From Pseudomonadota bacterium (lineage in GTDB: Bacteria > Pseudomonadota > Gammaproteobacteria > Pseudomonadales > Oleiphilaceae): a stretch of DNA of 64,000 nucleotides. Every line of letters starts with the position of its first letter. The first letter of the stretch is position 1. Made by a program: the position numbers and the translations under genes. The notes under the pieces are model-generated. The model was not told the DNA's origin. It saw only the letters and a program-made list of their open reading frames with translations, and ran no database searches. Shown in pieces: positions 1-64,000 of the stretch. The stretch covers positions 60,933 to 124,932 of the forward strand of contig PDPE01000029.1 of the NCBI GenBank assembly GCA_002747395.1, given 5' to 3'.

Positions 1-855
<855 letters not shown>

Positions 856-1116
856 TTAGCCTGCAGCAACAACACTCACTGTCTTGCGCTTCAAAGGGCC
901 TTTCACTTCAAATTTGATTACGCCGTCTGCCTTGGCGAAGATCGTGTGATCTTTGCCGCAGCCAACATTCTGGCCAGGGTGGAAACGGGTTCCACGCTGA
1001 CGAACAATAATATTTCCGGCTTTTACTGCCTGGCCGCCAAACAACTTGACGCCAAGACGTTTCGATTCGGAATCGCGACCGTTACGGGTACTACCACCAG
1101 CTTTCTTGTGAGCCAT
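856..1116 (-). CDS. rpmA: 50S ribosomal protein L27
   Basis: [29 protein letters not shown]... Confidence 0.98.
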
Positions 1117-1131
1117 TTTCTACTCCTGCTA

Positions 1132-1210
1132 TCTTTTTTAAATATGGGCTTTTTTAAAATACGGCCTTTTTATAAAACGGGTTTTTTTAAAAAATGGGCC
1201 ATGTTTAAAA
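1132..1210. repeat. Degenerate 16-19 bp tandem array (about 4 units) in rplU-rpmA spacer
   Basis: CTTTTTTAAATATGGG / CTTTTTTAAAATACGGC / CTTTTTATAAAACGGG / TTTTTTTAAAAAATGGGCC / ATGTTTAAAA. Confidence 0.8.
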
Positions 1211-1245
1211 GTCAAAGCTGAAATTATCAGCCAACCAGCCTGTAA

Positions 1246-1560
1246 TCAGCCTGCATTGATTCCAGTGATTTTCACTTCTGTGTACCACTGACGGTGCCCC
1301 ATACGCTTCATGTGATGCTTGCGACGCTTGAACTTCAATATGTTCACTTTCTTGTGGCGGCCATGAGCTACCACTTCAGCAGTCACTTTCGCACCTTCGA
1401 CCACAGGCGTACCGATCTTGATGTCGTCGCCATTTGCTACCAGCAGAACACGATCAAAATCAACCGATTCGCCAGTTTCGACTTCCAGTTTCTCAAGCTT
1501 GAGAGTTTCGCCCTCGGTCACCCGATGCTGCTTACCACCACTTACAATTACTGCGTACAT
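1246..1560 (-). CDS. rplU: 50S ribosomal protein L21
   Basis: [31 protein letters not shown]...; start chosen at internal Met. Confidence 0.97.
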
Positions 1561-1690
1561 TACTTTCTCCGGTATACGACCCATCCTAGCTCTCAAAACC
1601 TGCTTCTAGTGGAAGCCCGAACCCGCTTGCGCGGCCCGGAGACAACCATATGGCAGGGAGCTCTAGGTGAGGATGAGTTTAAGGGCGCGT

Positions 1691-1720
1691 ATTTTAACCA
1701 GAATCAACCGGGAAACTCAA
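1691..1720 (-). promoter_or_regulatory. Candidate sigma70 promoter for rplU operon
   Basis: Minus strand TTGAGT - 18 nt - TAAAAT. Confidence 0.5.
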
Positions 1721-1748
1721 GCAATATTTCTATTCGTTGGTAACGCGC

Positions 1749-1777
1749 TTGACACACCTGACTGCAGCCAATAGCAT
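1749..1777 (+). promoter_or_regulatory. Candidate sigma70 promoter for ispB
   Basis: TTGACA (1749-1754) - 17 nt - TAGCAT (1772-1777), about 40 bp upstream of the ispB ATG. Confidence 0.55.
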
Positions 1778-1816
1778 CATTGCCCAGACTCGAACTTCAT
1801 ACGGAACAGATGACCA

Positions 1817-2863
1817 ATGAGCGTCGCTAAAATATATGATCCTGTCAAGAGTGATTTTCAGGATGTAAACTCGTTAATCTCCAGACACCTTGTTTCCGAG
1901 ATCCCTCTGGTTGAAAAAATTGGCCGGTATATCGTCAATAGTGGCGGCAAACGACTGCGACCGCTTCTGGTACTGCTTGTCAGCAACGCATTGCAAGCAA
2001 GCCCCTCCTCCTTGCAACACCCCTCTCCTTCAAAACACCACACCCCTTCAACACCTGGCAGCAGTTCAGACCAGGATGGATTTGGACAAAAAGCCAAACT
2101 GGCAACGATCATCGAGTTTCTGCATACTGCAACCCTGCTCCATGACGACGTAGTAGATACATCAGAACTCCGTCGGGGCAAACAGACAGCCAATGCCAAA
2201 TGGGGCAATGCTCCCAGTGTACTGGTTGGCGACTTTCTTTATTCCCGCGCATTTCAGCTGATGGTCGAGCTTGGCAATATGCCAATGATGGAGATACTCT
2301 CCCATGCTACCAATGTCATTGCCGAAGGCGAAGTGCTGCAGCTAATGAACTGCAAGAACCCGGATATTACCGAAGAACAGTATTTAGAGGTAATCCGAAG
2401 CAAAACCGCCATGTTATTTCAGGCTGCCAGCCACTCTGCTGCGGTACTTTACCAGGCAAACCGGAAAGATGCCGAAGCCATGCGTAACTATGGTTTATAT
2501 ATCGGGCTTGCCTTCCAGCTGATTGATGACGTACTGGATTACACCGGCGACGCTGAAACCATGGGCAAAAATGTAGGTGACGATCTCGCAGAGGGCAAAT
2601 CAACCCTCCCCCTGATCTACACCATTCACAAGGGTTCGGAACAGGACGCCCGACTGGTTCGAAATGCGGTACGCAAGGGCGGACTGGATGATCTGGACGC
2701 CATTCAGACCGCCGTTTCCCGGTGCGGCGCATTGGATTACACCATACAAAAAGCCCGAAAACTTTCGGAGCAGGCAATCGGCGAACTGCACAATCTGGCC
2801 GAGAGCCCATATAAAGAGGCACTCATCACACTTGCCCATATGGCGGCGGACAGATCAAACTAG
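1817..2863 (+). CDS. ispB: Octaprenyl/polyprenyl diphosphate synthase
   Basis: GGKRLRPLLVLL, LLHDDVVDTSELRRG, QLIDDVLDYTGD motifs; divergent from rplU as in E. coli. Confidence 0.93.
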   Translation: MSVAKIYDPVKSDFQDVNSLISRHLVSEIPLVEKIGRYIVNSGGKRLRPLLVLLVSNALQASPSSLQHPSPSKHHTPSTPGSSSDQDGFGQKAKLATIIEFLHTATLLHDDVVDTSELRRGKQTANAKWGNAPSVLVGDFLYSRAFQLMVELGNMPMMEILSHATNVIAEGEVLQLMNCKNPDITEEQYLEVIRSKTAMLFQAASHSAAVLYQANRKDAEAMRNYGLYIGLAFQLIDDVLDYTGDAETMGKNVGDDLAEGKSTLPLIYTIHKGSEQDARLVRNAVRKGGLDDLDAIQTAVSRCGALDYTIQKARKLSEQAIGELHNLAESPYKEALITLAHMAADRSN

Positions 2864-2969
2864 CCAGACAGAGTACCAGGATATCCATTTTGCCGGACAC
2901 CCGTTCGGCCTTTTGTGCTGGCGCTCTTGCTATAGAAAATTGATACGCTGGCTGGAAGAGACAAACATT

Positions 2970-4547
2970 ATGCAACAACTGTCAGAACTGGACGTTTCCT
3001 TTTTACACCTCGAAACAGACCACACCCCCATGCACAATGGCGGCCTGTATCTGTTCGATTCGACCACAAGCACCGAGCCACTGACTTTTGAAAGGTTTAG
3101 ACAGTTCGTTGAGAGCAAACTGCCTGTTGCCGACTTTTTTCGTAAACGTATCGTTGAAGTGCCGCTCAGGCTGGACAACCCGTACCGGGTGGATGATCCC
3201 GAGTTTGATATTAACCGACATCTCCACCACATAGAGTATTCCCGGGCGGTGTCCCTGACGCAGCTTAACCGGCTCGCGGCAAAGCTGCTCGCAACACCAT
3301 TGAAACGGGACAGGCCACTCTGGGAGATTACCTTTGTTGACGGATTATCCGGTATCGACACACTGCCCGAATCCTGTTTCGCCCTCATAGCCAAAACTCA
3401 CCATTCAGCCATCGACCCCCTGAGTGGCAAGGATATCATGGGTGTTTTGCTGGACTTTTCGGCCAACCCGACAACCGTTACAAGACCTGAACCCTGGCAA
3501 CCACAATCACTTCCTTCCACACTTAAACTTCTGGGCAATGCCTACACTCATGCGCTGAGCCGGCCGCTCAGGCCGGTTCATATGATCAGGGAAACCGTAT
3601 CTGCAAAGGTCTTCGCCCTGTTATTGCGACGGCTCAACACGCTGAATCTGCTTCCTGACCAGTTCTGTGCCCCTCGGACAGCAATCAACCGGAGCATCAA
3701 TGAAGATCGCTCATTGGACTTCGCTGAAATCCCCCTTGAAAAACTGAAGGATATAAAAAATAAAATAGGCCATGAGGTCACCATCAATGATGTTATCACC
3801 GGTATTTGCGCACAAGCCGCAAGTCGTTTTCTGGAACTCAGGGGCGAACGCCCGAAAACATCGCTAGTTGCCCTGTCACCTATCTCTGTTCGCTCAAAAA
3901 ATCTGCACAGCCCGACGGGCCATCAAATGGCTGCCATGATGATCTCCCTGGCCACAGACGAACCAGACCCGGCCTGGCGCATCGTTCATATTCATAAAAA
4001 TGCTGAAATATCCAACAATTACAGTCAGGCAGTGTCGGCCCCTTCACTCACCAGGGCCGCTCCTTCATCCATGGTGGCGCTGGCTGCCCGAATCTACACC
4101 GAGTTCCAGTTGGCGCAGCGACACAACCCCCTGTTCAACTTGCCGCTGATCAATATTCCCGGGCCACAAAACCCGCTTTATCTTCAAGGCTGCAAATTGA
4201 TTCGGCAAGCAGCCTCATCACCGCTGTTTGATGGTATCGGACTCGGCATCGTGGCCATCAGCTATCAGGGTTCGGTCACCTTCAGCGTCAGCAGTTGTCC
4301 ATCTGGCGTATGTGATGCCAGCGAGCTGGTGATATTGCTAAACGAGTCTGTCGCTGATATCGAAAGTGCAGCCGAAGATATTTTGCAAGAAACACCCCCG
4401 GCCTACACACCCGGATTGATAAAATCGCCGAGCCTGACCGAACTGGGTTCTGCGGTGATCGGGGACGCATTCTCTCCGATCAACAACCTGTTCAGTTTCG
4501 GAAAGGACGATGCCAGACAAAAGGTGATCGAAAAAACCGAATCCTGA
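2970..4547 (+). CDS. Wax ester synthase/diacylglycerol acyltransferase (WS/DGAT)
   Basis: MQQLSELDVSFLHLETDHTPMHNGGLYLFD; THHSAIDPLSG active-site region; TINDVITGICAQA; NIPGPQNPLYLQGC. Confidence 0.9.
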   Translation: MQQLSELDVSFLHLETDHTPMHNGGLYLFDSTTSTEPLTFERFRQFVESKLPVADFFRKRIVEVPLRLDNPYRVDDPEFDINRHLHHIEYSRAVSLTQLNRLAAKLLATPLKRDRPLWEITFVDGLSGIDTLPESCFALIAKTHHSAIDPLSGKDIMGVLLDFSANPTTVTRPEPWQPQSLPSTLKLLGNAYTHALSRPLRPVHMIRETVSAKVFALLLRRLNTLNLLPDQFCAPRTAINRSINEDRSLDFAEIPLEKLKDIKNKIGHEVTINDVITGICAQAASRFLELRGERPKTSLVALSPISVRSKNLHSPTGHQMAAMMISLATDEPDPAWRIVHIHKNAEISNNYSQAVSAPSLTRAAPSSMVALAARIYTEFQLAQRHNPLFNLPLINIPGPQNPLYLQGCKLIRQAASSPLFDGIGLGIVAISYQGSVTFSVSSCPSGVCDASELVILLNESVADIESAAEDILQETPPAYTPGLIKSPSLTELGSAVIGDAFSPINNLFSFGKDDARQKVIEKTES

Positions 4548-4593
4548 CTTCCTGCGAAGCCCGCCTCGAAAAATCAGGCAGAGAGAAAAAAGA

Positions 4594-4845
4594 TCAGGGA
4601 TCCGGAGCCTCCGGAGGGGTATACCAGGGGCTTTTCACCATCTTCGTGTATAGCGCCTCAACCTTTGATCTCGCCCAGGGCGTTTTTCGTAAAAACTTGA
4701 GGCTGGATTTAACACTCGGATCATGTTGAAAACAGCGAATCCTAATCCGATTACCGAGTTCTTCCCAACCGAAGTGGTCATGCAGCCGGATCAGCATTTT
4801 CTCCAGGGTCACGCCGTGCAGGGGGTCATGAGACTGATCATGCAT
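4594..4845 (-). CDS. VF530/DUF2132-like small DNA-binding protein
   Basis: [60 protein letters not shown]. Confidence 0.8.
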
Positions 4846-5686
4846 CGCGGCCTTTCTCCGTAATACGAATTCCTTCCTTTTCAATGGTAATCAATCGCTG
4901 CCTGTACAACGAGCCAATTGCCATCTTGTAAGCGCTCTTGCTGACAGAAAAGCGGGCAGCAATCAATCCTGGCGGGCTTTTGTCCGACAGGGGAATATAA
5001 CCACCACTCCGGTCAAGCTCTGCCAGCACCCGGGCACTGATTTTTTCAATCCGGCCATAACCGGGCTGCTGCAAACTCAGGTCAATTTTGCCATCATCCC
5101 GAATCCGTTTGATGTAGCCTTTCATTTTCTGACCCACTCTGGGCGGATTGGCCGCATCACAAAAAAACAACACCCCCCAACTCTGGTTTTCGATCACGGC
5201 ACTGTAACCAATATCGGTTTTATCTGTGATAATAAACTCGACGGGTTGTCCCTGCCTGAAAAGCTTTGGCGCGTGTCGGACGAATTTATGCAATTTGGAG
5301 GATCCGACAATGCGGCGCGACTCTTCATCCGAATAGAGATAGACCACATAAGACTGCCCTTCCTTCATAGTGACCTGTTGCTGGTTGAACGGCACCAGCA
5401 ACTCCTTGGGTAACCCCCAGTCGAGAAAGGCTCCAAACCGGTTAATGTCCGCCACCTTCAGGAAGGCGACTTCCCCAACCTGGGCTTTGGGTTTTTGAGT
5501 GGTCGCGATGTATCTGTCTTCCGAATCCAGGTAAACAAACACCTCAAGCTCATCACCAACCTGACACCCTTCAGGCACCTGTCTGGTCGGCAAAAGTATT
5601 TCACCCAGCCAGCCAGCTTGCAAATAAACACCCTGAGGTGCCCGTTTAATCACTGTAAGCGTATTGACACGTCCGATCTCTGCCAA
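4838..5686 (-). CDS. S1-like RNA-binding protein, CvfB/YitL family
   Basis: Repeated S1-like segments; [38 protein letters not shown]-terminal winged-helix-like region. Confidence 0.85.
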
Positions 5687-5741
5687 GGCGAATCCCCCAA
5701 TGAGAAAAAGAGCCCAGTTTATCGGTCAAGACTCCGTAATG

Positions 5742-6410
5742 CTAGCGCTGTTCAGGCAGTTTGTCGGAAATAGACTGATACAGGAAGGCCGCGAACAGGA
5801 TAATGATGGTTGGAATAAGCAAAGTGTAGTAATCGATGATCGCATAGCAAAACGCACCAACGACTGCACCACCACAAAAGCAATACCAGATGATGGCCTG
5901 AAACACCAGGGTAGGCTTGCTGACCTCGCGCCCCGCCAGCCAATTACCAATACTCGCGCCCATATCCGAGGTCAGCCCCGTCAGATGAGTGGTGCGGATC
6001 ACCGCTCCACTGTAGGTTGCTACCATGGCATTCTGCAAACCACAGGCCATAGCGGCCATTAGCTGACCGAAATAATCGTGATGCAAAAAGAGCAAAAGAC
6101 TGAGAGCCAACAATAAAGATTCGATAAACAGGGCAAGGCCATACCGCTTGCCCAGTTTCAGCGAGGCTTGCCCGACAACGAGGCCGCTGATTACCGCCCC
6201 GGCCAAAAATGCCAGCAAGGATTCCGTAACAAAGAGCAAACTCTGCCAATCACCATGGGCAATGGCTGCTGAAAACAGGGTGACATTTCCGGTAACATGC
6301 GAAACCGACAAATGAGTAAAGCCCATCAATGCCGTAGCATTGACACAGCCTGCACTAAAGGCGAGAACACCACCACCGATGAGTATCCATGCGGGAAGCC
6401 TGTCAATCAT
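5742..6410 (-). CDS. YoaK/DUF1275 family membrane protein
   Basis: GGVLAFSAGCVNATALMGFTHLSVSHVTGNVTLFSAA; ACGLQNAMVATYSGAVIRTTHLTGLTSDMG. Confidence 0.85.
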   Translation of the reverse strand: MIDRLPAWILIGGGVLAFSAGCVNATALMGFTHLSVSHVTGNVTLFSAAIAHGDWQSLLFVTESLLAFLAGAVISGLVVGQASLKLGKRYGLALFIESLLLALSLLLFLHHDYFGQLMAAMACGLQNAMVATYSGAVIRTTHLTGLTSDMGASIGNWLAGREVSKPTLVFQAIIWYCFCGGAVVGAFCYAIIDYYTLLIPTIIILFAAFLYQSISDKLPEQR

Positions 6411-6433
6411 TTTCTTCGTAACACTTCAGTTTT

Positions 6434-7231
6434 TTACTCAAATGCCCATCGTAAAAACTGCTTTTTTTCTTCCTTGCTGGCCCGTTTCCACATAAGTTTG
6501 AGAGCATCCAGTCTCGGCAGTCTGGCGGCTGGGTCCGCCGGAGAATCGGGGGTGACAACCGGTAAAACAACGGCTGTTGCCGCAGGTGTTGCAACCGCCT
6601 CCTGATCGGCAGACTTTGCAGGTTCAGGATAAGAAGGAGTCTGGGCCCGGGTGCCGGTAACCACACTGGTCACACCTGAAACCAGTGAACGCATCGGGTC
6701 AGCCGTAGCCGGAGCAACCTTTTGACCTGCGGAGACACGATAGGGTTTTGCAGAAACAACACGACCACCTGAAGCCGCGTTCAGGTGCACCATAAAATTC
6801 TCGCTTAACGCCTGTGCATGTCGCCTGTTTTTCGGTTTCACATAGTCGAACTCATAGACCTCCCCCCGGGTTGCAGTGAAATCAACCCGCAACAAACCGG
6901 ACTCAATCAACTCTGCAGAAGAAGCCGAGTCAGCATTACGCTGTTTCGGTGCAGCCCACACACCGGAATAACGCAAAATTACCGTATGTGGACCTGGAAG
7001 CAGGTGATAGTCAATATCCAGGTCAGACAACAAATATTTTTTCATCGGCTTGCCATCGATCGCCACGATATCAATATCGCCGGTTGCATGGAGTATCGCC
7101 ACCTGATCATTCGGAAGCGTATCTCCATCATAGACATTGATTGTATTGCTGCTACAGCCAACCAGTAACAGCATCACACCCACTGAAGCAGTACGCAGTA
7201 ACGCACGGAAATCTGAAAATATCACCAACAT
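6434..7231 (-). CDS. Hypothetical lipoprotein
   Basis: Signal ending LLLVGCSSNTINVYDGDTLP (lipobox); no family recognised confidently. Confidence 0.7.
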   Translation of the reverse strand: MLVIFSDFRALLRTASVGVMLLLVGCSSNTINVYDGDTLPNDQVAILHATGDIDIVAIDGKPMKKYLLSDLDIDYHLLPGPHTVILRYSGVWAAPKQRNADSASSAELIESGLLRVDFTATRGEVYEFDYVKPKNRRHAQALSENFMVHLNAASGGRVVSAKPYRVSAGQKVAPATADPMRSLVSGVTSVVTGTRAQTPSYPEPAKSADQEAVATPAATAVVLPVVTPDSPADPAARLPRLDALKLMWKRASKEEKKQFLRWAFE

Positions 7232-7647
7232 TCTGGCTCCTTGGTTTTTGAGTTGTATCTGGAGAGATTATGGGGCACGAGAGTACGGCACAATGGTGTC
7301 CAGATCAATGGGTAGCCTGATTTTACACTCTTCCCTCGCAAGTAAAATACTTTCAGGCAGGGCGGTTGCCAAATCAAACAAAGACCGATGTCACATTTTG
7401 ACTACTTACTGCACATTGCAGGGTTGATTAATTCATCTACACTTGTCATTATCAGAATCCGGGTTAATTATCAATTTTTGTTACTTTTTGTGATTGTTCT
7501 GTTAACACGTACGGCGCCAGTTTTTTGAGTTGTACTGTTTGACCGCGACACCACCGATGAAAGGCTGTAACCCGGGTTGCGACCGTTAACTGCACTCGAT
7601 CACAGTATGTAACAAAAAAACAGGTAACAACTGGCCGGGTCGAAAAA

Positions 7648-7902
7648 ATGGAGATGGCAACAATGAGTAGTGAAATGGAACTTGTTAACAGAGCCGGTGA
7701 AAGTGGCAGGATTCCCTTCCGTAGCAGTCGATTTTTCTGTGTCGGAAACAAGTGGTATTTTTCAACCCGCGAGGGTTTTGACAGCGGCCCCTATGCGGAC
7801 AAGTGTCGGGCGGAACTAGGCCTGAAGCGATTCTTGCACATTCTTCAGATGCTGCCTCAGCCACACACCGAACGTCAGGCTCTGGCTTCTTCGTCATCAT
7901 AG
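7648..7902 (+). CDS. DUF6316-like small protein
   Basis: RSSRFFCVGNKWYFSTREGFDSGPY motif. Confidence 0.7.
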   Translation: MEMATMSSEMELVNRAGESGRIPFRSSRFFCVGNKWYFSTREGFDSGPYADKCRAELGLKRFLHILQMLPQPHTERQALASSSS

Positions 7903-7934
7903 GAATCAGGCTGTGATCGGATATAAAACCCGGT

Positions 7935-8429
7935 CTATCCAATCACAGCCGTAATCCGAATGACGGCCTGCAGGCAGACCCACGCCCAGATGCCGGCCAG
8001 CACGTCATCCAGCATAATCCCCAAACCACCTTCTATCTTCTGATCCGCCCACTTTATTGGCCACGGCTTCCAGATATCGAATATCCTGAAAAGAACAAAG
8101 CCCGACACTATCCAGTACCAACCGGCCGGAGCAAGAAACATGGTAATCCAGTAGCCGACAAACTCGTCCCAGACGATACCTCCATGGTCGTGCACTCCGA
8201 GCGCCCTGGCGGTGTAATCACACAACCAGACTCCCAGGACAAAAGCCGCAACAACAACAACAAGATATGTCGCCACCGACAACCACTGCAAAGGCAAATA
8301 CAGAAGTAACGCAACAACTGTGCCTGCAGTACCCGGCGCCCGGGGAAACAACCCCGACCCCAGCCCCAAGGCAAGAAAATGCGCAGGGTTACGCAACATT
8401 GAAACGGGTATTTCTACATTTTTCGACAT
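7935..8429 (-). CDS. pgpA: Phosphatidylglycerophosphatase A
   Basis: GLFPRAPGTAGTVVALLLYL; HDHGGIVWDEFVGYWI; DIWKPWPIKWADQKIEGGLGIMLDDVLAG. Confidence 0.93.
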   Translation of the reverse strand: MSKNVEIPVSMLRNPAHFLALGLGSGLFPRAPGTAGTVVALLLYLPLQWLSVATYLVVVVAAFVLGVWLCDYTARALGVHDHGGIVWDEFVGYWITMFLAPAGWYWIVSGFVLFRIFDIWKPWPIKWADQKIEGGLGIMLDDVLAGIWAWVCLQAVIRITAVIG

Positions 8430-8517
8430 AGCGCCTGCTTCTCCTGAAGCATATACTGTTGATGTCCTGCCACGGCATGCCAATTAAAAAATCCGGCCTG
8501 TCACACAACAACAGGCG

Positions 8518-9021
8518 CTATCGTTTTCGGCCCTCATTTTTCCTCAAGCGTGGCGCAAGCCGATCCAGGATGCCATTGACGAACTTGTGTCCGTCCGTCC
8601 CGCCAAACTTTTTGGCCAGGTCAACCGCCTCGTTGATAACCACCGGGTAGGGAACATCAATACGATGCTTCAATTCGTAGGTTCCGATGCGAAGCAATGC
8701 CTTTTCAATCGGATCCAGAGCGTCAACAGACCGATCCAGATAAGGGGCAAACTCGGCATCGATTGTGGCTACCGAACCGGGAATTTGTTTGATCAATTCC
8801 CTGAAATAGGGCACATCCACTTTCGTCATATCATTTTCAGCATGAAATTCGGCCTCAATTTGGGATAAATCACTGCCGGACAACTGCCATTGATAGAGCG
8901 CCTGAAGAGCCAGCGTTCGCGACTTGCGACGCTTTGACGCCATACCGCCCCCCCTGCTGGCCCTGGTATTTTCGAGAGGCCGCTCTTCCGGCCTGGGATC
9001 ATGGTTTACCGAATTGGACAC
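8518..9021 (-). CDS. nusB: Transcription antitermination factor NusB
   Basis: RTLALQALYQWQLSG...; VINEAVDLAKKFGGTDGHKFVNGILDR. Confidence 0.96.
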   Translation of the reverse strand: MSNSVNHDPRPEERPLENTRASRGGGMASKRRKSRTLALQALYQWQLSGSDLSQIEAEFHAENDMTKVDVPYFRELIKQIPGSVATIDAEFAPYLDRSVDALDPIEKALLRIGTYELKHRIDVPYPVVINEAVDLAKKFGGTDGHKFVNGILDRLAPRLRKNEGRKR

Positions 9022-9507
9022 TTAATTCTCCATTTTGCTGATGAGATTCACCATTTCAAGCGCTGCCAGCGCCGCTTCTGCACCCTTGTTTCCGGCTTTG
9101 GTGCCGGATCGTTCAATAGCCTGCTCTATGGTATCTACAGTCAATACACCAAAAACGACAGGCAGATCAAACTTGAGTGCGACACTGCCAAGCCCGCTGG
9201 AACACTCGCCCGCCACATAATCAAAATGTGGTGTCCCACCACGAATTACCGCACCCAAAGCGATAACAGCATCATATTTTCCCGATTTGGCCATTTTCTG
9301 AACTGCCAAAGGAATTTCATGGGCACCCGGAACGCGATAAAGCTCAATATTTCCGGCGGGAACGCCATGCCTTACCAGCGCATCCACAGCGCCTTCGACC
9401 AGACTTTCAACAACAAAACTGTTAAATCGGCCAACAACAATCCCGTACTTGCCCCGGCCGCCCGTCAAATCACCTTCGATACACTTGATACTCGATAACA
9501 ATGACAC
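9022..9507 (-). CDS. ribH: 6,7-dimethyl-8-ribityllumazine synthase
   Basis: [60 protein letters not shown]. Confidence 0.97.
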
Positions 9508-9518
9508 AAATTTACTCC

Positions 9519-10643
9519 TTACGCTTCGTATGGGATGTACTCGACCACTTCAAGGTCGAACCCGGATAATGCTGTAAATTTCATGGGTGAGCTTAACAGA
9601 CGCATTTTTCTCACCCCGATATTTCTCAGAATCTGGGAACCCGTACCCACAGTCATATACACACCGCTGGATGCGGAAGACGACACCGGATTCTGGCCTT
9701 CCTCGGAATAAAAGTCTCTTATCTGGCCTTCGATATCTGCACTGACTTCGCCGCCATCCAGAAGCACCAGAACACCAGCGTCCTGCCCGGCGATTTTCTC
9801 CAGGGCCCTGGATACAGGCCAACTGGTTGACCCCTGTTTTTTCGCACCCAGCAAATCCCGGAGTGTGTCAGCGACGTGCACACGCACCATCACAGGCTGG
9901 TCGCCTGATATATCGCCCTTTACCAAGGCGAGATGCGTATTGCCTCGAAGGGTATCGTTAAACGACACTAACTGAAAGGTGCCGTATTCTGTTTCAATTT
10001 CTCTTTCTTCATCACGCTCTACGGTTTTTTCGTTCATTACCCGGTAATGAATCAGGTCTGCGATGGTGCCTATTTTCAAACCGTGTTCTTGTGCAAAGAC
10101 TTCCAGATCCGGACGGCGCGCCATCGTACCATCTTCATTCATAACTTCGACAATCACCGAGGAAGGTTCAAACCCGGCCAACCTGGCAAGGTCACAACCG
10201 GCTTCCGTATGCCCGGCCCGGCTTAGCACACCGCCAGGCTGTGCCATAATCGGAAAGATATGGCCTGGCTGAACAATATCTTCCGGTTTGCTGGCTCGCC
10301 CGACGGCTGCCCGAATCGTCTGTGCCCTGTCAGCCGCAGAGATACCGGTAGTCACACCGGAAGCCGCTTCAATGGAGTTGGTAAACCGGGTTTGAAACCG
10401 GGAATGATTGGCTGGCACCATAGGCCTCAAGCCGAGAAAATGGCAGCGCTCTTCCGTCAGTGTCAAACACACCAGACCCCTTGCATACTTCACCATAAAG
10501 TTGATATCTTCAGGCCGAACCTGCTCTGCTGCGATAATCAGGTCACCTTCATTTTCCCGATCTTCATCATCCATCAGGATCACCATTTTACCCTGACGAA
10601 TATCATCGATAATCTCTTCTATCGTATTAAGCTGCATTGACAA
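9519..10643 (-). CDS. ribBA: 3,4-dihydroxy-2-butanone-4-phosphate synthase with C-terminal RibA-like domain
   Basis: [36 protein letters not shown]-terminal domain resembles GTP cyclohydrolase II. Confidence 0.93.
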
Positions 10644-10700
10644 TTACCTGTTTTGAATGGCATTCGGTGGATGGCGGGAGATAGTACCACACCACAATAC

Positions 10701-10761
10701 CTCTTTGCGTAAAACCGGTTACTCTTTACCTGAAACCGGCCACTCCTTGCCTGAAACTACG
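10701..10761. repeat. 21-bp imperfect tandem array (3 units) in ribD-ribBA spacer, overlapping ribD stop
   Basis: CTCTTTGCGTAAAACCGGTTA / CTCTTTACCTGAAACCGGCCA / CTCCTTGCCTGAAACTACG. Confidence 0.9.
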
Positions 10762-11959
10762 TTTTTTTCGCGGTTCCGGGAACATAGATAAAACGGATAT
10801 CCTGGCCAATCATGCGCATATCCCTGAGTTCAAGCGGCTTCCTGTACGCCATCGAAGTCAAGGGCAACTGAAGCAGGGGTCGGGCCTCGCTTCCCATCAA
10901 AACCGGTGCCATATAGACCCATAGCTCATCGACCAGCCCGGTCTGAACAAACTCTCCGGCCAGACCGGCACCCGCCTCGATCAGCACTTCGTTACATGAT
11001 CGCCTGTTCAGCTCACGCACAAACGCATGGAGATCAATAGCCAGTTTGTCACCATTAACAAAATTTTCGGCATTGGCTACTGTGACAAACTGAACGGGTA
11101 GCAGCTCGAATCTGGCTTCCGCAAAGCCTGCCAGATCCGGTTTGCGGATTGAATGTGCATTGATGCAATCAGGGATAACCAGACAGGACTTTCCCGGTTG
11201 ATAAAAAATCCGGGATGCAACAGGAATCTGACCGGTGGAGGAGATAATATATCTGTCAGGCTGCGGTTTTCGCTGCAACAACCGGCGCTGCAGCAGCTTT
11301 GTTTCAGGGTCAGAGGACAGGGAAAGTGACTCCGTGCGCACTGTCATTCCAGGGTCGTCATACTGGACTGTGCCAACCCCGGTAACAATTGCGGATGAAC
11401 GGGCTCTCAGTTTTTGTACATCAGCGCGAGCCTGTGGGCCGGTAATCCATTTGCTTTCACCTGATTGCATGGCCGTTCGACCATCCAGGCTCATTGCCAG
11501 TTTGACCCGGATATAGGGCCGCCCCTGCTCGAAACGATGAAAAAAACCGGGATTCAGAGCTTTTGCCAATTCTGCCAGCATACCTTTTTCCACCTGGATT
11601 CCGGCATCGATCAAAAGTTTGGCCCCCTTGCCTGCCACCAGCGGGTTAGGGTCAACCGTTGCAAACACGACGCGACTGACACCTGCGTCAATCAGGGCTT
11701 TTGCACACGGGGGAGTTTTGCCGGTGTGAGCACAGGGTTCAAGTGTCACATAGGCTGTACTGCCTCCCGCTTCGGCACCGGCAGAACGCAGTGCGTGTAC
11801 CTCGGCGTGAGGTTCACCGGAAATCTGATGCCAACCCTCACCGATGACCCTGTCCTGTTTGACCAGAACGCAACCAACACGGGGGTTGGGATCAGTAGTA
11901 AACAGGCCCAGTTGCGCCAGTTGGATGGCACGGGCCATATATTCAGTATCGGAGCGCAA
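10757..11959 (-). CDS. ribD: Diaminohydroxyphosphoribosylaminopyrimidine deaminase / uracil reductase
   Basis: NPRVGCVLVKQDRVIGEGWH; GEPHAEVHAL; VTLEPCAHTGKTPPCAKALI. Confidence 0.96.
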   Translation of the reverse strand: MRSDTEYMARAIQLAQLGLFTTDPNPRVGCVLVKQDRVIGEGWHQISGEPHAEVHALRSAGAEAGGSTAYVTLEPCAHTGKTPPCAKALIDAGVSRVVFATVDPNPLVAGKGAKLLIDAGIQVEKGMLAELAKALNPGFFHRFEQGRPYIRVKLAMSLDGRTAMQSGESKWITGPQARADVQKLRARSSAIVTGVGTVQYDDPGMTVRTESLSLSSDPETKLLQRRLLQRKPQPDRYIISSTGQIPVASRIFYQPGKSCLVIPDCINAHSIRKPDLAGFAEARFELLPVQFVTVANAENFVNGDKLAIDLHAFVRELNRRSCNEVLIEAGAGLAGEFVQTGLVDELWVYMAPVLMGSEARPLLQLPLTSMAYRKPLELRDMRMIGQDIRFIYVPGTAKKT

Positions 11960-11980
11960 AATGGTTACCCAATTTTCAGA

Positions 11981-12484
11981 TCAGGCGTCCGGGGCGGACG
12001 ATTCCTTTTTTTTCCCGGACAAACGGTTATTTTGCCCGGACAGGCGATCAACTTCTTCTCTGAACTCATTAATATCCTGAAAACTTCGATAAACCGAGGC
12101 AAAACGCACGTACGCCACTTCATCCAGACGTCGCAGTTCAGACATCACTTCTTCACCCACAACCAGCGACTTGACTTCACGTTCACCGGTTGCCCGAATC
12201 CTGTATTTGATATTAAAAACGGCAGTATCGATATCTTCAAGGCTGACCGGGCGCTTTTCCAATGCCTTGACGATCCCCTCCCGCATTTTTTCCTCATCAA
12301 AGGGTTGGCGTGTACCATCCTGTTTGATGATTCCGGGCATCAACAACTCTGCGGTTTCATAGGTTGTGAACCGCTCCTTGCAGGACACACACTCGCGTCG
12401 CCTGCGCACCTGATCCCCCTCTGCAACCAGTCGGGAATCAATGACTTTGGTATCGGCAGCACTGCAAAAGGGACAATGCATCAA
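11981..12484 (-). CDS. nrdR: Transcriptional repressor NrdR
   Basis: [19 protein letters not shown]...[20 protein letters not shown]-cone. Confidence 0.97.
12005..12046. repeat. 21-bp in-frame duplication in nrdR C-terminus
   Basis: Two 21-nt units encoding RLSGQNN / RLSGKKK. Confidence 0.8.
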
Positions 12485-12502
12485 GACACTCCTGAAAAGC
12501 GG

Positions 12503-13756
12503 TTAACGATAAACCGGGAACTCGGCACAAAGCGCCTTTACTTTTTCTTTCACTTCCGCGATCACAGCCTGATTGGAAATGTCTTCCAGTACATCACACA
12601 TCCAGCCGGCCAGTTTTTTCGCTTCCGCTTCTCCAAAACCTCTGCGCGTGATGGCAGGGGTTCCGATACGCAACCCGCTGGTCACGAAGGGTGAACGAGG
12701 GTCATCAGGTACCGCATTCTTGTTCACAGTGATATTGGCGAGTCCCAAAGCTGCATCCGCGTCTTTACCTGTAATATCCTTCTTGATCAAATCAAGCAGG
12801 AACAGGTGATCATCAGTACCATTTGAAACAATATCGAAACCTCTTTCCATAAACACTCTCACCATCGCTTGCGCATTGGCGACGACCTGTTTTTGACAGG
12901 ACTTGAACTCGTCTTCCATGGCCTCTTTAAAGCACACGGCCTTTGCGGCAATAACATGCATCAACGGGCCACCCTGGCTTTCCGGGAATACGGCAAAGTT
13001 CAGTTTCTTCTCAATTTCTTCGTTGGCTTTGGCAAGAATCAGGCCGCCACGAGGGCCACCCAGGGTCTTGTGAGTGGTTGTGGTGGTTACATCAGCGATT
13101 TGAACCGGGCTGGGGTAAACCCCTGCGGCAACAAGACCGGCAATATGTGCCATATCAACCAGCAGGTAAGCACCCACTTCATCGGCTATTTCACGAAATT
13201 TGTTCCAGTCAATCACCCGGGAGTAAGCGGAAAAACCCGCAACGATCATTTTTGGTTTATGTGCACGCGCCAGTTCAGCCACCTGATTATAATCGATTTC
13301 ACCCGTTTCCGGGTTCAGGCCATACTGTACCGCGTTGTAAATACGACCGGAAAAGCTGACTGAAGCTCCGTGCGTAAGATGCCCGCCATGTGCCAGACTC
13401 ATACCCAATACAGTATCGCCTGCCTTGCACAGAGCCATGTAAACTGCCGCGTTGGCCTGCGATCCGGAGTGTGGCTGAACATTGGCGTAGTCTGCCCCGA
13501 ATAGCTCTTTGGCACGATCTATTGCCAGCTGCTCGACCACATCGACATACTCACAGCCGCCGTAATAGCGCTTGCCCGGATAACCTTCTGCATATTTATT
13601 GGTCAGCACAGAACCCTGCGCTTCCATCACTCGCGGACTGGTATAGTTTTCGGAAGCAATCAACTCGATGTGCTCTTCCTGTCGCTGAACCTCCGCCTGC
13701 ATCGCAGACCAGACCTCGTCATCAAAACCGGCAATTTTCATATCCTGGGTAAACAT
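12503..13756 (-). CDS. glyA: Serine hydroxymethyltransferase
   Basis: [58 protein letters not shown]. Confidence 0.98.
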
Positions 13757-13901
13757 CTGTTATCACAACCTCTACAAGTGAGCGCGTGGAGAAAGGCGGG
13801 TATTTTAACCAAATAATGCACAGTATCCTAGCCGTTATTCAGGTTTATCAGTTATTTCTCAACGCCATTCGCCCCGACATTGTTGATCGCCGCAGGATAT
13901 C

Positions 13902-13964
13902 CTGGCAACAGATACCCGGAGACTGGCAACAGATGCCTGGACAAAAGCAACAGAAGCACATTAC
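13902..13964. repeat. 21-bp imperfect tandem array (3 units) at 3' end of ABC permease gene
   Basis: CTGGCAACAGATACCCGGAGA / CTGGCAACAGATGCCTGGACA / AAAGCAACAGAAGCACATTAC; last unit contains the stop codon. Confidence 0.88.
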
Positions 13965-15100
13965 CGCCCTCTGCGTAATAACCACCATGCGCCAATGGAA
14001 TAAAGCAAAAACAGCCCCCATAACTGCCCAATCCCTGCGGCAGCATGAAAAAAATCTTCACCCATCTGATTCAGATGCAATACCGCATTAATGGCCGCCG
14101 TCGCCGGCACCCACTGCACCAGCCAGTTAATCCAGAATGGAATCACGCTGACGGGCCAGACAAATCCGGCACTGAATACAAGAGGCAGGGAACTGAGAAG
14201 CACGAAAAAGGTTGCCAGCTCTCGTCTTGGCAGCAACTGACCGAGAATAACGCCCAGGGCTGTGGCTGAAAGCAGGAATGGCACAAAGAATTGAACAAGC
14301 TGACCAATGCTTGCCAGTCGCGGCAAACCATAGTACTGAAAACAGTCACCGAAGTAATACAAAATTATGGGAATGTAGATAATAAAAAATGCCAGCAACC
14401 TGATCAGAAGCAACTGCAGTGGCTGCGCCTGCTGAAAGTACCCGTTTTCTCCCCTGCGTTTTTTCTCTCTTGTCGAGACACCGTAAAGAGCGACCGCGAT
14501 CAACAGGGTCTGATGAATGATGAGCACAAAAACCGCCGGAACAACATAGGTGACATAACCTGTGGTCGGATTAAATGCCGGAATGGCGTTCAATACAACC
14601 GGGCTGAGGCTATCCCCGGATGACAGCATCGGCTTTCCGGCAAGTGCCACTCGATGCAATCCCACACTGTCGTCCAGCGCTTCGGCGGCAGCCGTAATAC
14701 CCTCGGCAATTGCACCATAAACCAGGAAGTATGATCCGTCGCCCGCATAGACAAGCGGTGGACTGCGACGAAGGAGAATATCCCGACCAAAGTTTTCCGG
14801 AATCTGCAGAAAGCCTCTGATCTGGCGCCGAATCAGCATATCCCTGGCATCTGCCCGGCTGTTGGCGTTCACCACAATATCCACTTGCGGTGTCGCCTGT
14901 ACCATACGAATCAGTTTACGACTGGTCACCGAATTATCATCATCTATGATAGCAATCTTCTGTTCTCGGGGAATCTGGTGAAGATAAGGCTGAGGGTAAA
15001 GAAAAGAGTAAAAGAGAATACCCGCGATCACCGTAAGCAAGATGGTTTTATCCGACAAAATGCCTTTTAATTCATTATACAAGAGGTGATACCAACTCAT
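13961..15100 (-). CDS. ABC-2 type transporter permease (YhhJ-like)
   Basis: N-terminal TM, IDDDNSVTSRKLIRMVQ extracytoplasmic domain, C-terminal TM cluster with VLSSLPLVFSAGFVWPVSVIPFWINWL. Confidence 0.85.
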   Translation of the reverse strand: MSWYHLLYNELKGILSDKTILLTVIAGILFYSFLYPQPYLHQIPREQKIAIIDDDNSVTSRKLIRMVQATPQVDIVVNANSRADARDMLIRRQIRGFLQIPENFGRDILLRRSPPLVYAGDGSYFLVYGAIAEGITAAAEALDDSVGLHRVALAGKPMLSSGDSLSPVVLNAIPAFNPTTGYVTYVVPAVFVLIIHQTLLIAVALYGVSTREKKRRGENGYFQQAQPLQLLLIRLLAFFIIYIPIILYYFGDCFQYYGLPRLASIGQLVQFFVPFLLSATALGVILGQLLPRRELATFFVLLSSLPLVFSAGFVWPVSVIPFWINWLVQWVPATAAINAVLHLNQMGEDFFHAAAGIGQLWGLFLLYSIGAWWLLRRGR

Positions 15101-16266
15101 AACACAGCTCCCCTGTTTTTGTTGCGTACCCGCCATATCACCAAAGCAACCAGGATATAAACAGGTAAAAAAGCCGCCAGATTCACCAGAGAAGGTACTA
15201 TTGCCGATAAGGGAGCAGCATGGTTCAGCACACTTATCTGCACCTCCATGTACGAAGCTATGGGCAGAATGGCATTCCAGCTTCGGGCGAACAGATCCAT
15301 ATCGGTCAGGGGAAAAGTCACCCCCATAAAGGCAAAACCTGGCGCTGTATAGGCAGCAGCCACACCGAGCGCCCGAGCCGGATCACGAACAAGCAGATAA
15401 ACAAGTGTCGCCACCCCCTGACAGGCCAGGATGGTCAGCCACTGGGAAAAGAGCACCCAGCGTATTTCACCGTTCATCGGCCACCCCATTGAGGCAAACA
15501 GAGAAAGGAAGAACAGGGAAAGAGCGAGGAAAATCACCTGGTAAAAAATCAGTCGCACCAGCATTTTCGGAACAACGAAGCCAAGCAACCAGCGATCCAC
15601 ACCCGTTCTTCTTTCCTCGGCAGCCCAAACCAATACCATCGCCGAGACCATTATAATCTGCCAGATAGCAGGAAGAATTGCCGTGACCAGAAACTGGCTG
15701 TAGTCAAGGCCGGTATTATAAAGAGAGGTGATCTGTCTTCGGCTGGGAACAGCCTCGCCCATCGCCTGCAGCGGCACGGGGCTCCCGCTCCTCATCTCGC
15801 GCTCTGTGGCAAGAGAGGCATTGAAAGTGGCAATGACCGCTTTGGTGGCAGAATCAAGTATTTTACCCACCAGGACAAACTGATAATTGCAACGAGTGGT
15901 CAGTCTCGGGCTGAACCCTTTTATGACATTTTGCTCAAATCGGGCCGGAATAGTGACCGTCCCGTAAACCTGGCCACCCCGCAACGCCGTCGCGGCGTCT
16001 TGTTCAGAGGGCATCACACGCAACTGAAGACTATCATCACCATCAAGCGCCATCAACAGGGAACGAGAGAGCGAAGAATTATCGTAGTCCACTACCGCCA
16101 GGGGCAATTCGTGAACAATGCCCTGACGAAAAAGCAGAAGAAAAAAAACAAAAAGAGCAACAGGAATAAATGTAACCGAAGCAAAAAGCCAGGGGTCGGA
16201 TAACAATAACTGCCGCTCACTGCGCAACAGTGCGATCAACCCCGGTTTATCGGAACACTCAGACAT
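15097..16266 (-). CDS. ABC-2 type transporter permease
   Basis: VVDYDNSSLSRSLLMALDGDDSLQL; C-terminal TM domain; overlaps neighbours by 1-4 nt. Confidence 0.85.
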   Translation of the reverse strand: MSECSDKPGLIALLRSERQLLLSDPWLFASVTFIPVALFVFFLLLFRQGIVHELPLAVVDYDNSSLSRSLLMALDGDDSLQLRVMPSEQDAATALRGGQVYGTVTIPARFEQNVIKGFSPRLTTRCNYQFVLVGKILDSATKAVIATFNASLATEREMRSGSPVPLQAMGEAVPSRRQITSLYNTGLDYSQFLVTAILPAIWQIIMVSAMVLVWAAEERRTGVDRWLLGFVVPKMLVRLIFYQVIFLALSLFFLSLFASMGWPMNGEIRWVLFSQWLTILACQGVATLVYLLVRDPARALGVAAAYTAPGFAFMGVTFPLTDMDLFARSWNAILPIASYMEVQISVLNHAAPLSAIVPSLVNLAAFLPVYILVALVIWRVRNKNRGAVL

Positions 16267-17252
16267 CAGGGCACCAGCACACTCATCCCGGCTCGCAAAT
16301 CAGCCACCGGTTCAATGGGACGCGCTTCCACAGCGAAGGTACGCATATCAAAATCCTTTCTGATATCCGTGGCGCGCCAGGTCGCGTAATCTCCCATTAC
16401 GGCAATGCTGAAGACCCTGAAGCGAACAACCCTGTTACCAAGAGCGGGGATTCGTCCGTCAAACTCATAGCCCTTTTTCCACTGTTGCAGCGAGTCTTCA
16501 CGAATATGCATGACGACCCAACTGTCCTTCATATCAATTACCCTTACCACGGGAAATCCCTGAGGAGCCAGCTCTCCCGGATAAAGCAGAACCTGACTCA
16601 CCTGACCATCATACAGACTGCTGATTTGCAGATCAGCGGCGATGGCCTCAACTTCGGCTACGGCACCCGCCGCCATCTTTTCACGCTCTCTGGCCGCTTT
16701 TTTGGTTTCACTGCGGCTACCCTCTTCTGTCATTTTATACATCTGCAATGCGGCGGTTGCGGTGTGCCTTGCTGCCTGCCAGGCAGTGTATGCCTCATCA
16801 CGCTTCTGCTCTGCCACCACGCCATCGCGGTAGAGGTTTTCCACTCTGCGGTAGCTCTTTTCTGCCAGCTTTGCGACAGCATCCGCCTTTCGCCACTGTT
16901 CTTTCGCCACATCAATCTGCTGGCGGCGAGCTCCGGCCTCCGCCTCCTCCACCAGGGCCCCGGCAGCCTGCTCACCCGCTTTTGCCTGTTCAATCCTGGC
17001 CTCGAGTTCCGGGCTATAAAGAGAAAAAACAGGCTGCCCCTTTTTCACTGCATCGCCCTTGCGCACATAAAGCTCACTGATCCGGCCCGCAACCTTGGAT
17101 GAGATACTGTAACTGCGCGCTTCAATCTGTCCCTGCAGATGCACGGGTAAAGGCTGATAAGCCTGCCAGAAGCTGTAACCGAGCCAGCAGAGCAATGCAA
17201 TAAAAAAAGTGGCAAGAAGGAAATCAGGGAGTTTGGCCATAGTGTTTTTCAT
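16266..17252 (-). CDS. HlyD-family secretion/efflux periplasmic adaptor
   Basis: N-terminal TM; QIEARSYSISSKVAGRISELYVRKGDAVKKGQPVFSLYSPELEARIEQAKAG. Confidence 0.9.
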   Translation of the reverse strand: MKNTMAKLPDFLLATFFIALLCWLGYSFWQAYQPLPVHLQGQIEARSYSISSKVAGRISELYVRKGDAVKKGQPVFSLYSPELEARIEQAKAGEQAAGALVEEAEAGARRQQIDVAKEQWRKADAVAKLAEKSYRRVENLYRDGVVAEQKRDEAYTAWQAARHTATAALQMYKMTEEGSRSETKKAAREREKMAAGAVAEVEAIAADLQISSLYDGQVSQVLLYPGELAPQGFPVVRVIDMKDSWVVMHIREDSLQQWKKGYEFDGRIPALGNRVVRFRVFSIAVMGDYATWRATDIRKDFDMRTFAVEARPIEPVADLRAGMSVLVP

Positions 17253-18820
17253 TGCTCATTACCTCTCGGGGTCACCTCTTGATATCGCTTCCTGGCATAA
17301 CTGTCAAAACTGCCCATTTCACCACTCATCGCGAGCAAACGAGTCAAACGAATCACATAATCATATGAGGCCACCAACTGTTTGGTCTTGACTTCTTCAA
17401 GGAAAAGATGGGCATCCACGACATCCAGGGAGGTCGAGACACCCTGGGAGAAGCCTTTTTCCCGCAATCGAACGGTTTCTTCCGCAAGGGTGATACTGGA
17501 TTTCAAGCCACGAAATTCGCTGGCCGATTGTATGGCTTCCTGCCAGTTCTTTTCGACCAGAACCGAAAGATCGCGCTCAGCCTGGCTGTAAAGGTAGCCA
17601 AGGCTGTCAAGGGCAGAACGAGCTGCCCGCAGTTTACTGCCACGACCGCCGGGGTCAAGCAACTTCATGCCAATACCAACCCCTGCTACCCAATCAGGAG
17701 CAGACTCCCCGACAATAGAATCATCCTTGTAGAGCTTGTAGTGACCAAAAAGAAAAATATCCGGGTAATAATGGCCCTTTTCCATCTCAATCAAACTTTC
17801 GGCCTGCTTCTTTTTTACCTTGAGCAGGGTCAGCCCGGGATGGTTATTGAGAGTCTGATCGACAAAATGCGCCATCTCCGGCAAATTGCCAGAAATAAAA
17901 AGGGGCGTTTGGGGAATAACACCCTCCTGTCGCAACATCCGGTCAAGGGCAAGCTCTGCAATCTCAAGGGCTCTGCGTGATTTTTCGCTTTTAACCTTTG
18001 CCCGATCAAAGGCTGCTTCTGCCTTCAATCGCTCTACTTTGGCAATCTGCCCCTGTTTCTCCAGGGCACGGGCGTGCTCAAAATGTAACTGAAGACCTTT
18101 TTCTACCTCTTTGTGGGTAGCCAGAACCTGCTTTCTCAATACCAGCCCGAAATAGACTCTGGCCAGAACCTCATATTGCACTCGACGCAGCAAGGATAAT
18201 CTGGCTTTGGCTGTCTCCGTTTGTTGCTCGGCGATATCCTGTACGGCCTGTATTCGCCAACCGGTAAAAACAGGCCAGAACGCATTGATCGAACTGGTAA
18301 AAACATTTTCATCCAGGATCTCGGTGGTGGTATCCAGGCCTCCGTCCGCAACGCCCTGCAACAAGGCGCCCATTTCAGCAGCAAATTGCGGTGAAATACT
18401 GCCTGCCCGAACAAGCCCTGCCAAAGAATGTTGAACCCCGGCAGGAGATAGAGAAGCCATGGGTTCCATCTCGGCGGCGTCCATTTCAACCGGGTCTGAT
18501 AATCGGGTATAGCTTCCACCCAGGGTAATACCGGGAAGATCCAGCGCAGCGGCAGCCTGCTGCAGTTCTTTCTGCTGCTCTATGGCTGAGCGCCGGGCAG
18601 CAAACAGGTCACTGCGCTCTTGCAACTGCTGCCAGGCTTGCTCAAAGCCCAGACCTGCGCCGGTATTGTCAGATGCCATCAGGGAGCGAGGCGGCATCAC
18701 CGCAAATACCACAAAAAACAGCATTAAAAAAAACGGATTATTTGTATTCACGACATTTGTTGATTCCGAGTATAAACAGAAAAATTTCTGCTTCTGCCTG
18801 ATTGATGCGGTGATCTGCAA
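17249..18820 (-). CDS. TolC-family outer membrane efflux protein
   Basis: Paired coiled-coil/OEP repeats: LDLPGITLGGSYTRLSDPVEMDAAEM..., GVGIGMKLLDPGGRGSKLRAARSALDSLGYLYSQAERDL. Confidence 0.87.
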   Translation of the reverse strand: MQITASIRQKQKFFCLYSESTNVVNTNNPFFLMLFFVVFAVMPPRSLMASDNTGAGLGFEQAWQQLQERSDLFAARRSAIEQQKELQQAAAALDLPGITLGGSYTRLSDPVEMDAAEMEPMASLSPAGVQHSLAGLVRAGSISPQFAAEMGALLQGVADGGLDTTTEILDENVFTSSINAFWPVFTGWRIQAVQDIAEQQTETAKARLSLLRRVQYEVLARVYFGLVLRKQVLATHKEVEKGLQLHFEHARALEKQGQIAKVERLKAEAAFDRAKVKSEKSRRALEIAELALDRMLRQEGVIPQTPLFISGNLPEMAHFVDQTLNNHPGLTLLKVKKKQAESLIEMEKGHYYPDIFLFGHYKLYKDDSIVGESAPDWVAGVGIGMKLLDPGGRGSKLRAARSALDSLGYLYSQAERDLSVLVEKNWQEAIQSASEFRGLKSSITLAEETVRLREKGFSQGVSTSLDVVDAHLFLEEVKTKQLVASYDYVIRLTRLLAMSGEMGSFDSYARKRYQEVTPRGNEQ

Positions 18821-18908
18821 CGGGGCATTGCACCGGTCAGCAAAGGCATTGAGCTCGCTTCAGCCTGGCCAATGCCTGCCCCCTTCTCCCGGGATGATGT
18901 TCCGGCAC

Positions 18909-19625
18909 TCAAGCCATTAATTTCAGCTCTTCGATCAAGGCCTTGTCCTCGGTGGCCATAATTTCGAAAATATGCTTGTGCAAGCGCCGCTTGTGCTCGC
19001 CAAAAATGCCGCGCGGCTTTTTGAAGGTCGCAGCAAATTCCAACGCCTGAACCAGAGTCGCCTCCGCATCGGGACAGGCACTGTGAATAACATGATGGGC
19101 TTCAAGCTCGCTGGCGGTTGCCCGTCTGCCCGTCAGTTTCAGGTCATTCAACAGGTAATGGGGCATGGCTTTTTTAACAAAGGCTATCATGCTCGGCATA
19201 AAGGGAATGGAAATATCCACTTCGGGGAAGCAGAAGTAACCCCGATCCGCTCGCATAAAGCGGAAATCGCAAGCACAGGCCAACATCGCGCCGTTGCCGA
19301 AGGCGTGGCCGGTGATCGCTGCAATAACAGGGAACGGTGCTGACAGAAGTCGAGTAAAAACATCATTCATACCATACATGAATGCCTTGATGTCATCATG
19401 GCGCTTTTCTTTCAGCGCCGCACCCAGGTAGTGCAAATCAACTCCCTGACTCCAGTTTTTCTTATCGCTCGAGGTAATCACCATCGCACGAATACTGCGA
19501 TCCGCTTCCGCCTGATCAATCGCAGCCAGCATCGCCTGTGCAAACTCCAGATTCTGTCGGTTCTCGCCATTATTCAGGGTTACCAGGGCAATTTTGCCAC
19601 GTGTTTCATACTCTATTACCGCCAT
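18909..19625 (-). CDS. Enoyl-CoA hydratase/isomerase family protein
   Basis: IALVTLNNGENRQNLEFAQAML; AAITGHAFGNGAMLACACDFRFM; PEVDISIPF. Confidence 0.9.
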   Translation of the reverse strand: MAVIEYETRGKIALVTLNNGENRQNLEFAQAMLAAIDQAEADRSIRAMVITSSDKKNWSQGVDLHYLGAALKEKRHDDIKAFMYGMNDVFTRLLSAPFPVIAAITGHAFGNGAMLACACDFRFMRADRGYFCFPEVDISIPFMPSMIAFVKKAMPHYLLNDLKLTGRRATASELEAHHVIHSACPDAEATLVQALEFAATFKKPRGIFGEHKRRLHKHIFEIMATEDKALIEELKLMA

Positions 19626-19773
19626 TTGGTTTCTCGCTTTCGTTGTCAGCTTTGATAAAAATAAGGAAGGTTAAGAATAAGAAGCATTCGCCACCATTTC
19701 AACCCTTCGTGTACTCGTATCTCCACTTCTCTTGCGATAAACTGAAGTCATCATCAATGAGGAGAGGTGCAGC

Positions 19774-21069
19774 ATGCCGACGGTACAATTGCTTTTGACG
19801 GGTAACGAGCTGATGAGCGGCGATATTGTTGACAGCAACTCGGGCATGATCGCCAGATTGTTGCTGGAACAGGGTATTCCACTGGAGCGAAAAATCACCC
19901 TTGGCGACAATTTGAAAGCACTGAGCAGAGAAATCGAGTCGATCAGCCAGCATGCAGACATACTCATCGTCAATGGCGGTCTGGGCCCAACCTCGGATGA
20001 CCTGACAGCCGACGCCCTGGCCAATGCTGCCGGAGTAAAAACTACCGAGCACGCTGATGCCCTCGCACAGATTGCTGCCTGGTGCAAAAAACGCGGCTTC
20101 GACCTGAACGAACCCAACCGCAAACAGGCACGCCTGCCCCAGGATTGCGAGATTATTCCCAACCCTGTCGGTAGCGCCCCCGGATTTCACCTCACGCTGA
20201 ACCACTGCCTGATTATTTGTACTCCCGGCGTGCCTGGAGAACTGAAAGCCATGATGAACGGCACCATCATACCGCTTGTCACTTCCCGCCATTCCGGCCA
20301 GGCACCCTGCCGGACTCAACGATTTCAGGTTTTCGGGTTGGGCGAAGCCACAATACAAAAACTGATCTCCGGGCGATTGCCTGACTGGCCTTCAGATATC
20401 CAAATTGGCTACCGGGCCTCCCTGCCTTTTATTGACATCAAGCTCACAACCGCATCGACAATCGAAGCCGCACAGGTGACCAGGTGGCTTGACAAGGCCA
20501 AAGCGGTGCTTGGCCATCATGTGATTGGAGACAGTGGAGCGCCGCTGTCAGAAATCGTCATTAACCAGCTACGCAGCCAGGGCATCAGACTGGCAACCGC
20601 CGAAAGCTGCACCGGCGGGCTGATCGCCTCTCAACTGACACGAATTGCAGGAGCCTCTGATGTTTTCGATGCCGGCTTTGTGACCTATTCAAACGCAATG
20701 AAGTCAGCCATGCTCGGAGTCAAACCGGAGACACTCGACACGCATGGTGCCGTCAGCGAGGAAGTAGTCAATGAGATGGCAATGGGTGCCATCGACATTA
20801 GCGGCGCAGACCTGGCCATTGCCGTTTCGGGCATTGCCGGCCCCTCGGGTGGAACCGATGACAAACCCGTCGGCACAGTCTGGATTGCCTGGGGAAGCGC
20901 CCGAAAACTGAATTCCTGCCAGTTGTACATTCCCGGCCATCGTGAGTTTTTCCAGAATATCGTCACCCATATTTCACTCGACCTGATACGGCGCCTGCTA
21001 CTTGATATTGATGAACCCCCGCAATACTTTTTCGACCGATCACCAAAAACCGATCACCAAAAAGAGTAG
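19774..21069 (+). CDS. cinA: CinA-family protein (nicotinamide-nucleotide amidohydrolase)
   Basis: LLTGNELMSGDIVDSNSGMIARLL; NGGLGPTSDDLTADAL; C-terminal ATAESCTGGLIASQLTRIAGASDVFDAGFVTYSNAMK. Confidence 0.93.
   Translation: MPTVQLLLTGNELMSGDIVDSNSGMIARLLLEQGIPLERKITLGDNLKALSREIESISQHADILIVNGGLGPTSDDLTADALANAAGVKTTEHADALAQIAAWCKKRGFDLNEPNRKQARLPQDCEIIPNPVGSAPGFHLTLNHCLIICTPGVPGELKAMMNGTIIPLVTSRHSGQAPCRTQRFQVFGLGEATIQKLISGRLPDWPSDIQIGYRASLPFIDIKLTTASTIEAAQVTRWLDKAKAVLGHHVIGDSGAPLSEIVINQLRSQGIRLATAESCTGGLIASQLTRIAGASDVFDAGFVTYSNAMKSAMLGVKPETLDTHGAVSEEVVNEMAMGAIDISGADLAIAVSGIAGPSGGTDDKPVGTVWIAWGSARKLNSCQLYIPGHREFFQNIVTHISLDLIRRLLLDIDEPPQYFFDRSPKTDHQKE
21035..21066. repeat. 14-bp exact tandem duplication just before cinA stop codon
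   Basis: ACCGATCACCAAAA x2 (21035-21048, 21049-21062) then AGAG TAG. Confidence 0.85.
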
Positions 21070-21199
21070 CCACACAACACCACTGGACCACTGCTGCCAG
21101 CAAGGCTGTCAAACGCATTTATCGGGATGTATCCGGTCTGGACTGTCGGCTACCGGTCATAGTAAAAAGTAAAAACCAAAAAATAAAAGGGGGCAGAAT

Positions 21200-22678
21200 A
21201 TGAAAGCGGATAAAGCAGATAAAGCGGATATCGGCGTAATCGGGTTGGCCGTTATGGGGCAAAACCTGATATTGAACATGAATGATCACGGATTCAAGGT
21301 GCTCGCCCACAACCGCAGCACTCAAAAAATTGATGACTTTCTCAACGGCCCCGCTTCCGGCACCCGAATAGAAGGCGTTTATTCCCTTGATGAACTGGTC
21401 GCCAGACTGAAAACGCCCCGCAAAATAATGCTTATGGTAAGAGCAGGTGACGTTGTCGATCAGTTTATCAACCGCCTGCAACCTCTGCTCGATGCTGGCG
21501 ATATCATCATTGACGGGGGTAACTCTCACTTCCCGGACACATCACGCCGGGTGCAGGCACTCAAAGAAAAAGGGATTCGCTTTATCGGCACCGGCGTATC
21601 GGGCGGAGAAGAAGGCGCTCGCCTTGGCCCCTCCATGATGCCTGGCGGCAACCCCGAGGCATGGCCGTTTGTCAAACCCGTTTTTCAGGCCATTGCCGCA
21701 AAAACCGAAGAAGGGGCCCCCTGTTGTGACTGGGTAGGTGACGGTGGCGCAGGGCACTTTGTAAAAATGGTGCATAACGGCATAGAGTACGGTGACATGC
21801 AACTGATCAGTGAGGCCTGGCACTTTATGAAGGAATCCCTGGCAATGAGCTACCCGGAAATGCAGGCGGCTTTCGTTTCCTGGAATCAGACAGAGCTGAA
21901 CAGCTACCTGATAGAAATTACCGCTGACATTTTGGCGGCAGTCGATGAAGTTGAAGGCAAGGAGGGTCAACCCCTGCTGGAGAGTATTCTGGACTCTGCC
22001 GGGCAAAAAGGCACCGGAAAATGGACTGGCATCAACGCGCTGGATCTCGGTGTCCCCCTCACTCTGATCACTGAATCCGTCTATGCCCGGTGCCTGTCGT
22101 CGCTCAAAGAACAAAGGAGCGCGGCCGAAAAGCGGTTCAACAAAACAATCAGGCCGATTGACGGCGACAGATCACTCTGGCTGGAGGCGCTCCGGCAGGC
22201 GCTGCTAGCCTCTAAGATTATCTCCTATGCTCAGGGCTTTATGCTGATGCGGGAAGCCTCGGAGCAACACCAATGGGGTCTCGATTATGGAAAGGTTGCC
22301 CTGATGTGGCGCGGTGGCTGCATCATTCGCAGTGGTTTCCTTACTGATATTCGCGATGCCTTCCATGACAATCCCGATCTCCGGTTTCTGGGTTCCGCTC
22401 CATATTTCCACAGCATTTTGAGCGACTGCCTCGCCTCCTGGCGAAAAATCGCAGCAAAATCAATGGAGACCGGAGTGCCCATGCCATGTATGACCTCTGC
22501 CCTGACATTCCTGGACGGCTACACCAGCAGCCGGTTGCCTGCCAATATGATCCAGGCACAACGTGACTATTTCGGAGCACACACCTACGAACGACAGGAT
22601 CAACCCCGGGGACGGTTCTTCCACACCAACTGGACGGGACGAGGCGGAGATACAGCCTCGACCACTTATGATGTCTAG
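21200..22678 (+). CDS. gnd: 6-phosphogluconate dehydrogenase (decarboxylating)
   Basis: IGVIGLAVMGQNLILNMNDHGFKVLAHNRS; DGGNSHFPDT; GTGVSGGEEGARLGPSMMPGG; FHTNWTGRGG. Confidence 0.97.
   Translation: MKADKADKADIGVIGLAVMGQNLILNMNDHGFKVLAHNRSTQKIDDFLNGPASGTRIEGVYSLDELVARLKTPRKIMLMVRAGDVVDQFINRLQPLLDAGDIIIDGGNSHFPDTSRRVQALKEKGIRFIGTGVSGGEEGARLGPSMMPGGNPEAWPFVKPVFQAIAAKTEEGAPCCDWVGDGGAGHFVKMVHNGIEYGDMQLISEAWHFMKESLAMSYPEMQAAFVSWNQTELNSYLIEITADILAAVDEVEGKEGQPLLESILDSAGQKGTGKWTGINALDLGVPLTLITESVYARCLSSLKEQRSAAEKRFNKTIRPIDGDRSLWLEALRQALLASKIISYAQGFMLMREASEQHQWGLDYGKVALMWRGGCIIRSGFLTDIRDAFHDNPDLRFLGSAPYFHSILSDCLASWRKIAAKSMETGVPMPCMTSALTFLDGYTSSRLPANMIQAQRDYFGAHTYERQDQPRGRFFHTNWTGRGGDTASTTYDV
21203..21229. 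repeat. 9-bp tandem triplication immediately after gnd start codon
   Basis: AAAGCGGAT AAAGCAGAT AAAGCGGAT encoding KAD x3. Confidence 0.9.
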
Positions 22679-23222
22679 CCGGAACACGGCCTCACAACCA
22701 CACAACGGTAACCATACAGACAAGACCATGCAGGATGATTGCGGAAAAATCGCTGTTTTTGTCGATGTACAGAACATCTACTACACCACACGCCAGCGAT
22801 ATCAGCGCCAATTCGACTATCGACTGTTCTGGCAACGTATCAATCAGCAGGGGACGGTGGTCACTGCACTGGCCTACGCCATTGACCGTGCAGACACCCA
22901 ACAACAAAAGTTTCAGTCTGCACTTCGTCATATCGGCTTTGATGTCAAACTCAAACCTTTTATTCAACGCTCGGATGGCTCCGCGAAAGGTGACTGGGAT
23001 GTCGGCATTACCATCGACATAATTGAGACCGCGCCCCATGTCGACACAGTGATTCTCCTGTCCGGGGACGGAGATTTTGCCTTGCTGCTCAGTCATATAA
23101 AAAACAAATACCAGGTAAGGACGCAGGTTTACGGAGTTCCCTCACTGACCGCAGACTCCCTGGCCGGTGTATGTGACCGGTTTTTTCCGATTGAAGAAGG
23201 CCTTCTCCTTTGCTCCGGATAA
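22668..23222 (+). CDS. NYN domain (PIN-like) protein, LabA/DUF88 type
   Basis: IAVFVDVQNIYYTTRQ; KGDWDVGITIDIIE; DTVILLSGDGDFALLLSHIKNKYQVRTQVYG. Start overlaps gnd 3' end. Confidence 0.88.
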   Translation: MMSSRNTASQPHNGNHTDKTMQDDCGKIAVFVDVQNIYYTTRQRYQRQFDYRLFWQRINQQGTVVTALAYAIDRADTQQQKFQSALRHIGFDVKLKPFIQRSDGSAKGDWDVGITIDIIETAPHVDTVILLSGDGDFALLLSHIKNKYQVRTQVYGVPSLTADSLAGVCDRFFPIEEGLLLCSG

Positions 23223-23231
23223 CAATTCCAT

Positions 23232-23288
23232 TTTTTGCTGCAGCTGTTTTTGCTACAACTGTTTTGCCGCAACTGTCTTGCAAACTCG
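23232..23288. repeat. Approximately 15-bp imperfect tandem array (4 units) downstream of NYN gene
   Basis: TTTTTGCTGCAGCTG / TTTTTGCTACAACTG / TTTTGCCGCAACTG / TCTTGCAAACTCG. Confidence 0.88.
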
Positions 23289-23365
23289 CATTTCGGCTAT
23301 TTTTTTGCTTTCTTAATTCTGTTTTCAATAAAAAAGTAATAAAATTACGCGCTTCAAAACCATCA

Positions 23366-23398
23366 ATACCTGACTAATTTACTCGGCTATTGTACAAT
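23366..23398 (+). promoter_or_regulatory. Candidate IscR type-1-like operator overlapping suf promoter
   Basis: ATACCTGACTAATTTACTCGGCTAT (23366-23390) differs at one position from the E. coli type-1 consensus ATASYYGACTRWWWYAGTCRRSTAT; overlaps -35 CTGACT (23370-23375), 17-nt spacer, -10 TACAAT (23393-23398). Confidence 0.7.
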
Positions 23399-23484
23399 AC
23401 GCCAAAATTTCCATGTTGAACGGCTTGGTTGTGCATTTTTTGGCCAGTTATCACCCCATCGGTATCATAGCGGAGAGTACCAGG

Positions 23485-24933
23485 ATGAGCAGTACCAACA
23501 AATCAGTTGATGAGCTAATCAAAAATGAATACCAGCATGGCTTTATTACCGACATAGAGTCAGAAACATTTGAACCAGGATTGAATGAAGACGTTATCCG
23601 CCGACTCTCTGCAAAAAAAAATGAGCCGGAGTGGTTGCTGGAATGGCGACTAAAGGCGTATCACCACTGGCTGACCATGGAAGAGCCTGAATGGGCGCAC
23701 GTCAACTACCCCAAAATTGACCCCGATTCCATCTCCTATTTTTCGGCACCGAAATCAACCAAAGACGCTCCCAAAAGCCTGGATGAAGTAGACCCGGAAC
23801 TGCTTAAAACCTATGAAAAACTGGGCATCCCCCTGCACGAACGGGCCAGGCTGGCTGGCGTTGCCGTCGATGCGGTATTCGACTCTGTTTCCGTCGCCAC
23901 CACTTTCAAGAAGCAACTGAATGAAGCCGGAGTCATCTTCTGCCCCATATCAGAAGCCGTACAAAAACATCCCGAGCTGGTGAAAAAGTATTTGGGAAAG
24001 GTGGTTCCCCAACGCGACAACTACTACGCCGCACTTAATTCGGCGGTGTTCAGTGATGGCTCCTTTGTCTATATTCCCGGGGGGGTGAGATGCCCGCTTG
24101 AGCTGTCCACCTACTTCCGTATCAATGCCGCAAACACCGGACAATTCGAAAGAACGCTGATTGTCGCAGACGAAGGCAGTTATGTCAGCTATCTGGAAGG
24201 TTGCACTGCACCCATGCGGGATGAAAACCAGTTACATGCCGCGGTAGTTGAACTGGTCGCGCTGGACGATGCACAGATAAAATACTCCACAGTTCAAAAC
24301 TGGTATCCAGGAGACCATGAAGGCAAGGGCGGCATCTACAATTTCGTCACCAAACGGGGAGCCTGTAACGGACGCAACTCCAAGATTTCCTGGACCCAGG
24401 TCGAAACAGGCTCGGCCGTCACCTGGAAATATCCCGGCTGTGTTCTGCGTGGCGAAAACAGCGTCGGCGAATTTTACTCTGTCGCCCTGACCAACAATTT
24501 CCAGCAAGCCGACACAGGCACCAAAATGATCCACCTGGGCAAAAACACCAAAAGCACCATTATTTCCAAGGGAATTTCTGCCGGAAAGAGTAATAACAGT
24601 TACCGGGGGCTGGTTCGATTCGGCCCGGGCGCGGCAAAGGCCCGGAACTATACCCAGTGCGACTCGCTGCTTATCGGCAGTGAATGCGGCGCTCACACCT
24701 TTCCCTATATCGAAAGCAGGAACCGGTCGGCGATTGTCGAACATGAAGCCAGCACGTCAAAAGTCAGTGACGACCAACTGTTTTTGTGTCGTCAACGGGG
24801 CATCGATACCGAGCAGGCCGTTTCCATGATTGTGAACGGATTCTGCAAGGAAGTGTTCAAGGAGTTGCCAATGGAGTTTGCCGTCGAGGCCACCAAGTTG
24901 CTGGAAGTCAGCCTGGAAGGGGCAGTAGGTTAA
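23485..24933 (+). CDS. sufB: Fe-S cluster assembly protein SufB
   Basis: [69 protein letters not shown]. Confidence 0.97.
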
Positions 24934-25037
24934 CCAGACCGCCCAAAACAGGTAACCGGATAACCCGGATACCATCTGCACAATCTGAAAGCAGCGTATG
25001 CAGTTCAGATCAAGAAATAAAGAAGCGAGATGTTGTA

Positions 25038-25817
25038 ATGAGCGAGACCATGCTACAAATCAACAACCTTTACGCAAGTGTTGAAGACAAGCAAATCCTG
25101 AAGGGCATCAACCTTGAGGTCAGGGCCGGTGAAGTCCATGCCATCATGGGGCCCAACGGTTCAGGAAAAAGCACCTTGTCGCAGGTGCTGGCAGGTAACG
25201 AAGACTTTAACGTTGACTCTGGAGAAATCAGGCTTCAGGGGGAAGATATCAGTGAGTTATCCGTGGAAGAGCGAGCCTGTGAAGGCATCTTCCTCGCGTT
25301 TCAATATCCCGTGGAAATCCCGGGCGTCAGCAATTTGCAATTTTTGAGAACCGCACTGAACAGCAGGCGCAAATATCGCGGAGAAGAAGAGCTGGATGCC
25401 GTATCCTTTATGAAACTGGCCAAACAGAAAGCCGAACAGGTCAGGCTGGATCAGTCATTCCTGAAGCGGGGCGTCAACGAGGGATTCTCCGGTGGCGAGA
25501 AAAAGCGCAACGAAATCATGCAGATGCTCTTGCTTGAACCCAAATTGGCGATACTCGACGAAACAGACTCGGGGCTGGACATTGATGCATTGAAAATCAT
25601 CTCGGAAGGCGTGAATGCATTGCGCTCCCCGGATCGTGCTGTTGTCATGGTCACTCACTACCAGCGATTGCTGGATTACATTGTCCCCGATTTTGTTCAT
25701 GTTCTGGCCAATGGAAGAATTGTCAAATCAGGTGGCAAGGAACTGGCTCTGGAGCTCGAAGAGAAAGGCTACGGCTGGCTGGGCATCAACGAAACAGAGC
25801 AGGCACAGGTGACTTGA
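25038..25817 (+). CDS. sufC: Fe-S cluster assembly ATPase SufC
   Basis: MLQINNLYASVEDKQILKGINLEVRAGEVHAIMGPNGSGKSTLSQVLAG; FSGGEKKRNEIMQM; LDETDSGLDIDAL. Confidence 0.97.
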   Translation: MSETMLQINNLYASVEDKQILKGINLEVRAGEVHAIMGPNGSGKSTLSQVLAGNEDFNVDSGEIRLQGEDISELSVEERACEGIFLAFQYPVEIPGVSNLQFLRTALNSRRKYRGEEELDAVSFMKLAKQKAEQVRLDQSFLKRGVNEGFSGGEKKRNEIMQMLLLEPKLAILDETDSGLDIDALKIISEGVNALRSPDRAVVMVTHYQRLLDYIVPDFVHVLANGRIVKSGGKELALELEEKGYGWLGINETEQAQVT

Positions 25818-27127
25818 TGAGCGTGACCAACAGATTTCCAGACCCGTTCCTGACACCACAGGCCACCGGGGGTACCTGGCTCGCCGACATTAACGGCAAG
25901 GCATCAAGGGCACTGGCCGACCTTGCCCTGCCTGACCGCAAAACAGAAAACTGGAAGTACTCCAGTCGCTATATCGCATTGGACGACGCCCTCGCCAGAA
26001 CCAATAGCCCGATCCAGGCAACGGAAGAACGACATCTGGTGGATGTCGGCGGCTATCGCATTGTCTTTACCAATGGCAAGTATGACCAGGCAGCTTCCAG
26101 GTTGCCCGATTCGGACGAACTGACGATCCGGCCCTTTTCTGCCATGGACAGCCTGGGTCCGGAACTGGCTGACACTCTCAATAGCGTGACAGGCAATACA
26201 GAATTTCCCTTTGCCACCCTGAACGCCACCAAACTGGCAGACGGCGTACTTGTTCGCATCGCCCCGAACAGCCGGATTGCAGAGCCGGTTCAGGTTATTT
26301 ACGATCACTGCACGGCAACACCCGGCTCGGCTCATGCGCGCATCCTGGTAGAGGCTGGTGCCGGCTGCGAAGCCACCATCATTGAAGAATACACCGGCCC
26401 TTCAGACCTGTCCCTGCTGACCAGTGCGGTGACTCAGTTTTATGTCGCAGACCAGGCCAAAGTCACCAACATTCGCCTCTGCATGGAACCGGAGGACACC
26501 AGGCATGTCGGCCTGACAACCGTTGAACAACACAGGGACAGCCAGTTTCACGCGCATAACATCGGATTTGGCGGAAAATTGCGTCGTCACGACCTCAACC
26601 TGAAATTTCACCAGCCCGGTGGTTTCAGTCTGGTCAACGGTATTTATCTGACCTGCAATTCCCAGCACTACGACAATCATACCCGCATGGAACACATTGC
26701 TCCGAACTGCGAGAGCTCTGAGACCTACCGGGGTATTGCGGACGGTCACTCTCATGCCGTGTTTAACGGCCAGATCCTGATCTACCGTGATGCCCAAAAA
26801 ACCCTGGCCAACATGAGCAACAAAAATCTTCTCCTCTCTTCAGAAGCACAAATCGACACCAAGCCGGAGCTCGAAATCTACGCGGATGACGTAAAATGCT
26901 CCCACGGAGCGACCATTGGTCAGCTCGATGATGATGCACTCTTCTATCTGGTATCCCGAGGCATTCCATCGGACACGGCGGCATCCATGCTCAGTATGGG
27001 GTTCATCAACGAGCTGCTGGAACAGGTGCCCAATGAAAAGGTCAGGGAGCTGGTTACCGAGCGACTCGTCGAGTTCCTCAGTCAATCATTTGCCACTTCA
27101 TCTGAACCCGTTACCGGAAGGAGTTGA
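25817..27127 (+). CDS. sufD: Fe-S cluster assembly protein SufD
   Basis: DRKTENWKYSSRY; C-terminal KCSHGATIGQLDDDALFYLVSRGIPSDTAASMLSMGFINE. Confidence 0.95.
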   Translation: MSVTNRFPDPFLTPQATGGTWLADINGKASRALADLALPDRKTENWKYSSRYIALDDALARTNSPIQATEERHLVDVGGYRIVFTNGKYDQAASRLPDSDELTIRPFSAMDSLGPELADTLNSVTGNTEFPFATLNATKLADGVLVRIAPNSRIAEPVQVIYDHCTATPGSAHARILVEAGAGCEATIIEEYTGPSDLSLLTSAVTQFYVADQAKVTNIRLCMEPEDTRHVGLTTVEQHRDSQFHAHNIGFGGKLRRHDLNLKFHQPGGFSLVNGIYLTCNSQHYDNHTRMEHIAPNCESSETYRGIADGHSHAVFNGQILIYRDAQKTLANMSNKNLLLSSEAQIDTKPELEIYADDVKCSHGATIGQLDDDALFYLVSRGIPSDTAASMLSMGFINELLEQVPNEKVRELVTERLVEFLSQSFATSSEPVTGRS

Positions 27128-27136
27128 TGGAGCCTT

Positions 27137-28348
27137 ATGGACGTAAGCGAGATTCGCAAGGACTTTCCGATTTTGGGGCAAAAGGTCAATAATAACTCAC
27201 TGATCTATCTCGATAATGGTGCGAGCGCACAAAAACCCCGCTGCGTCATGGAGGCCATGAGCCACTATTACATGACGACACACTCCAATGTACACAGGGG
27301 TGCACATACTCTGGCCGACCAGGCTACCAGTGCATTTGAAAACAGCCGCAAAACCGTTCAGGCATTTCTCAACGCAACGAGCAGCGACGAGATTGTCTGG
27401 GTGAAAGGCACCACGGAGGCGATAAACCTGATCGCCAATGGCTGTGCATCACAGCTTGGCCCAAAAGATGAAGTGATTATTTCTGCCATGGAGCATCATG
27501 CCAATATCGTCCCCTGGCAAATGCTGTGCGCAAGAACGGGTGCTCAACTCAGGATCATCAATGTCACGGATCGGGGCGAACTGGATCTTGACCATTATGC
27601 GTCACTGCTTGGCCCGCAAACGAAAATCCTGTCGATTACCCATGTATCCAACGCGCTGGGCACCATCAACCCGGTCAGGGACATGATAGCCAGGGCCAGG
27701 GAGTATGGCGCACTGACCGTCGTTGACGGAGCCCAGGCTGTGCCGCACATGCAAGTGAACGTGCAGGATATGGATTGTGACTTTTACGCGTTTTCCTCAC
27801 ACAAATTGTTTGGCCCGACAGGCATCGGTGTTCTTTACGGAAAACGGGAGCAACTGGAAGCCCTGCCACCTTACCAGTTCGGTGGCGAAATGATTGAGCA
27901 TGTGACCTTTGACAAGACCACATTCAATACCCTGCCCTATAAATTTGAAGCAGGCACTCCCGCTATTGCTGAAGCGATAGGCCTGAGCACGGCCATAAAC
28001 TACCTTGACTCACTTGACAGGTGCGCCATTGAAACTCACGAAGCCGAACTTTTGGCACAGTCCATCGAACTGGGCAAAACCATACCCGGCATGCGATTGG
28101 TCGGCACCGCAAACAACAAGGTGCCTGTGATGTCCTTTCTGATAGATGGCCTGCATCCAAGTGATATTGGCACTCTTCTCGACCAGCAGGGCATCGCCAT
28201 CAGAACCGGCCATCACTGTGCCATGCCACTGATGCAGCGGTTGGATATTCCAGGAACGGCGCGTGTCTCCTTTGCGTTCTACAACACCGCAGAGGAGGTT
28301 GAAACATTTTTTCATGCACTGGCCAAAATCCGGCGGCTGTTTACCTGA
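27137..28348 (+). CDS. sufS: Cysteine desulfurase SufS
   Basis: IYLDNGASAQKP; HSNVHRGAHTL; YAFSSHKLFGPTGIGVLYGK; IRTGHHCAMPLM. Confidence 0.96.
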   Translation: MDVSEIRKDFPILGQKVNNNSLIYLDNGASAQKPRCVMEAMSHYYMTTHSNVHRGAHTLADQATSAFENSRKTVQAFLNATSSDEIVWVKGTTEAINLIANGCASQLGPKDEVIISAMEHHANIVPWQMLCARTGAQLRIINVTDRGELDLDHYASLLGPQTKILSITHVSNALGTINPVRDMIARAREYGALTVVDGAQAVPHMQVNVQDMDCDFYAFSSHKLFGPTGIGVLYGKREQLEALPPYQFGGEMIEHVTFDKTTFNTLPYKFEAGTPAIAEAIGLSTAINYLDSLDRCAIETHEAELLAQSIELGKTIPGMRLVGTANNKVPVMSFLIDGLHPSDIGTLLDQQGIAIRTGHHCAMPLMQRLDIPGTARVSFAFYNTAEEVETFFHALAKIRRLFT

Positions 28349-28423
28349 TCGGTGGCTGTTTGCCTGATTATTGGTTTTACCTGATTATTGGTTTTACCTG
28401 ACTATTGGCGCTTGCCTGATCAT
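28331..28423. repeat. 17-22 bp imperfect tandem array (5 units) starting inside sufS and carrying copies of its stop-codon region
   Basis: CGGCGGCTGTTTACCTGAT / CGGTGGCTGTTTGCCTGATTAT / TGGTTTTACCTGATTAT / TGGTTTTACCTGACTAT / TGGCGCTTGCCTGATCAT. Confidence 0.92.
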
Positions 28424-28438
28424 TAAGGAGGATCTGCC

Positions 28439-28810
28439 ATGAGTGCGGAACAATTTATACCCCACCAATTTATACCCCGTAATAGTATGACAATGACCCC
28501 GGAAGCCATAGAGCACACCCGAAAGCAACTGGGCAAAAGCAATCATGCACTTGGCTTGCGTATAGCGGTAAAAGCCAGTGGTTGCTCGGGTTACAAGTAT
28601 GTCACGTCAATCGCCAGCCAAAAGGAAGAAGGCGATCAGATTCTGCATATAACCGATGGGGTGGATCTGTATGTTAACCAAAAAGACCTGCCCATGTTAG
28701 ATGGTATGGAAATAGACTATGTTACCGAAGGGCTGAACAGGCATCTTGTATTTAACAACCCCAATGCCACCGGCGAATGCGGTTGCGGTGAAAGTTTTTC
28801 GGTAAGCTGA
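28439..28810 (+). CDS. sufA: A-type Fe-S carrier (SufA/IscA/HesB family)
   Basis: ALGLRIAVKASGCSGYKYV; DYVTEGLNRHLVFNNPNATGECGCGESFSV. Confidence 0.92.
   Translation: MSAEQFIPHQFIPRNSMTMTPEAIEHTRKQLGKSNHALGLRIAVKASGCSGYKYVTSIASQKEEGDQILHITDGVDLYVNQKDLPMLDGMEIDYVTEGLNRHLVFNNPNATGECGCGESFSVS
28451..28480. repeat. 15-bp tandem duplication in sufA N-terminus
   Basis: CAATTTATACCCCAC / CAATTTATACCCCGT encoding QFIPH/QFIPR. Confidence 0.88.
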
Positions 28811-28817
28811 GGTAAAC

Positions 28818-29363
28818 ATGGCATACGAAAGAGAAGTCGTACTGACCAAAAGAGACATTGAGGCCAGAATCATTCCGGCCGGTACAGAGATCGTGATTCC
28901 GGCCGATACCTTTGTCACCATCACACAAAGTCTCGGTGGCACCTTTACCGTTTCTGTCAATGGCAACCTGGCACGTGTGGAAGCAAAGGATGCTGACGGC
29001 TTGGGCAAGGAATCCACCCGGGAAGACTTTACCCCTCCCGAAGATGGAAGCGTCAACGAAAACCAGATTTGGGAAGCGCTCCGATCCGTGTACGACCCGG
29101 AGATACCGGTCAATGTCGTAGACCTCGGGTTGATTTATGACTGCAAACTGGTGAATGACAGCGATCAGGGAAACAGGGTGACCATTACCATGACGCTTAC
29201 CGCACCCGGTTGCGGAATGGGGCCTGTGATCGCAGACGACGTGAAGAGAAAGGTGGAGCATGTCCCCAATGTTGACCAGGTCGAGGTGAACCTGGTGTTT
29301 GACCCGCCGTGGAACAATGATATGTTGAGTGACGAAGCCAAACTGCAGTTGGGGCTGCTCTGA
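28818..29363 (+). CDS. sufT: SufT-like Fe-S assembly protein (MIP18/DUF59 domain)
   Basis: WEALRSVYDPEIPVNVVDLGLIYDCKL; TLTAPGCGMGPVIADDVKRKVEHVPNVDQVEVNLVFDPPW. Confidence 0.93.
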   Translation: MAYEREVVLTKRDIEARIIPAGTEIVIPADTFVTITQSLGGTFTVSVNGNLARVEAKDADGLGKESTREDFTPPEDGSVNENQIWEALRSVYDPEIPVNVVDLGLIYDCKLVNDSDQGNRVTITMTLTAPGCGMGPVIADDVKRKVEHVPNVDQVEVNLVFDPPWNNDMLSDEAKLQLGLL

Positions 29364-29422
29364 GCTGACAGTGTGAATCACAACAGAGCCGCAACCAGGA
29401 TAAAATTGTCCGAAAAAGAACC

Positions 29423-29887
29423 TTGAGAAACCAGATGACCGAATTGACCACATTTACCCAAAGCCCCCTGGGCACAGTCACAACAGCCGAAGAGGTACGG
29501 GATGCCTTTTCATTCCTGGACGAATGGGAAGAGCGCTATTCCTATATCATTGACCTGGGAAAGAAGCATCCGGCCTTCCCTGAAAGCGAGAAAACAGAAG
29601 CCAATATCGTTCATGGGTGCCAAAGCCAGGTGTGGTTGATACACCACTATGATGCTGCAACAGACAGGCTCTATTTCCTGATCGAAAGCGACGCAATGAT
29701 AGTGCGAGGCCTCGCAGCAATTATTCTGACCCTGCTCAACGCCAAAAGCCCCCGGGAACTCCTCGATATTGATGTGGAAAGCCTGTTCGACGAGCTGGAT
29801 CTGTTCAGACACATCAGCCCGACCAGAGGCAACGGCCTCAGAGCGATGCTGCAGAGAATAAAGCATCTGGCAGAGTCGTTGCGATAG
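29423..29887 (+). CDS. sufE: Cysteine desulfurase activator SufE
   Basis: DEWEERYSYIIDLGKKHPAFPESEKTEANIVHGCQSQVWL. Confidence 0.93.
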   Translation: MRNQMTELTTFTQSPLGTVTTAEEVRDAFSFLDEWEERYSYIIDLGKKHPAFPESEKTEANIVHGCQSQVWLIHHYDAATDRLYFLIESDAMIVRGLAAIILTLLNAKSPRELLDIDVESLFDELDLFRHISPTRGNGLRAMLQRIKHLAESLR

Positions 29888-29911
29888 CCGCTCCCGACGA
29901 ACCGGAGCACA

Positions 29912-29949
29912 GACCGGCCTTCCATCTGCCGACCGGATTTCCATCTGTC
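29912..29949. repeat. 19-bp imperfect tandem duplication downstream of sufE
   Basis: GACCGGCCTTCCATCTGCC / GACCGGATTTCCATCTGTC. Confidence 0.8.
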
Positions 29950-30077
29950 GATCACACTGGCCCCTGGGGTCAGTCATTGAAAAATCTGACCAATGTAGAC
30001 CTTTCGCTAATGTCCTGACCTGGCCATTTCACTGAAAATAAAAAAGCTGGTACTGACTCTTGGGAGCTCCTGCTTTT

Positions 30078-32003
30078 ATGACTGTAAAGATATCCGAAAA
30101 AGCAACCGAACTGCACAATACGGGAGCACTCATCTCTTTTCTGCGACTCCATGCCCCATTCAATCAAATGGAGCGGAGCGAGCTTGCCTATCTGATCGAA
30201 AACTGTCGAATTGCCTTTTTCCCCAAGGGGCAACTGGTTTTGTCCGAAAATGACGGGGTTGTCAACGAGCTTTATATTGTAAAAAAGGGCCAGATCGTCG
30301 GCGAGCGCTCGTCAGGCCGTAACGGAGAAACACAAAACACCTTCTCCATTTCAGTCGGAGAGTGTTTTCCCATGGCCGCCCTGCTGGGCGAGCGTGCAAC
30401 TCGCACCAACCACCGTGCAGAAGAAGACTGTTTTTGCTTTATTTTACCCCGAAGTGCCTTCTCGACCCTGTTTGCACGATCGTACGTTTTTCGTGATTTC
30501 GCCGTAAGAGGCATCAGCAGCCTGCTGGAAATGGCCAACAAACAAGTGGTAACACAGGCTTCCGAGGCCGCCCAGGACGGGTATTCACTGGATACCGTAC
30601 TTGGTGAAATAGCCAGCAACAACCCGATTGTATGTGCCCCGGATCTGCCTGTTGGAAAAGCCGTGGAGCGAATGCACGAATACCATGTCGGCAGCATCGT
30701 GGCGACAGATGAAACTCGAAAGCCCGTTGGTATTTTCACCCTTAGAGACCTGAGAAAAGTGGTTGCCAGGGGTCAGCATCAGTTTGATGTACCCCTTGCC
30801 AGAGTGATGACACCCAACCCCAAAAGCCTGCCACACACAGCCACTGCATTCGAGGCCGCACTGTTGATGGCCGAACACCATTTTGCCCATGTTTGTCTGA
30901 TCAACGAACACGGAGAGCTGGCCGGCGTCATTTCCGAACGGGATATTTTCTCGTTGCAAAGGGTGAATCTGGTTCACCTCACACGAGCGATAGCCAATGC
31001 ACCCAACATTGAGGCGATCATCTCGATTCGAGAAGATATTCCAAAACTCACCAATAACATGCTGGCGCACGGGGCCTCTGTCGTTCAAATCAACAAAATC
31101 ATCACCCTGCTGAACGACTATACCGCCCGGCGGATACTGGATTTATCAATACTTGAATACAACGGCAACCTGCCGGACTTCACCTGGCTCAGCTTCGGCA
31201 GCGAGGCGAGAATGGAGCAGACCCTGGTTACCGACCAGGACAACGGTATCGTATTTCACACCTCGGGAGATCACGAACGCGAAGCAGATCGTCAGGCCCT
31301 CATCACTTTTGCCACCGGAGTCAATCAACGACTGGATCAATGCGGATTTACCCTGTGTAAAGGGAATATCATGGCCTCGAACCCGGAGTTGTGCCTGACT
31401 CAGCAGGAGTGGCTCAACAAGTTCTCCCGAATAGTTCAAACCACAACTCCGAAAAACCTGCTGCAATCCACCATTCTCTTTGATATCCGGGCCATTTGGG
31501 GAGATGAGGAACGGGTAGAAGAACTAAAGCAGCACATGATAACCAAAATCGCCAACAATACCCTGTTTCAGAAAATGCTGGCGGGGAACGCGCTGCTGAA
31601 CAAACCTCCACTCAATATGTTTAAAGGCTTTGTTACCCAAAAAGGGCCGGACAAAACGAAAACCATCGACCTGAAAATACAAGGGCTAAGCCCCTTCATC
31701 GAAGGCATACGCATTCTTGCTCTCGCAAACGGTATTGTCGAGACAAACACCTTGAGTCGACTGGAGGCACTGACACAACTGGAAGTGGTCAAGAAGCCGG
31801 ATGCTGATGCCTGGAACGAGGCCTATTGTTTTATTCAGGTACTCAGGATGAAATTACACCATAAGCAATCACGATCCGGCCAACCTCCAACCAATCTTTT
31901 TCCGGTTCACAGCCTGAACCCGTTAGACAAGCGCGTACTGAAAGAGTCTTTCCGACAAGCTCAAAGACTGCAGCAAAAGCTGGAGCTTCGGTATCAACTG
32001 TAG
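30078..32003 (+). CDS. cNMP-binding/CBS/DUF294 putative nucleotidyltransferase
   Basis: N-terminal cyclic-nucleotide-like domain, CBS pair, WLSFGSEARMEQTLVTDQDNGIVF nucleotidyltransferase signature, DUF294 C-terminal region. Confidence 0.88.
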   Translation: MTVKISEKATELHNTGALISFLRLHAPFNQMERSELAYLIENCRIAFFPKGQLVLSENDGVVNELYIVKKGQIVGERSSGRNGETQNTFSISVGECFPMAALLGERATRTNHRAEEDCFCFILPRSAFSTLFARSYVFRDFAVRGISSLLEMANKQVVTQASEAAQDGYSLDTVLGEIASNNPIVCAPDLPVGKAVERMHEYHVGSIVATDETRKPVGIFTLRDLRKVVARGQHQFDVPLARVMTPNPKSLPHTATAFEAALLMAEHHFAHVCLINEHGELAGVISERDIFSLQRVNLVHLTRAIANAPNIEAIISIREDIPKLTNNMLAHGASVVQINKIITLLNDYTARRILDLSILEYNGNLPDFTWLSFGSEARMEQTLVTDQDNGIVFHTSGDHEREADRQALITFATGVNQRLDQCGFTLCKGNIMASNPELCLTQQEWLNKFSRIVQTTTPKNLLQSTILFDIRAIWGDEERVEELKQHMITKIANNTLFQKMLAGNALLNKPPLNMFKGFVTQKGPDKTKTIDLKIQGLSPFIEGIRILALANGIVETNTLSRLEALTQLEVVKKPDADAWNEAYCFIQVLRMKLHHKQSRSGQPPTNLFPVHSLNPLDKRVLKESFRQAQRLQQKLELRYQL

Positions 32004-32025
32004 CAAGAAGAAGTGAGAATCAATA

Positions 32026-32736
32026 ATGATTGGCAACTGGTTTAACCTGTCCGGAAGACGGAAGCAAACCGACAATAAGAATAGCCTCGCTGCGATCTCG
32101 CTTGACCCGACACCAATGGAAACGCGACTGGAACACACCAGGTTTACCGTATTGGATTTCGAGACGACCGGTTTGAATATCCGGAAAGACGTGCCAATCT
32201 CGATTGGTGCCGTATCCATTTATGATAGTAAAATCGAACTGGGAAACCAGTTTGAGCATATCATTTACCAACCCGAGGTAAAACCGGGGGAAGCAACACT
32301 GGTTCATGGCGTCTCGCCCGAGGAAATTGAAGGGGGAAAAGACCTGACCGATGCATTGGTCGAGTTCTATGAATATGCAGAGCATAGCGTATTTATCGCA
32401 TTTCATGCACCCTTCGACAAGGCAATACTGAGCCGGGCGACAAAAGCCAAGTTCAACCTTCAGGCCAACCACCAGTTCCTTGACGCCTATGATGTTGGTG
32501 TCGCGTTTTTTCCGGAGCGTGGCAAATCGTTAAAGGGGCTGGATAACTGGGCAAAAAGCTTCGGACTGGATATTGAGATTGACCGTCACCATGCCTCGGC
32601 GGACGCATTAATGACGGCTGAACTGATGCTGATTTTTTTATCGAAAGCGCAGTCTCAAGGCATCCATACCCTGGGCCAGTTCCTGAGAAAAATAGAACAG
32701 TCTCAGCGGCTCTCGGGCATCAGGCACTCGATATGA
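32026..32736 (+). CDS. 3'-5' exonuclease (DNA polymerase III epsilon-like)
   Basis: FTVLDFETTGLNIRKDVPISIGAV; AFHAPFDKAIL; RHHASADALMTAEL (DEDDh). Confidence 0.9.
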   Translation: MIGNWFNLSGRRKQTDNKNSLAAISLDPTPMETRLEHTRFTVLDFETTGLNIRKDVPISIGAVSIYDSKIELGNQFEHIIYQPEVKPGEATLVHGVSPEEIEGGKDLTDALVEFYEYAEHSVFIAFHAPFDKAILSRATKAKFNLQANHQFLDAYDVGVAFFPERGKSLKGLDNWAKSFGLDIEIDRHHASADALMTAELMLIFLSKAQSQGIHTLGQFLRKIEQSQRLSGIRHSI

Positions 32737-32817
32737 AAAACACGGCACATTAAACTCTCCATTCTCCATGCACTCCATATCAGACGGCAGGCCCACCCGT
32801 TATCCTCAGCCGCAAAA

Positions 32818-33930
32818 TCAGGTCGATGCAGCCTGCTCTCCGATCACTTTGGCCTGAATCGAGCTTTGGCACAAAATATGAGCAGCCACCTCGCTGCGCT
32901 GACCGCCCTCTTCAGTCAGATAATACACCTTGCTTTTATCCAGGGTCGGTATCCGCTGACGGAGGTCTGACAATGGAATATGCAGACACTGTGGCAGAGG
33001 AGCAAACTCAAACTCGGCAAAGGAACGAATATCGAGAAGCTCGTACTTGAGACCACTCTCTGCGATTTCAGACTGATATTCCTGCCTGGTCACGTGTTTG
33101 ACCAGAGGGTCATTCAACAAACTCTGGAACGATTCCTTATCCAGCCGGGCAAGCAGGCCATCCTCGTTCATCACCACTGTAGCCGAGCGCACAGTATCGG
33201 AAATCAGTGCTTCTTCGCCAAAATAGGAACCACTGTTTAACCGGATGGGGCGAGACTCGTCTCCACCAATAATTACCCTCGCACTGCCCTGCATCAACAG
33301 GTAAAAGTAATCACCTTCATCCCCTTCCCTGATAATCACCTGATCTTTCGCCACTTCCACCTTGCTGAACTTGTCCAGCAGCATTTCCATATTGGAGGGT
33401 GGCAAATTGAAAAACAGGGGAAATTCCATCAAACTGGTGACCCAGGTGAAGTGCTCCTCATCAAATTCTTCGTTTCCGGATGCCTCCGCATTGCCGCTTT
33501 CCGGGCTCGCATCTTCCGATGTAACTGCAGCCATTTGCCGGGTTTTTGCTATTTCGTCAAGTTCGACTTCAGACCAGCCAAGTGCTCTATCGAGAAACTC
33601 CTGGTCAACCAGCAACATATACCCCTTTTCTATTGCCCTTGCACCGACACCGTCAGGGATCTTGCTGTTAATTGTGTTCAGACAACCAGGGCTGTCTGCA
33701 TCCAGCGTTTGCGAGGAAAACCATCCGGCTTTCACCTTGAGTTTGCCGCTCAGCAAGTAGTACGCAAAATCCAGGCTGTGTTTTTTTTCAAACACCACCT
33801 CGCCTGCTTCGAATGTCAGAACCCGACTTCCCTTTAATACCTGAGACAGATATTTGCGAGACAATTGACCCAAAGGCGAATATTTCGCCATCAATTCTTC
33901 AGTAATTTCAAGCTCTTTAAGTAACGACAT
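32818..33930 (-). CDS. Dual cyclic-nucleotide-binding-like + rhodanese-domain protein
   Basis: Two cNMP-like beta-rolls (VIIREGDEGDYFYLLMQGSARVI...YFGEEALISDTVRSATV), C-terminal YELLDIRSFAEFEFAPLPQCLHIPLSDLRQRI. Confidence 0.85.
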   Translation of the reverse strand: MSLLKELEITEELMAKYSPLGQLSRKYLSQVLKGSRVLTFEAGEVVFEKKHSLDFAYYLLSGKLKVKAGWFSSQTLDADSPGCLNTINSKIPDGVGARAIEKGYMLLVDQEFLDRALGWSEVELDEIAKTRQMAAVTSEDASPESGNAEASGNEEFDEEHFTWVTSLMEFPLFFNLPPSNMEMLLDKFSKVEVAKDQVIIREGDEGDYFYLLMQGSARVIIGGDESRPIRLNSGSYFGEEALISDTVRSATVVMNEDGLLARLDKESFQSLLNDPLVKHVTRQEYQSEIAESGLKYELLDIRSFAEFEFAPLPQCLHIPLSDLRQRIPTLDKSKVYYLTEEGGQRSEVAAHILCQSSIQAKVIGEQAAST

Positions 33931-34015
33931 GCCGACATTCCGTTTATTTGAGAGTGGTTACAGTTTCCATACACAGCCAATATATACCATTGCTGTCCAT
34001 CGGGGCACAGTCTAC

Positions 34016-34045
34016 CACAAAAAAGGCTGTCACAAAAAAGGCGCC
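34016..34045. repeat. 15-bp tandem duplication including a terminator T-tract
   Basis: CACAAAAAAGGCTGT / CACAAAAAAGGCGCC. Confidence 0.75.
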
Positions 34046-34059
34046 GTATCAGGGCGCCT
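34034..34059 (-). terminator. Rho-independent terminator downstream of SSS symporter gene
   Basis: Minus strand GGCGCC-CTGATAC-GGCGCC stem followed by TTTTTT. Confidence 0.85.
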
Positions 34060-34149
34060 GAATGATATCTGTCTACCTGATGCCGATCAGAAGAAAATTA
34101 CTTTCCTTCTGACCTGCTCATCGATAGCATGCTGTCGATAGTCGATAGC

Positions 34150-35925
34150 CTAGTGCTCGGCAACCGGAGCTGCCGCTCCACGAGGAACCCGAATATCTTC
34201 AACCAGATCCTGAATACGCTCTGGTGGTGGTGGCGTCACTTTACTTACCACGTAAGATACGATGAAGTTAAGCAGCATACCGAAGGTACCTATACCTTCG
34301 GGAGACACACCAAACAACCAGTTGTCCGCCGTGTTGGCAGCAGGATTAACGAACTTGAAGTAGACGATATAACCGAAGGTAAAGATCAGACCGGTCAGCA
34401 TACCCGCTATGGCACCCTCCTTGTTCATCCTCTTGTTGAATATCCCCATAAGAATTGCCGGGAAGAATGACGCAGCAGCCAATCCGAAGGCAAAGGCAAC
34501 CACCTGTGCCACAAAGCCTGGCGGATTGATACCAAAGTAACCGGCAACGATGATCGCACAGGCTGCGGCAATACGTGCTGCCAGCAACTCCTGTTTCTCC
34601 GAAATATTCGGGGCGATATTACTCTTTAACAGGTCATGTGATATCGAGGTTGAAATAACCAGTAGCAAACCTGCGGCGGTAGACAGCGCGGCAGCCAGTC
34701 CACCCGCAGCAATGAGTGCGATAACCCAACCCGGTAACTGGGCTATTTCCGGGTTTGCCAGAACCATGATGTCACGATCCACATACAGTTCGTTGGCGTT
34801 GTCTGTCGGTGTGTTCGTTAACACGCGCTGGCCGCTGGAACCTCGTGCACCTTCCTCAAACGATGGCTTGCCGACAAATGCCTTGCCTGGAAAATACTGA
34901 ATCCTGCCGTCTTCATTTTTATCCTGCCAGGCAAGCAAACCCGACTTCTCCCAGTTCTCGAACCAACCGGGCAATTCCTGATACCTGGCATCCGACACCG
35001 TTTCAATCAGATTCACGCGAGCGAAAGAAGCGACCGCTGGCGCAGTGGTATACAAGATAGCGATAAACAACAATGCCCAACCGGCCGATACCCGGGCATC
35101 AGACACTTTGGGCACAGTGAAGAATCGAACGATAACATGAGGCAGTCCCGCTGTTCCCACCATCAAGGCCACAGTGATAAAGAAGACATCGACAGTATCC
35201 TTGTGCCCGGCAGTGTACTGGTTAAAACCGAGTTCCTGAGACAACCCGTTCAGCTTGTCCAAAAGGTAAACATCTGATCCATCAACCGTGCTGCCAAAGC
35301 CCAATTGAGGGATAGGATTCCCCGTTATCATCATGGAAATGAAGATGGCCGGAATCATGTAAGCAACAATCATTACGCAGTACTGGGCAACCTGGGTATA
35401 GGTAATCCCCTTCATGCCACCCAACACAGCGTAGAAGAAGACTATCGCCATACCTATGAATACGCCCATGTTAATGTCAACTTCCAGGTATCGGGAGAAA
35501 ACGATACCAACGCCGCGCATTTGTCCTGCGACATAGGTAAACGAGATGAAGATAACGCAGATAACAGCGACCATTCGTGCCGCTTGTGAATAATAGCGTT
35601 CACCGACAAACTCGGGCACGGTAAACTTGCCGAATTTACGCAGATATGGTGCAAGGCACATGGCCAGCAACACATAACCGCCAGTCCAGCCCATCAGATA
35701 GACGGCACCGTCACGGCCGACAAAAGAGATAATTCCTGCCATGGAGATAAAGGAAGCGGCTGACATCCAGTCGGCCCCGGTCGCCATTCCGTTGGCAACA
35801 GGGTGCACGCCCTTGCTGGCAACGTAGTATTCACTGGTTGAACCGGCACGCGACCAGATTGCAATACCGATATACAGCGCGAAGGTTCCGCCAACAAATA
35901 AATATATTAAGGTTTGTGTATCCAT
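34150..35925 (-). CDS. Sodium:solute symporter (ActP-like, VC_2705-type)
   Basis: Multi-TM SSS family; MATGADWMSAASFISMAGIISFVGRDG; partnered with DUF4212 gene. Confidence 0.9.
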   Translation of the reverse strand: MDTQTLIYLFVGGTFALYIGIAIWSRAGSTSEYYVASKGVHPVANGMATGADWMSAASFISMAGIISFVGRDGAVYLMGWTGGYVLLAMCLAPYLRKFGKFTVPEFVGERYYSQAARMVAVICVIFISFTYVAGQMRGVGIVFSRYLEVDINMGVFIGMAIVFFYAVLGGMKGITYTQVAQYCVMIVAYMIPAIFISMMITGNPIPQLGFGSTVDGSDVYLLDKLNGLSQELGFNQYTAGHKDTVDVFFITVALMVGTAGLPHVIVRFFTVPKVSDARVSAGWALLFIAILYTTAPAVASFARVNLIETVSDARYQELPGWFENWEKSGLLAWQDKNEDGRIQYFPGKAFVGKPSFEEGARGSSGQRVLTNTPTDNANELYVDRDIMVLANPEIAQLPGWVIALIAAGGLAAALSTAAGLLLVISTSISHDLLKSNIAPNISEKQELLAARIAAACAIIVAGYFGINPPGFVAQVVAFAFGLAAASFFPAILMGIFNKRMNKEGAIAGMLTGLIFTFGYIVYFKFVNPAANTADNWLFGVSPEGIGTFGMLLNFIVSYVVSKVTPPPPERIQDLVEDIRVPRGAAAPVAEH

Positions 35926-35945
35926 TCTCTCTATTCTCCTGATTA

Positions 35946-36212
35946 TTATTCTTCGTGCATGTCGTATTTGCGATCAAGTGCCGCCATACGAACAACGTAA
36001 ACAAAGATTAATACCACGAAGGTATAGATCGAGCCTTGCTGCGCAAACCAGAAACCGAGAGGGAAACCTCCGATTTTAATTGCATCCAGTGCATCCGCAA
36101 AGATAATTCCGGCGCCGTATGAAACCGAGAACCAGATAATCAGAAGGACCCCCAGTAACTTGAGATTCTCCTTCCAATAGGCTTCTGCCGCCTGTTTCCT
36201 GTCTTGTGACAT
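35946..36212 (-). CDS. DUF4212 small membrane subunit
   Basis: AEAYWKENLKLLGVLLIIWFSVSYGAGIIFADALDAIKIGGFPLGFWFAQQGSIYTFVVLIFVYVVRM. Confidence 0.9.
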   Translation of the reverse strand: MSQDRKQAAEAYWKENLKLLGVLLIIWFSVSYGAGIIFADALDAIKIGGFPLGFWFAQQGSIYTFVVLIFVYVVRMAALDRKYDMHEE

Positions 36213-36465
36213 ATTCTCTCCACCCTTGTTTATTACTGTACAACTTGTTTTTATTAACAGACCTAGGGTAGAGCCTTTATAAAAAGCGGGATATACGACT
36301 TTGGTCAAAATACGGATCTACTTTAGTCTGATCATCCGGTCTGAACGTTCGTCAGCCGGGCGGATTCCTGATGCAAGGGCACGACCTTGACCCTGTCAGG
36401 GTTTGACTCCGCGGGTATCAGTCACATTTGCCCCGAAAATCACCGATTATTCAATCGCCTGGCGC

Positions 36466-36508
36466 TTTTCTGCTACACTGGATTTTCTGTTACTCTGTTA
36501 CACTGATA
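36466..36508. repeat. Imperfect tandem repeats upstream of sensor kinase gene
   Basis: TTTTCTGCTACACTGGA / TTTTCTGTTACT / CTGTTACACTGATAAAA. Confidence 0.6.
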
Positions 36509-36530
36509 AAAAACAATAGAATCATCAACA

Positions 36531-39500
36531 ATGATTTCCGGCTTTCTTCTCATATCAATATCACTGCTCTATGTCGGCTTTCTGTTCGCGATTGCCTACT
36601 GGGGGGACAAAAACCAGACTCTCTATAAAAACCGGATAAGCCGGGGCATTATTTACAGCCTGTCGCTGGCTGTGTATTGCACATCATGGACGTTTTACGG
36701 AGCAGTTGGCCGGGCATCCAACGAAGGCCTCGGCTTCCTGCCGATTTATCTCGGCCCTTTCCTGGCACTGCTGTTCTGTGCTCCGCTCATCAAGCGTATT
36801 CTTTTTATGAGCAAAAATCAGAACACCACGTCAATTGCAGACTTTATCGCATCAAGATATGGCAAATCCCAGATTCTGGCCGTAATGGTCACCCTGATCG
36901 CAACAATAGGCATCCTGCCGTACATTGCACTTCAACTGAAAGCGGTCGCCATGAGCTATACCCTGCTTACCGATGGCCATATCAGTGAAAATGTCACGGT
37001 TATCCCCTTCAACCATGACCCGGCATGGTATGCGGCCCTGTTCATGGCCGCATTCACGGTATTGTTTGGCACGCGACACGTGGGAGCAACAGAACACCAC
37101 CAGGGCATGGTACACGCAGTGGCATTCGAGTCCATAGTCAAACTGATTGCCTTTTGTGCAGTCGGAATCGTGGTCTGCTATCACATGTTCGATGGCTTCG
37201 ACGATATCCTGACACGCATCAACAATCACGCAGGGTTGAGCGATTTCAGGCTCGCCGAGTTCAATATGACCTCGTTTGTCACTCAAACCGTGGTTGCCAT
37301 GTTTGCGATCATTTGTTTACCCAGACAGTTTCATGTCACCATTGTAGAGAATACCAACGCCAGGGACATTCACTACGCACGCTACATTCTTCCGGCTTAC
37401 CTTTTGCTTATCAGCATGTTCGTCCTGCCCATAGCAGCTGCAGGCCTGATTGAATTTCCTTTCGGAGCAGTCAATACCGACACCTTTGTACTCAAGCTGC
37501 CGATGAGCCAGGATAACACCTGGCTCACCATATTCGCGTTTATTGGCGGTGGTTCTGCAGCAACGGCAATGGTGATTGTCTCAACAGTCACACTAAGCAC
37601 CATGATATGCAATGAAGTAGTCATACCCGGCATATTGACCCTGTTTGGCTCCCAACTCCGCAAACGAAAAGACCTGAGCTCGCTCCTGCTTGTTATTCGT
37701 CGTGTCGCAATTTTAGGTATTATTACCGCGTCATACGGGTTCTACAAAATTGCCGGCAACACATCCAGCCTGACGTCTTTCGGTTTGCTTTCATTCGTGG
37801 CAGCGGCCCAGTTTGCACCAGCACTGATAGGAGGTGCAATCTGGCGCAAAGGCAACTTCCAGGGAGCCATGATCGGCTTGCTGGTCGGATTCAGCATTTG
37901 GTGCATCGCCCTTCTCTGGCCTGCAATGAGTAACTCAAGTGATCTTGTCCCCCCACTCTCTCAATTCGGGTTACCGGAAAATCTCTGGGCACAGATCAAC
38001 AGCAGTCACAATTCCGAAATGGAGAGAATTTCTCAAGGTATCATATGGAGCCTTTCGGCCAATCTGTCGTGCTACCTGCTTTTTTCTCTTTTCTCTCGCC
38101 AGCAACTCCGTGAAAAAATTCAGGTAGCCGCTTTTTTTCAGGAACCGCCAGGAGAACCTGGCATAACCCACGAAAAAGAATGGGTTGGCGTCGCAGGCAT
38201 CAAAGATATTCGAGCCGTTTCCGAGCGCTTTCTCGGCAAGGAGAAAACAGCTTCCCTGTTTGACTGGTTTGAAAAGCGACACCATACCCGGCTGGCCCCC
38301 GGCAAGCTTGCAAGCCCGGAACTGCTGCGCTTCGTTGAAACCCAACTGGCCAGCGTCATTGGCTCCTCAACTGCAAAAGTGGTATTGGACTCGACCCTGA
38401 GGGGGAGGGAGATGCAGATTGAAGATGTCGTCAACATTGTCGATGAAGCATCGCAGGTCGTGGAGTTTAATCGGGATTTATTGCAATCAGCCATCGAGAA
38501 CATCAGCCTCGGGATCAGTGTAGTTGACTCCAGGCTCAGACTGGTCGCCTGGAATCAACGCTACCTGGAGCTGTTCAATTATCCAAAGGGGTTTGTCCAG
38601 GTTGGCAGGCCGATTGAGGATCTGATTCGCTTCAATATGGCGTCCACCAACCTGAGCCAGGAGAAGATCAACGAGTTGGTCGACACCCGCATTGGCCAAA
38701 TGGCCAGAGGAGAACCGCATGAGTACGAAAGGGAAAAGGCGGACGGCAGTGTATTGCTGATAAAGGGCTCCCTGAACGCCAAGGGGGGGTATGTCACCAC
38801 TTTTTCTGACATTACCAAAATGCGGCGTACCGAAATTGCATTAAAAGAAACCAATACCTATCTGGAGCAACGGGTTCAGGAAAGAACAGAAGAACTGTCA
38901 ATATTGAATGAACAGCTCAGCAAGGCAACCCGGATCGCAGAAAAGGCCAATCAGGGAAAAACACGCTTCCTGGCATCCGCCAGCCATGACCTGTTGCAAC
39001 CCATCAACGCGGCGAGGCTGTTTGTGTCCGCGTTATACCCTCAAATTTCCAACCAGAAAGGGCCTGCTCTGGTACTGGAACAAATTGACAACTCCCTGAC
39101 TGCTGCGGAAGAAATTCTCAGTACACTGCTGGATATTTCCAAAATGGATGCCGGTATTATCGAAGCAAACTTCTCCGTCTTTGCCTTGAGAGATGTTTTG
39201 CTACCGCTAAAGAACGAGTTTACTGCGATCAGCCTGAAAAAAGGGGTTTCTTTCAGGTTCGTTCCCTGCAACCTGTTTGTCAGGTCTGATATTCAGCTCC
39301 TCCGCAGAGCCATCCAAAACTTCCTGGCCAATGCGACTCGTTATACCGATAGCGGAAAACTGCTGTTGGGCTGCAGACGAACCGGGCAACACGTGCGCAT
39401 CGAGGTCTGGGACACCGGGCCAGGCGTACCGGACAACCAACTAAGCCACATCTTTGAAGAATTCAAGCGGCTGAATCAAAAAGGGGGAGAGAAAAACGGT

Positions 39501-40043
39501 CTGGGCCTCGGCCTGGCGATTGTCGATCGAATCAGTCACACGCTGCAACACCCGGTGGATGTGCGCTCATGGCAGGGAAAGGGCAGTGTGTTTTCCATTA
39601 CCGTGCCGATTGCTTCCCCTCCGGCAAGCCAACATCAGGCTCCGGCTGAAAAAACCCAGCGTCCACCCGGCAGCCTGGCGGGAGTCACACTGCTATGTGT
39701 CGACAACGAAGAAGCCATCCGAAACGCGATGAAAGCATTATTGGACGGGTGGGAATGTCAGGTGATTCTTGCCGCCAATCTGGCCGAATCCAAAATCGCA
39801 ACACAAACTGTAAAGCCGGATCTGATACTTGCCGACTATCAACTGGATAACGATGAAAACGGCCTTGACCTGATGGATGAACTCAATTTACACCTCAAGC
39901 AGAAAACGCCCGGCTTGCTGGTCACAGCAGCCAATGATCCGTCACTTCGGGAAAAAGCCCTTAAAAGGGGCTATCAAATGCTGAACAAACCGGTGAAACC
40001 CGCCGCACTTCGCGCTTTGATCACCAGGATATTGAAAGACTGA
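36531..40043 (+). CDS. SSS-type transporter-domain hybrid sensor histidine kinase/response regulator (CbrA/CrbS-like)
   Basis: N-terminal 12+ TM SSS domain, PAS, coiled coil, FLASASHDLLQPINAARLF H-box, GLGLGLAIVDRI, C-terminal receiver LLCVDNEEAIRNAM...ILADYQLD. Confidence 0.93.
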   Translation: MISGFLLISISLLYVGFLFAIAYWGDKNQTLYKNRISRGIIYSLSLAVYCTSWTFYGAVGRASNEGLGFLPIYLGPFLALLFCAPLIKRILFMSKNQNTTSIADFIASRYGKSQILAVMVTLIATIGILPYIALQLKAVAMSYTLLTDGHISENVTVIPFNHDPAWYAALFMAAFTVLFGTRHVGATEHHQGMVHAVAFESIVKLIAFCAVGIVVCYHMFDGFDDILTRINNHAGLSDFRLAEFNMTSFVTQTVVAMFAIICLPRQFHVTIVENTNARDIHYARYILPAYLLLISMFVLPIAAAGLIEFPFGAVNTDTFVLKLPMSQDNTWLTIFAFIGGGSAATAMVIVSTVTLSTMICNEVVIPGILTLFGSQLRKRKDLSSLLLVIRRVAILGIITASYGFYKIAGNTSSLTSFGLLSFVAAAQFAPALIGGAIWRKGNFQGAMIGLLVGFSIWCIALLWPAMSNSSDLVPPLSQFGLPENLWAQINSSHNSEMERISQGIIWSLSANLSCYLLFSLFSRQQLREKIQVAAFFQEPPGEPGITHEKEWVGVAGIKDIRAVSERFLGKEKTASLFDWFEKRHHTRLAPGKLASPELLRFVETQLASVIGSSTAKVVLDSTLRGREMQIEDVVNIVDEASQVVEFNRDLLQSAIENISLGISVVDSRLRLVAWNQRYLELFNYPKGFVQVGRPIEDLIRFNMASTNLSQEKINELVDTRIGQMARGEPHEYEREKADGSVLLIKGSLNAKGGYVTTFSDITKMRRTEIALKETNTYLEQRVQERTEELSILNEQLSKATRIAEKANQGKTRFLASASHDLLQPINAARLFVSALYPQISNQKGPALVLEQIDNSLTAAEEILSTLLDISKMDAGIIEANFSVFALRDVLLPLKNEFTAISLKKGVSFRFVPCNLFVRSDIQLLRRAIQNFLANATRYTDSGKLLLGCRRTGQHVRIEVWDTGPGVPDNQLSHIFEEFKRLNQKGGEKNGLGLGLAIVDRISHTLQHPVDVRSWQGKGSVFSITVPIASPPASQHQAPAEKTQRPPGSLAGVTLLCVDNEEAIRNAMKALLDGWECQVILAANLAESKIATQTVKPDLILADYQLDNDENGLDLMDELNLHLKQKTPGLLVTAANDPSLREKALKRGYQMLNKPVKPAALRALITRILKD

Positions 40044-40186
40044 GTGAAGAACGCCGGAAAATTCGCTTTTTTGCGTATGCTGGCCTACATTTATTCCATA
40101 CCATTGAAATTCAATACCCCGGATATTGACGGCAACTGCCGACTTTATATGAAATGCCCTGACGCACTTATGGCCCCGATACAGCA

Positions 40187-41830
40187 ATGAATGAAGCACA
40201 AAGACAAATCAGGCTGGCAAAAATCTATCGTGACCTGACCATACTGGTCGTCGACGACTTCGAAAATTTCCGACTGGCAATTACACAGATGCTTCGTGCA
40301 TTCGGTGTACAAGACATTCACACTGCCAGCAATGGCGAACTTGCCATTAAAAAGTGTGAAACCAGCCGGTACGACATTATCCTGTGCGACTACAATCTGG
40401 GCGACAAAAAAAACGGCCAGCAAATTCTGGAAGAACTCCGGTTCAAGGAGGCTATCAAGTACGACACCATCTTTGTCATTGTCTCTGCCGAAACGGCAAA
40501 AGGCATGGTGATGGGGGCCCTTGAATATCTCCCGGATGGTTACATTACCAAACCCATCAACAAGGATCTGCTGCAAAAAAGGCTGGATTCGCTGCTGGAA
40601 CAACGTACCGAGCTTGCCGACGTCATTACCGCTCTGAACAACAACAACTGGCAACGAGTTATCGACCTGTGCAAAAAAGCGGTCAAGAACCATAGCAAGC
40701 ACACTACCTGGTGCCTTCGCACCCAGGCCAGTGCTCACTATATGCTGAACCAGCATGAAGAAGCGAAAAAAATCTACGAAGCGATACTAACGAAACGAAA
40801 CATAGGCTGGGCTTGCCTCGGAATGGGAAAGGTCAACCTCGCACAAAAGCAGTTTGACGAGGCAATAGACAACTTCAGAAGCTTGCTGGACAAGAATCCT
40901 GACGCGGTAGATGCCTATGACTGGCTGGCCTCCACGTACGAACAGATGGGCCGGTTTCAGGAGGCCCAGCAAACCCTGGAAAAAGCCGTATCCATCTCGC
41001 CCTACGCTATTTTACGCCAGCAGAAACTGGCTGATATCTGCATCAAAAACAATAACGTGGAGCGAGCGGCAGAAGCGTATCGTTCCACGGTAAAGCTCGG
41101 CAACAACTCGATACATGACAAACCGGAAAACTATCTGCAACTGGGTCGATGCCTGTCCGATCTGTCTGAAGGTGACAAAACGGGTGAAGGCAAAAAACGC
41201 GCAAAAGAGGCCATTGCCACGCTCGACAAGTTGAATCACAAGTTCAAGGAAAATGCCAGTGCCAGGCTGCAATCCATGTTTATAGAATCTCGCGTCCACA
41301 TGGGGCAGGACAATGCCAAAAAGTCGCAAAACGTTTTGGCAAAGGCATCGCAGCTTATGAACCAGGTCGAACTGCAACCGGAAGATCAACTGGAGATGGC
41401 AAAAACACTGTATGCCCGGGGTGAAACCGATGAAGCCGAAAAGACCCTGTCGTTACTGGCTCAAAACCACGGCACGGACCCGGCCTTGATGAACAGGATT
41501 GAAAGTTTGCTGGATGAGCCGGTCAGCCTGAGAGAAAGGCTGAAAGCGCGATCACTCAACAAGGAAGGGATCACCTTGTTTGGAAATGGAAAAATGCAAG
41601 AAGCCATGGAAGCGTTCAATCAGGCATTGGAAGTCACCCCCAAACACCCGGCGCTCAACCTGAATCTGGTACAGGTCATGCTTGCAGCAATAAAAAATCG
41701 CTCGGAAGACCAGACCGAAATGATTCGCAAATGCCAGGTGTGCCTGGATAATGTGAAACATATTCCCGAGCGGCACCGACAGCACAAGCGTTTCGTGCAC
41801 CTGTCCCGAAAAGTCGCGTCGCTTGGTTAG
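40187..41830 (+). CDS. Response regulator with TPR output domain
   Basis: ILVVDDFENFRLAITQMLRAFG...IILCDYNLGDKKNGQQILEEL; multiple TPR motifs; ends with LNLNLVQVMLAAIKN. Confidence 0.9.
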   Translation: MNEAQRQIRLAKIYRDLTILVVDDFENFRLAITQMLRAFGVQDIHTASNGELAIKKCETSRYDIILCDYNLGDKKNGQQILEELRFKEAIKYDTIFVIVSAETAKGMVMGALEYLPDGYITKPINKDLLQKRLDSLLEQRTELADVITALNNNNWQRVIDLCKKAVKNHSKHTTWCLRTQASAHYMLNQHEEAKKIYEAILTKRNIGWACLGMGKVNLAQKQFDEAIDNFRSLLDKNPDAVDAYDWLASTYEQMGRFQEAQQTLEKAVSISPYAILRQQKLADICIKNNNVERAAEAYRSTVKLGNNSIHDKPENYLQLGRCLSDLSEGDKTGEGKKRAKEAIATLDKLNHKFKENASARLQSMFIESRVHMGQDNAKKSQNVLAKASQLMNQVELQPEDQLEMAKTLYARGETDEAEKTLSLLAQNHGTDPALMNRIESLLDEPVSLRERLKARSLNKEGITLFGNGKMQEAMEAFNQALEVTPKHPALNLNLVQVMLAAIKNRSEDQTEMIRKCQVCLDNVKHIPERHRQHKRFVHLSRKVASLG

Positions 41831-41905
41831 AGTGCTTCCAGAGACCTGCGCTGTTCCAGGCCTGATTAATTCCAAACTGACACAGTAGAGATAGATAACA
41901 CATTC

Positions 41906-42835
41906 ATGGCTACCATTCAGGCAAGGCTGGTTCGGCTGCTCGTGAAATACCGCATCAGCAAAATATTACAGGCAGACATTCCGGTTAAGGACCAGAGAAA
42001 ACGCCTGGAGCAACTCTCTGTTCTTTCATTCGCCTCCCCCCTGACCAAAATAAAAGATGTTTTCATCGGGGATGTTTCTGCCGAGTGGGTCACTCACCGC
42101 CGGGCAAAAACCAATCAAGCCATTCTATATTTACATGGAGGCGGGTATGCAGTTGGTTCTTCCGGCGCCAGCAGACTTCTGGCAGAAAGGCTGTCCGCCA
42201 AAAGCGAAGCCGTTGTGCTGGTTCCCAACTACCGATTGGCTCCCGAGCACCCGTTTCCTGCTGCACTGGAAGATGCGATCAATGCTTATGACTGGCTGCT
42301 GGAAAGGGGGTTTGCCCCGGATAAAATCGCCATAGCGGGAGATTCCGCCGGTGGTGGCCTGACGTTGGCCACCGTATTGAAGCTGAAACAGACTCGCCGG
42401 CTCATGCCCTCAAGCCTGGTCGTTTTTTCACCCTGGGTTGATTTGACGCTAAGTGGTGAATCCATGACAAACAACAGGAAAAAAGAACTCATGCTGAATC
42501 CGCAATGGATGACCCTGATGGCTCGGTATTACGCATCCGGTGCACCCGACGACACCCCCCTTTGCTCGCCCCTTTTTGCTGACTTGAGCCACCTTCCACC
42601 TGCCATGATCCAGGTGTCACGGCAAGAAATACTGTACGATGACTCCAGACGCCTGGCCGAACGCTACCAGCAGGCGGGCAACCATGTGGTGCTGGATGAA
42701 TGGACGGGCATGTGGCACGTCTGGCAACTGTTTGTCAGGTACCTTCCGGAGGCTAACCAGGCAGTAGCCCGGGCAGGAAAATTCATCCGGCAGCAGTGGT
42801 CTGACAAGTATCCGGACATCGCAAGACAAAACTGA
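41906..42835 (+). CDS. Alpha/beta hydrolase (HSL-type esterase/lipase)
   Basis: LYLHGGGYAVGSSGASRLLAERL; IAIAGDSAGGGLTLATVLK; CDS ends with catalytic-His region GMWHVWQLF. Confidence 0.93.
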   Translation: MATIQARLVRLLVKYRISKILQADIPVKDQRKRLEQLSVLSFASPLTKIKDVFIGDVSAEWVTHRRAKTNQAILYLHGGGYAVGSSGASRLLAERLSAKSEAVVLVPNYRLAPEHPFPAALEDAINAYDWLLERGFAPDKIAIAGDSAGGGLTLATVLKLKQTRRLMPSSLVVFSPWVDLTLSGESMTNNRKKELMLNPQWMTLMARYYASGAPDDTPLCSPLFADLSHLPPAMIQVSRQEILYDDSRRLAERYQQAGNHVVLDEWTGMWHVWQLFVRYLPEANQAVARAGKFIRQQWSDKYPDIARQN

Positions 42836-42857
42836 CTGCCTTGCGCCCGACAAACAG

Positions 42858-44204
42858 CTAGTCGACGCTCAGACCGTGCTTTTTCACAATTTTATAGAAG
42901 TCCGAGCGATTGCGTCCTGCCAGGCGAGCGGCCTCCGGAATATTCCCTCCCGCAATGGTGAGAATACGCAAACAGTAGTCACGCTCGAAGGCTCTTTTTG
43001 CTTCGGTAAGAGATTCTATTTGTGTATCACCTTTGGGTAAATTGAACTCCACCACCTCTTTTGAGACGACTACGGAAGAGGTCAGGGCAACGGCCTGTTC
43101 AACCATATTATTCAACTGGCGAATATTGCCTGGCCATTGATATCCAAGTAACAAATCCATGGCATCGGAAGCGAACCGTTTTTTTTCCTTGCCGGTTCGC
43201 TCGGCAATGCGCTTCAGGAAGTGTTCCACCAGCAGCGGAATATCTTCACAGCGATCTCGCAACGGGGGCAATCCCAGATTCACCACATTCAACCGGTAGT
43301 ACAAGTCCTCACGGAATTGCCCTTCTTCAACCATGCCCTCAAGGTTCCTGTGTGTGGCAGACACAACCCTGACATCAATTGGTTCCGATACCGAGGAGCC
43401 AACCGGCCTGATCTGCCTCTCCTGCAAAACCCGCAGCAACTTTACCTGCAAGTGCAGAGGCATATCCCCTATCTCATCCAAAAACAGCGTACCTCCATTG
43501 GCCGTCGCAAACAAACCGACGTGATCGCTCACCGCACCGGTAAAAGCACCTTTCCGATATCCAAACAGCTCGGCTTCCATAAGCTCCTGGGGAATTGCGC
43601 CACAGTTGACGGCAATAAAAGGCTTTTTCCTGCGTGTACTCACCTGGTGGATCGCTTCGGCAAGCAATTCCTTACCGGTTCCGCTATCTCCGACCACCAG
43701 CACATTCACATCACTGGCCGCCACCAGGCGGGCCTGCTCCAGTACCCGAAACATGGAGGAACTACGGGTAATAATATTTTCGCTCCAATGGCTGTCTGTA
43801 TCTTTTGTCAGGTCGCCGGAAACAGCGCTTTCCAGGGTGGAAATCAGCTCTTCTTTCTGTACGGGTTTGGTAAGAAATGCGAACACTCCCTTTCGGGTAG
43901 CCGCAATCGCATCCGGAATGGAACCGTGGGCGGTCAACATGATGACCGGCAACATGGGCCAGCGCTTCTGAATATTCATCAGTAACGACATCCCATCCAT
44001 TTCATCCATTTTAAGGTCTGTAATGACCACCCTGGGTATTTGCTGATGAATCGCGGCCAAAGCCATCTGACCACTTGTAGCGGTTCGAACCCCGTAGCCC
44101 GATGCTTCGAGGCGCATACTCAACAGCTCCAGCAGGCCGGGGTCGTCATCAACGATCAGCACCTCTTTTGCTCCATAACATGTTTTCCCGGATGCACTAA
44201 CACT
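42858..44204 (-). CDS. glrR: Sigma-54-dependent response regulator (GlrR/QseF-like)
   Basis: Receiver VLIVDDDPGLLELLSMRLEASGYG; AAA+ GDSGTGKELLAEAIHQ, GAFTGAVSDHVG; C-terminal Fis-like AARLAGRNRSDFYKIVKKHGL. Confidence 0.9.
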   Translation of the reverse strand, partial: SVSASGKTCYGAKEVLIVDDDPGLLELLSMRLEASGYGVRTATSGQMALAAIHQQIPRVVITDLKMDEMDGMSLLMNIQKRWPMLPVIMLTAHGSIPDAIAATRKGVFAFLTKPVQKEELISTLESAVSGDLTKDTDSHWSENIITRSSSMFRVLEQARLVAASDVNVLVVGDSGTGKELLAEAIHQVSTRRKKPFIAVNCGAIPQELMEAELFGYRKGAFTGAVSDHVGLFATANGGTLFLDEIGDMPLHLQVKLLRVLQERQIRPVGSSVSEPIDVRVVSATHRNLEGMVEEGQFREDLYYRLNVVNLGLPPLRDRCEDIPLLVEHFLKRIAERTGKEKKRFASDAMDLLLGYQWPGNIRQLNNMVEQAVALTSSVVVSKEVVEFNLPKGDTQIESLTEAKRAFERDYCLRILTIAGGNIPEAARLAGRNRSDFYKIVKKHGLSVD

Positions 44205-44259
44205 CATAAATTTGCTCCTCCGCTGCCCGGCAGCCCTTTCCATGCCAATCCGCCAACCG

Positions 44260-45039
44260 TTACCTGGCATTTATTTCCTTTTCAATTGCCGACAGAGCAT
44301 CAATTTTCCGCTGCAACTCCTGACGAATATTCTCTTTCTCTTTTTTCAACTGTAAAACCCTTTCACCAAAATTGGCCAGCAAATCGAAAACCAATACCGT
44401 ATCGGTATCCAAACGGTTCGATTGAGCCATCTGCGTGTAGTGTTCAATAAAATCTTCAGGTGAATCTGCCACAAAACAACTGCTCACTATCAGCCTCGTC
44501 AACTCCTCGACAGGCAAGAGACGCAATTTGGCAGGTGCCGCTTTCAGTAACCTTTGTACGGTTGACACCGACAGGGTCGATACCTGCCTGCCAGCCTTGT
44601 TTTGTTTTGTTTCCATTCGGCTGTCACCGTCAGTAATACTGTCGCTGCCGGTAATACTATCACTGTTATCAGACCCGCCACTGTTATCAGACCCGCCACT
44701 GTTATCAAACCCGCCACTGTCGTTATCCGGCCTGGTATCAAGAACACGAGGGTTCATAACATGACGACATTCTTCCTCTCTTATAGATAAAATAATCGCC
44801 GCTGACGACGGGATGTTTCTTTTTACAATTTTCAGCTCTTTAATAATAACAGGTTCCTGCTTCTCCGGTATCGGGCACTCCTCCTCTACCACCTGCCCTC
44901 CGCTACGCAGGGCTATCGGCTGACACCCGATCAGGAAGAAAAACAGTAAAGCTGTTCCGGCGTGATAAAGATAATCCCTGTGTGTTGACAAACGAACTCC
45001 AACTCCTGTGCTATTGACTCTGCGATTACTATCTATCAT
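44260..45039 (-). CDS. QseG-like lipoprotein in glr/qse operon
   Basis: LLFFFLIGCQPIALRSG lipobox; lies between kinase and regulator as qseG does; low-complexity GGFDNSGGSDNSGGSDNSDSITGSDSIT insert. Confidence 0.65.
   Translation of the reverse strand: MIDSNRRVNSTGVGVRLSTHRDYLYHAGTALLFFFLIGCQPIALRSGGQVVEEECPIPEKQEPVIIKELKIVKRNIPSSAAIILSIREEECRHVMNPRVLDTRPDNDSGGFDNSGGSDNSGGSDNSDSITGSDSITDGDSRMETKQNKAGRQVSTLSVSTVQRLLKAAPAKLRLLPVEELTRLIVSSCFVADSPEDFIEHYTQMAQSNRLDTDTVLVFDLLANFGERVLQLKKEKENIRQELQRKIDALSAIEKEINAR
44662..44715. repeat. 18-bp in-frame tandem triplication in QseG-like gene
   Basis: ACTGTTATCAGACCCGCC x2 + ACTGTTATCAAACCCGCC. Confidence 0.93.
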
Positions 45040-46709
45040 GACTCACTATCACTGTTTTTTTGTGAAGAACCGGGCAAGGCCAGATCTCCGGGAGCCAGAG
45101 GGTGGTCAAGGTTGCGAGGTAAAAAAACCATAAAGTTCGCGCCTTTTCCCGGCTCACTTTCGACCACTATTCTACCATGTAACGCGTTGACACACTCCCT
45201 GACAATCGACAGCCCGAGACCACTGCCCTTGATCGCCCCTTCGCGCAAGGCTCCCCCCTGATAAAAAGGCTGAAAGATCATATCCTGCTCGGCTTTGGCT
45301 ATACCCGGCCCCTGGTCTTTAACGCTGATACCCACTTCTTTCCGGTTTCCCTGCCAGGCAATGAAAATAGTGCCACCATGTTTGCTGTAGTTAATCGCGT
45401 TGGAGATCAAATTGCTCAACACCATTTCGATACGTGCCGACTCACTCATAATGGCCAGATGGCCGCCTTTACATTCAAAAGTGATCTGCGATGCTTCGGT
45501 CAAATCCTTGACACGCTCGATCTGCCGGTAAACCAGTGTCTGAATATCGAGGTTTGCCGTGATTTCCACCTGTTCTGAACGAACCGTATTGTAGTTCAGC
45601 AACTGCTGAATCTGTTCCAGCAACTTGTCAGCATTACTCGCGAGAATGGTCAGCACCTGTTGCTGTCTGGCATTGATCGGGCCTGGGACCTGATCCGACA
45701 GGAGAGAAGTCGCCTCTATTATCGAAGACAGGGGAGTTTTCAACTCGTGAGTAACATGACGAAGGAAAACGTTTTTTTGCTTCTCAAGCGATAACAAACG
45801 CAATCGCGTCCATTCCAGGCGATCACCCAACAACACCAGATCGCGCGACCCGCCTATTTCAATCGGCTGCTCCAGGTCCCCCTGGCCGAGAGACTTTATC
45901 GACGACCCCAATTGCTTTAACGGGCGTGATATGCGATAGGAAAACAGCAACATCAGTAATCCGGACAAAGGCAGGATCAGGGATCCGATCCACCAGATGT
46001 ACCGCCTCTTCTCTGCATATTCCCTTTCTGTAAGTTTGAGGGAGTCGTCAATAAACTGTTCGGTCAGAGATTCCAGCGTCCATATCTGCTTGTTGACATC
46101 ATCAAATACTGCCTCAAGCTGATTCAGTTGCTGCTCTCTGGCCTCTTCCTCCCGACTTTTTTTCGCTTTTCCATCAGAGTCCGCGATTGCCACCTCCGGA
46201 GGCCCTATTTTCGGGCTGGCTACGACCCTGTACTCAACCGGATCAGCACTGTTTGTCTCGGACCCGGGATATTCGGCGGTCATCGGGCGGTGAATGCTCG
46301 GAAACACCCGGCTGCTATCGATCAGATTGAAAACCATCAATACAGTTTGACTCAATTCAGGTTTACCAATAGCCTTATCCAGTTTGTTCAACCGGCTGCG
46401 AACCATCTGCTCCTTGTTCTGGTACAGCTCTGCAAACCGCACGTCAGCCAATACCACGTATTGTTTGGCAAACCGCTCCAGTTCACGCACTTCCTCAGCC
46501 ACCTTTACCGATAATTGGTTGACAAGAATAACCGTATTGACCAGCCTGTACTGCCCCCGATTCTGCTGCTCGATGGAATGGATGGCATAACCAATGGCGA
46601 CCAGCAAGGGTAACAGGGTCATTATCGCAGCGACAGCCCATTGGTGCATCAACGGTGCACGACTTTGTAAAAATACAGACTCCAGTTTTCCGGCAATTTT
46701 ATCTGACAC
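45036..46709 (-). CDS. glrK: Sensor histidine kinase (GlrK/QseE-like), GTG start
   Basis: Two TMs, HAMP, FLRHVTHELKTPLSSIIEATSLLSDQ, VKDQGPGIAKAEQDMIFQPFYQGG, GSGLGLSIVRECV. Confidence 0.9.
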   Translation of the reverse strand: MSDKIAGKLESVFLQSRAPLMHQWAVAAIMTLLPLLVAIGYAIHSIEQQNRGQYRLVNTVILVNQLSVKVAEEVRELERFAKQYVVLADVRFAELYQNKEQMVRSRLNKLDKAIGKPELSQTVLMVFNLIDSSRVFPSIHRPMTAEYPGSETNSADPVEYRVVASPKIGPPEVAIADSDGKAKKSREEEAREQQLNQLEAVFDDVNKQIWTLESLTEQFIDDSLKLTEREYAEKRRYIWWIGSLILPLSGLLMLLFSYRISRPLKQLGSSIKSLGQGDLEQPIEIGGSRDLVLLGDRLEWTRLRLLSLEKQKNVFLRHVTHELKTPLSSIIEATSLLSDQVPGPINARQQQVLTILASNADKLLEQIQQLLNYNTVRSEQVEITANLDIQTLVYRQIERVKDLTEASQITFECKGGHLAIMSESARIEMVLSNLISNAINYSKHGGTIFIAWQGNRKEVGISVKDQGPGIAKAEQDMIFQPFYQGGALREGAIKGSGLGLSIVRECVNALHGRIVVESEPGKGANFMVFLPRNLDHPLAPGDLALPGSSQKNSDSES

Positions 46710-46744
46710 GAGTTTTATCTGACGCTGGTTTTATCTGAAACAAA
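46697..46744. repeat. 16-bp tandem array (3 units) spanning glrK start codon
   Basis: TTTTATCTGACACGAG / TTTTATCTGACGCTGG / TTTTATCTGAAACAAA. Confidence 0.92.
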
Positions 46745-46869
46745 TCACCACCCGTTGCCAATCAGCAACACATTCTGCCGTTGTTGAAACGGCCAGACAC
46801 AGGGTGAATCCCAACCAGTAAACCATCACGAGATGACAAAGCAAGTCATTTTAATCAATTCGCGATAAA

Positions 46870-47025
46870 TCACGATAATTCTTCACCTGTATCCGCTATT
46901 TTGCCCATTTCGACAGGGTAAAACTCCCGGAGGCGAAAACAGCCTGTCAACACATCAAACAGATACACAACAGCCTGTCGCCCTTTTGCAACCAAATAAC
47001 TCTCTGTTTTATATACCTTTTTCAT
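46870..47025 (-). CDS. Possible small hypothetical protein
   Basis: ORF MKKVYKTESYLVAKGRQAVVYLFDVLTGCFRLREFYPVEMGKIADTGEELS; no clear RBS. Confidence 0.25.
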   Translation of the reverse strand: MKKVYKTESYLVAKGRQAVVYLFDVLTGCFRLREFYPVEMGKIADTGEELS

Positions 47026-47282
47026 TATAGGCGAGCTTGCATGTTGCATTTTGCCAACATATTCCGGGTAAAACAACGAGACCCATGCCTGACCAACAGG
47101 CACAAACCAAACCAAAACCTCATAACATATTGATTATAAAGAATTATACTGCTTTCGGCACAGTTCGAGCTTACATACAGACAGAATTTGATTACGGCGA
47201 GAGTGCTTGAATAAGGCTTGAAAAGGAAAGGAAGCTCTGCTGTCGCCGCATACTATCGTAACCGTACACGGAGGTGACAACC

Positions 47283-47429
47283 ATGGTAAACCCGCACAGG
47301 TCAGCTGCAGAGAGTCAGGTCTCGGGTCAGGCATCCATTGAAGGGGGAGACATTCATCATCCCTTCACGATCCTTGCCCTGTTTCTGACCTTTTTGGTTC
47401 TCATCTCGCTACTGGAATATGCTGACTGA
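47283..47429 (+). CDS. Unannotated 48-aa single-TM microprotein
   Basis: MVNPHRSAAESQVSGQASIEGGDIHHPFTILALFLTFLVLISLLEYAD*; ideal RBS CGGAGGTGACAACC-ATG; followed by strong terminator. Below the ORF track cutoff. Confidence 0.75.
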   Translation: MVNPHRSAAESQVSGQASIEGGDIHHPFTILALFLTFLVLISLLEYAD

Positions 47430-47462
47430 CTACCTCCCTATTTAGCAGTGGTTAGCATTTTT

Positions 47463-47502
47463 ACCGCAGTCAGGCATGCCTCGCTCTGACTGCGGTTTTT
47501 TC
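47463..47502 (+). terminator. Strong rho-independent terminator
   Basis: Perfect 11-bp stem ACCGCAGTCAG (47463-47473)/CTGACTGCGGT (47486-47496) followed by TTTTTT. Confidence 0.92.
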
Positions 47503-47578
47503 TGTTTCCACCCCGCCCGGAGGCAGGCGCTTCTTCCGCTCGCGCCTTTCCGGGCAGTAACTGACCTGGACAACCGGC

Positions 47579-50500
47579 CTAATCAACGACAGGCTTTACA
47601 ACAAACAGCAAATCACCTTTGTTAACCTGCTGACCATCCACCCCTTTTACATGAGTAATACGGTATTTGCTTTCCGGGCAATAGAGGTCGCTGCCTGCCT
47701 GGTTAAAGCTCGCCAGGGTTAATGGCTGAAACATTTTCATCACTTCAAGCAGGCATAACGTATGATCTGTAGTGATAATGTCACCCTTTTCAACAAATTC
47801 AGGCTTTCCGGGTGAAGGGCAGCGATACATGATACAGTTGGATGGAGCAAAGACTTTCAGCTCGTCCGACCCCTCCACCCTGATTTCACTTTCCCAGTCC
47901 ACCTTCCGGGCAGGAACTGCACTGGCACCCAGATGGTTGCTCAACTGCGCTTCTGACCTGATTGCCAGTTCAGGCAGATAGGCTGTGTCATAGTCACCAC
48001 TGACAAACACACTGTCTTTCAGTATATAGGAGACCAGCGCAATGTTCGTGCTGATACCCGTCACCTTTACCGATGCCAGATAATCACTCATTTTATCAAT
48101 GGCATCCTGGCGATTCTCACCATGCGCTATAATCTGGGCCACCAGGTTATCATAGTAGGGTGGAACCGGTTTATCACTACCAATGGAAATAATTCCGGAT
48201 ATCCCCTCCCTGTCAGGAAACTCACACACCTCCACCTGACCGGGAGTCGGCTCGACATTCACTTCGGCTTTATGCACTGTAACCCGCTCTGCATTGATCC
48301 TTACCTCCAATGCATAGCCTTTTTCCTCAATGGCAAGGTTTTCAATCGACTCACCTGCGGCTATTTTCAATTGTTGGGCAACAATATTGACTCCGCTTAC
48401 CAGCTCGGTCACGGGATGCTCGACCTGCAGACGCGTATTCATTTCCATAAAGTACAGGTCATTTCGATCCAGATCGAATATAAACTCGACCGTTCCGGCT
48501 CCAACATAGTGGCAGGCATTCGCCATATTGATGGCACATTCCTTCGCCTGAATTTCTTTTTCCGGAGGCAGCAGGGTTGACCCGGACTCTTCGATAATTT
48601 TTTGTTTATTGCGCTGAATACTGCAGTCTCGAATACCAAGGGCAAAACAATGGCCAAACCGGTCTCTGAGTAACTGAACTTCAATATGACGAAAACGGGT
48701 AACAAAGCGTTCCAGATAAATATCATCCCGACCAAAGCTGCTTCGGGCCTCTGCCTTGATGGTCAGGAACTTGGCCACCAGAGAGCTTTCATCCTCAACA
48801 ACCACAATTCCCTTGCCACCGCCCCCATGCGCCGCTTTCAAAATAACCGGAAAGCCGGTCTCCCGAGCTGCCTGCAACGCATGATGCTCATCAACAAGCA
48901 CACCATGACTCCCCGGAACAACAGGCACCCCCATACTCATAGCGGTTTTGATCGCCTGGGACTTGTCCCCCATCATCTCCATGCTTTGGGGGCTCGGGCC
49001 GATAAAGTTCACCCCCTGGAGCAGGCATTGCCTTGCAAATGACGGATTTTCCGACAAAAAACCTATCCCGGGGTGAAGTGCCCGCACGTTCTGCAAATTG
49101 GCAATGCGCAACACACTGTCACCATTCAAATAGCTTTCATCCGAGGTGTAGCCACCGAGACAAATCAGTTCATCGGCTTCACCAAGTCTGTCTGCAGCCA
49201 CCGAGTCCATATCCGGGTCAGACTGTACCAATACCACCTTCAAGCCTGCTTTCTGCACCTGGTCTATCAGTTTTACTGCCGTGCATCCCCTGGCATGAAC
49301 CAACACCTTGTCAAACGGCTCGAAAATCTGATCCACCTCATCAACGGGCTGCTCATCCGGGTGACTCTCCAACGGATGGGTGCCGATCAACCAGTGGTCG
49401 ATCACTTCGTTAACTCCCCGGGCAGCCAGAATGATATCACTGTCAACGGCAGCCAGCTTGGAGTCCAGATCAGGAATAAAGGGATGGCGAACCAGCCCCT
49501 GCATACTCCCTTCCCGTTTCACCAGATAGTTTGACAGGGTGGAAGTAACGGGCAAGAAATCCGGCACGACAATCCGTCCGGCAAATGGCATATTGGTACC
49601 GGAGAAATACCAGGTTTGCACCAGTGGGTGCGTCACCAGGCTGGCTTGTGCTCCCCCTGTGCAATCACCGTAGCCGAAAAATAAAACAGATTGGCCGACT
49701 TCGGCAACAAACCGGTTGATTTGTTCGTTCACCACCGCCATTGAAAACAGCGAAGCCGCACCTTCTTTGGTTTGCATTCCGGCCGAGCACAGAAAACCGA
49801 CCACGGGCAAATGATGCTTGGCACAATGGGTCAGCAAACGACAAAACCGCTCTGCGCTGGACATATCAAAGGCACCGGCCTGAAACGCATGATTGGAGAC
49901 GACAACCCCTACTTCCTGAAAGGAGGAGTGAGCGGCTTTTTCAGGGGAATCATCCGCCGCTTTCGCACCGGCTGCCAGCGCTTTTCCAGGGAAGTACCTG
50001 GCTACTCCGGTAATAATCCCGGAAGCCGGCCTTCCCTTTTTCGCCTGTTTCGCTATGGCAAGATCAAACCCCGGAAAAGAGCAAGGGTTGGAAGTAGTAA
50101 GCTCTGCATCAAACTCAATAAAGTCCTGAAAAAAACGCCCGATCAAATCCAGGGGCTTGAGACTTCCGGTCGGCTTGACATCATTTAATACCGCCTGAAT
50201 GCGCAGGTCTTTCTCGGCTTCAACCAGGCGGTTCCAGAAATCCTTGCGCCGACCTATCGACACCGGGGTAAACTGACCACCGAAGTTTTTATTCTCTTGT
50301 ATGGAAGTAAAGTAGTCGGGGAACAACCGATCAAAAAAGTAACTGACGACGACAAACAGGACTTCAGACATGCGAGGGTGCTGGGTTCGCTTCCATTGCT
50401 CGGCAAACTGCATATACCGGCTCAGATTTCCGGTTTGTTTCACCTGATTCAGCCAGATCAAAAAATCCTGGCGAACATCGCCAGAAATATCGGCAAAGCC

Positions 50501-52213
50501 GAGAAGGGATTCGATCAGATTGGCAGACACCCGCTGGTTTTCTGCCAGTTCCGTCACGATATCTGTCATATGATCCAGAATGACATCGTAGAGCCCGTCA
50601 AGGCGAATAAGATGCTGTGCGCAAGTAATGATAAAGCCGGAAAACAGCTCATCCCGGATCACATCCAGCAAGGTCAGACAATCTTCCGCAAACTGATTGG
50701 CCGAACAATCAGGCTCGTGTTTTTCAAGGTAATCCACCAGGCTGCGCAAATGATGAACCGCATCATTTTGCCATCGGTTATAAAGGTAGAAGCAGACTTC
50801 AAAACACAGTTCCCGGTAGGCTTTTTCGTACTCATCTTCCGGATCTCCAAGAAACAGCGCCGCCACATAGCTCCGCTTTTCTCCCCTATGTTCCTGTGAT
50901 TCCTGAAAACGCTTCCATACCTTTAACAGGGTGTCTTCATAGACAATGCGCTCTTTGGCTTCGAGCCACAGGGCAAAACGCTCCGCCAGAATGGCATTGA
51001 TAACCTCTTCTTCTTCCTTGTCCGCTTCCTGGTTCATCGGACTCTCGGACACTTTTTGAGTCGACAGCTGGCCGACGGTGGAGGTTCTCAACCTTCCCCG
51101 CAGAACAATAGAGCGCTGCAGCTTCAGGCCGTATTCAATCACTGACGGATAATTTTCCGGGCTATACTGGTACAGGATATTGGTCGGCCCCGTATCACGA
51201 CAATAACCAAGGCTGGCCTCCAGATAGGCAAATCCCGCTTTTTCTATTTTGTCAATAGTATGCTGGGCCGCATTGATTGACCATTCGATCGACTCCAGTA
51301 TGGCCTGTATCAGGTTTTCCATACAGGTGGAACCATCTTCCGGTGAATAATCCACCACCGAATCAATGACGCCTTCCCTGCATAATTCGGCCGCAGAGAC
51401 ACCTACCTTTTGAGCGCACGCGAACCAGGAAAGACGCTGCTTTCTGGCGATGGCGGCCAATCCCCTGGGCTGGATAGTGTTGAATAACGCATCTTTAACG
51501 GACAACAAAACGTTCCCCGAAGCCAGTGGAATCGCCCCGCCAGAGTACCCGACACCCAGTACCACTCCCACTACAGGTACAGTAAGGTCAGCAATCTCGG
51601 CAATGAGACGGGATATGGAGTGGGCCTGGTTTTCCGCGTTGGCCTTTTCCCCGGCATCCGCTCCGGGTGTATCCATAAAGGTGACAATGGGAAGTCCAAG
51701 CTGCTCCATTTCGCGAACCCACTCACAGGCAATCGTGTGATGCTCCGCTCCCCATGAACCATTGTCCACTTTCCGGTTTTGCCCCATGAAGGCGACCTTT
51801 CTGGGCCCGTCCGGGCCAGACATTTCCCCCCGCGCCAGATACAATGCACCGTGTTTTCGCTCATCAAACACTTTTTCGCACACCTGCCTGATAACCCGGG
51901 GAGCAGGCCAGCGGTCAGGACTTTCAACCGGAGTGATCACTATGTCCCGATACTGATCGCCGGTCAGACTTTTCAGTTGACGAACCCTGGCATCAACCTG
52001 TTCTGTTCTCCAGAAACACGAACTCTGACTGCCAAACCGGAAACCGGCCCCATCAGCGTAATAACCCGGCCCCAATGAACGCTTCGGAGAACCTTCCGGC
52101 AATTCCTCGACCGGCTCGGGTAAGGGTTTATTGGCCAGACCCAAAACGACTTTTTCCAGTTCCGCAAATAAGCTCCTGGCGGCGAACCTTTCATTTTTAT
52201 CAGATTTCTGCAT
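47579..52213 (-). CDS. Single-chain biotin-dependent acyl-CoA carboxylase-like protein: carboxyltransferase (two crotonase-like halves) - biotin carboxylase - biotinyl domain
   Basis: N-terminal AccA-like MDTPGADAGEKANAENQAHSISRLI; second CT-like SAGMQTKEGAASLFSMAVVNEQINRF; BC KAAHGGGGKGIVVVED, MNTRLQVEHPVTELVSGVN; C-terminal LCLLEVMKMFQP biotinylation motif. Confidence 0.9.
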   Translation of the reverse strand: MQKSDKNERFAARSLFAELEKVVLGLANKPLPEPVEELPEGSPKRSLGPGYYADGAGFRFGSQSSCFWRTEQVDARVRQLKSLTGDQYRDIVITPVESPDRWPAPRVIRQVCEKVFDERKHGALYLARGEMSGPDGPRKVAFMGQNRKVDNGSWGAEHHTIACEWVREMEQLGLPIVTFMDTPGADAGEKANAENQAHSISRLIAEIADLTVPVVGVVLGVGYSGGAIPLASGNVLLSVKDALFNTIQPRGLAAIARKQRLSWFACAQKVGVSAAELCREGVIDSVVDYSPEDGSTCMENLIQAILESIEWSINAAQHTIDKIEKAGFAYLEASLGYCRDTGPTNILYQYSPENYPSVIEYGLKLQRSIVLRGRLRTSTVGQLSTQKVSESPMNQEADKEEEEVINAILAERFALWLEAKERIVYEDTLLKVWKRFQESQEHRGEKRSYVAALFLGDPEDEYEKAYRELCFEVCFYLYNRWQNDAVHHLRSLVDYLEKHEPDCSANQFAEDCLTLLDVIRDELFSGFIITCAQHLIRLDGLYDVILDHMTDIVTELAENQRVSANLIESLLGFADISGDVRQDFLIWLNQVKQTGNLSRYMQFAEQWKRTQHPRMSEVLFVVVSYFFDRLFPDYFTSIQENKNFGGQFTPVSIGRRKDFWNRLVEAEKDLRIQAVLNDVKPTGSLKPLDLIGRFFQDFIEFDAELTTSNPCSFPGFDLAIAKQAKKGRPASGIITGVARYFPGKALAAGAKAADDSPEKAAHSSFQEVGVVVSNHAFQAGAFDMSSAERFCRLLTHCAKHHLPVVGFLCSAGMQTKEGAASLFSMAVVNEQINRFVAEVGQSVLFFGYGDCTGGAQASLVTHPLVQTWYFSGTNMPFAGRIVVPDFLPVTSTLSNYLVKREGSMQGLVRHPFIPDLDSKLAAVDSDIILAARGVNEVIDHWLIGTHPLESHPDEQPVDEVDQIFEPFDKVLVHARGCTAVKLIDQVQKAGLKVVLVQSDPDMDSVAADRLGEADELICLGGYTSDESYLNGDSVLRIANLQNVRALHPGIGFLSENPSFARQCLLQGVNFIGPSPQSMEMMGDKSQAIKTAMSMGVPVVPGSHGVLVDEHHALQAARETGFPVILKAAHGGGGKGIVVVEDESSLVAKFLTIKAEARSSFGRDDIYLERFVTRFRHIEVQLLRDRFGHCFALGIRDCSIQRNKQKIIEESGSTLLPPEKEIQAKECAINMANACHYVGAGTVEFIFDLDRNDLYFMEMNTRLQVEHPVTELVSGVNIVAQQLKIAAGESIENLAIEEKGYALEVRINAERVTVHKAEVNVEPTPGQVEVCEFPDREGISGIISIGSDKPVPPYYDNLVAQIIAHGENRQDAIDKMSDYLASVKVTGISTNIALVSYILKDSVFVSGDYDTAYLPELAIRSEAQLSNHLGASAVPARKVDWESEIRVEGSDELKVFAPSNCIMYRCPSPGKPEFVEKGDIITTDHTLCLLEVMKMFQPLTLASFNQAGSDLYCPESKYRITHVKGVDGQQVNKGDLLFVVKPVVD

Positions 52214-52279
52214 AGAATTTTACTTAATAACCTGGAGTGCTGAATAACAAACTGTGACCTGTTGCGACTCTCGTAAAAG

Positions 52280-52311
52280 CCTCTACTACCTCTACCCCCA
52301 CCTCTACTACA
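52280..52311. repeat. Short imperfect tandem repeat upstream of carboxylase gene
   Basis: CCTCTACTA / CCTCTACCCCCA / CCTCTACTACA. Confidence 0.6.
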
Positions 52312-52719
52312 AGCGGTGCTCTTTACAGCGGGCCTGACTGTACCGTGCAGGCACGAAAAAAGCGGCGCGATGGTAATAAGACATCAAACAGCCAAGAGTT
52401 TTCAATTACCGGGTAATATAGCACGGCCACCCGCTTATATATCATAAAAAAATCTCATTTGACCAATAAAAAACAGAGCATCCTGTCTTTGCATCCATTT
52501 GGAAGAGATGCGTCTGAAGCATGAAATACCCGGGTCAGTGTTCTTCAGTTTCTTTTATCATACAGAGGCACCTCATTTTTATAAAGCCAATGATAATAAA
52601 AGTAATAATACTTCTCATTACACTAATATTGATATACGATTATGTCATTGTCAGCTTTGTCAGCCAGTTCTCGCGCCCGGATTCGTTTGGGCCAGAGTCG
52701 TGGTGCAGTTAAGTCAGCC

Positions 52720-52749
52720 TGGAGAGGTGCAACTTGGAGAGGTGCAACG
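52720..52749. repeat. 15-bp tandem duplication containing the RBS, abutting lipoprotein start codon
   Basis: TGGAGAGGTGCAACT / TGGAGAGGTGCAACG then ATG at 52750. Confidence 0.88.
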
Positions 52750-52974
52750 ATGAAATTTGAAAAATACAATTCCGGTTTTTCAACCGGCCTGTTGAAGGCA
52801 GGGCTACTGGCCGTAGCGGCCTCGATGATGGTCGCTTGCAATGATAGCGATGACAAGTCGAATGAGACTTCGTTGGCTGCCGGCACAAACAATCTGACCA
52901 TTCAATCCGGTAAAACGGCAAATAAATTATGGTTTGAATATGACCAATGCCGGTCGGGCCAGGTTAACCTATGA
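52750..52974 (+). CDS. Lipoprotein N-terminal fragment (frameshifted from downstream ORF)
   Basis: MKFEKYNSGFSTGLLKAGLLAVAASMMVACNDSDDKSNETSLAAGTNNLTIQSGKTANKLWFE; lipobox VAC; domain continues in another frame. Confidence 0.7.
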   Translation: MKFEKYNSGFSTGLLKAGLLAVAASMMVACNDSDDKSNETSLAAGTNNLTIQSGKTANKLWFEYDQCRSGQVNL

Positions 52975-54961
52975 AATAGCGGTCCAGCCGGTTCATGGTA
53001 CAGCGTCGATCGATACCGATGGCACTATTACCTATACGGCAGCAAATTATATAGGTGATGATAGGCTGGTGGTGGCGGTGAGTGACGGCACCAACACTGT
53101 TGATGCAACGGTCGATATCGCACTTCAGGCGGAACCGGTATTTGATTATCAATTCTATCGGGTGGAAAATCCGGAAGTGCCAGGCACCTGGCAAATTGTT
53201 CGTTATGATCCCAATGATGATAACCCGGCTTCCAATCAGGTGGTTGTCAAGCAAGGTGCGATCTTGAGCAACAAGGTGTTTGTCATGAGTGGTGCAAAAA
53301 CTGATGACAGCATGGTGTATCTGAAACGCGAATATGCAGTGTTTCAGGAGCGAGGTGCATTTGAAGTCCGTCAAACCTCGGATGAAACACCGGTTGAGTA
53401 TGCATTTTATTCAGACACGGTGCTAAAAACTTTTGATGCCAGTAACACCAATGCTGAAAAGGTGATTTATCGCGGCTCCATGTTGAGCGATGAAATGAAA
53501 GCGCAGGGTGTGGCTGTACTCGGCACTCAATACAAGCTGTATACCACAGAATCGGATATTGACAACTCCTATGTTCAGTTAAAGGCTTTTGATTCCCTGC
53601 CGGATTTATTGCGCAGCGAACATGAAGGCGAAAAGACACAGTTGCCTCTGGTGGTGCGAATATCCGACAGTACCGCTGTTGTGGGTCGTATGATAGCTCC
53701 GATAGTGAATTCCAGCGGGGCGGTAGAAAAGGTATTGATCAATGAGGTGGGGGCCTATACAGACGACACTCTGGACTCGGTGGCAAAAACGCTGAAAGTG
53801 TGTAATGCAGCGTTGGTCTCCTGTAAACCGATTCCCGATAGCGATGGTGTTTATTACCTGCTGGCCAGGAATGATGCAATGATTTACATGGCCAGGGCAG
53901 GCGAACAGACCATCTATGCTTACTCGGTTGCCGATGACAGTGTCAGCGTCGTGACCGGCGTTCAATATCCGGCTCCATATGATGGCATCCATCACCAGAT
54001 TGCCTACAACGGCGGCCACGGTGGTTCGGGTATTTTTTCAAATCTTTACAATATGCCAGGTGTTGTTGATACGCTTTCTGACGGCGATATCAGTTATTTG
54101 CTGATCAATTACAATCTGGATACTCAGGATCCCGCAGGCGAAGGCCGCTACAGTTCTCATGGAATGGATCCTTACGTGCATAAAAATGCCATGGTTCTGA
54201 CATTGACAGGCACCCGGGGTAGAAAAGTCTACGATAATGGAACCGGTATCGACCTGATGAATGAGTCAGACGACATTGTGCCCTCTTATAACATGTCGCT
54301 GGCTGCGGTAAAAAATGGTCACCTGTTTCTGGAAGCATCCAGATTTAATGGTTCCGAGACCAAAGATTTCCACTATTTGGCTGGCTGGCTGGACACCAAT
54401 ACGGAAACCACCAAAACAGACCTGGACAACACCCTGATTGACAAGGATATTTCCTACTTCACCTCGATTCGCGTACCACCAGTGGCTGTTGGCGAGCATA
54501 TTTACGTGAACGAAGACACCTATTTGAATGGCGAAACCAGTGGTTCATCCAATCGCGTTTACAATGTTTATAAAATACCAATTGACAACCCTGCCCTGAC
54601 CAAAGAGGATCCCGCAGTTGAGCATGTAACCGGACGTATGTACTTCGAGCGCAGTGCCTATAGAACTTCGGGTATTTACAATGGTAATGTCTTGCTGTGG
54701 GATCGACACAACAAAGGCATGGTTATCAATGCGACTACCGGCGAGATTATGGGTGTTGCAACAGAAGATGTGGATGAGCGTGTATCCAATGTCGTAGCCG
54801 ATCGGGTTGGCAACAGAACCCTGGCCGGCATTGGCGGTTTGTTCGGTCTGCATATGACCACCACCCACGGCGGCACTCCGTTCCTGGTTAGTGGCCAGTC
54901 TGCCGCTGCCGGTTCACTGAAGTCGGCCAACCAGATCAATGGCTCCTGGATCATTGATTGA
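52934..54961 (+). CDS. Large secreted/lipoprotein body with N-terminal cadherin/Ig-like domain; in +1 frame relative to signal-peptide fragment
   Basis: ARLTYEIAVQPVHGTASIDTDGTITYTAANYIGDDRLVVAVSDGTNTVDATVDI typical cadherin-like repeat; no signal peptide of its own. Confidence 0.8.
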   Translation: MNMTNAGRARLTYEIAVQPVHGTASIDTDGTITYTAANYIGDDRLVVAVSDGTNTVDATVDIALQAEPVFDYQFYRVENPEVPGTWQIVRYDPNDDNPASNQVVVKQGAILSNKVFVMSGAKTDDSMVYLKREYAVFQERGAFEVRQTSDETPVEYAFYSDTVLKTFDASNTNAEKVIYRGSMLSDEMKAQGVAVLGTQYKLYTTESDIDNSYVQLKAFDSLPDLLRSEHEGEKTQLPLVVRISDSTAVVGRMIAPIVNSSGAVEKVLINEVGAYTDDTLDSVAKTLKVCNAALVSCKPIPDSDGVYYLLARNDAMIYMARAGEQTIYAYSVADDSVSVVTGVQYPAPYDGIHHQIAYNGGHGGSGIFSNLYNMPGVVDTLSDGDISYLLINYNLDTQDPAGEGRYSSHGMDPYVHKNAMVLTLTGTRGRKVYDNGTGIDLMNESDDIVPSYNMSLAAVKNGHLFLEASRFNGSETKDFHYLAGWLDTNTETTKTDLDNTLIDKDISYFTSIRVPPVAVGEHIYVNEDTYLNGETSGSSNRVYNVYKIPIDNPALTKEDPAVEHVTGRMYFERSAYRTSGIYNGNVLLWDRHNKGMVINATTGEIMGVATEDVDERVSNVVADRVGNRTLAGIGGLFGLHMTTTHGGTPFLVSGQSAAAGSLKSANQINGSWIID

Positions 54962-54989
54962 CCGGTCACCATATCAGTTGACCTTGAAC

Positions 54990-55025
54990 AAAACCTGTGG
55001 GGCAGGTGCCCTGCAGGTTTTTTCT
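54990..55025 (+). terminator. Rho-independent terminator after lipoprotein gene
   Basis: AAAACCTG-TG-GGGC-AGGT-GCCC-TG-CAGGTTTTTT. Confidence 0.88.
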
Positions 55026-55064
55026 GCCTGATCCGGCTCCATCCCGACTTCTGTTACCTACCCG

Positions 55065-55070
55065 TATAAT
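55065..55070 (+). promoter_or_regulatory. Candidate -10 element for TonB receptor gene
   Basis: Perfect TATAAT 27 bp upstream of the ATG; no convincing -35. Confidence 0.35.
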
Positions 55071-55096
55071 GCTCACGTGTTAAAGGCAGTTGCACC

Positions 55097-57211
55097 ATGT
55101 TCGCAAGACGATTCCAATCCGTTATTGTTTTACTATCTATTATCGTTTTACTACTGTTGTCTCCTCTGGTACCAGCCGCAGAAAACGAGGTTGTCGAGCT
55201 GGATAAAGTAACAGTTGTCGGCGAAAGGAACGTCTCGGACAGAGACTGGGCAACCAGAGAGGATCAGTTTTATCGATCCTATAGTCGTGAAACCATTGGC
55301 AGCGAAATCATTGTCGAAGAGGGCGCAGCAGATATCGCGGAAGCTATTTCGGATATTTCAGGGGTGTCCATCAACGCACAGGGGGCGTTTAGCAAATCCA
55401 TTACCATACGTGGCCTGGATGGGCCCCGGGTCGGCACCAGTGTCGATGGTGTTCGTATTGCCAATCAGGGAATGAACCATACCGGTGCGGGCGAAATCAA
55501 TATGACCGACCTGAATTCGGTTCTGTCAATCGATGTCATAAAAGGCAGCCCGTCGGTGACCTTTGATCCGGGTGCTTCAGGCGGTGTGGTTCAGGTACAA
55601 ACATTGAGTGCACCTTCCAAAAGGGGCGTATCGGTCAGGCAAAGGGCAAGTTATAACGAGGGGTATGGAAAAACGCAGCTGGCTACAACCGTCGCTGCCG
55701 GTAACGGTCGAATTGGCGGCCTGATAATGTACAGTCAGGATGATGCCAGTGATTACAAGATTGCCGGTCAGGCCGAAGACACCGAGTTATTGATCAATCG
55801 GTATCGACTGGATCAGGAAATGAGTACCGGTTCCAAAACCTTGAAGGATCTGGGTTATGATGCGAATAGTCTGACTGCCAGAGGTCGTGTCGACTTCGGC
55901 AGCAAAACCCGTCTGGATTTGGGGCTGGATCGCTGGCAGGCAAAGGATATCGTATTTATTCATGGCAACACCACAGATCGCTCGGCAAGTATTTTTCAAT
56001 ACGATAAAATGAAGCGAAACCGGCATACGATCAGCCTGCACAGAACGGAATTGGCAAACCTGGAAAATATTGAAATCAAACTCGCCAATCAGCAATTGTA
56101 CCAGCTTGGTTCCTCGGAAACGATACTTGACAGCAATACGGTTTCGGCCGGCTTTGATCTTGCCGTCGGAGATGCCCGCTTGTTGCTGGGTGGCGAATTG
56201 ATTCTGGATGAGGCCGAGACCCTGGTTTATTCCGAGCAAGACTATTTTGCCGGTTACCTTCAACTCGAGTATGAAATCTCCAACTGGATATTCAGCGGCG
56301 GGGTACGTGCCAATTATTGGGCAACGCGCCAGCGATTGCCAGCCGGAACCAACGAGGTGGTTGCCAGTCAATTGCTCGGCATTTCCGGCATAACTCCGGA
56401 AAAAACCACAGCAGAACCAACCTGGGCACTGGGCCTGGTTTACAAACTGACCTATAACCAGCATATCGGTTTCAATCTGAGTTCTACGTATCGAATCCCC
56501 GATCTTTACGAGCGATATGCCTTTGGCACCGGTTTTGTCGGAGGTGGTTTGCAGTTGCAGGCCGAGTCCGGTAAACATGCCGAGTTGACCTGGAAGTACC
56601 TGAGCCATAATCTGGCCGTCAGCGCATCTGTGTTCTACAGTAATTTTGACCACTTTATCAATACCAAGGCTATTCGCACCATTACGGATTACACCGGTTT
56701 GCAAGACTGTATCCTGATTGGCAAATGCGATCCGGCAAACGGTGATTACAATGATCAGGAAAGTCAGTTCTTTTCACAATATGTGAAATACTATAACGCA
56801 GAAGATGTGCGTAACTCTGGTTCTGAAATCAGTGTACGATGGGAAGATGGTTCGACCACGCTGAAAGTTGGCGCATCCTATAGCGACTTTGACTCTGACG
56901 ATTTATATGTATTGGCTCTTGCTCACCCCTTGCGACTGGATGCGTCGTACAAGTATCGATTTTCCGGTCAGTGGAAGCCCTGGCTCAAGCTAAAGGGTGA
57001 ATACGTTACTGACTACCCTGAAGTCAGGCAAAAACGGGGCTTTGACCCCTATCTCAAAGTCGATTGTTATGCCGGATTGAAGTTGGGTGACCTGACCCTG
57101 AATGCTGGCGTAAACAATTTCTTCAATAAGGTTTATCGGCCTCCTTACAACGGTATCAACGGCCTTGAGCGTTCCTATTTCGTGAATATAGACTACCAGT
57201 GGTCTCGCTAG
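55097..57211 (+). CDS. TonB-dependent outer membrane receptor
   Basis: Signal peptide; plug ADIAEAISDISGVSINAQGAFSKSITIRGLDGPRVGTSVDGVRI; FDPGASGGVVQVQT; C-terminal NAGVNNFFNKVYRPPYNGINGLERSYFVNIDYQWSR. Confidence 0.93.
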   Translation: MFARRFQSVIVLLSIIVLLLLSPLVPAAENEVVELDKVTVVGERNVSDRDWATREDQFYRSYSRETIGSEIIVEEGAADIAEAISDISGVSINAQGAFSKSITIRGLDGPRVGTSVDGVRIANQGMNHTGAGEINMTDLNSVLSIDVIKGSPSVTFDPGASGGVVQVQTLSAPSKRGVSVRQRASYNEGYGKTQLATTVAAGNGRIGGLIMYSQDDASDYKIAGQAEDTELLINRYRLDQEMSTGSKTLKDLGYDANSLTARGRVDFGSKTRLDLGLDRWQAKDIVFIHGNTTDRSASIFQYDKMKRNRHTISLHRTELANLENIEIKLANQQLYQLGSSETILDSNTVSAGFDLAVGDARLLLGGELILDEAETLVYSEQDYFAGYLQLEYEISNWIFSGGVRANYWATRQRLPAGTNEVVASQLLGISGITPEKTTAEPTWALGLVYKLTYNQHIGFNLSSTYRIPDLYERYAFGTGFVGGGLQLQAESGKHAELTWKYLSHNLAVSASVFYSNFDHFINTKAIRTITDYTGLQDCILIGKCDPANGDYNDQESQFFSQYVKYYNAEDVRNSGSEISVRWEDGSTTLKVGASYSDFDSDDLYVLALAHPLRLDASYKYRFSGQWKPWLKLKGEYVTDYPEVRQKRGFDPYLKVDCYAGLKLGDLTLNAGVNNFFNKVYRPPYNGINGLERSYFVNIDYQWSR
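55122..55157. repeat. 18-bp in-frame tandem duplication in TonB receptor signal peptide
   Basis: TTATTGTTTTACTATCTA / TTATCGTTTTACTACTGT (VIVLLS/IIVLLL). Confidence 0.75.
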
Positions 57212-57263
57212 CATGTTTTTATTCTGAATATAAAGAGGTTCGATCAGCCCGAATAATTCACAA

Positions 57264-57342
57264 ATAAAGAAGGCAAAATAATTGCAGTTCGTTATAATTT
57301 GATTGGCCAGGTCGAATCATGGCAAGGTGTTGCCTTCTTTAT
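57264..57342 (+). other. Perfect 13-bp inverted repeat with 53-nt spacer (candidate structured RNA/hairpin element)
   Basis: ATAAAGAAGGCAA (57264-57276) and TTGCCTTCTTTAT (57330-57342). Confidence 0.65.
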
Positions 57343-57450
57343 CTATGAAGTATCCGGGTTAGCAGGCACCATTTTCCCAACCACACCCGTCAACCCTGCC
57401 TGATCTTGCCAGCAATGAACGTATTCTTAATCAGGAGAGAGTAGCCGGCC

Positions 57451-58620
57451 ATGTCGCCGAATAACCTGGAGCAGCCATGGCTGGATGAATTCGAGAGCAT
57501 CAGAAGCTTCCATGACTGTGAAGTGAGGGAGCAGGTTGAACAACTTGTTCACTCGGTGCAGTTTAATCTGCAGATGATGCAACTTTTTTTGGGCATTTCT
57601 CCGGACAACAGCGAAACAGCCACCCGGAAACTGGCTGACCTCAAGGAGTCCATGAAACAGGCTGACACTGTCAGCGAATTTCAGCTGGTCGAGAAGCGCT
57701 TCCTGTCTGACGTGTTATCCGGCATGTTAAACCAGGTGACCGTGTTCGGCCTGGAAAATCTGTCAAAACAACAAAACCACCTGTTTATTTCAAATCATCG
57801 GGACATCGTGCTTGACCCCCTGGTACTCAATTGGGCACTGCTTAAAAACGGGTTTGCCACCTGCCATTGCGCCATCGGAGACAACCTGCTGGCGGAAGAG
57901 TCTGGAAAACGTTTGGCCAGGCTGAATCATTGCTTTGCTGTTATGCGTTCTATTCGATCCCCCAGAGCAATGGTCGCAGCCATGAAAGTCCAGTCGGCCT
58001 ACATCCGCCATATCCGGTTCAATCAATCCGCTCCGGTATGGATCGCTCAACGGGAAGGCAGATCAAAGGACAACACAGACAAGACCAACCCGGCACTACT
58101 GAAAATGCTCGCATTGGCAAAGCCTCGGGAAATGTCGTTTACCAGCTACATCCGACGCCTCAATATTGTTCCGGTAAGCCTGAGTTATGAATGGGATCCT
58201 TGCGACATTCAAAAAGCAGAGCAGGTATGCTCTGAGCAGCTCGGCAGTTATAAAAAAACCGGCAACGAGGATTTACAGGCAGTAAAAGCCGGCATAACCG
58301 GCGAGAAGGGACAAATACACTGCCAGTTCAACGCCGGGTTCAACAAACACCTGGAAGAAGAACTGAATCACCTGGAAGTAGCCGCACGCCTGGATCACGC
58401 CATTCATCATGGCTACAGACTCTTTCCTGTCAACATTGCGGCATGCGAACTGATAAAACACCCATTACCGCCAACCACAGGACACGCCTTTACCAATGAG
58501 CAAATCAACTCTGCCAGGGCAGCTCTCGAAAAACGCATCGAAAACCAACCCGACATGATACAAAACCGGATAAAAAAGAGCTACGCACAACCTGCACTGA
58601 ACCTGGCCGAATCAGGCTGA
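57451..58620 (+). CDS. Glycerolipid acyltransferase (PlsC/PlsB-like)
   Basis: LFISNHRDIVLDPLVLNWALL; APVWIAQREGRSKDN; VPVSLSYEWDPCD. Confidence 0.85.
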   Translation: MSPNNLEQPWLDEFESIRSFHDCEVREQVEQLVHSVQFNLQMMQLFLGISPDNSETATRKLADLKESMKQADTVSEFQLVEKRFLSDVLSGMLNQVTVFGLENLSKQQNHLFISNHRDIVLDPLVLNWALLKNGFATCHCAIGDNLLAEESGKRLARLNHCFAVMRSIRSPRAMVAAMKVQSAYIRHIRFNQSAPVWIAQREGRSKDNTDKTNPALLKMLALAKPREMSFTSYIRRLNIVPVSLSYEWDPCDIQKAEQVCSEQLGSYKKTGNEDLQAVKAGITGEKGQIHCQFNAGFNKHLEEELNHLEVAARLDHAIHHGYRLFPVNIAACELIKHPLPPTTGHAFTNEQINSARAALEKRIENQPDMIQNRIKKSYAQPALNLAESG

Positions 58621-58666
58621 CCAGGCAACAAGCCAACCGGCAAGCAACCGAAAACGACACCCGGGA

Positions 58667-59581
58667 TCAGAAACGACCGGATTGAAAACGACTTAACTGA
58701 CCTGACACATGCCTGAGCATCGCCGACCCTGACAGCCCGGCGATCATCCCCAGCTTCTCTGCCCAGCTCTCGGCCTCCACCCATTTCACCTCGAAGGCGT
58801 TATGAGTTTTACAAAAGGCGGTGATCACGGCTTCACTGGTACCCAGTTCATCCACCAGTTTCCTGGCAAGCGCCTCCTTGCCATAATAAATATTGCCATT
58901 TGACACAGTATCGAAATCATCAATGGAGCGATGCATTTTCACATGCTCCCTGAACAGCTCATGTGTTCTGACAACATTCTCCTGAAACTTCTCCCGACCT
59001 TCAGAAGTATTCCTGGTAAATAGCGAAAGTGGTTGCTTTTCATCCCCTGCCACCACCTGCTCAAACTCGATACCAACCTTGTTGAGCAACCTGTGGATGT
59101 TCGGCACTTCGGCAATAACTCCGATAGAGCCTACAATCGCGAGCGGCGCAGCAACAATGCGGTCTGCAATACAGGCCATCATATAGCCGCCAGATGCAGC
59201 GACCCGGTCGATGCAGATAGTCAGTTTTATATTGGCTGCTTTCAGGCGCTCCAGTTCAGAACTTGCCAACCCGTACGCATGCACCGCACCGCCCGGACTT
59301 TCCAATTTCAGCAGCACTTCATCTTCAGGGCCTGCGACCTCGATAATCGCGCTGATCTCCCTTGCCAACGCCTCCACGCCGGAGGCATGCGTGTCACCCA
59401 GAAAAGACAGGATAAACAAATTGGGCCTCACCGCATTTTTTTGTCTGAAGCGCTCTATCAGATCAAACAGGGTAAATCCTGCCTGACTCCGAACACCATT
59501 CTGTGCAAACGTCCTCACCATGTTTGCGTAAATCTGATTCACGCCCCTGATTTGAAGATAACCCTGTGCTGTCCTGGACAT
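58667..59581 (-). CDS. sohB: S49-family peptidase (SohB-like)
   Basis: KLESPGGAVHAYGLASSELERLK; DRVAASGGYMMACIADRIVAAPLAIVGSIGVIAEVPN. Confidence 0.88.
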   Translation of the reverse strand: MSRTAQGYLQIRGVNQIYANMVRTFAQNGVRSQAGFTLFDLIERFRQKNAVRPNLFILSFLGDTHASGVEALAREISAIIEVAGPEDEVLLKLESPGGAVHAYGLASSELERLKAANIKLTICIDRVAASGGYMMACIADRIVAAPLAIVGSIGVIAEVPNIHRLLNKVGIEFEQVVAGDEKQPLSLFTRNTSEGREKFQENVVRTHELFREHVKMHRSIDDFDTVSNGNIYYGKEALARKLVDELGTSEAVITAFCKTHNAFEVKWVEAESWAEKLGMIAGLSGSAMLRHVSGQLSRFQSGRF

Positions 59582-59645
59582 ATACTTCGTTTACCTTTTC
59601 ACCTGTTTTGCTTTTTTGCTTTCCGCCTGAGCGGTGACTGAACAC

Positions 59646-59690
59646 CGTACGCATTTGACCCGTACGCATTTGACCCGTACACATCTGACA
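59646..59690. repeat. 15-bp tandem array (3 units) upstream of sohB
   Basis: CGTACGCATTTGACC x2, CGTACACATCTGACA. Confidence 0.93.
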
Positions 59691-59779
59691 TAGTACACCG
59701 CCTTCCCGGTTTCGCATACCGGTTTCACAGAGTGACGATGAGTAACAATAGAGTCGAATGGCCAGCCGGCTTGTGATCC

Positions 59780-62209
59780 CTACCCTTTACCGCCTGTTTC
59801 TTTTTTATGAGCTTCCATCTCCTCCCTGTCAAACTCTTTGATTTGCTGCATGCGGCGCCGGATTTTTCCGTAGACCGAATTTGCCGGGTATTTATTCAGC
59901 AAGGGATACCTGGTTGATGCCTTTGGCCTTCCTGCCGGCATACCTGTCAACAGCTCAACCGCTTCTGCAACATGTGATACGGCATATACGAAAAACTTTC
60001 CTTTCTTGCAGGCTTCCAGAACGTCGGCTCTCAGCATCAGGTTTTGCGCATTGACAGAAGGAATGATCACCCCCTGGGTACCTGTCACACCAAGTATCTG
60101 GCAGGTATCGTAAAAGCCTTCAATTTTCTCATTAAGCCCGCCAACGGGCTGAACCTCACCTTTTTGATTCATTGAACCCGTGATTGCCAGATTCTGGAAA
60201 ACCGGCACACCAGACAGGGTCGACACCAGTGCACAGTATTCCGCCAATGTCGCGCTATCACCATCTACCTCCCCGTAAGACTGCTCGAACGTTATACTGG
60301 CCGAAAGATGCACGGGCTCGAATTGCCCCAACAGACTTGCCAAACAGGAGGAAAGAATCATCACACCCTTGGAGTGAATTGTCCCCCCCAGTTTCACATC
60401 TCTTTCAATATCCAGCACATCACCGTCACCGTATCGACTGGTTGCGGTCACCCGGCTCACCATACCAAATTCGCTTTCTCCCACCCTGTAAACAGACAAC
60501 GCATTGACCTGGCCAACTTCACTCCCCCTTACACTGAGCAAGGTCGAGCCGTCCCTGACAGATTCATAAAGGTGATCTCGCACGCTTCCGGTTCGATAAT
60601 CTGCGCTGGTCAACGCACGTTCAACGTGCTCCTTGCGTATCAGCTTGCTGTTTGCCTGTACCGCCCAATAATTCGACTCTCTTAACAGGTTGGCAATACT
60701 GGCTGCGTGCAGGGACAGCTTTTTCTGATCCTCTGCGAGACGGGAGCCTTGCTCTACCAATCTCAGCACTGCTTTTTTATCACAGTGCAACAGCCCCTTC
60801 TCATGCACCAGGCTGGATATAAACCGGGCATATTGATACTCGGTATCCACATTGCGTGGCATTTCACTTTCAAAGTCAGCCGCCACTTTAAACAGCTCCA
60901 TAAACTCGGGATCATACTGCTGCAACAACAAACAGGTTTCCCGGTCACCAAACAAAATGATTTTCACATCCAGAGGAACAGGTTCCGGCTCCAGGGAAAT
61001 TGTGCCAGACAGGGTCAACTCCCTTTCCAGTGAGTTAATACTGATCGTTTTGGATCTCAACGCCCGTTTCAGGCCATCCCAGACAAAAGGTTGCTCCAGC
61101 ACCTTGATCGCATCCATCAACAAATACCCTCCATTGGCACGATGGAGGCTGCCTGCACGAATTAACGCGTAATCGGTAAAAACCGTTCCCTTGAAGGTAA
61201 TGCTTTCGACATAACCAAACAGGTTATGATAATTGGGGTTATCCTCAACCACGACAGGAGCGGAGTCATTTTCACGATGAACCAGGGCGTTAACCTGGTA
61301 TCTGCGCGGCATTTTCTTATCCAGGGAAGCGTAGGCAATGGACGCCTGCTCTTCCGTATCCTCAAGAAAAACATCCACATTTCGTATGATGTCTTTTCTC
61401 ATGCCTGAAAAATACTCAACCACCTGAGGCCATTCCCGGTATTTTTTTTCCAACGCCGCAAGGTGATGGCCAATCACCGCAGTGGTCACTTCATCGTTCA
61501 ATTCCTGCTGTTTATCGGTATATTCCTGTTCCCATGTCGCCAGCTTTCTAAGCACACCACGCAACTTTTTTTCCAGTTTGCCTATCACTTCTTCAAAATG
61601 GCCCTGTTGCTGCTCCGTCAACTGCGCAAAAGACTCTGCCGAATGAGGCTCTTCACCATTCATGGCGACCAGGCGATATCCCCCCGGGGTAGTAATGGTC
61701 AAACTGACTTTTTTTCGCTTCGCCGAGTTTGCCAGTTGCGCAAGAGCAGACTCCTGCTTCTGTGCCAGTTCATTTTTCAACTGTTCCGAGCGTTCATAGT
61801 ATGAGTCATTATCAAATGCCTGGGGAATCACCTTGACAAACCTTGCCATAAGCGACTCAACATCATGTTTCAACTTTGGCCCGAGACCGGCCGACAACCT
61901 GATCACTTTCGGGTTTCTTGTATCAGCGAAGTTATTTACGTAACACCAGTCACTTGATCCGCCGCCCTCGCCTGCGTGCTTGTTCAGGTAGCGAAGCATC
62001 ATGGTTCTCTTGCCCAGACCGCTGCTGCCTACCGCATAAATATTGTAACCACTGCGGGGCATGGACATGGCAAAACGGATCGCCTCACGGGCTCTCGACT
62101 GGCCAATGATATCGTCCAGTGGATCCAGTTGTTTCGTCGTATTGAAATCAAATTGACTGGCGGAACAATGTCGGTACAGCTTTTTGGTCGGTAATGCTGA
62201 GTGCTTCAA
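59780..62209 (-). CDS. Lon-like ATP-dependent protease (YcbZ/LonB-type)
   Basis: IIGQSRAREAIRFAMSMPRSGYNIYAVGSSGLGKRTM; EVDGDSATLAEYCALVSTLSGVPVFQNLAITGSMNQKGEVQPVGGLNEKIEGFYDTC. Confidence 0.92.
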   Translation of the reverse strand: MKHSALPTKKLYRHCSASQFDFNTTKQLDPLDDIIGQSRAREAIRFAMSMPRSGYNIYAVGSSGLGKRTMMLRYLNKHAGEGGGSSDWCYVNNFADTRNPKVIRLSAGLGPKLKHDVESLMARFVKVIPQAFDNDSYYERSEQLKNELAQKQESALAQLANSAKRKKVSLTITTPGGYRLVAMNGEEPHSAESFAQLTEQQQGHFEEVIGKLEKKLRGVLRKLATWEQEYTDKQQELNDEVTTAVIGHHLAALEKKYREWPQVVEYFSGMRKDIIRNVDVFLEDTEEQASIAYASLDKKMPRRYQVNALVHRENDSAPVVVEDNPNYHNLFGYVESITFKGTVFTDYALIRAGSLHRANGGYLLMDAIKVLEQPFVWDGLKRALRSKTISINSLERELTLSGTISLEPEPVPLDVKIILFGDRETCLLLQQYDPEFMELFKVAADFESEMPRNVDTEYQYARFISSLVHEKGLLHCDKKAVLRLVEQGSRLAEDQKKLSLHAASIANLLRESNYWAVQANSKLIRKEHVERALTSADYRTGSVRDHLYESVRDGSTLLSVRGSEVGQVNALSVYRVGESEFGMVSRVTATSRYGDGDVLDIERDVKLGGTIHSKGVMILSSCLASLLGQFEPVHLSASITFEQSYGEVDGDSATLAEYCALVSTLSGVPVFQNLAITGSMNQKGEVQPVGGLNEKIEGFYDTCQILGVTGTQGVIIPSVNAQNLMLRADVLEACKKGKFFVYAVSHVAEAVELLTGMPAGRPKASTRYPLLNKYPANSVYGKIRRRMQQIKEFDREEMEAHKKETGGKG

Positions 62210-62230
62210 AACGGGCTTCCTGATTCAATG

Positions 62231-62260
62231 GGGAGTAATGAAGAGTAATGGAAAGTCGGG
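62231..62260. repeat. 10-bp imperfect tandem repeat just upstream of Lon-like gene
   Basis: GGGAGTAATG / AAGAGTAATG / GAAAGTCGGG. Confidence 0.55.
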
Positions 62261-62656
62261 CTGTATTTTCCCAGTATGGGTCAACACAAGCAAATAATCT
62301 GCCTCCTGGAACCGGTTTTCTGTCCGGCAACCCCTGCCAACACCGGAAGGCATCGAGGCAGAGCAAATATGCTGTACGGATACAGAGGCTTCAATGTATT
62401 GCCTGGCAGCATCTGCAGCCTGTTGATTGAAAATACCTGCTCACGCCTCCGTGATCTGTGCCGGGCGGGCGAGCAATTGCGTCCGGGTGCGCAGTTACGC
62501 GTGAAATAGTATTTTTACTTTTCAGGCTGACAACGATAGAATTAACGCAATAAAAACAGCGAGTTTCAGCATTCTTGCCAGCAGCGGCGTTTTCGTATTC
62601 TTTCGTTGCGATTATACAATAACAGAAAGGAACAACAGAGAGGTAGCGACCTGCAT

Positions 62657-63070
62657 ATGAGGCAATTCTCTCATAGCCGTTTAAGGCCAATCAGCACATT
62701 TGACCGACGTATAAAGGCCCGGCACCTGGCACCTTGCCTTAAAATTACCATCAGACGTCCCGGTTTGCTGCACTTGTTCTGCAGAAAGCTGAGTGCAAAA
62801 TGTATCGACATCAACCGGTACGGTATTGGCATTGAGTGTAAGGAGGGGCTCAAGGCAGGAGACCGGGTCATCCTGGACTTTGCAGGTAAATACATCTGCC
62901 AATCCAATATCAGGGCAATAGTGTCAAACGCCCGGGTGATCAATGGAATCAACCGCTACGGCCTGGTATTCAGCTATTTCCTCAGCAGCAAAAACTATTC
63001 AAGAAAAGAAGATAACGCACTCTCAAGAATTGAGAGTCTCTACAACAGAACAACAAACAGTTTCAAGTGA
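62657..63070 (+). CDS. PilZ-like domain protein
   Basis: CIDINRYGIGIECKEGLKAGDRVILDFAGKYICQSNIRAIVSNARVINGINRYGLVFSYF. Confidence 0.7.
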   Translation: MRQFSHSRLRPISTFDRRIKARHLAPCLKITIRRPGLLHLFCRKLSAKCIDINRYGIGIECKEGLKAGDRVILDFAGKYICQSNIRAIVSNARVINGINRYGLVFSYFLSSKNYSRKEDNALSRIESLYNRTTNSFK

Positions 63071-63090
63071 ATACCGGGAACCCGGAGTCA

Positions 63091-63120
63091 TCGCTGCCCC
63101 CTTTATCGCTGCCCCCTTTC
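63091..63120. repeat. 15-bp tandem duplication downstream of PilZ gene
   Basis: TCGCTGCCCCCTTTA / TCGCTGCCCCCTTTC. Confidence 0.88.
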
Positions 63121-63277
63121 ATGTACTGCCCCTCCCTGCATGCGCTACCCCACTTCATGCCATGCACATGAACAAAACAGTCAGGCAAATTCCTTCAAGG
63201 CAACACAAGGCTGACACACAGAGGCCGTGCCAGCCTTACGCCGCACTCGATACAGTATACAGTCAGTCGCCAAAACC

Positions 63278-63460
63278 CTAAAGCCTGGTTCCCTGATCAT
63301 CATCCGGCGGCAAATCATCCTGTTCGGGTGGTGTGACATAAAAACGCTTCTGATCCAGCTCCTTGACTTCCGGGTCCGATACATCGACCGTATTTTTGCC
63401 CCGTTTGAGCCAAAGGATAAAACCACCGATTACCACAATCCCTAACAACCACTTCAACAT
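63278..63460 (-). CDS. Small single-TM hypothetical protein (60 aa)
   Basis: MLKWLLGIVVIGGFILWLKRGKNTVDVSDPEVKELDQKRFYVTPPEQDDLPPDDDQGTRL. Confidence 0.55.
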   Translation of the reverse strand: MLKWLLGIVVIGGFILWLKRGKNTVDVSDPEVKELDQKRFYVTPPEQDDLPPDDDQGTRL

Positions 63461-63587
63461 AGCACCCCTCTCCTCAAAAAATGATTGCATTCCCCTGATT
63501 GACCATTCCGACCATGCGATCAAACCCTGCCAATTGTTACTGGATTGGCATGGAATCGGGAGGAATCAGAAAAAGCAGCATTTTATT

Positions 63588-63627
63588 GCCCATGACTGAA
63601 CATAACAGCCCATGACTGAACATGATA
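63588..63627. repeat. 20-bp tandem duplication
   Basis: GCCCATGACTGAACATAACA / GCCCATGACTGAACATGATA. Confidence 0.9.
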
Positions 63628-63803
63628 GTACCTAATGCAAGAATGACCAAAAGTAGCAATTCCTTACGATCGTTGCCAAGAGCTGATCCAGCCTGACTAT
63701 CTAACACCCAAGTCTAATTGTATTGACCGGGACACCTGGTCACAGTCGGGTTGAACCCGAGCTTTTTAGCACATCTTTTAATATAATCCAAAGAGGGTAT
63801 GTT

Positions 63804-64000
63804 ATGAGTTACAAAGCATCAATTATCGGTTCCGGAAATGCCGGACTGACAGCAGCCTGTCATTTTTCCCTGTCTGGCGTGGTTTGGGGGTCAGCCTGTA
63901 TACCGAGCTTGACATGATGAATGCCCTTTATGGTATGGATTGCAAATCAGTGTATGAAGTGAATCGCACATCGGAAACCCACGGCAAACTGAACAGCTCG
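63804..64000 (+). pseudogene. Apparent internally deleted and frameshifted opine/NAD(P)-dependent dehydrogenase-like gene, runs off window
   Basis: N-terminal Rossmann MSYKASIIGSGNAGLTAACHFSLSG joined after a short stretch, in another frame, to LGVSLYTELDMMNALYGMDCKSVYEVNRTSETHGKLNSS, which looks like a C-terminal domain. Confidence 0.45.

Follow-up and report, generated by a model that had tools for sequence, protein, structure and literature searches.

A membrane microprotein gene with putative GlrR/sigma-54 control elements, divergent from glrK, in a member of the Oleiphilaceae

In the 64,000-nucleotide stretch of DNA analyzed here (the window), we found a short and almost certainly genuine protein-coding gene that is divergent from the sensor kinase gene glrK and specifies a 48-aa predicted membrane microprotein. 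GlrR-type enhancers and a putative sigma-54 element, which the original prediction had missed, lie between glrK and the ORF, and judging from these elements the gene is very probably under GlrR/sigma-54 control. On balance, we regard it as specifying a monocistronic mRNA and as belonging to the GlrK-(QseG)-GlrR envelope-stress regulon, with a product that may tune GlrKR output. Our search of the open-access literature found no description of such a GlrR/sigma-54 microprotein unit.

Results

The ORF (47283 to 47429, plus strand) runs from ATG to TGA, and its translation matches the 48-aa peptide originally quoted exactly. It is preceded by a Shine-Dalgarno (SD) sequence, GGAGGTGA (47270 to 47277, plus strand), read from the sequence; its presence agrees with what had been proposed, but not the proposed 6-nt spacing, which we measured as 5 nt from the end of the SD to the ATG (8 nt from GGAGG). 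Hydropathy analysis gave a single hydrophobic stretch at residues 28 to 44 (KD mean, 2.81; codons at 47364 to 47414, plus strand), and AlphaFold predicted a helix at residues 26 to 47 with pLDDT values of >90, in keeping with the one transmembrane (TM) helix of the original prediction. The peptide, which matched no Pfam family at an E value of 0.001, is probably an inner membrane protein with an N-in/C-out topology.

Both the peptide homology search and the Ka/Ks comparison suggested at the outset were run. Among 58 related genomes and the GTDB contigs, there was one clear homolog (L003), and the contigs contained no other; it comes from a MAG, the sole other member of the genus searched, occupies the same genomic place, and is 70% identical. 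Its SD, GAGGTGACAACC, is identical to that of the window, and its start is shifted by one codon, to GTG. The microprotein frame alone is open in both genomes, the other five frames containing stops in each. Since the same frame, SD, hairpin, and neighbors recur in L003 while the other five frames are stopped in both genomes, the ORF is more than a product of chance. The dN/dS ratio of the frame between the window and L003 is about 0.38, with a dN of 0.04 against a dS of 0.41 in the C-terminal half, and the neighboring genes have dS values of 1.3 to 1.7. Loss of the reading frame in relatives had been named beforehand as the observation that would speak against the gene; the frame is kept in L003 and, remotely, in a third genome.

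This third homolog belongs to a 6.4-Mb genome from another genus of the family (G010), where it was located by its position upstream of glrK. It is 77 aa long, has an HP-x3-L-x-LFL core, resembles the others only around the helix, and is followed by a terminator of the same type. It scored an E value of 2.4e-20 with a profile that includes the G010 sequence itself and consists of three sequences (window, L003, and G010), two of them close. The same profile detected nothing else credible among 163 genomes of the family, where matches above an E value of 0.002 lay inside long ORFs or were short fragments, and the 48-aa query retrieved no further homologs from 392 genomes of the order. GlrK itself is present in only 10 of the 163 family genomes; the microprotein occurs in 3 of these 10 and, at any credible E value, in none of the 153 without GlrK. 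All three microprotein genes adjoin glrK in divergent orientation, and the same hairpin closes each unit.

The product of the neighboring glrK-like sensor kinase gene (45036 to 46709, minus strand) aligns with E. coli GlrK at 36% identity across 305 aa (1e-58) and contains HAMP, HisKA, and HATPase domains. For the sigma-54 activator gene glrR (42858 to 44270, minus strand), the best NCBIfam model is GlrR, with 612 bits against a cut-off of 763; the product is 56% identical to E. coli GlrR, and the recognition helices of the two (AARLAGRNRSDFYK in the window versus AARMAGRNRTEFYK in E. coli) are nearly identical, with AARxAGRNRxxFYK in common. By position, a lipoprotein-like gene (44260 to 45039, minus strand) takes the place of qseG, with no detectable similarity of its product to E. 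coli QseG and no Pfam match. This product has a hydrophobic leader ending in LIGCQPIALRSGG, which gives it the look of a lipoprotein, and a DNSGGSDNSGGSDNS repeat that is missing from L003. On the other side, a carboxylase gene (47579 to 52213, minus strand) is convergent with the microprotein unit, which is, as had been predicted, the sole plus-strand unit between two minus-strand genes, glrK and the carboxylase gene. The product is a 1,544-aa biotin-dependent carboxylase in which an ACCA-like carboxyltransferase part is fused to biotin carboxylase and biotin-carrier-like parts; its gene is kept in L003 and is not beside glrK in G010.

In E. coli, GlrR (QseF) acts at sigma-54 promoters to drive glmY and rpoE (PMC8745638, PMC6075780), and its binding site has been given as TGTC-N10-GACA (PMC8745638) or, alternatively, as TGTN12ACA (PMC6075780). 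Three GlrR-type enhancers in the window, to which no strand was assigned, each match TGTYGC-N6-GCRACA at 11 of 12 positions: UAS3, near the glrK start (CGTTGCCAATCAGCAACA, 46753 to 46770; equivalent at 4418 in L003, TGTTGCCAATTCGCAACC), UAS2 (TGTCGCCCTTTTGCAACC, 46976 to 46993; equivalent at 4641 in L003, TGTCGCCGTATTGCAACA), and UAS1 (TGTTGCATTTTGCCAACA, 47042 to 47059; equivalents at 4707 in L003 and at 4482 in L013, from G010). These are the three best positions for this consensus in the 64-kb window, and all of them fall between glrK and the ORF. UAS2 and UAS1 are 66 bp apart in both the window and L003; the glmY sites in the E. coli record, TGTCGC-N6-GCGACA and TGTCGC-N6-GAGACA, are 63 bp apart. 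The consensus was widened (Y/R) only after the sites had been seen, and we also ran the strict E. coli-only form, which placed 3 of its 12 best window positions in the 0.4-kb gap between glrK and the ORF. When up to one mismatch is allowed, UAS2 and UAS1 are the only two sites in the 3.36-Mb assembly within 100 bp of each other. None of 15 other near-consensus GlrR sites of the genome that were examined had a second site within 500 bp, and only one of them (L059) had a sigma-54 match of >11 bits within 200 bp. A perfect TGTYGC-N6-GCRACA match occurs just once in the genome (G000:C1:26716-26733), and this site stands alone, without a recognizable sigma-54 promoter nearby.

About 100 bp downstream of UAS1 lies the putative sigma-54 promoter, CGGCACAGTTCGAGCT (47156 to 47171, plus strand), of the form GG-N10-GC. 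By PWM alone it is weak, ranking 34th in the window with 9.5 bits; its position is conserved: it aligns with TGGCACAATTCAGGCT in L003 and with TGGCACGACGAATGCT in L013 of G010, the latter scoring 16.3 bits. From sigma-54 geometry, transcription would start at 47183 to 47184 (plus strand), some 12 nt past the -12 GC; the 5' part of the RNA so deduced is not conserved between the window and L003 (68%, with 59 gap columns). The same UAS-UAS-sigma-54 geometry is found at E. coli glmY and beside glrK in other families.

Divergent units with the same enhancer pair, a sigma-54-like element, and the same place opposite glrK occur in other glrK-bearing gammaproteobacteria (L018 to L024, L029, and L030 to L037), with different payloads. 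In L029, L034, and L037, two GlrR sites 65 to 68 bp apart are followed 83 to 93 bp on by a TGGCAC-type element, and the layouts in L030 to L032 and L035 are comparable; these units encode a secreted EF-hand protein, in many cases with an outer-membrane-barrel-like gene behind it (names assigned by reading the sequences). Other genomes from the family of the window have in this place either a cluster of EF-hand, BON, and OmpA-like genes or a short ORF that is unrelated, and their sigma-54 elements are less canonical. The short ORF, found in the same slot in L018 and L019 near position 540 of the final 1,700 bases when read outward from glrK, encodes an N-terminal hydrophobic helix and is accompanied by GG-N10-GA instead of GG-N10-GC; we considered these two ORFs as homologs of the microprotein gene and rejected them, as the profile does not find them. 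The shared architecture with other payloads implies a conserved control point with a variable payload, which in the lineage of the window is the microprotein.

At the 3' end, an intrinsic terminator (47463 to 47501, plus strand), recognized by sequence, fold, and conservation, consists of an 11-bp stem, a 12-nt loop with TGCCTCGC, and a T-run. Its arms, ACCGCAGTCAG (47463 to 47473) and CTGACTGCGGT (47486 to 47496), form 11 perfect pairs; arm 1 begins 34 nt past the stop codon, and the T6 tract (47496 to 47501), present on the plus strand only, shares its first T with the last base of the stem, so that the hairpin is as originally described. Its predicted folding energy of -23.1 kcal/mol is significant (z, -4.65). 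The hairpin is a single copy in the genome, which rules out an origin as a repeat element, and because the next gene downstream in G010 is codirectional with the microprotein unit, the terminator can be assigned to that unit. With frame, SD, hairpin, and neighbors kept in L003, the claim that the membrane microprotein gene forms a separate transcript unit with a dedicated terminator is thus supported at the sequence level.

Around and within this 3' end, constraint seems to extend beyond the codons, according to two close genomes and, in part, G010. No 51-nt windows in the 9.8 kb aligned with L003 are better conserved than those in the 3' untranslated region plus terminator (47445 to 47503), which surpass any coding sequence; the longest stretch of identity, 45 nt at 47451 to 47495, is equaled in no coding sequence. 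G010 retains GTTAGYAT, the terminator stem with one compensatory change (T-A to C-G), and the TGCCTCGC loop core. A hairpin over the stop codon with a CCTCC-containing loop (47425 to 47455, plus strand) can form by pairing of CTGAC (47425 to 47429) with GTTAG (47451 to 47455), and each of the three genomes allows this 5-bp stem, with one G-U/A-U exchange. Of the third codon positions in the C-terminal half, 19 of 24 are identical in L003, a level reached by 1% of neighbor windows. Besides, an in-ORF arm, GGTTCTCATCTC (47396 to 47407, plus strand), is tentatively predicted to pair with the SD region (47271 to 47282) at 11 of 12 positions, with a predicted pair probability of about 0.99 over the SD in both the window and L003 and a P value of about 0.02 against synonymous recoding; this pairing is not kept in G010.

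Discussion

The conserved frame, the enhancer/promoter architecture, and the terminator are features of the DNA itself; we infer from there the actual GlrR control, translation, topology, and target. According to the explanation that we favor, GlrK-P would phosphorylate GlrR, and GlrR-P would bind the TGTYGC-N6-GCRACA sites in the intergenic region that glrK and the microprotein gene share, activating sigma-54 polymerase at 47156 to 47171. A short transcript of about 320 nt, ending at the hairpin at 47463 to 47501, would be translated into the 48-aa single-helix inner membrane protein, which would then most likely act on the envelope signaling responsible for its induction, through contact with GlrK or a neighbor in the membrane, so that GlrKR output is tuned. 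MgrB and SafA are small membrane regulators of the sensor kinase PhoQ (PMC11539335), and like them, the microprotein is short with a single TM helix; it further resembles MgrB in its apparent control by the response regulator of the system on which it may act. The likeness to MgrB is one of logic only, as the microprotein has no sequence or Pfam relation to MgrB or SafA, and its gene has a putative sigma-54 promoter and is divergent from the kinase gene. By this analogy, feedback on GlrK is conceivable, if still tentative, and a role as some other envelope effector has a nearly even chance of being correct; the fact that the same promoter drives unrelated genes elsewhere is equally compatible with a general envelope effector and with a kinase regulator.

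The conserved 3' end may allow a second, RNA-level role of the transcript. SgrS/SgrT and SR1/SR1P combine a short transcript, a small ORF, and a strong terminator with nucleotide-level conservation outside the ORF, and the predicted microprotein transcript has the same build, with a candidate RNA function. In such a dual-function RNA, the 3' end of the microprotein mRNA would regulate in trans or act on its own ribosome-binding site, the module comprising the stop-codon hairpin and the terminator with exposed CCUCC and UGCCUCGC loops. We consider this possible but somewhat unlikely. It would account for the exceptional conservation of 47445 to 47503 and the 45-nt identical run, the matching third codon positions next to genes with a dS of 1.3 to 1.7, the loop and GTTAGYAT kept in G010, and the predicted pairing of the SD; on the other hand, terminators are constrained anyway, the comparison comprises three sequences only, there is no Rfam match, the SD pairing is lost in G010, and a scan of the window for the complement of the TGCCTCGC loop, as a cis target, found only its own opposite strand. 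The more elaborate version, a bifunctional transcript in the GlmY slot that joins a GlrK-feedback microprotein to a conserved 3' RNA module regulating mRNAs through its C-rich loops, seems rather improbable; if true, one envelope-stress response would draw both its protein arm and its RNA arm from a single short gene. The size, the single helix, and the predicted SD sequestration would also suit a type I toxin-like peptide: the full-length mRNA would mask its SD, envelope stress would induce it, and an antisense RNA would repress it. A weak promoter-like site (47280 to 47252) and a terminator-like site (47108 to 47080) are present on the minus strand, but the counts of such promoters and terminators are near chance and the 5' untranslated region with which the antisense RNA would pair is not conserved, and we think such a toxin quite improbable.

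A chance ORF in front of the terminator of the convergent carboxylase gene is scarcely credible. The hairpin does lie about 80 nt beyond the carboxylase stop, but its T-run is on the plus strand only, and we rejected this reading on account of the constrained codons, the stops in the other frames, and the arrangement in G010, where the ORF and hairpin remain without a carboxylase gene. The hint of a link to GlmY held for the regulatory logic, namely, GlrR-type sites and a putative sigma-54 promoter, and failed for identity. A true GlmY counterpart would be a noncoding, GlrR-driven sRNA acting via RapZ/GlmZ on glmS, with the ORF incidental. In favor of it, the regulator type and promoter logic are the same, the unit is beside glrK, and rapZ is present; as in the E. 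coli glmY-glrK-qseG-glrR (QseE/QseG/QseF) locus, a lipoprotein-like gene separates glrR and glrK, whose order is the same, GlrR sites about 65 bp apart lie upstream of a sigma-54 promoter (putative here), and a small transcript (predicted here) adjoins glrK. In contrast to E. coli, where glmY is codirectional with glrK, the unit here is divergent and encodes a conserved protein with its frame under purifying selection, and the deduced 5' part of the RNA is not conserved. Furthermore, GlmY (RF00128) had no match in the locus even at an E value of 5, whereas the E. coli positive control scored 146 bits, and no full-length glmS (TIGR01135) was found in either genome of the genus, both incomplete (G000, 93%; G001, 74%). 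The GlmY reading is thus largely refuted, and we rate it as very improbable. As a separate observation, the family member G010 has full-length glmS, and the lack of a full-length match in G000 and G001 may reflect glucosamine auxotrophy or assembly gaps.

Returning to the GlrR-regulated membrane microprotein, the GlrR/sigma-54 control point beside glrK, which serves as the GlmY promoter in enterics, appears to be wider than GlmY, with a lineage-dependent payload of microprotein, EF-hand, or BON/OmpA-like proteins. This opens a direct test of the purpose of the poorly understood GlrKR system outside enterics, and it would add a small membrane protein for which a promoter, a regulator, and a candidate partner can be named. 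The EF-hand units beside glrK in L029, L034, and L037 probably represent a conserved GlrR envelope regulon outside enterics.
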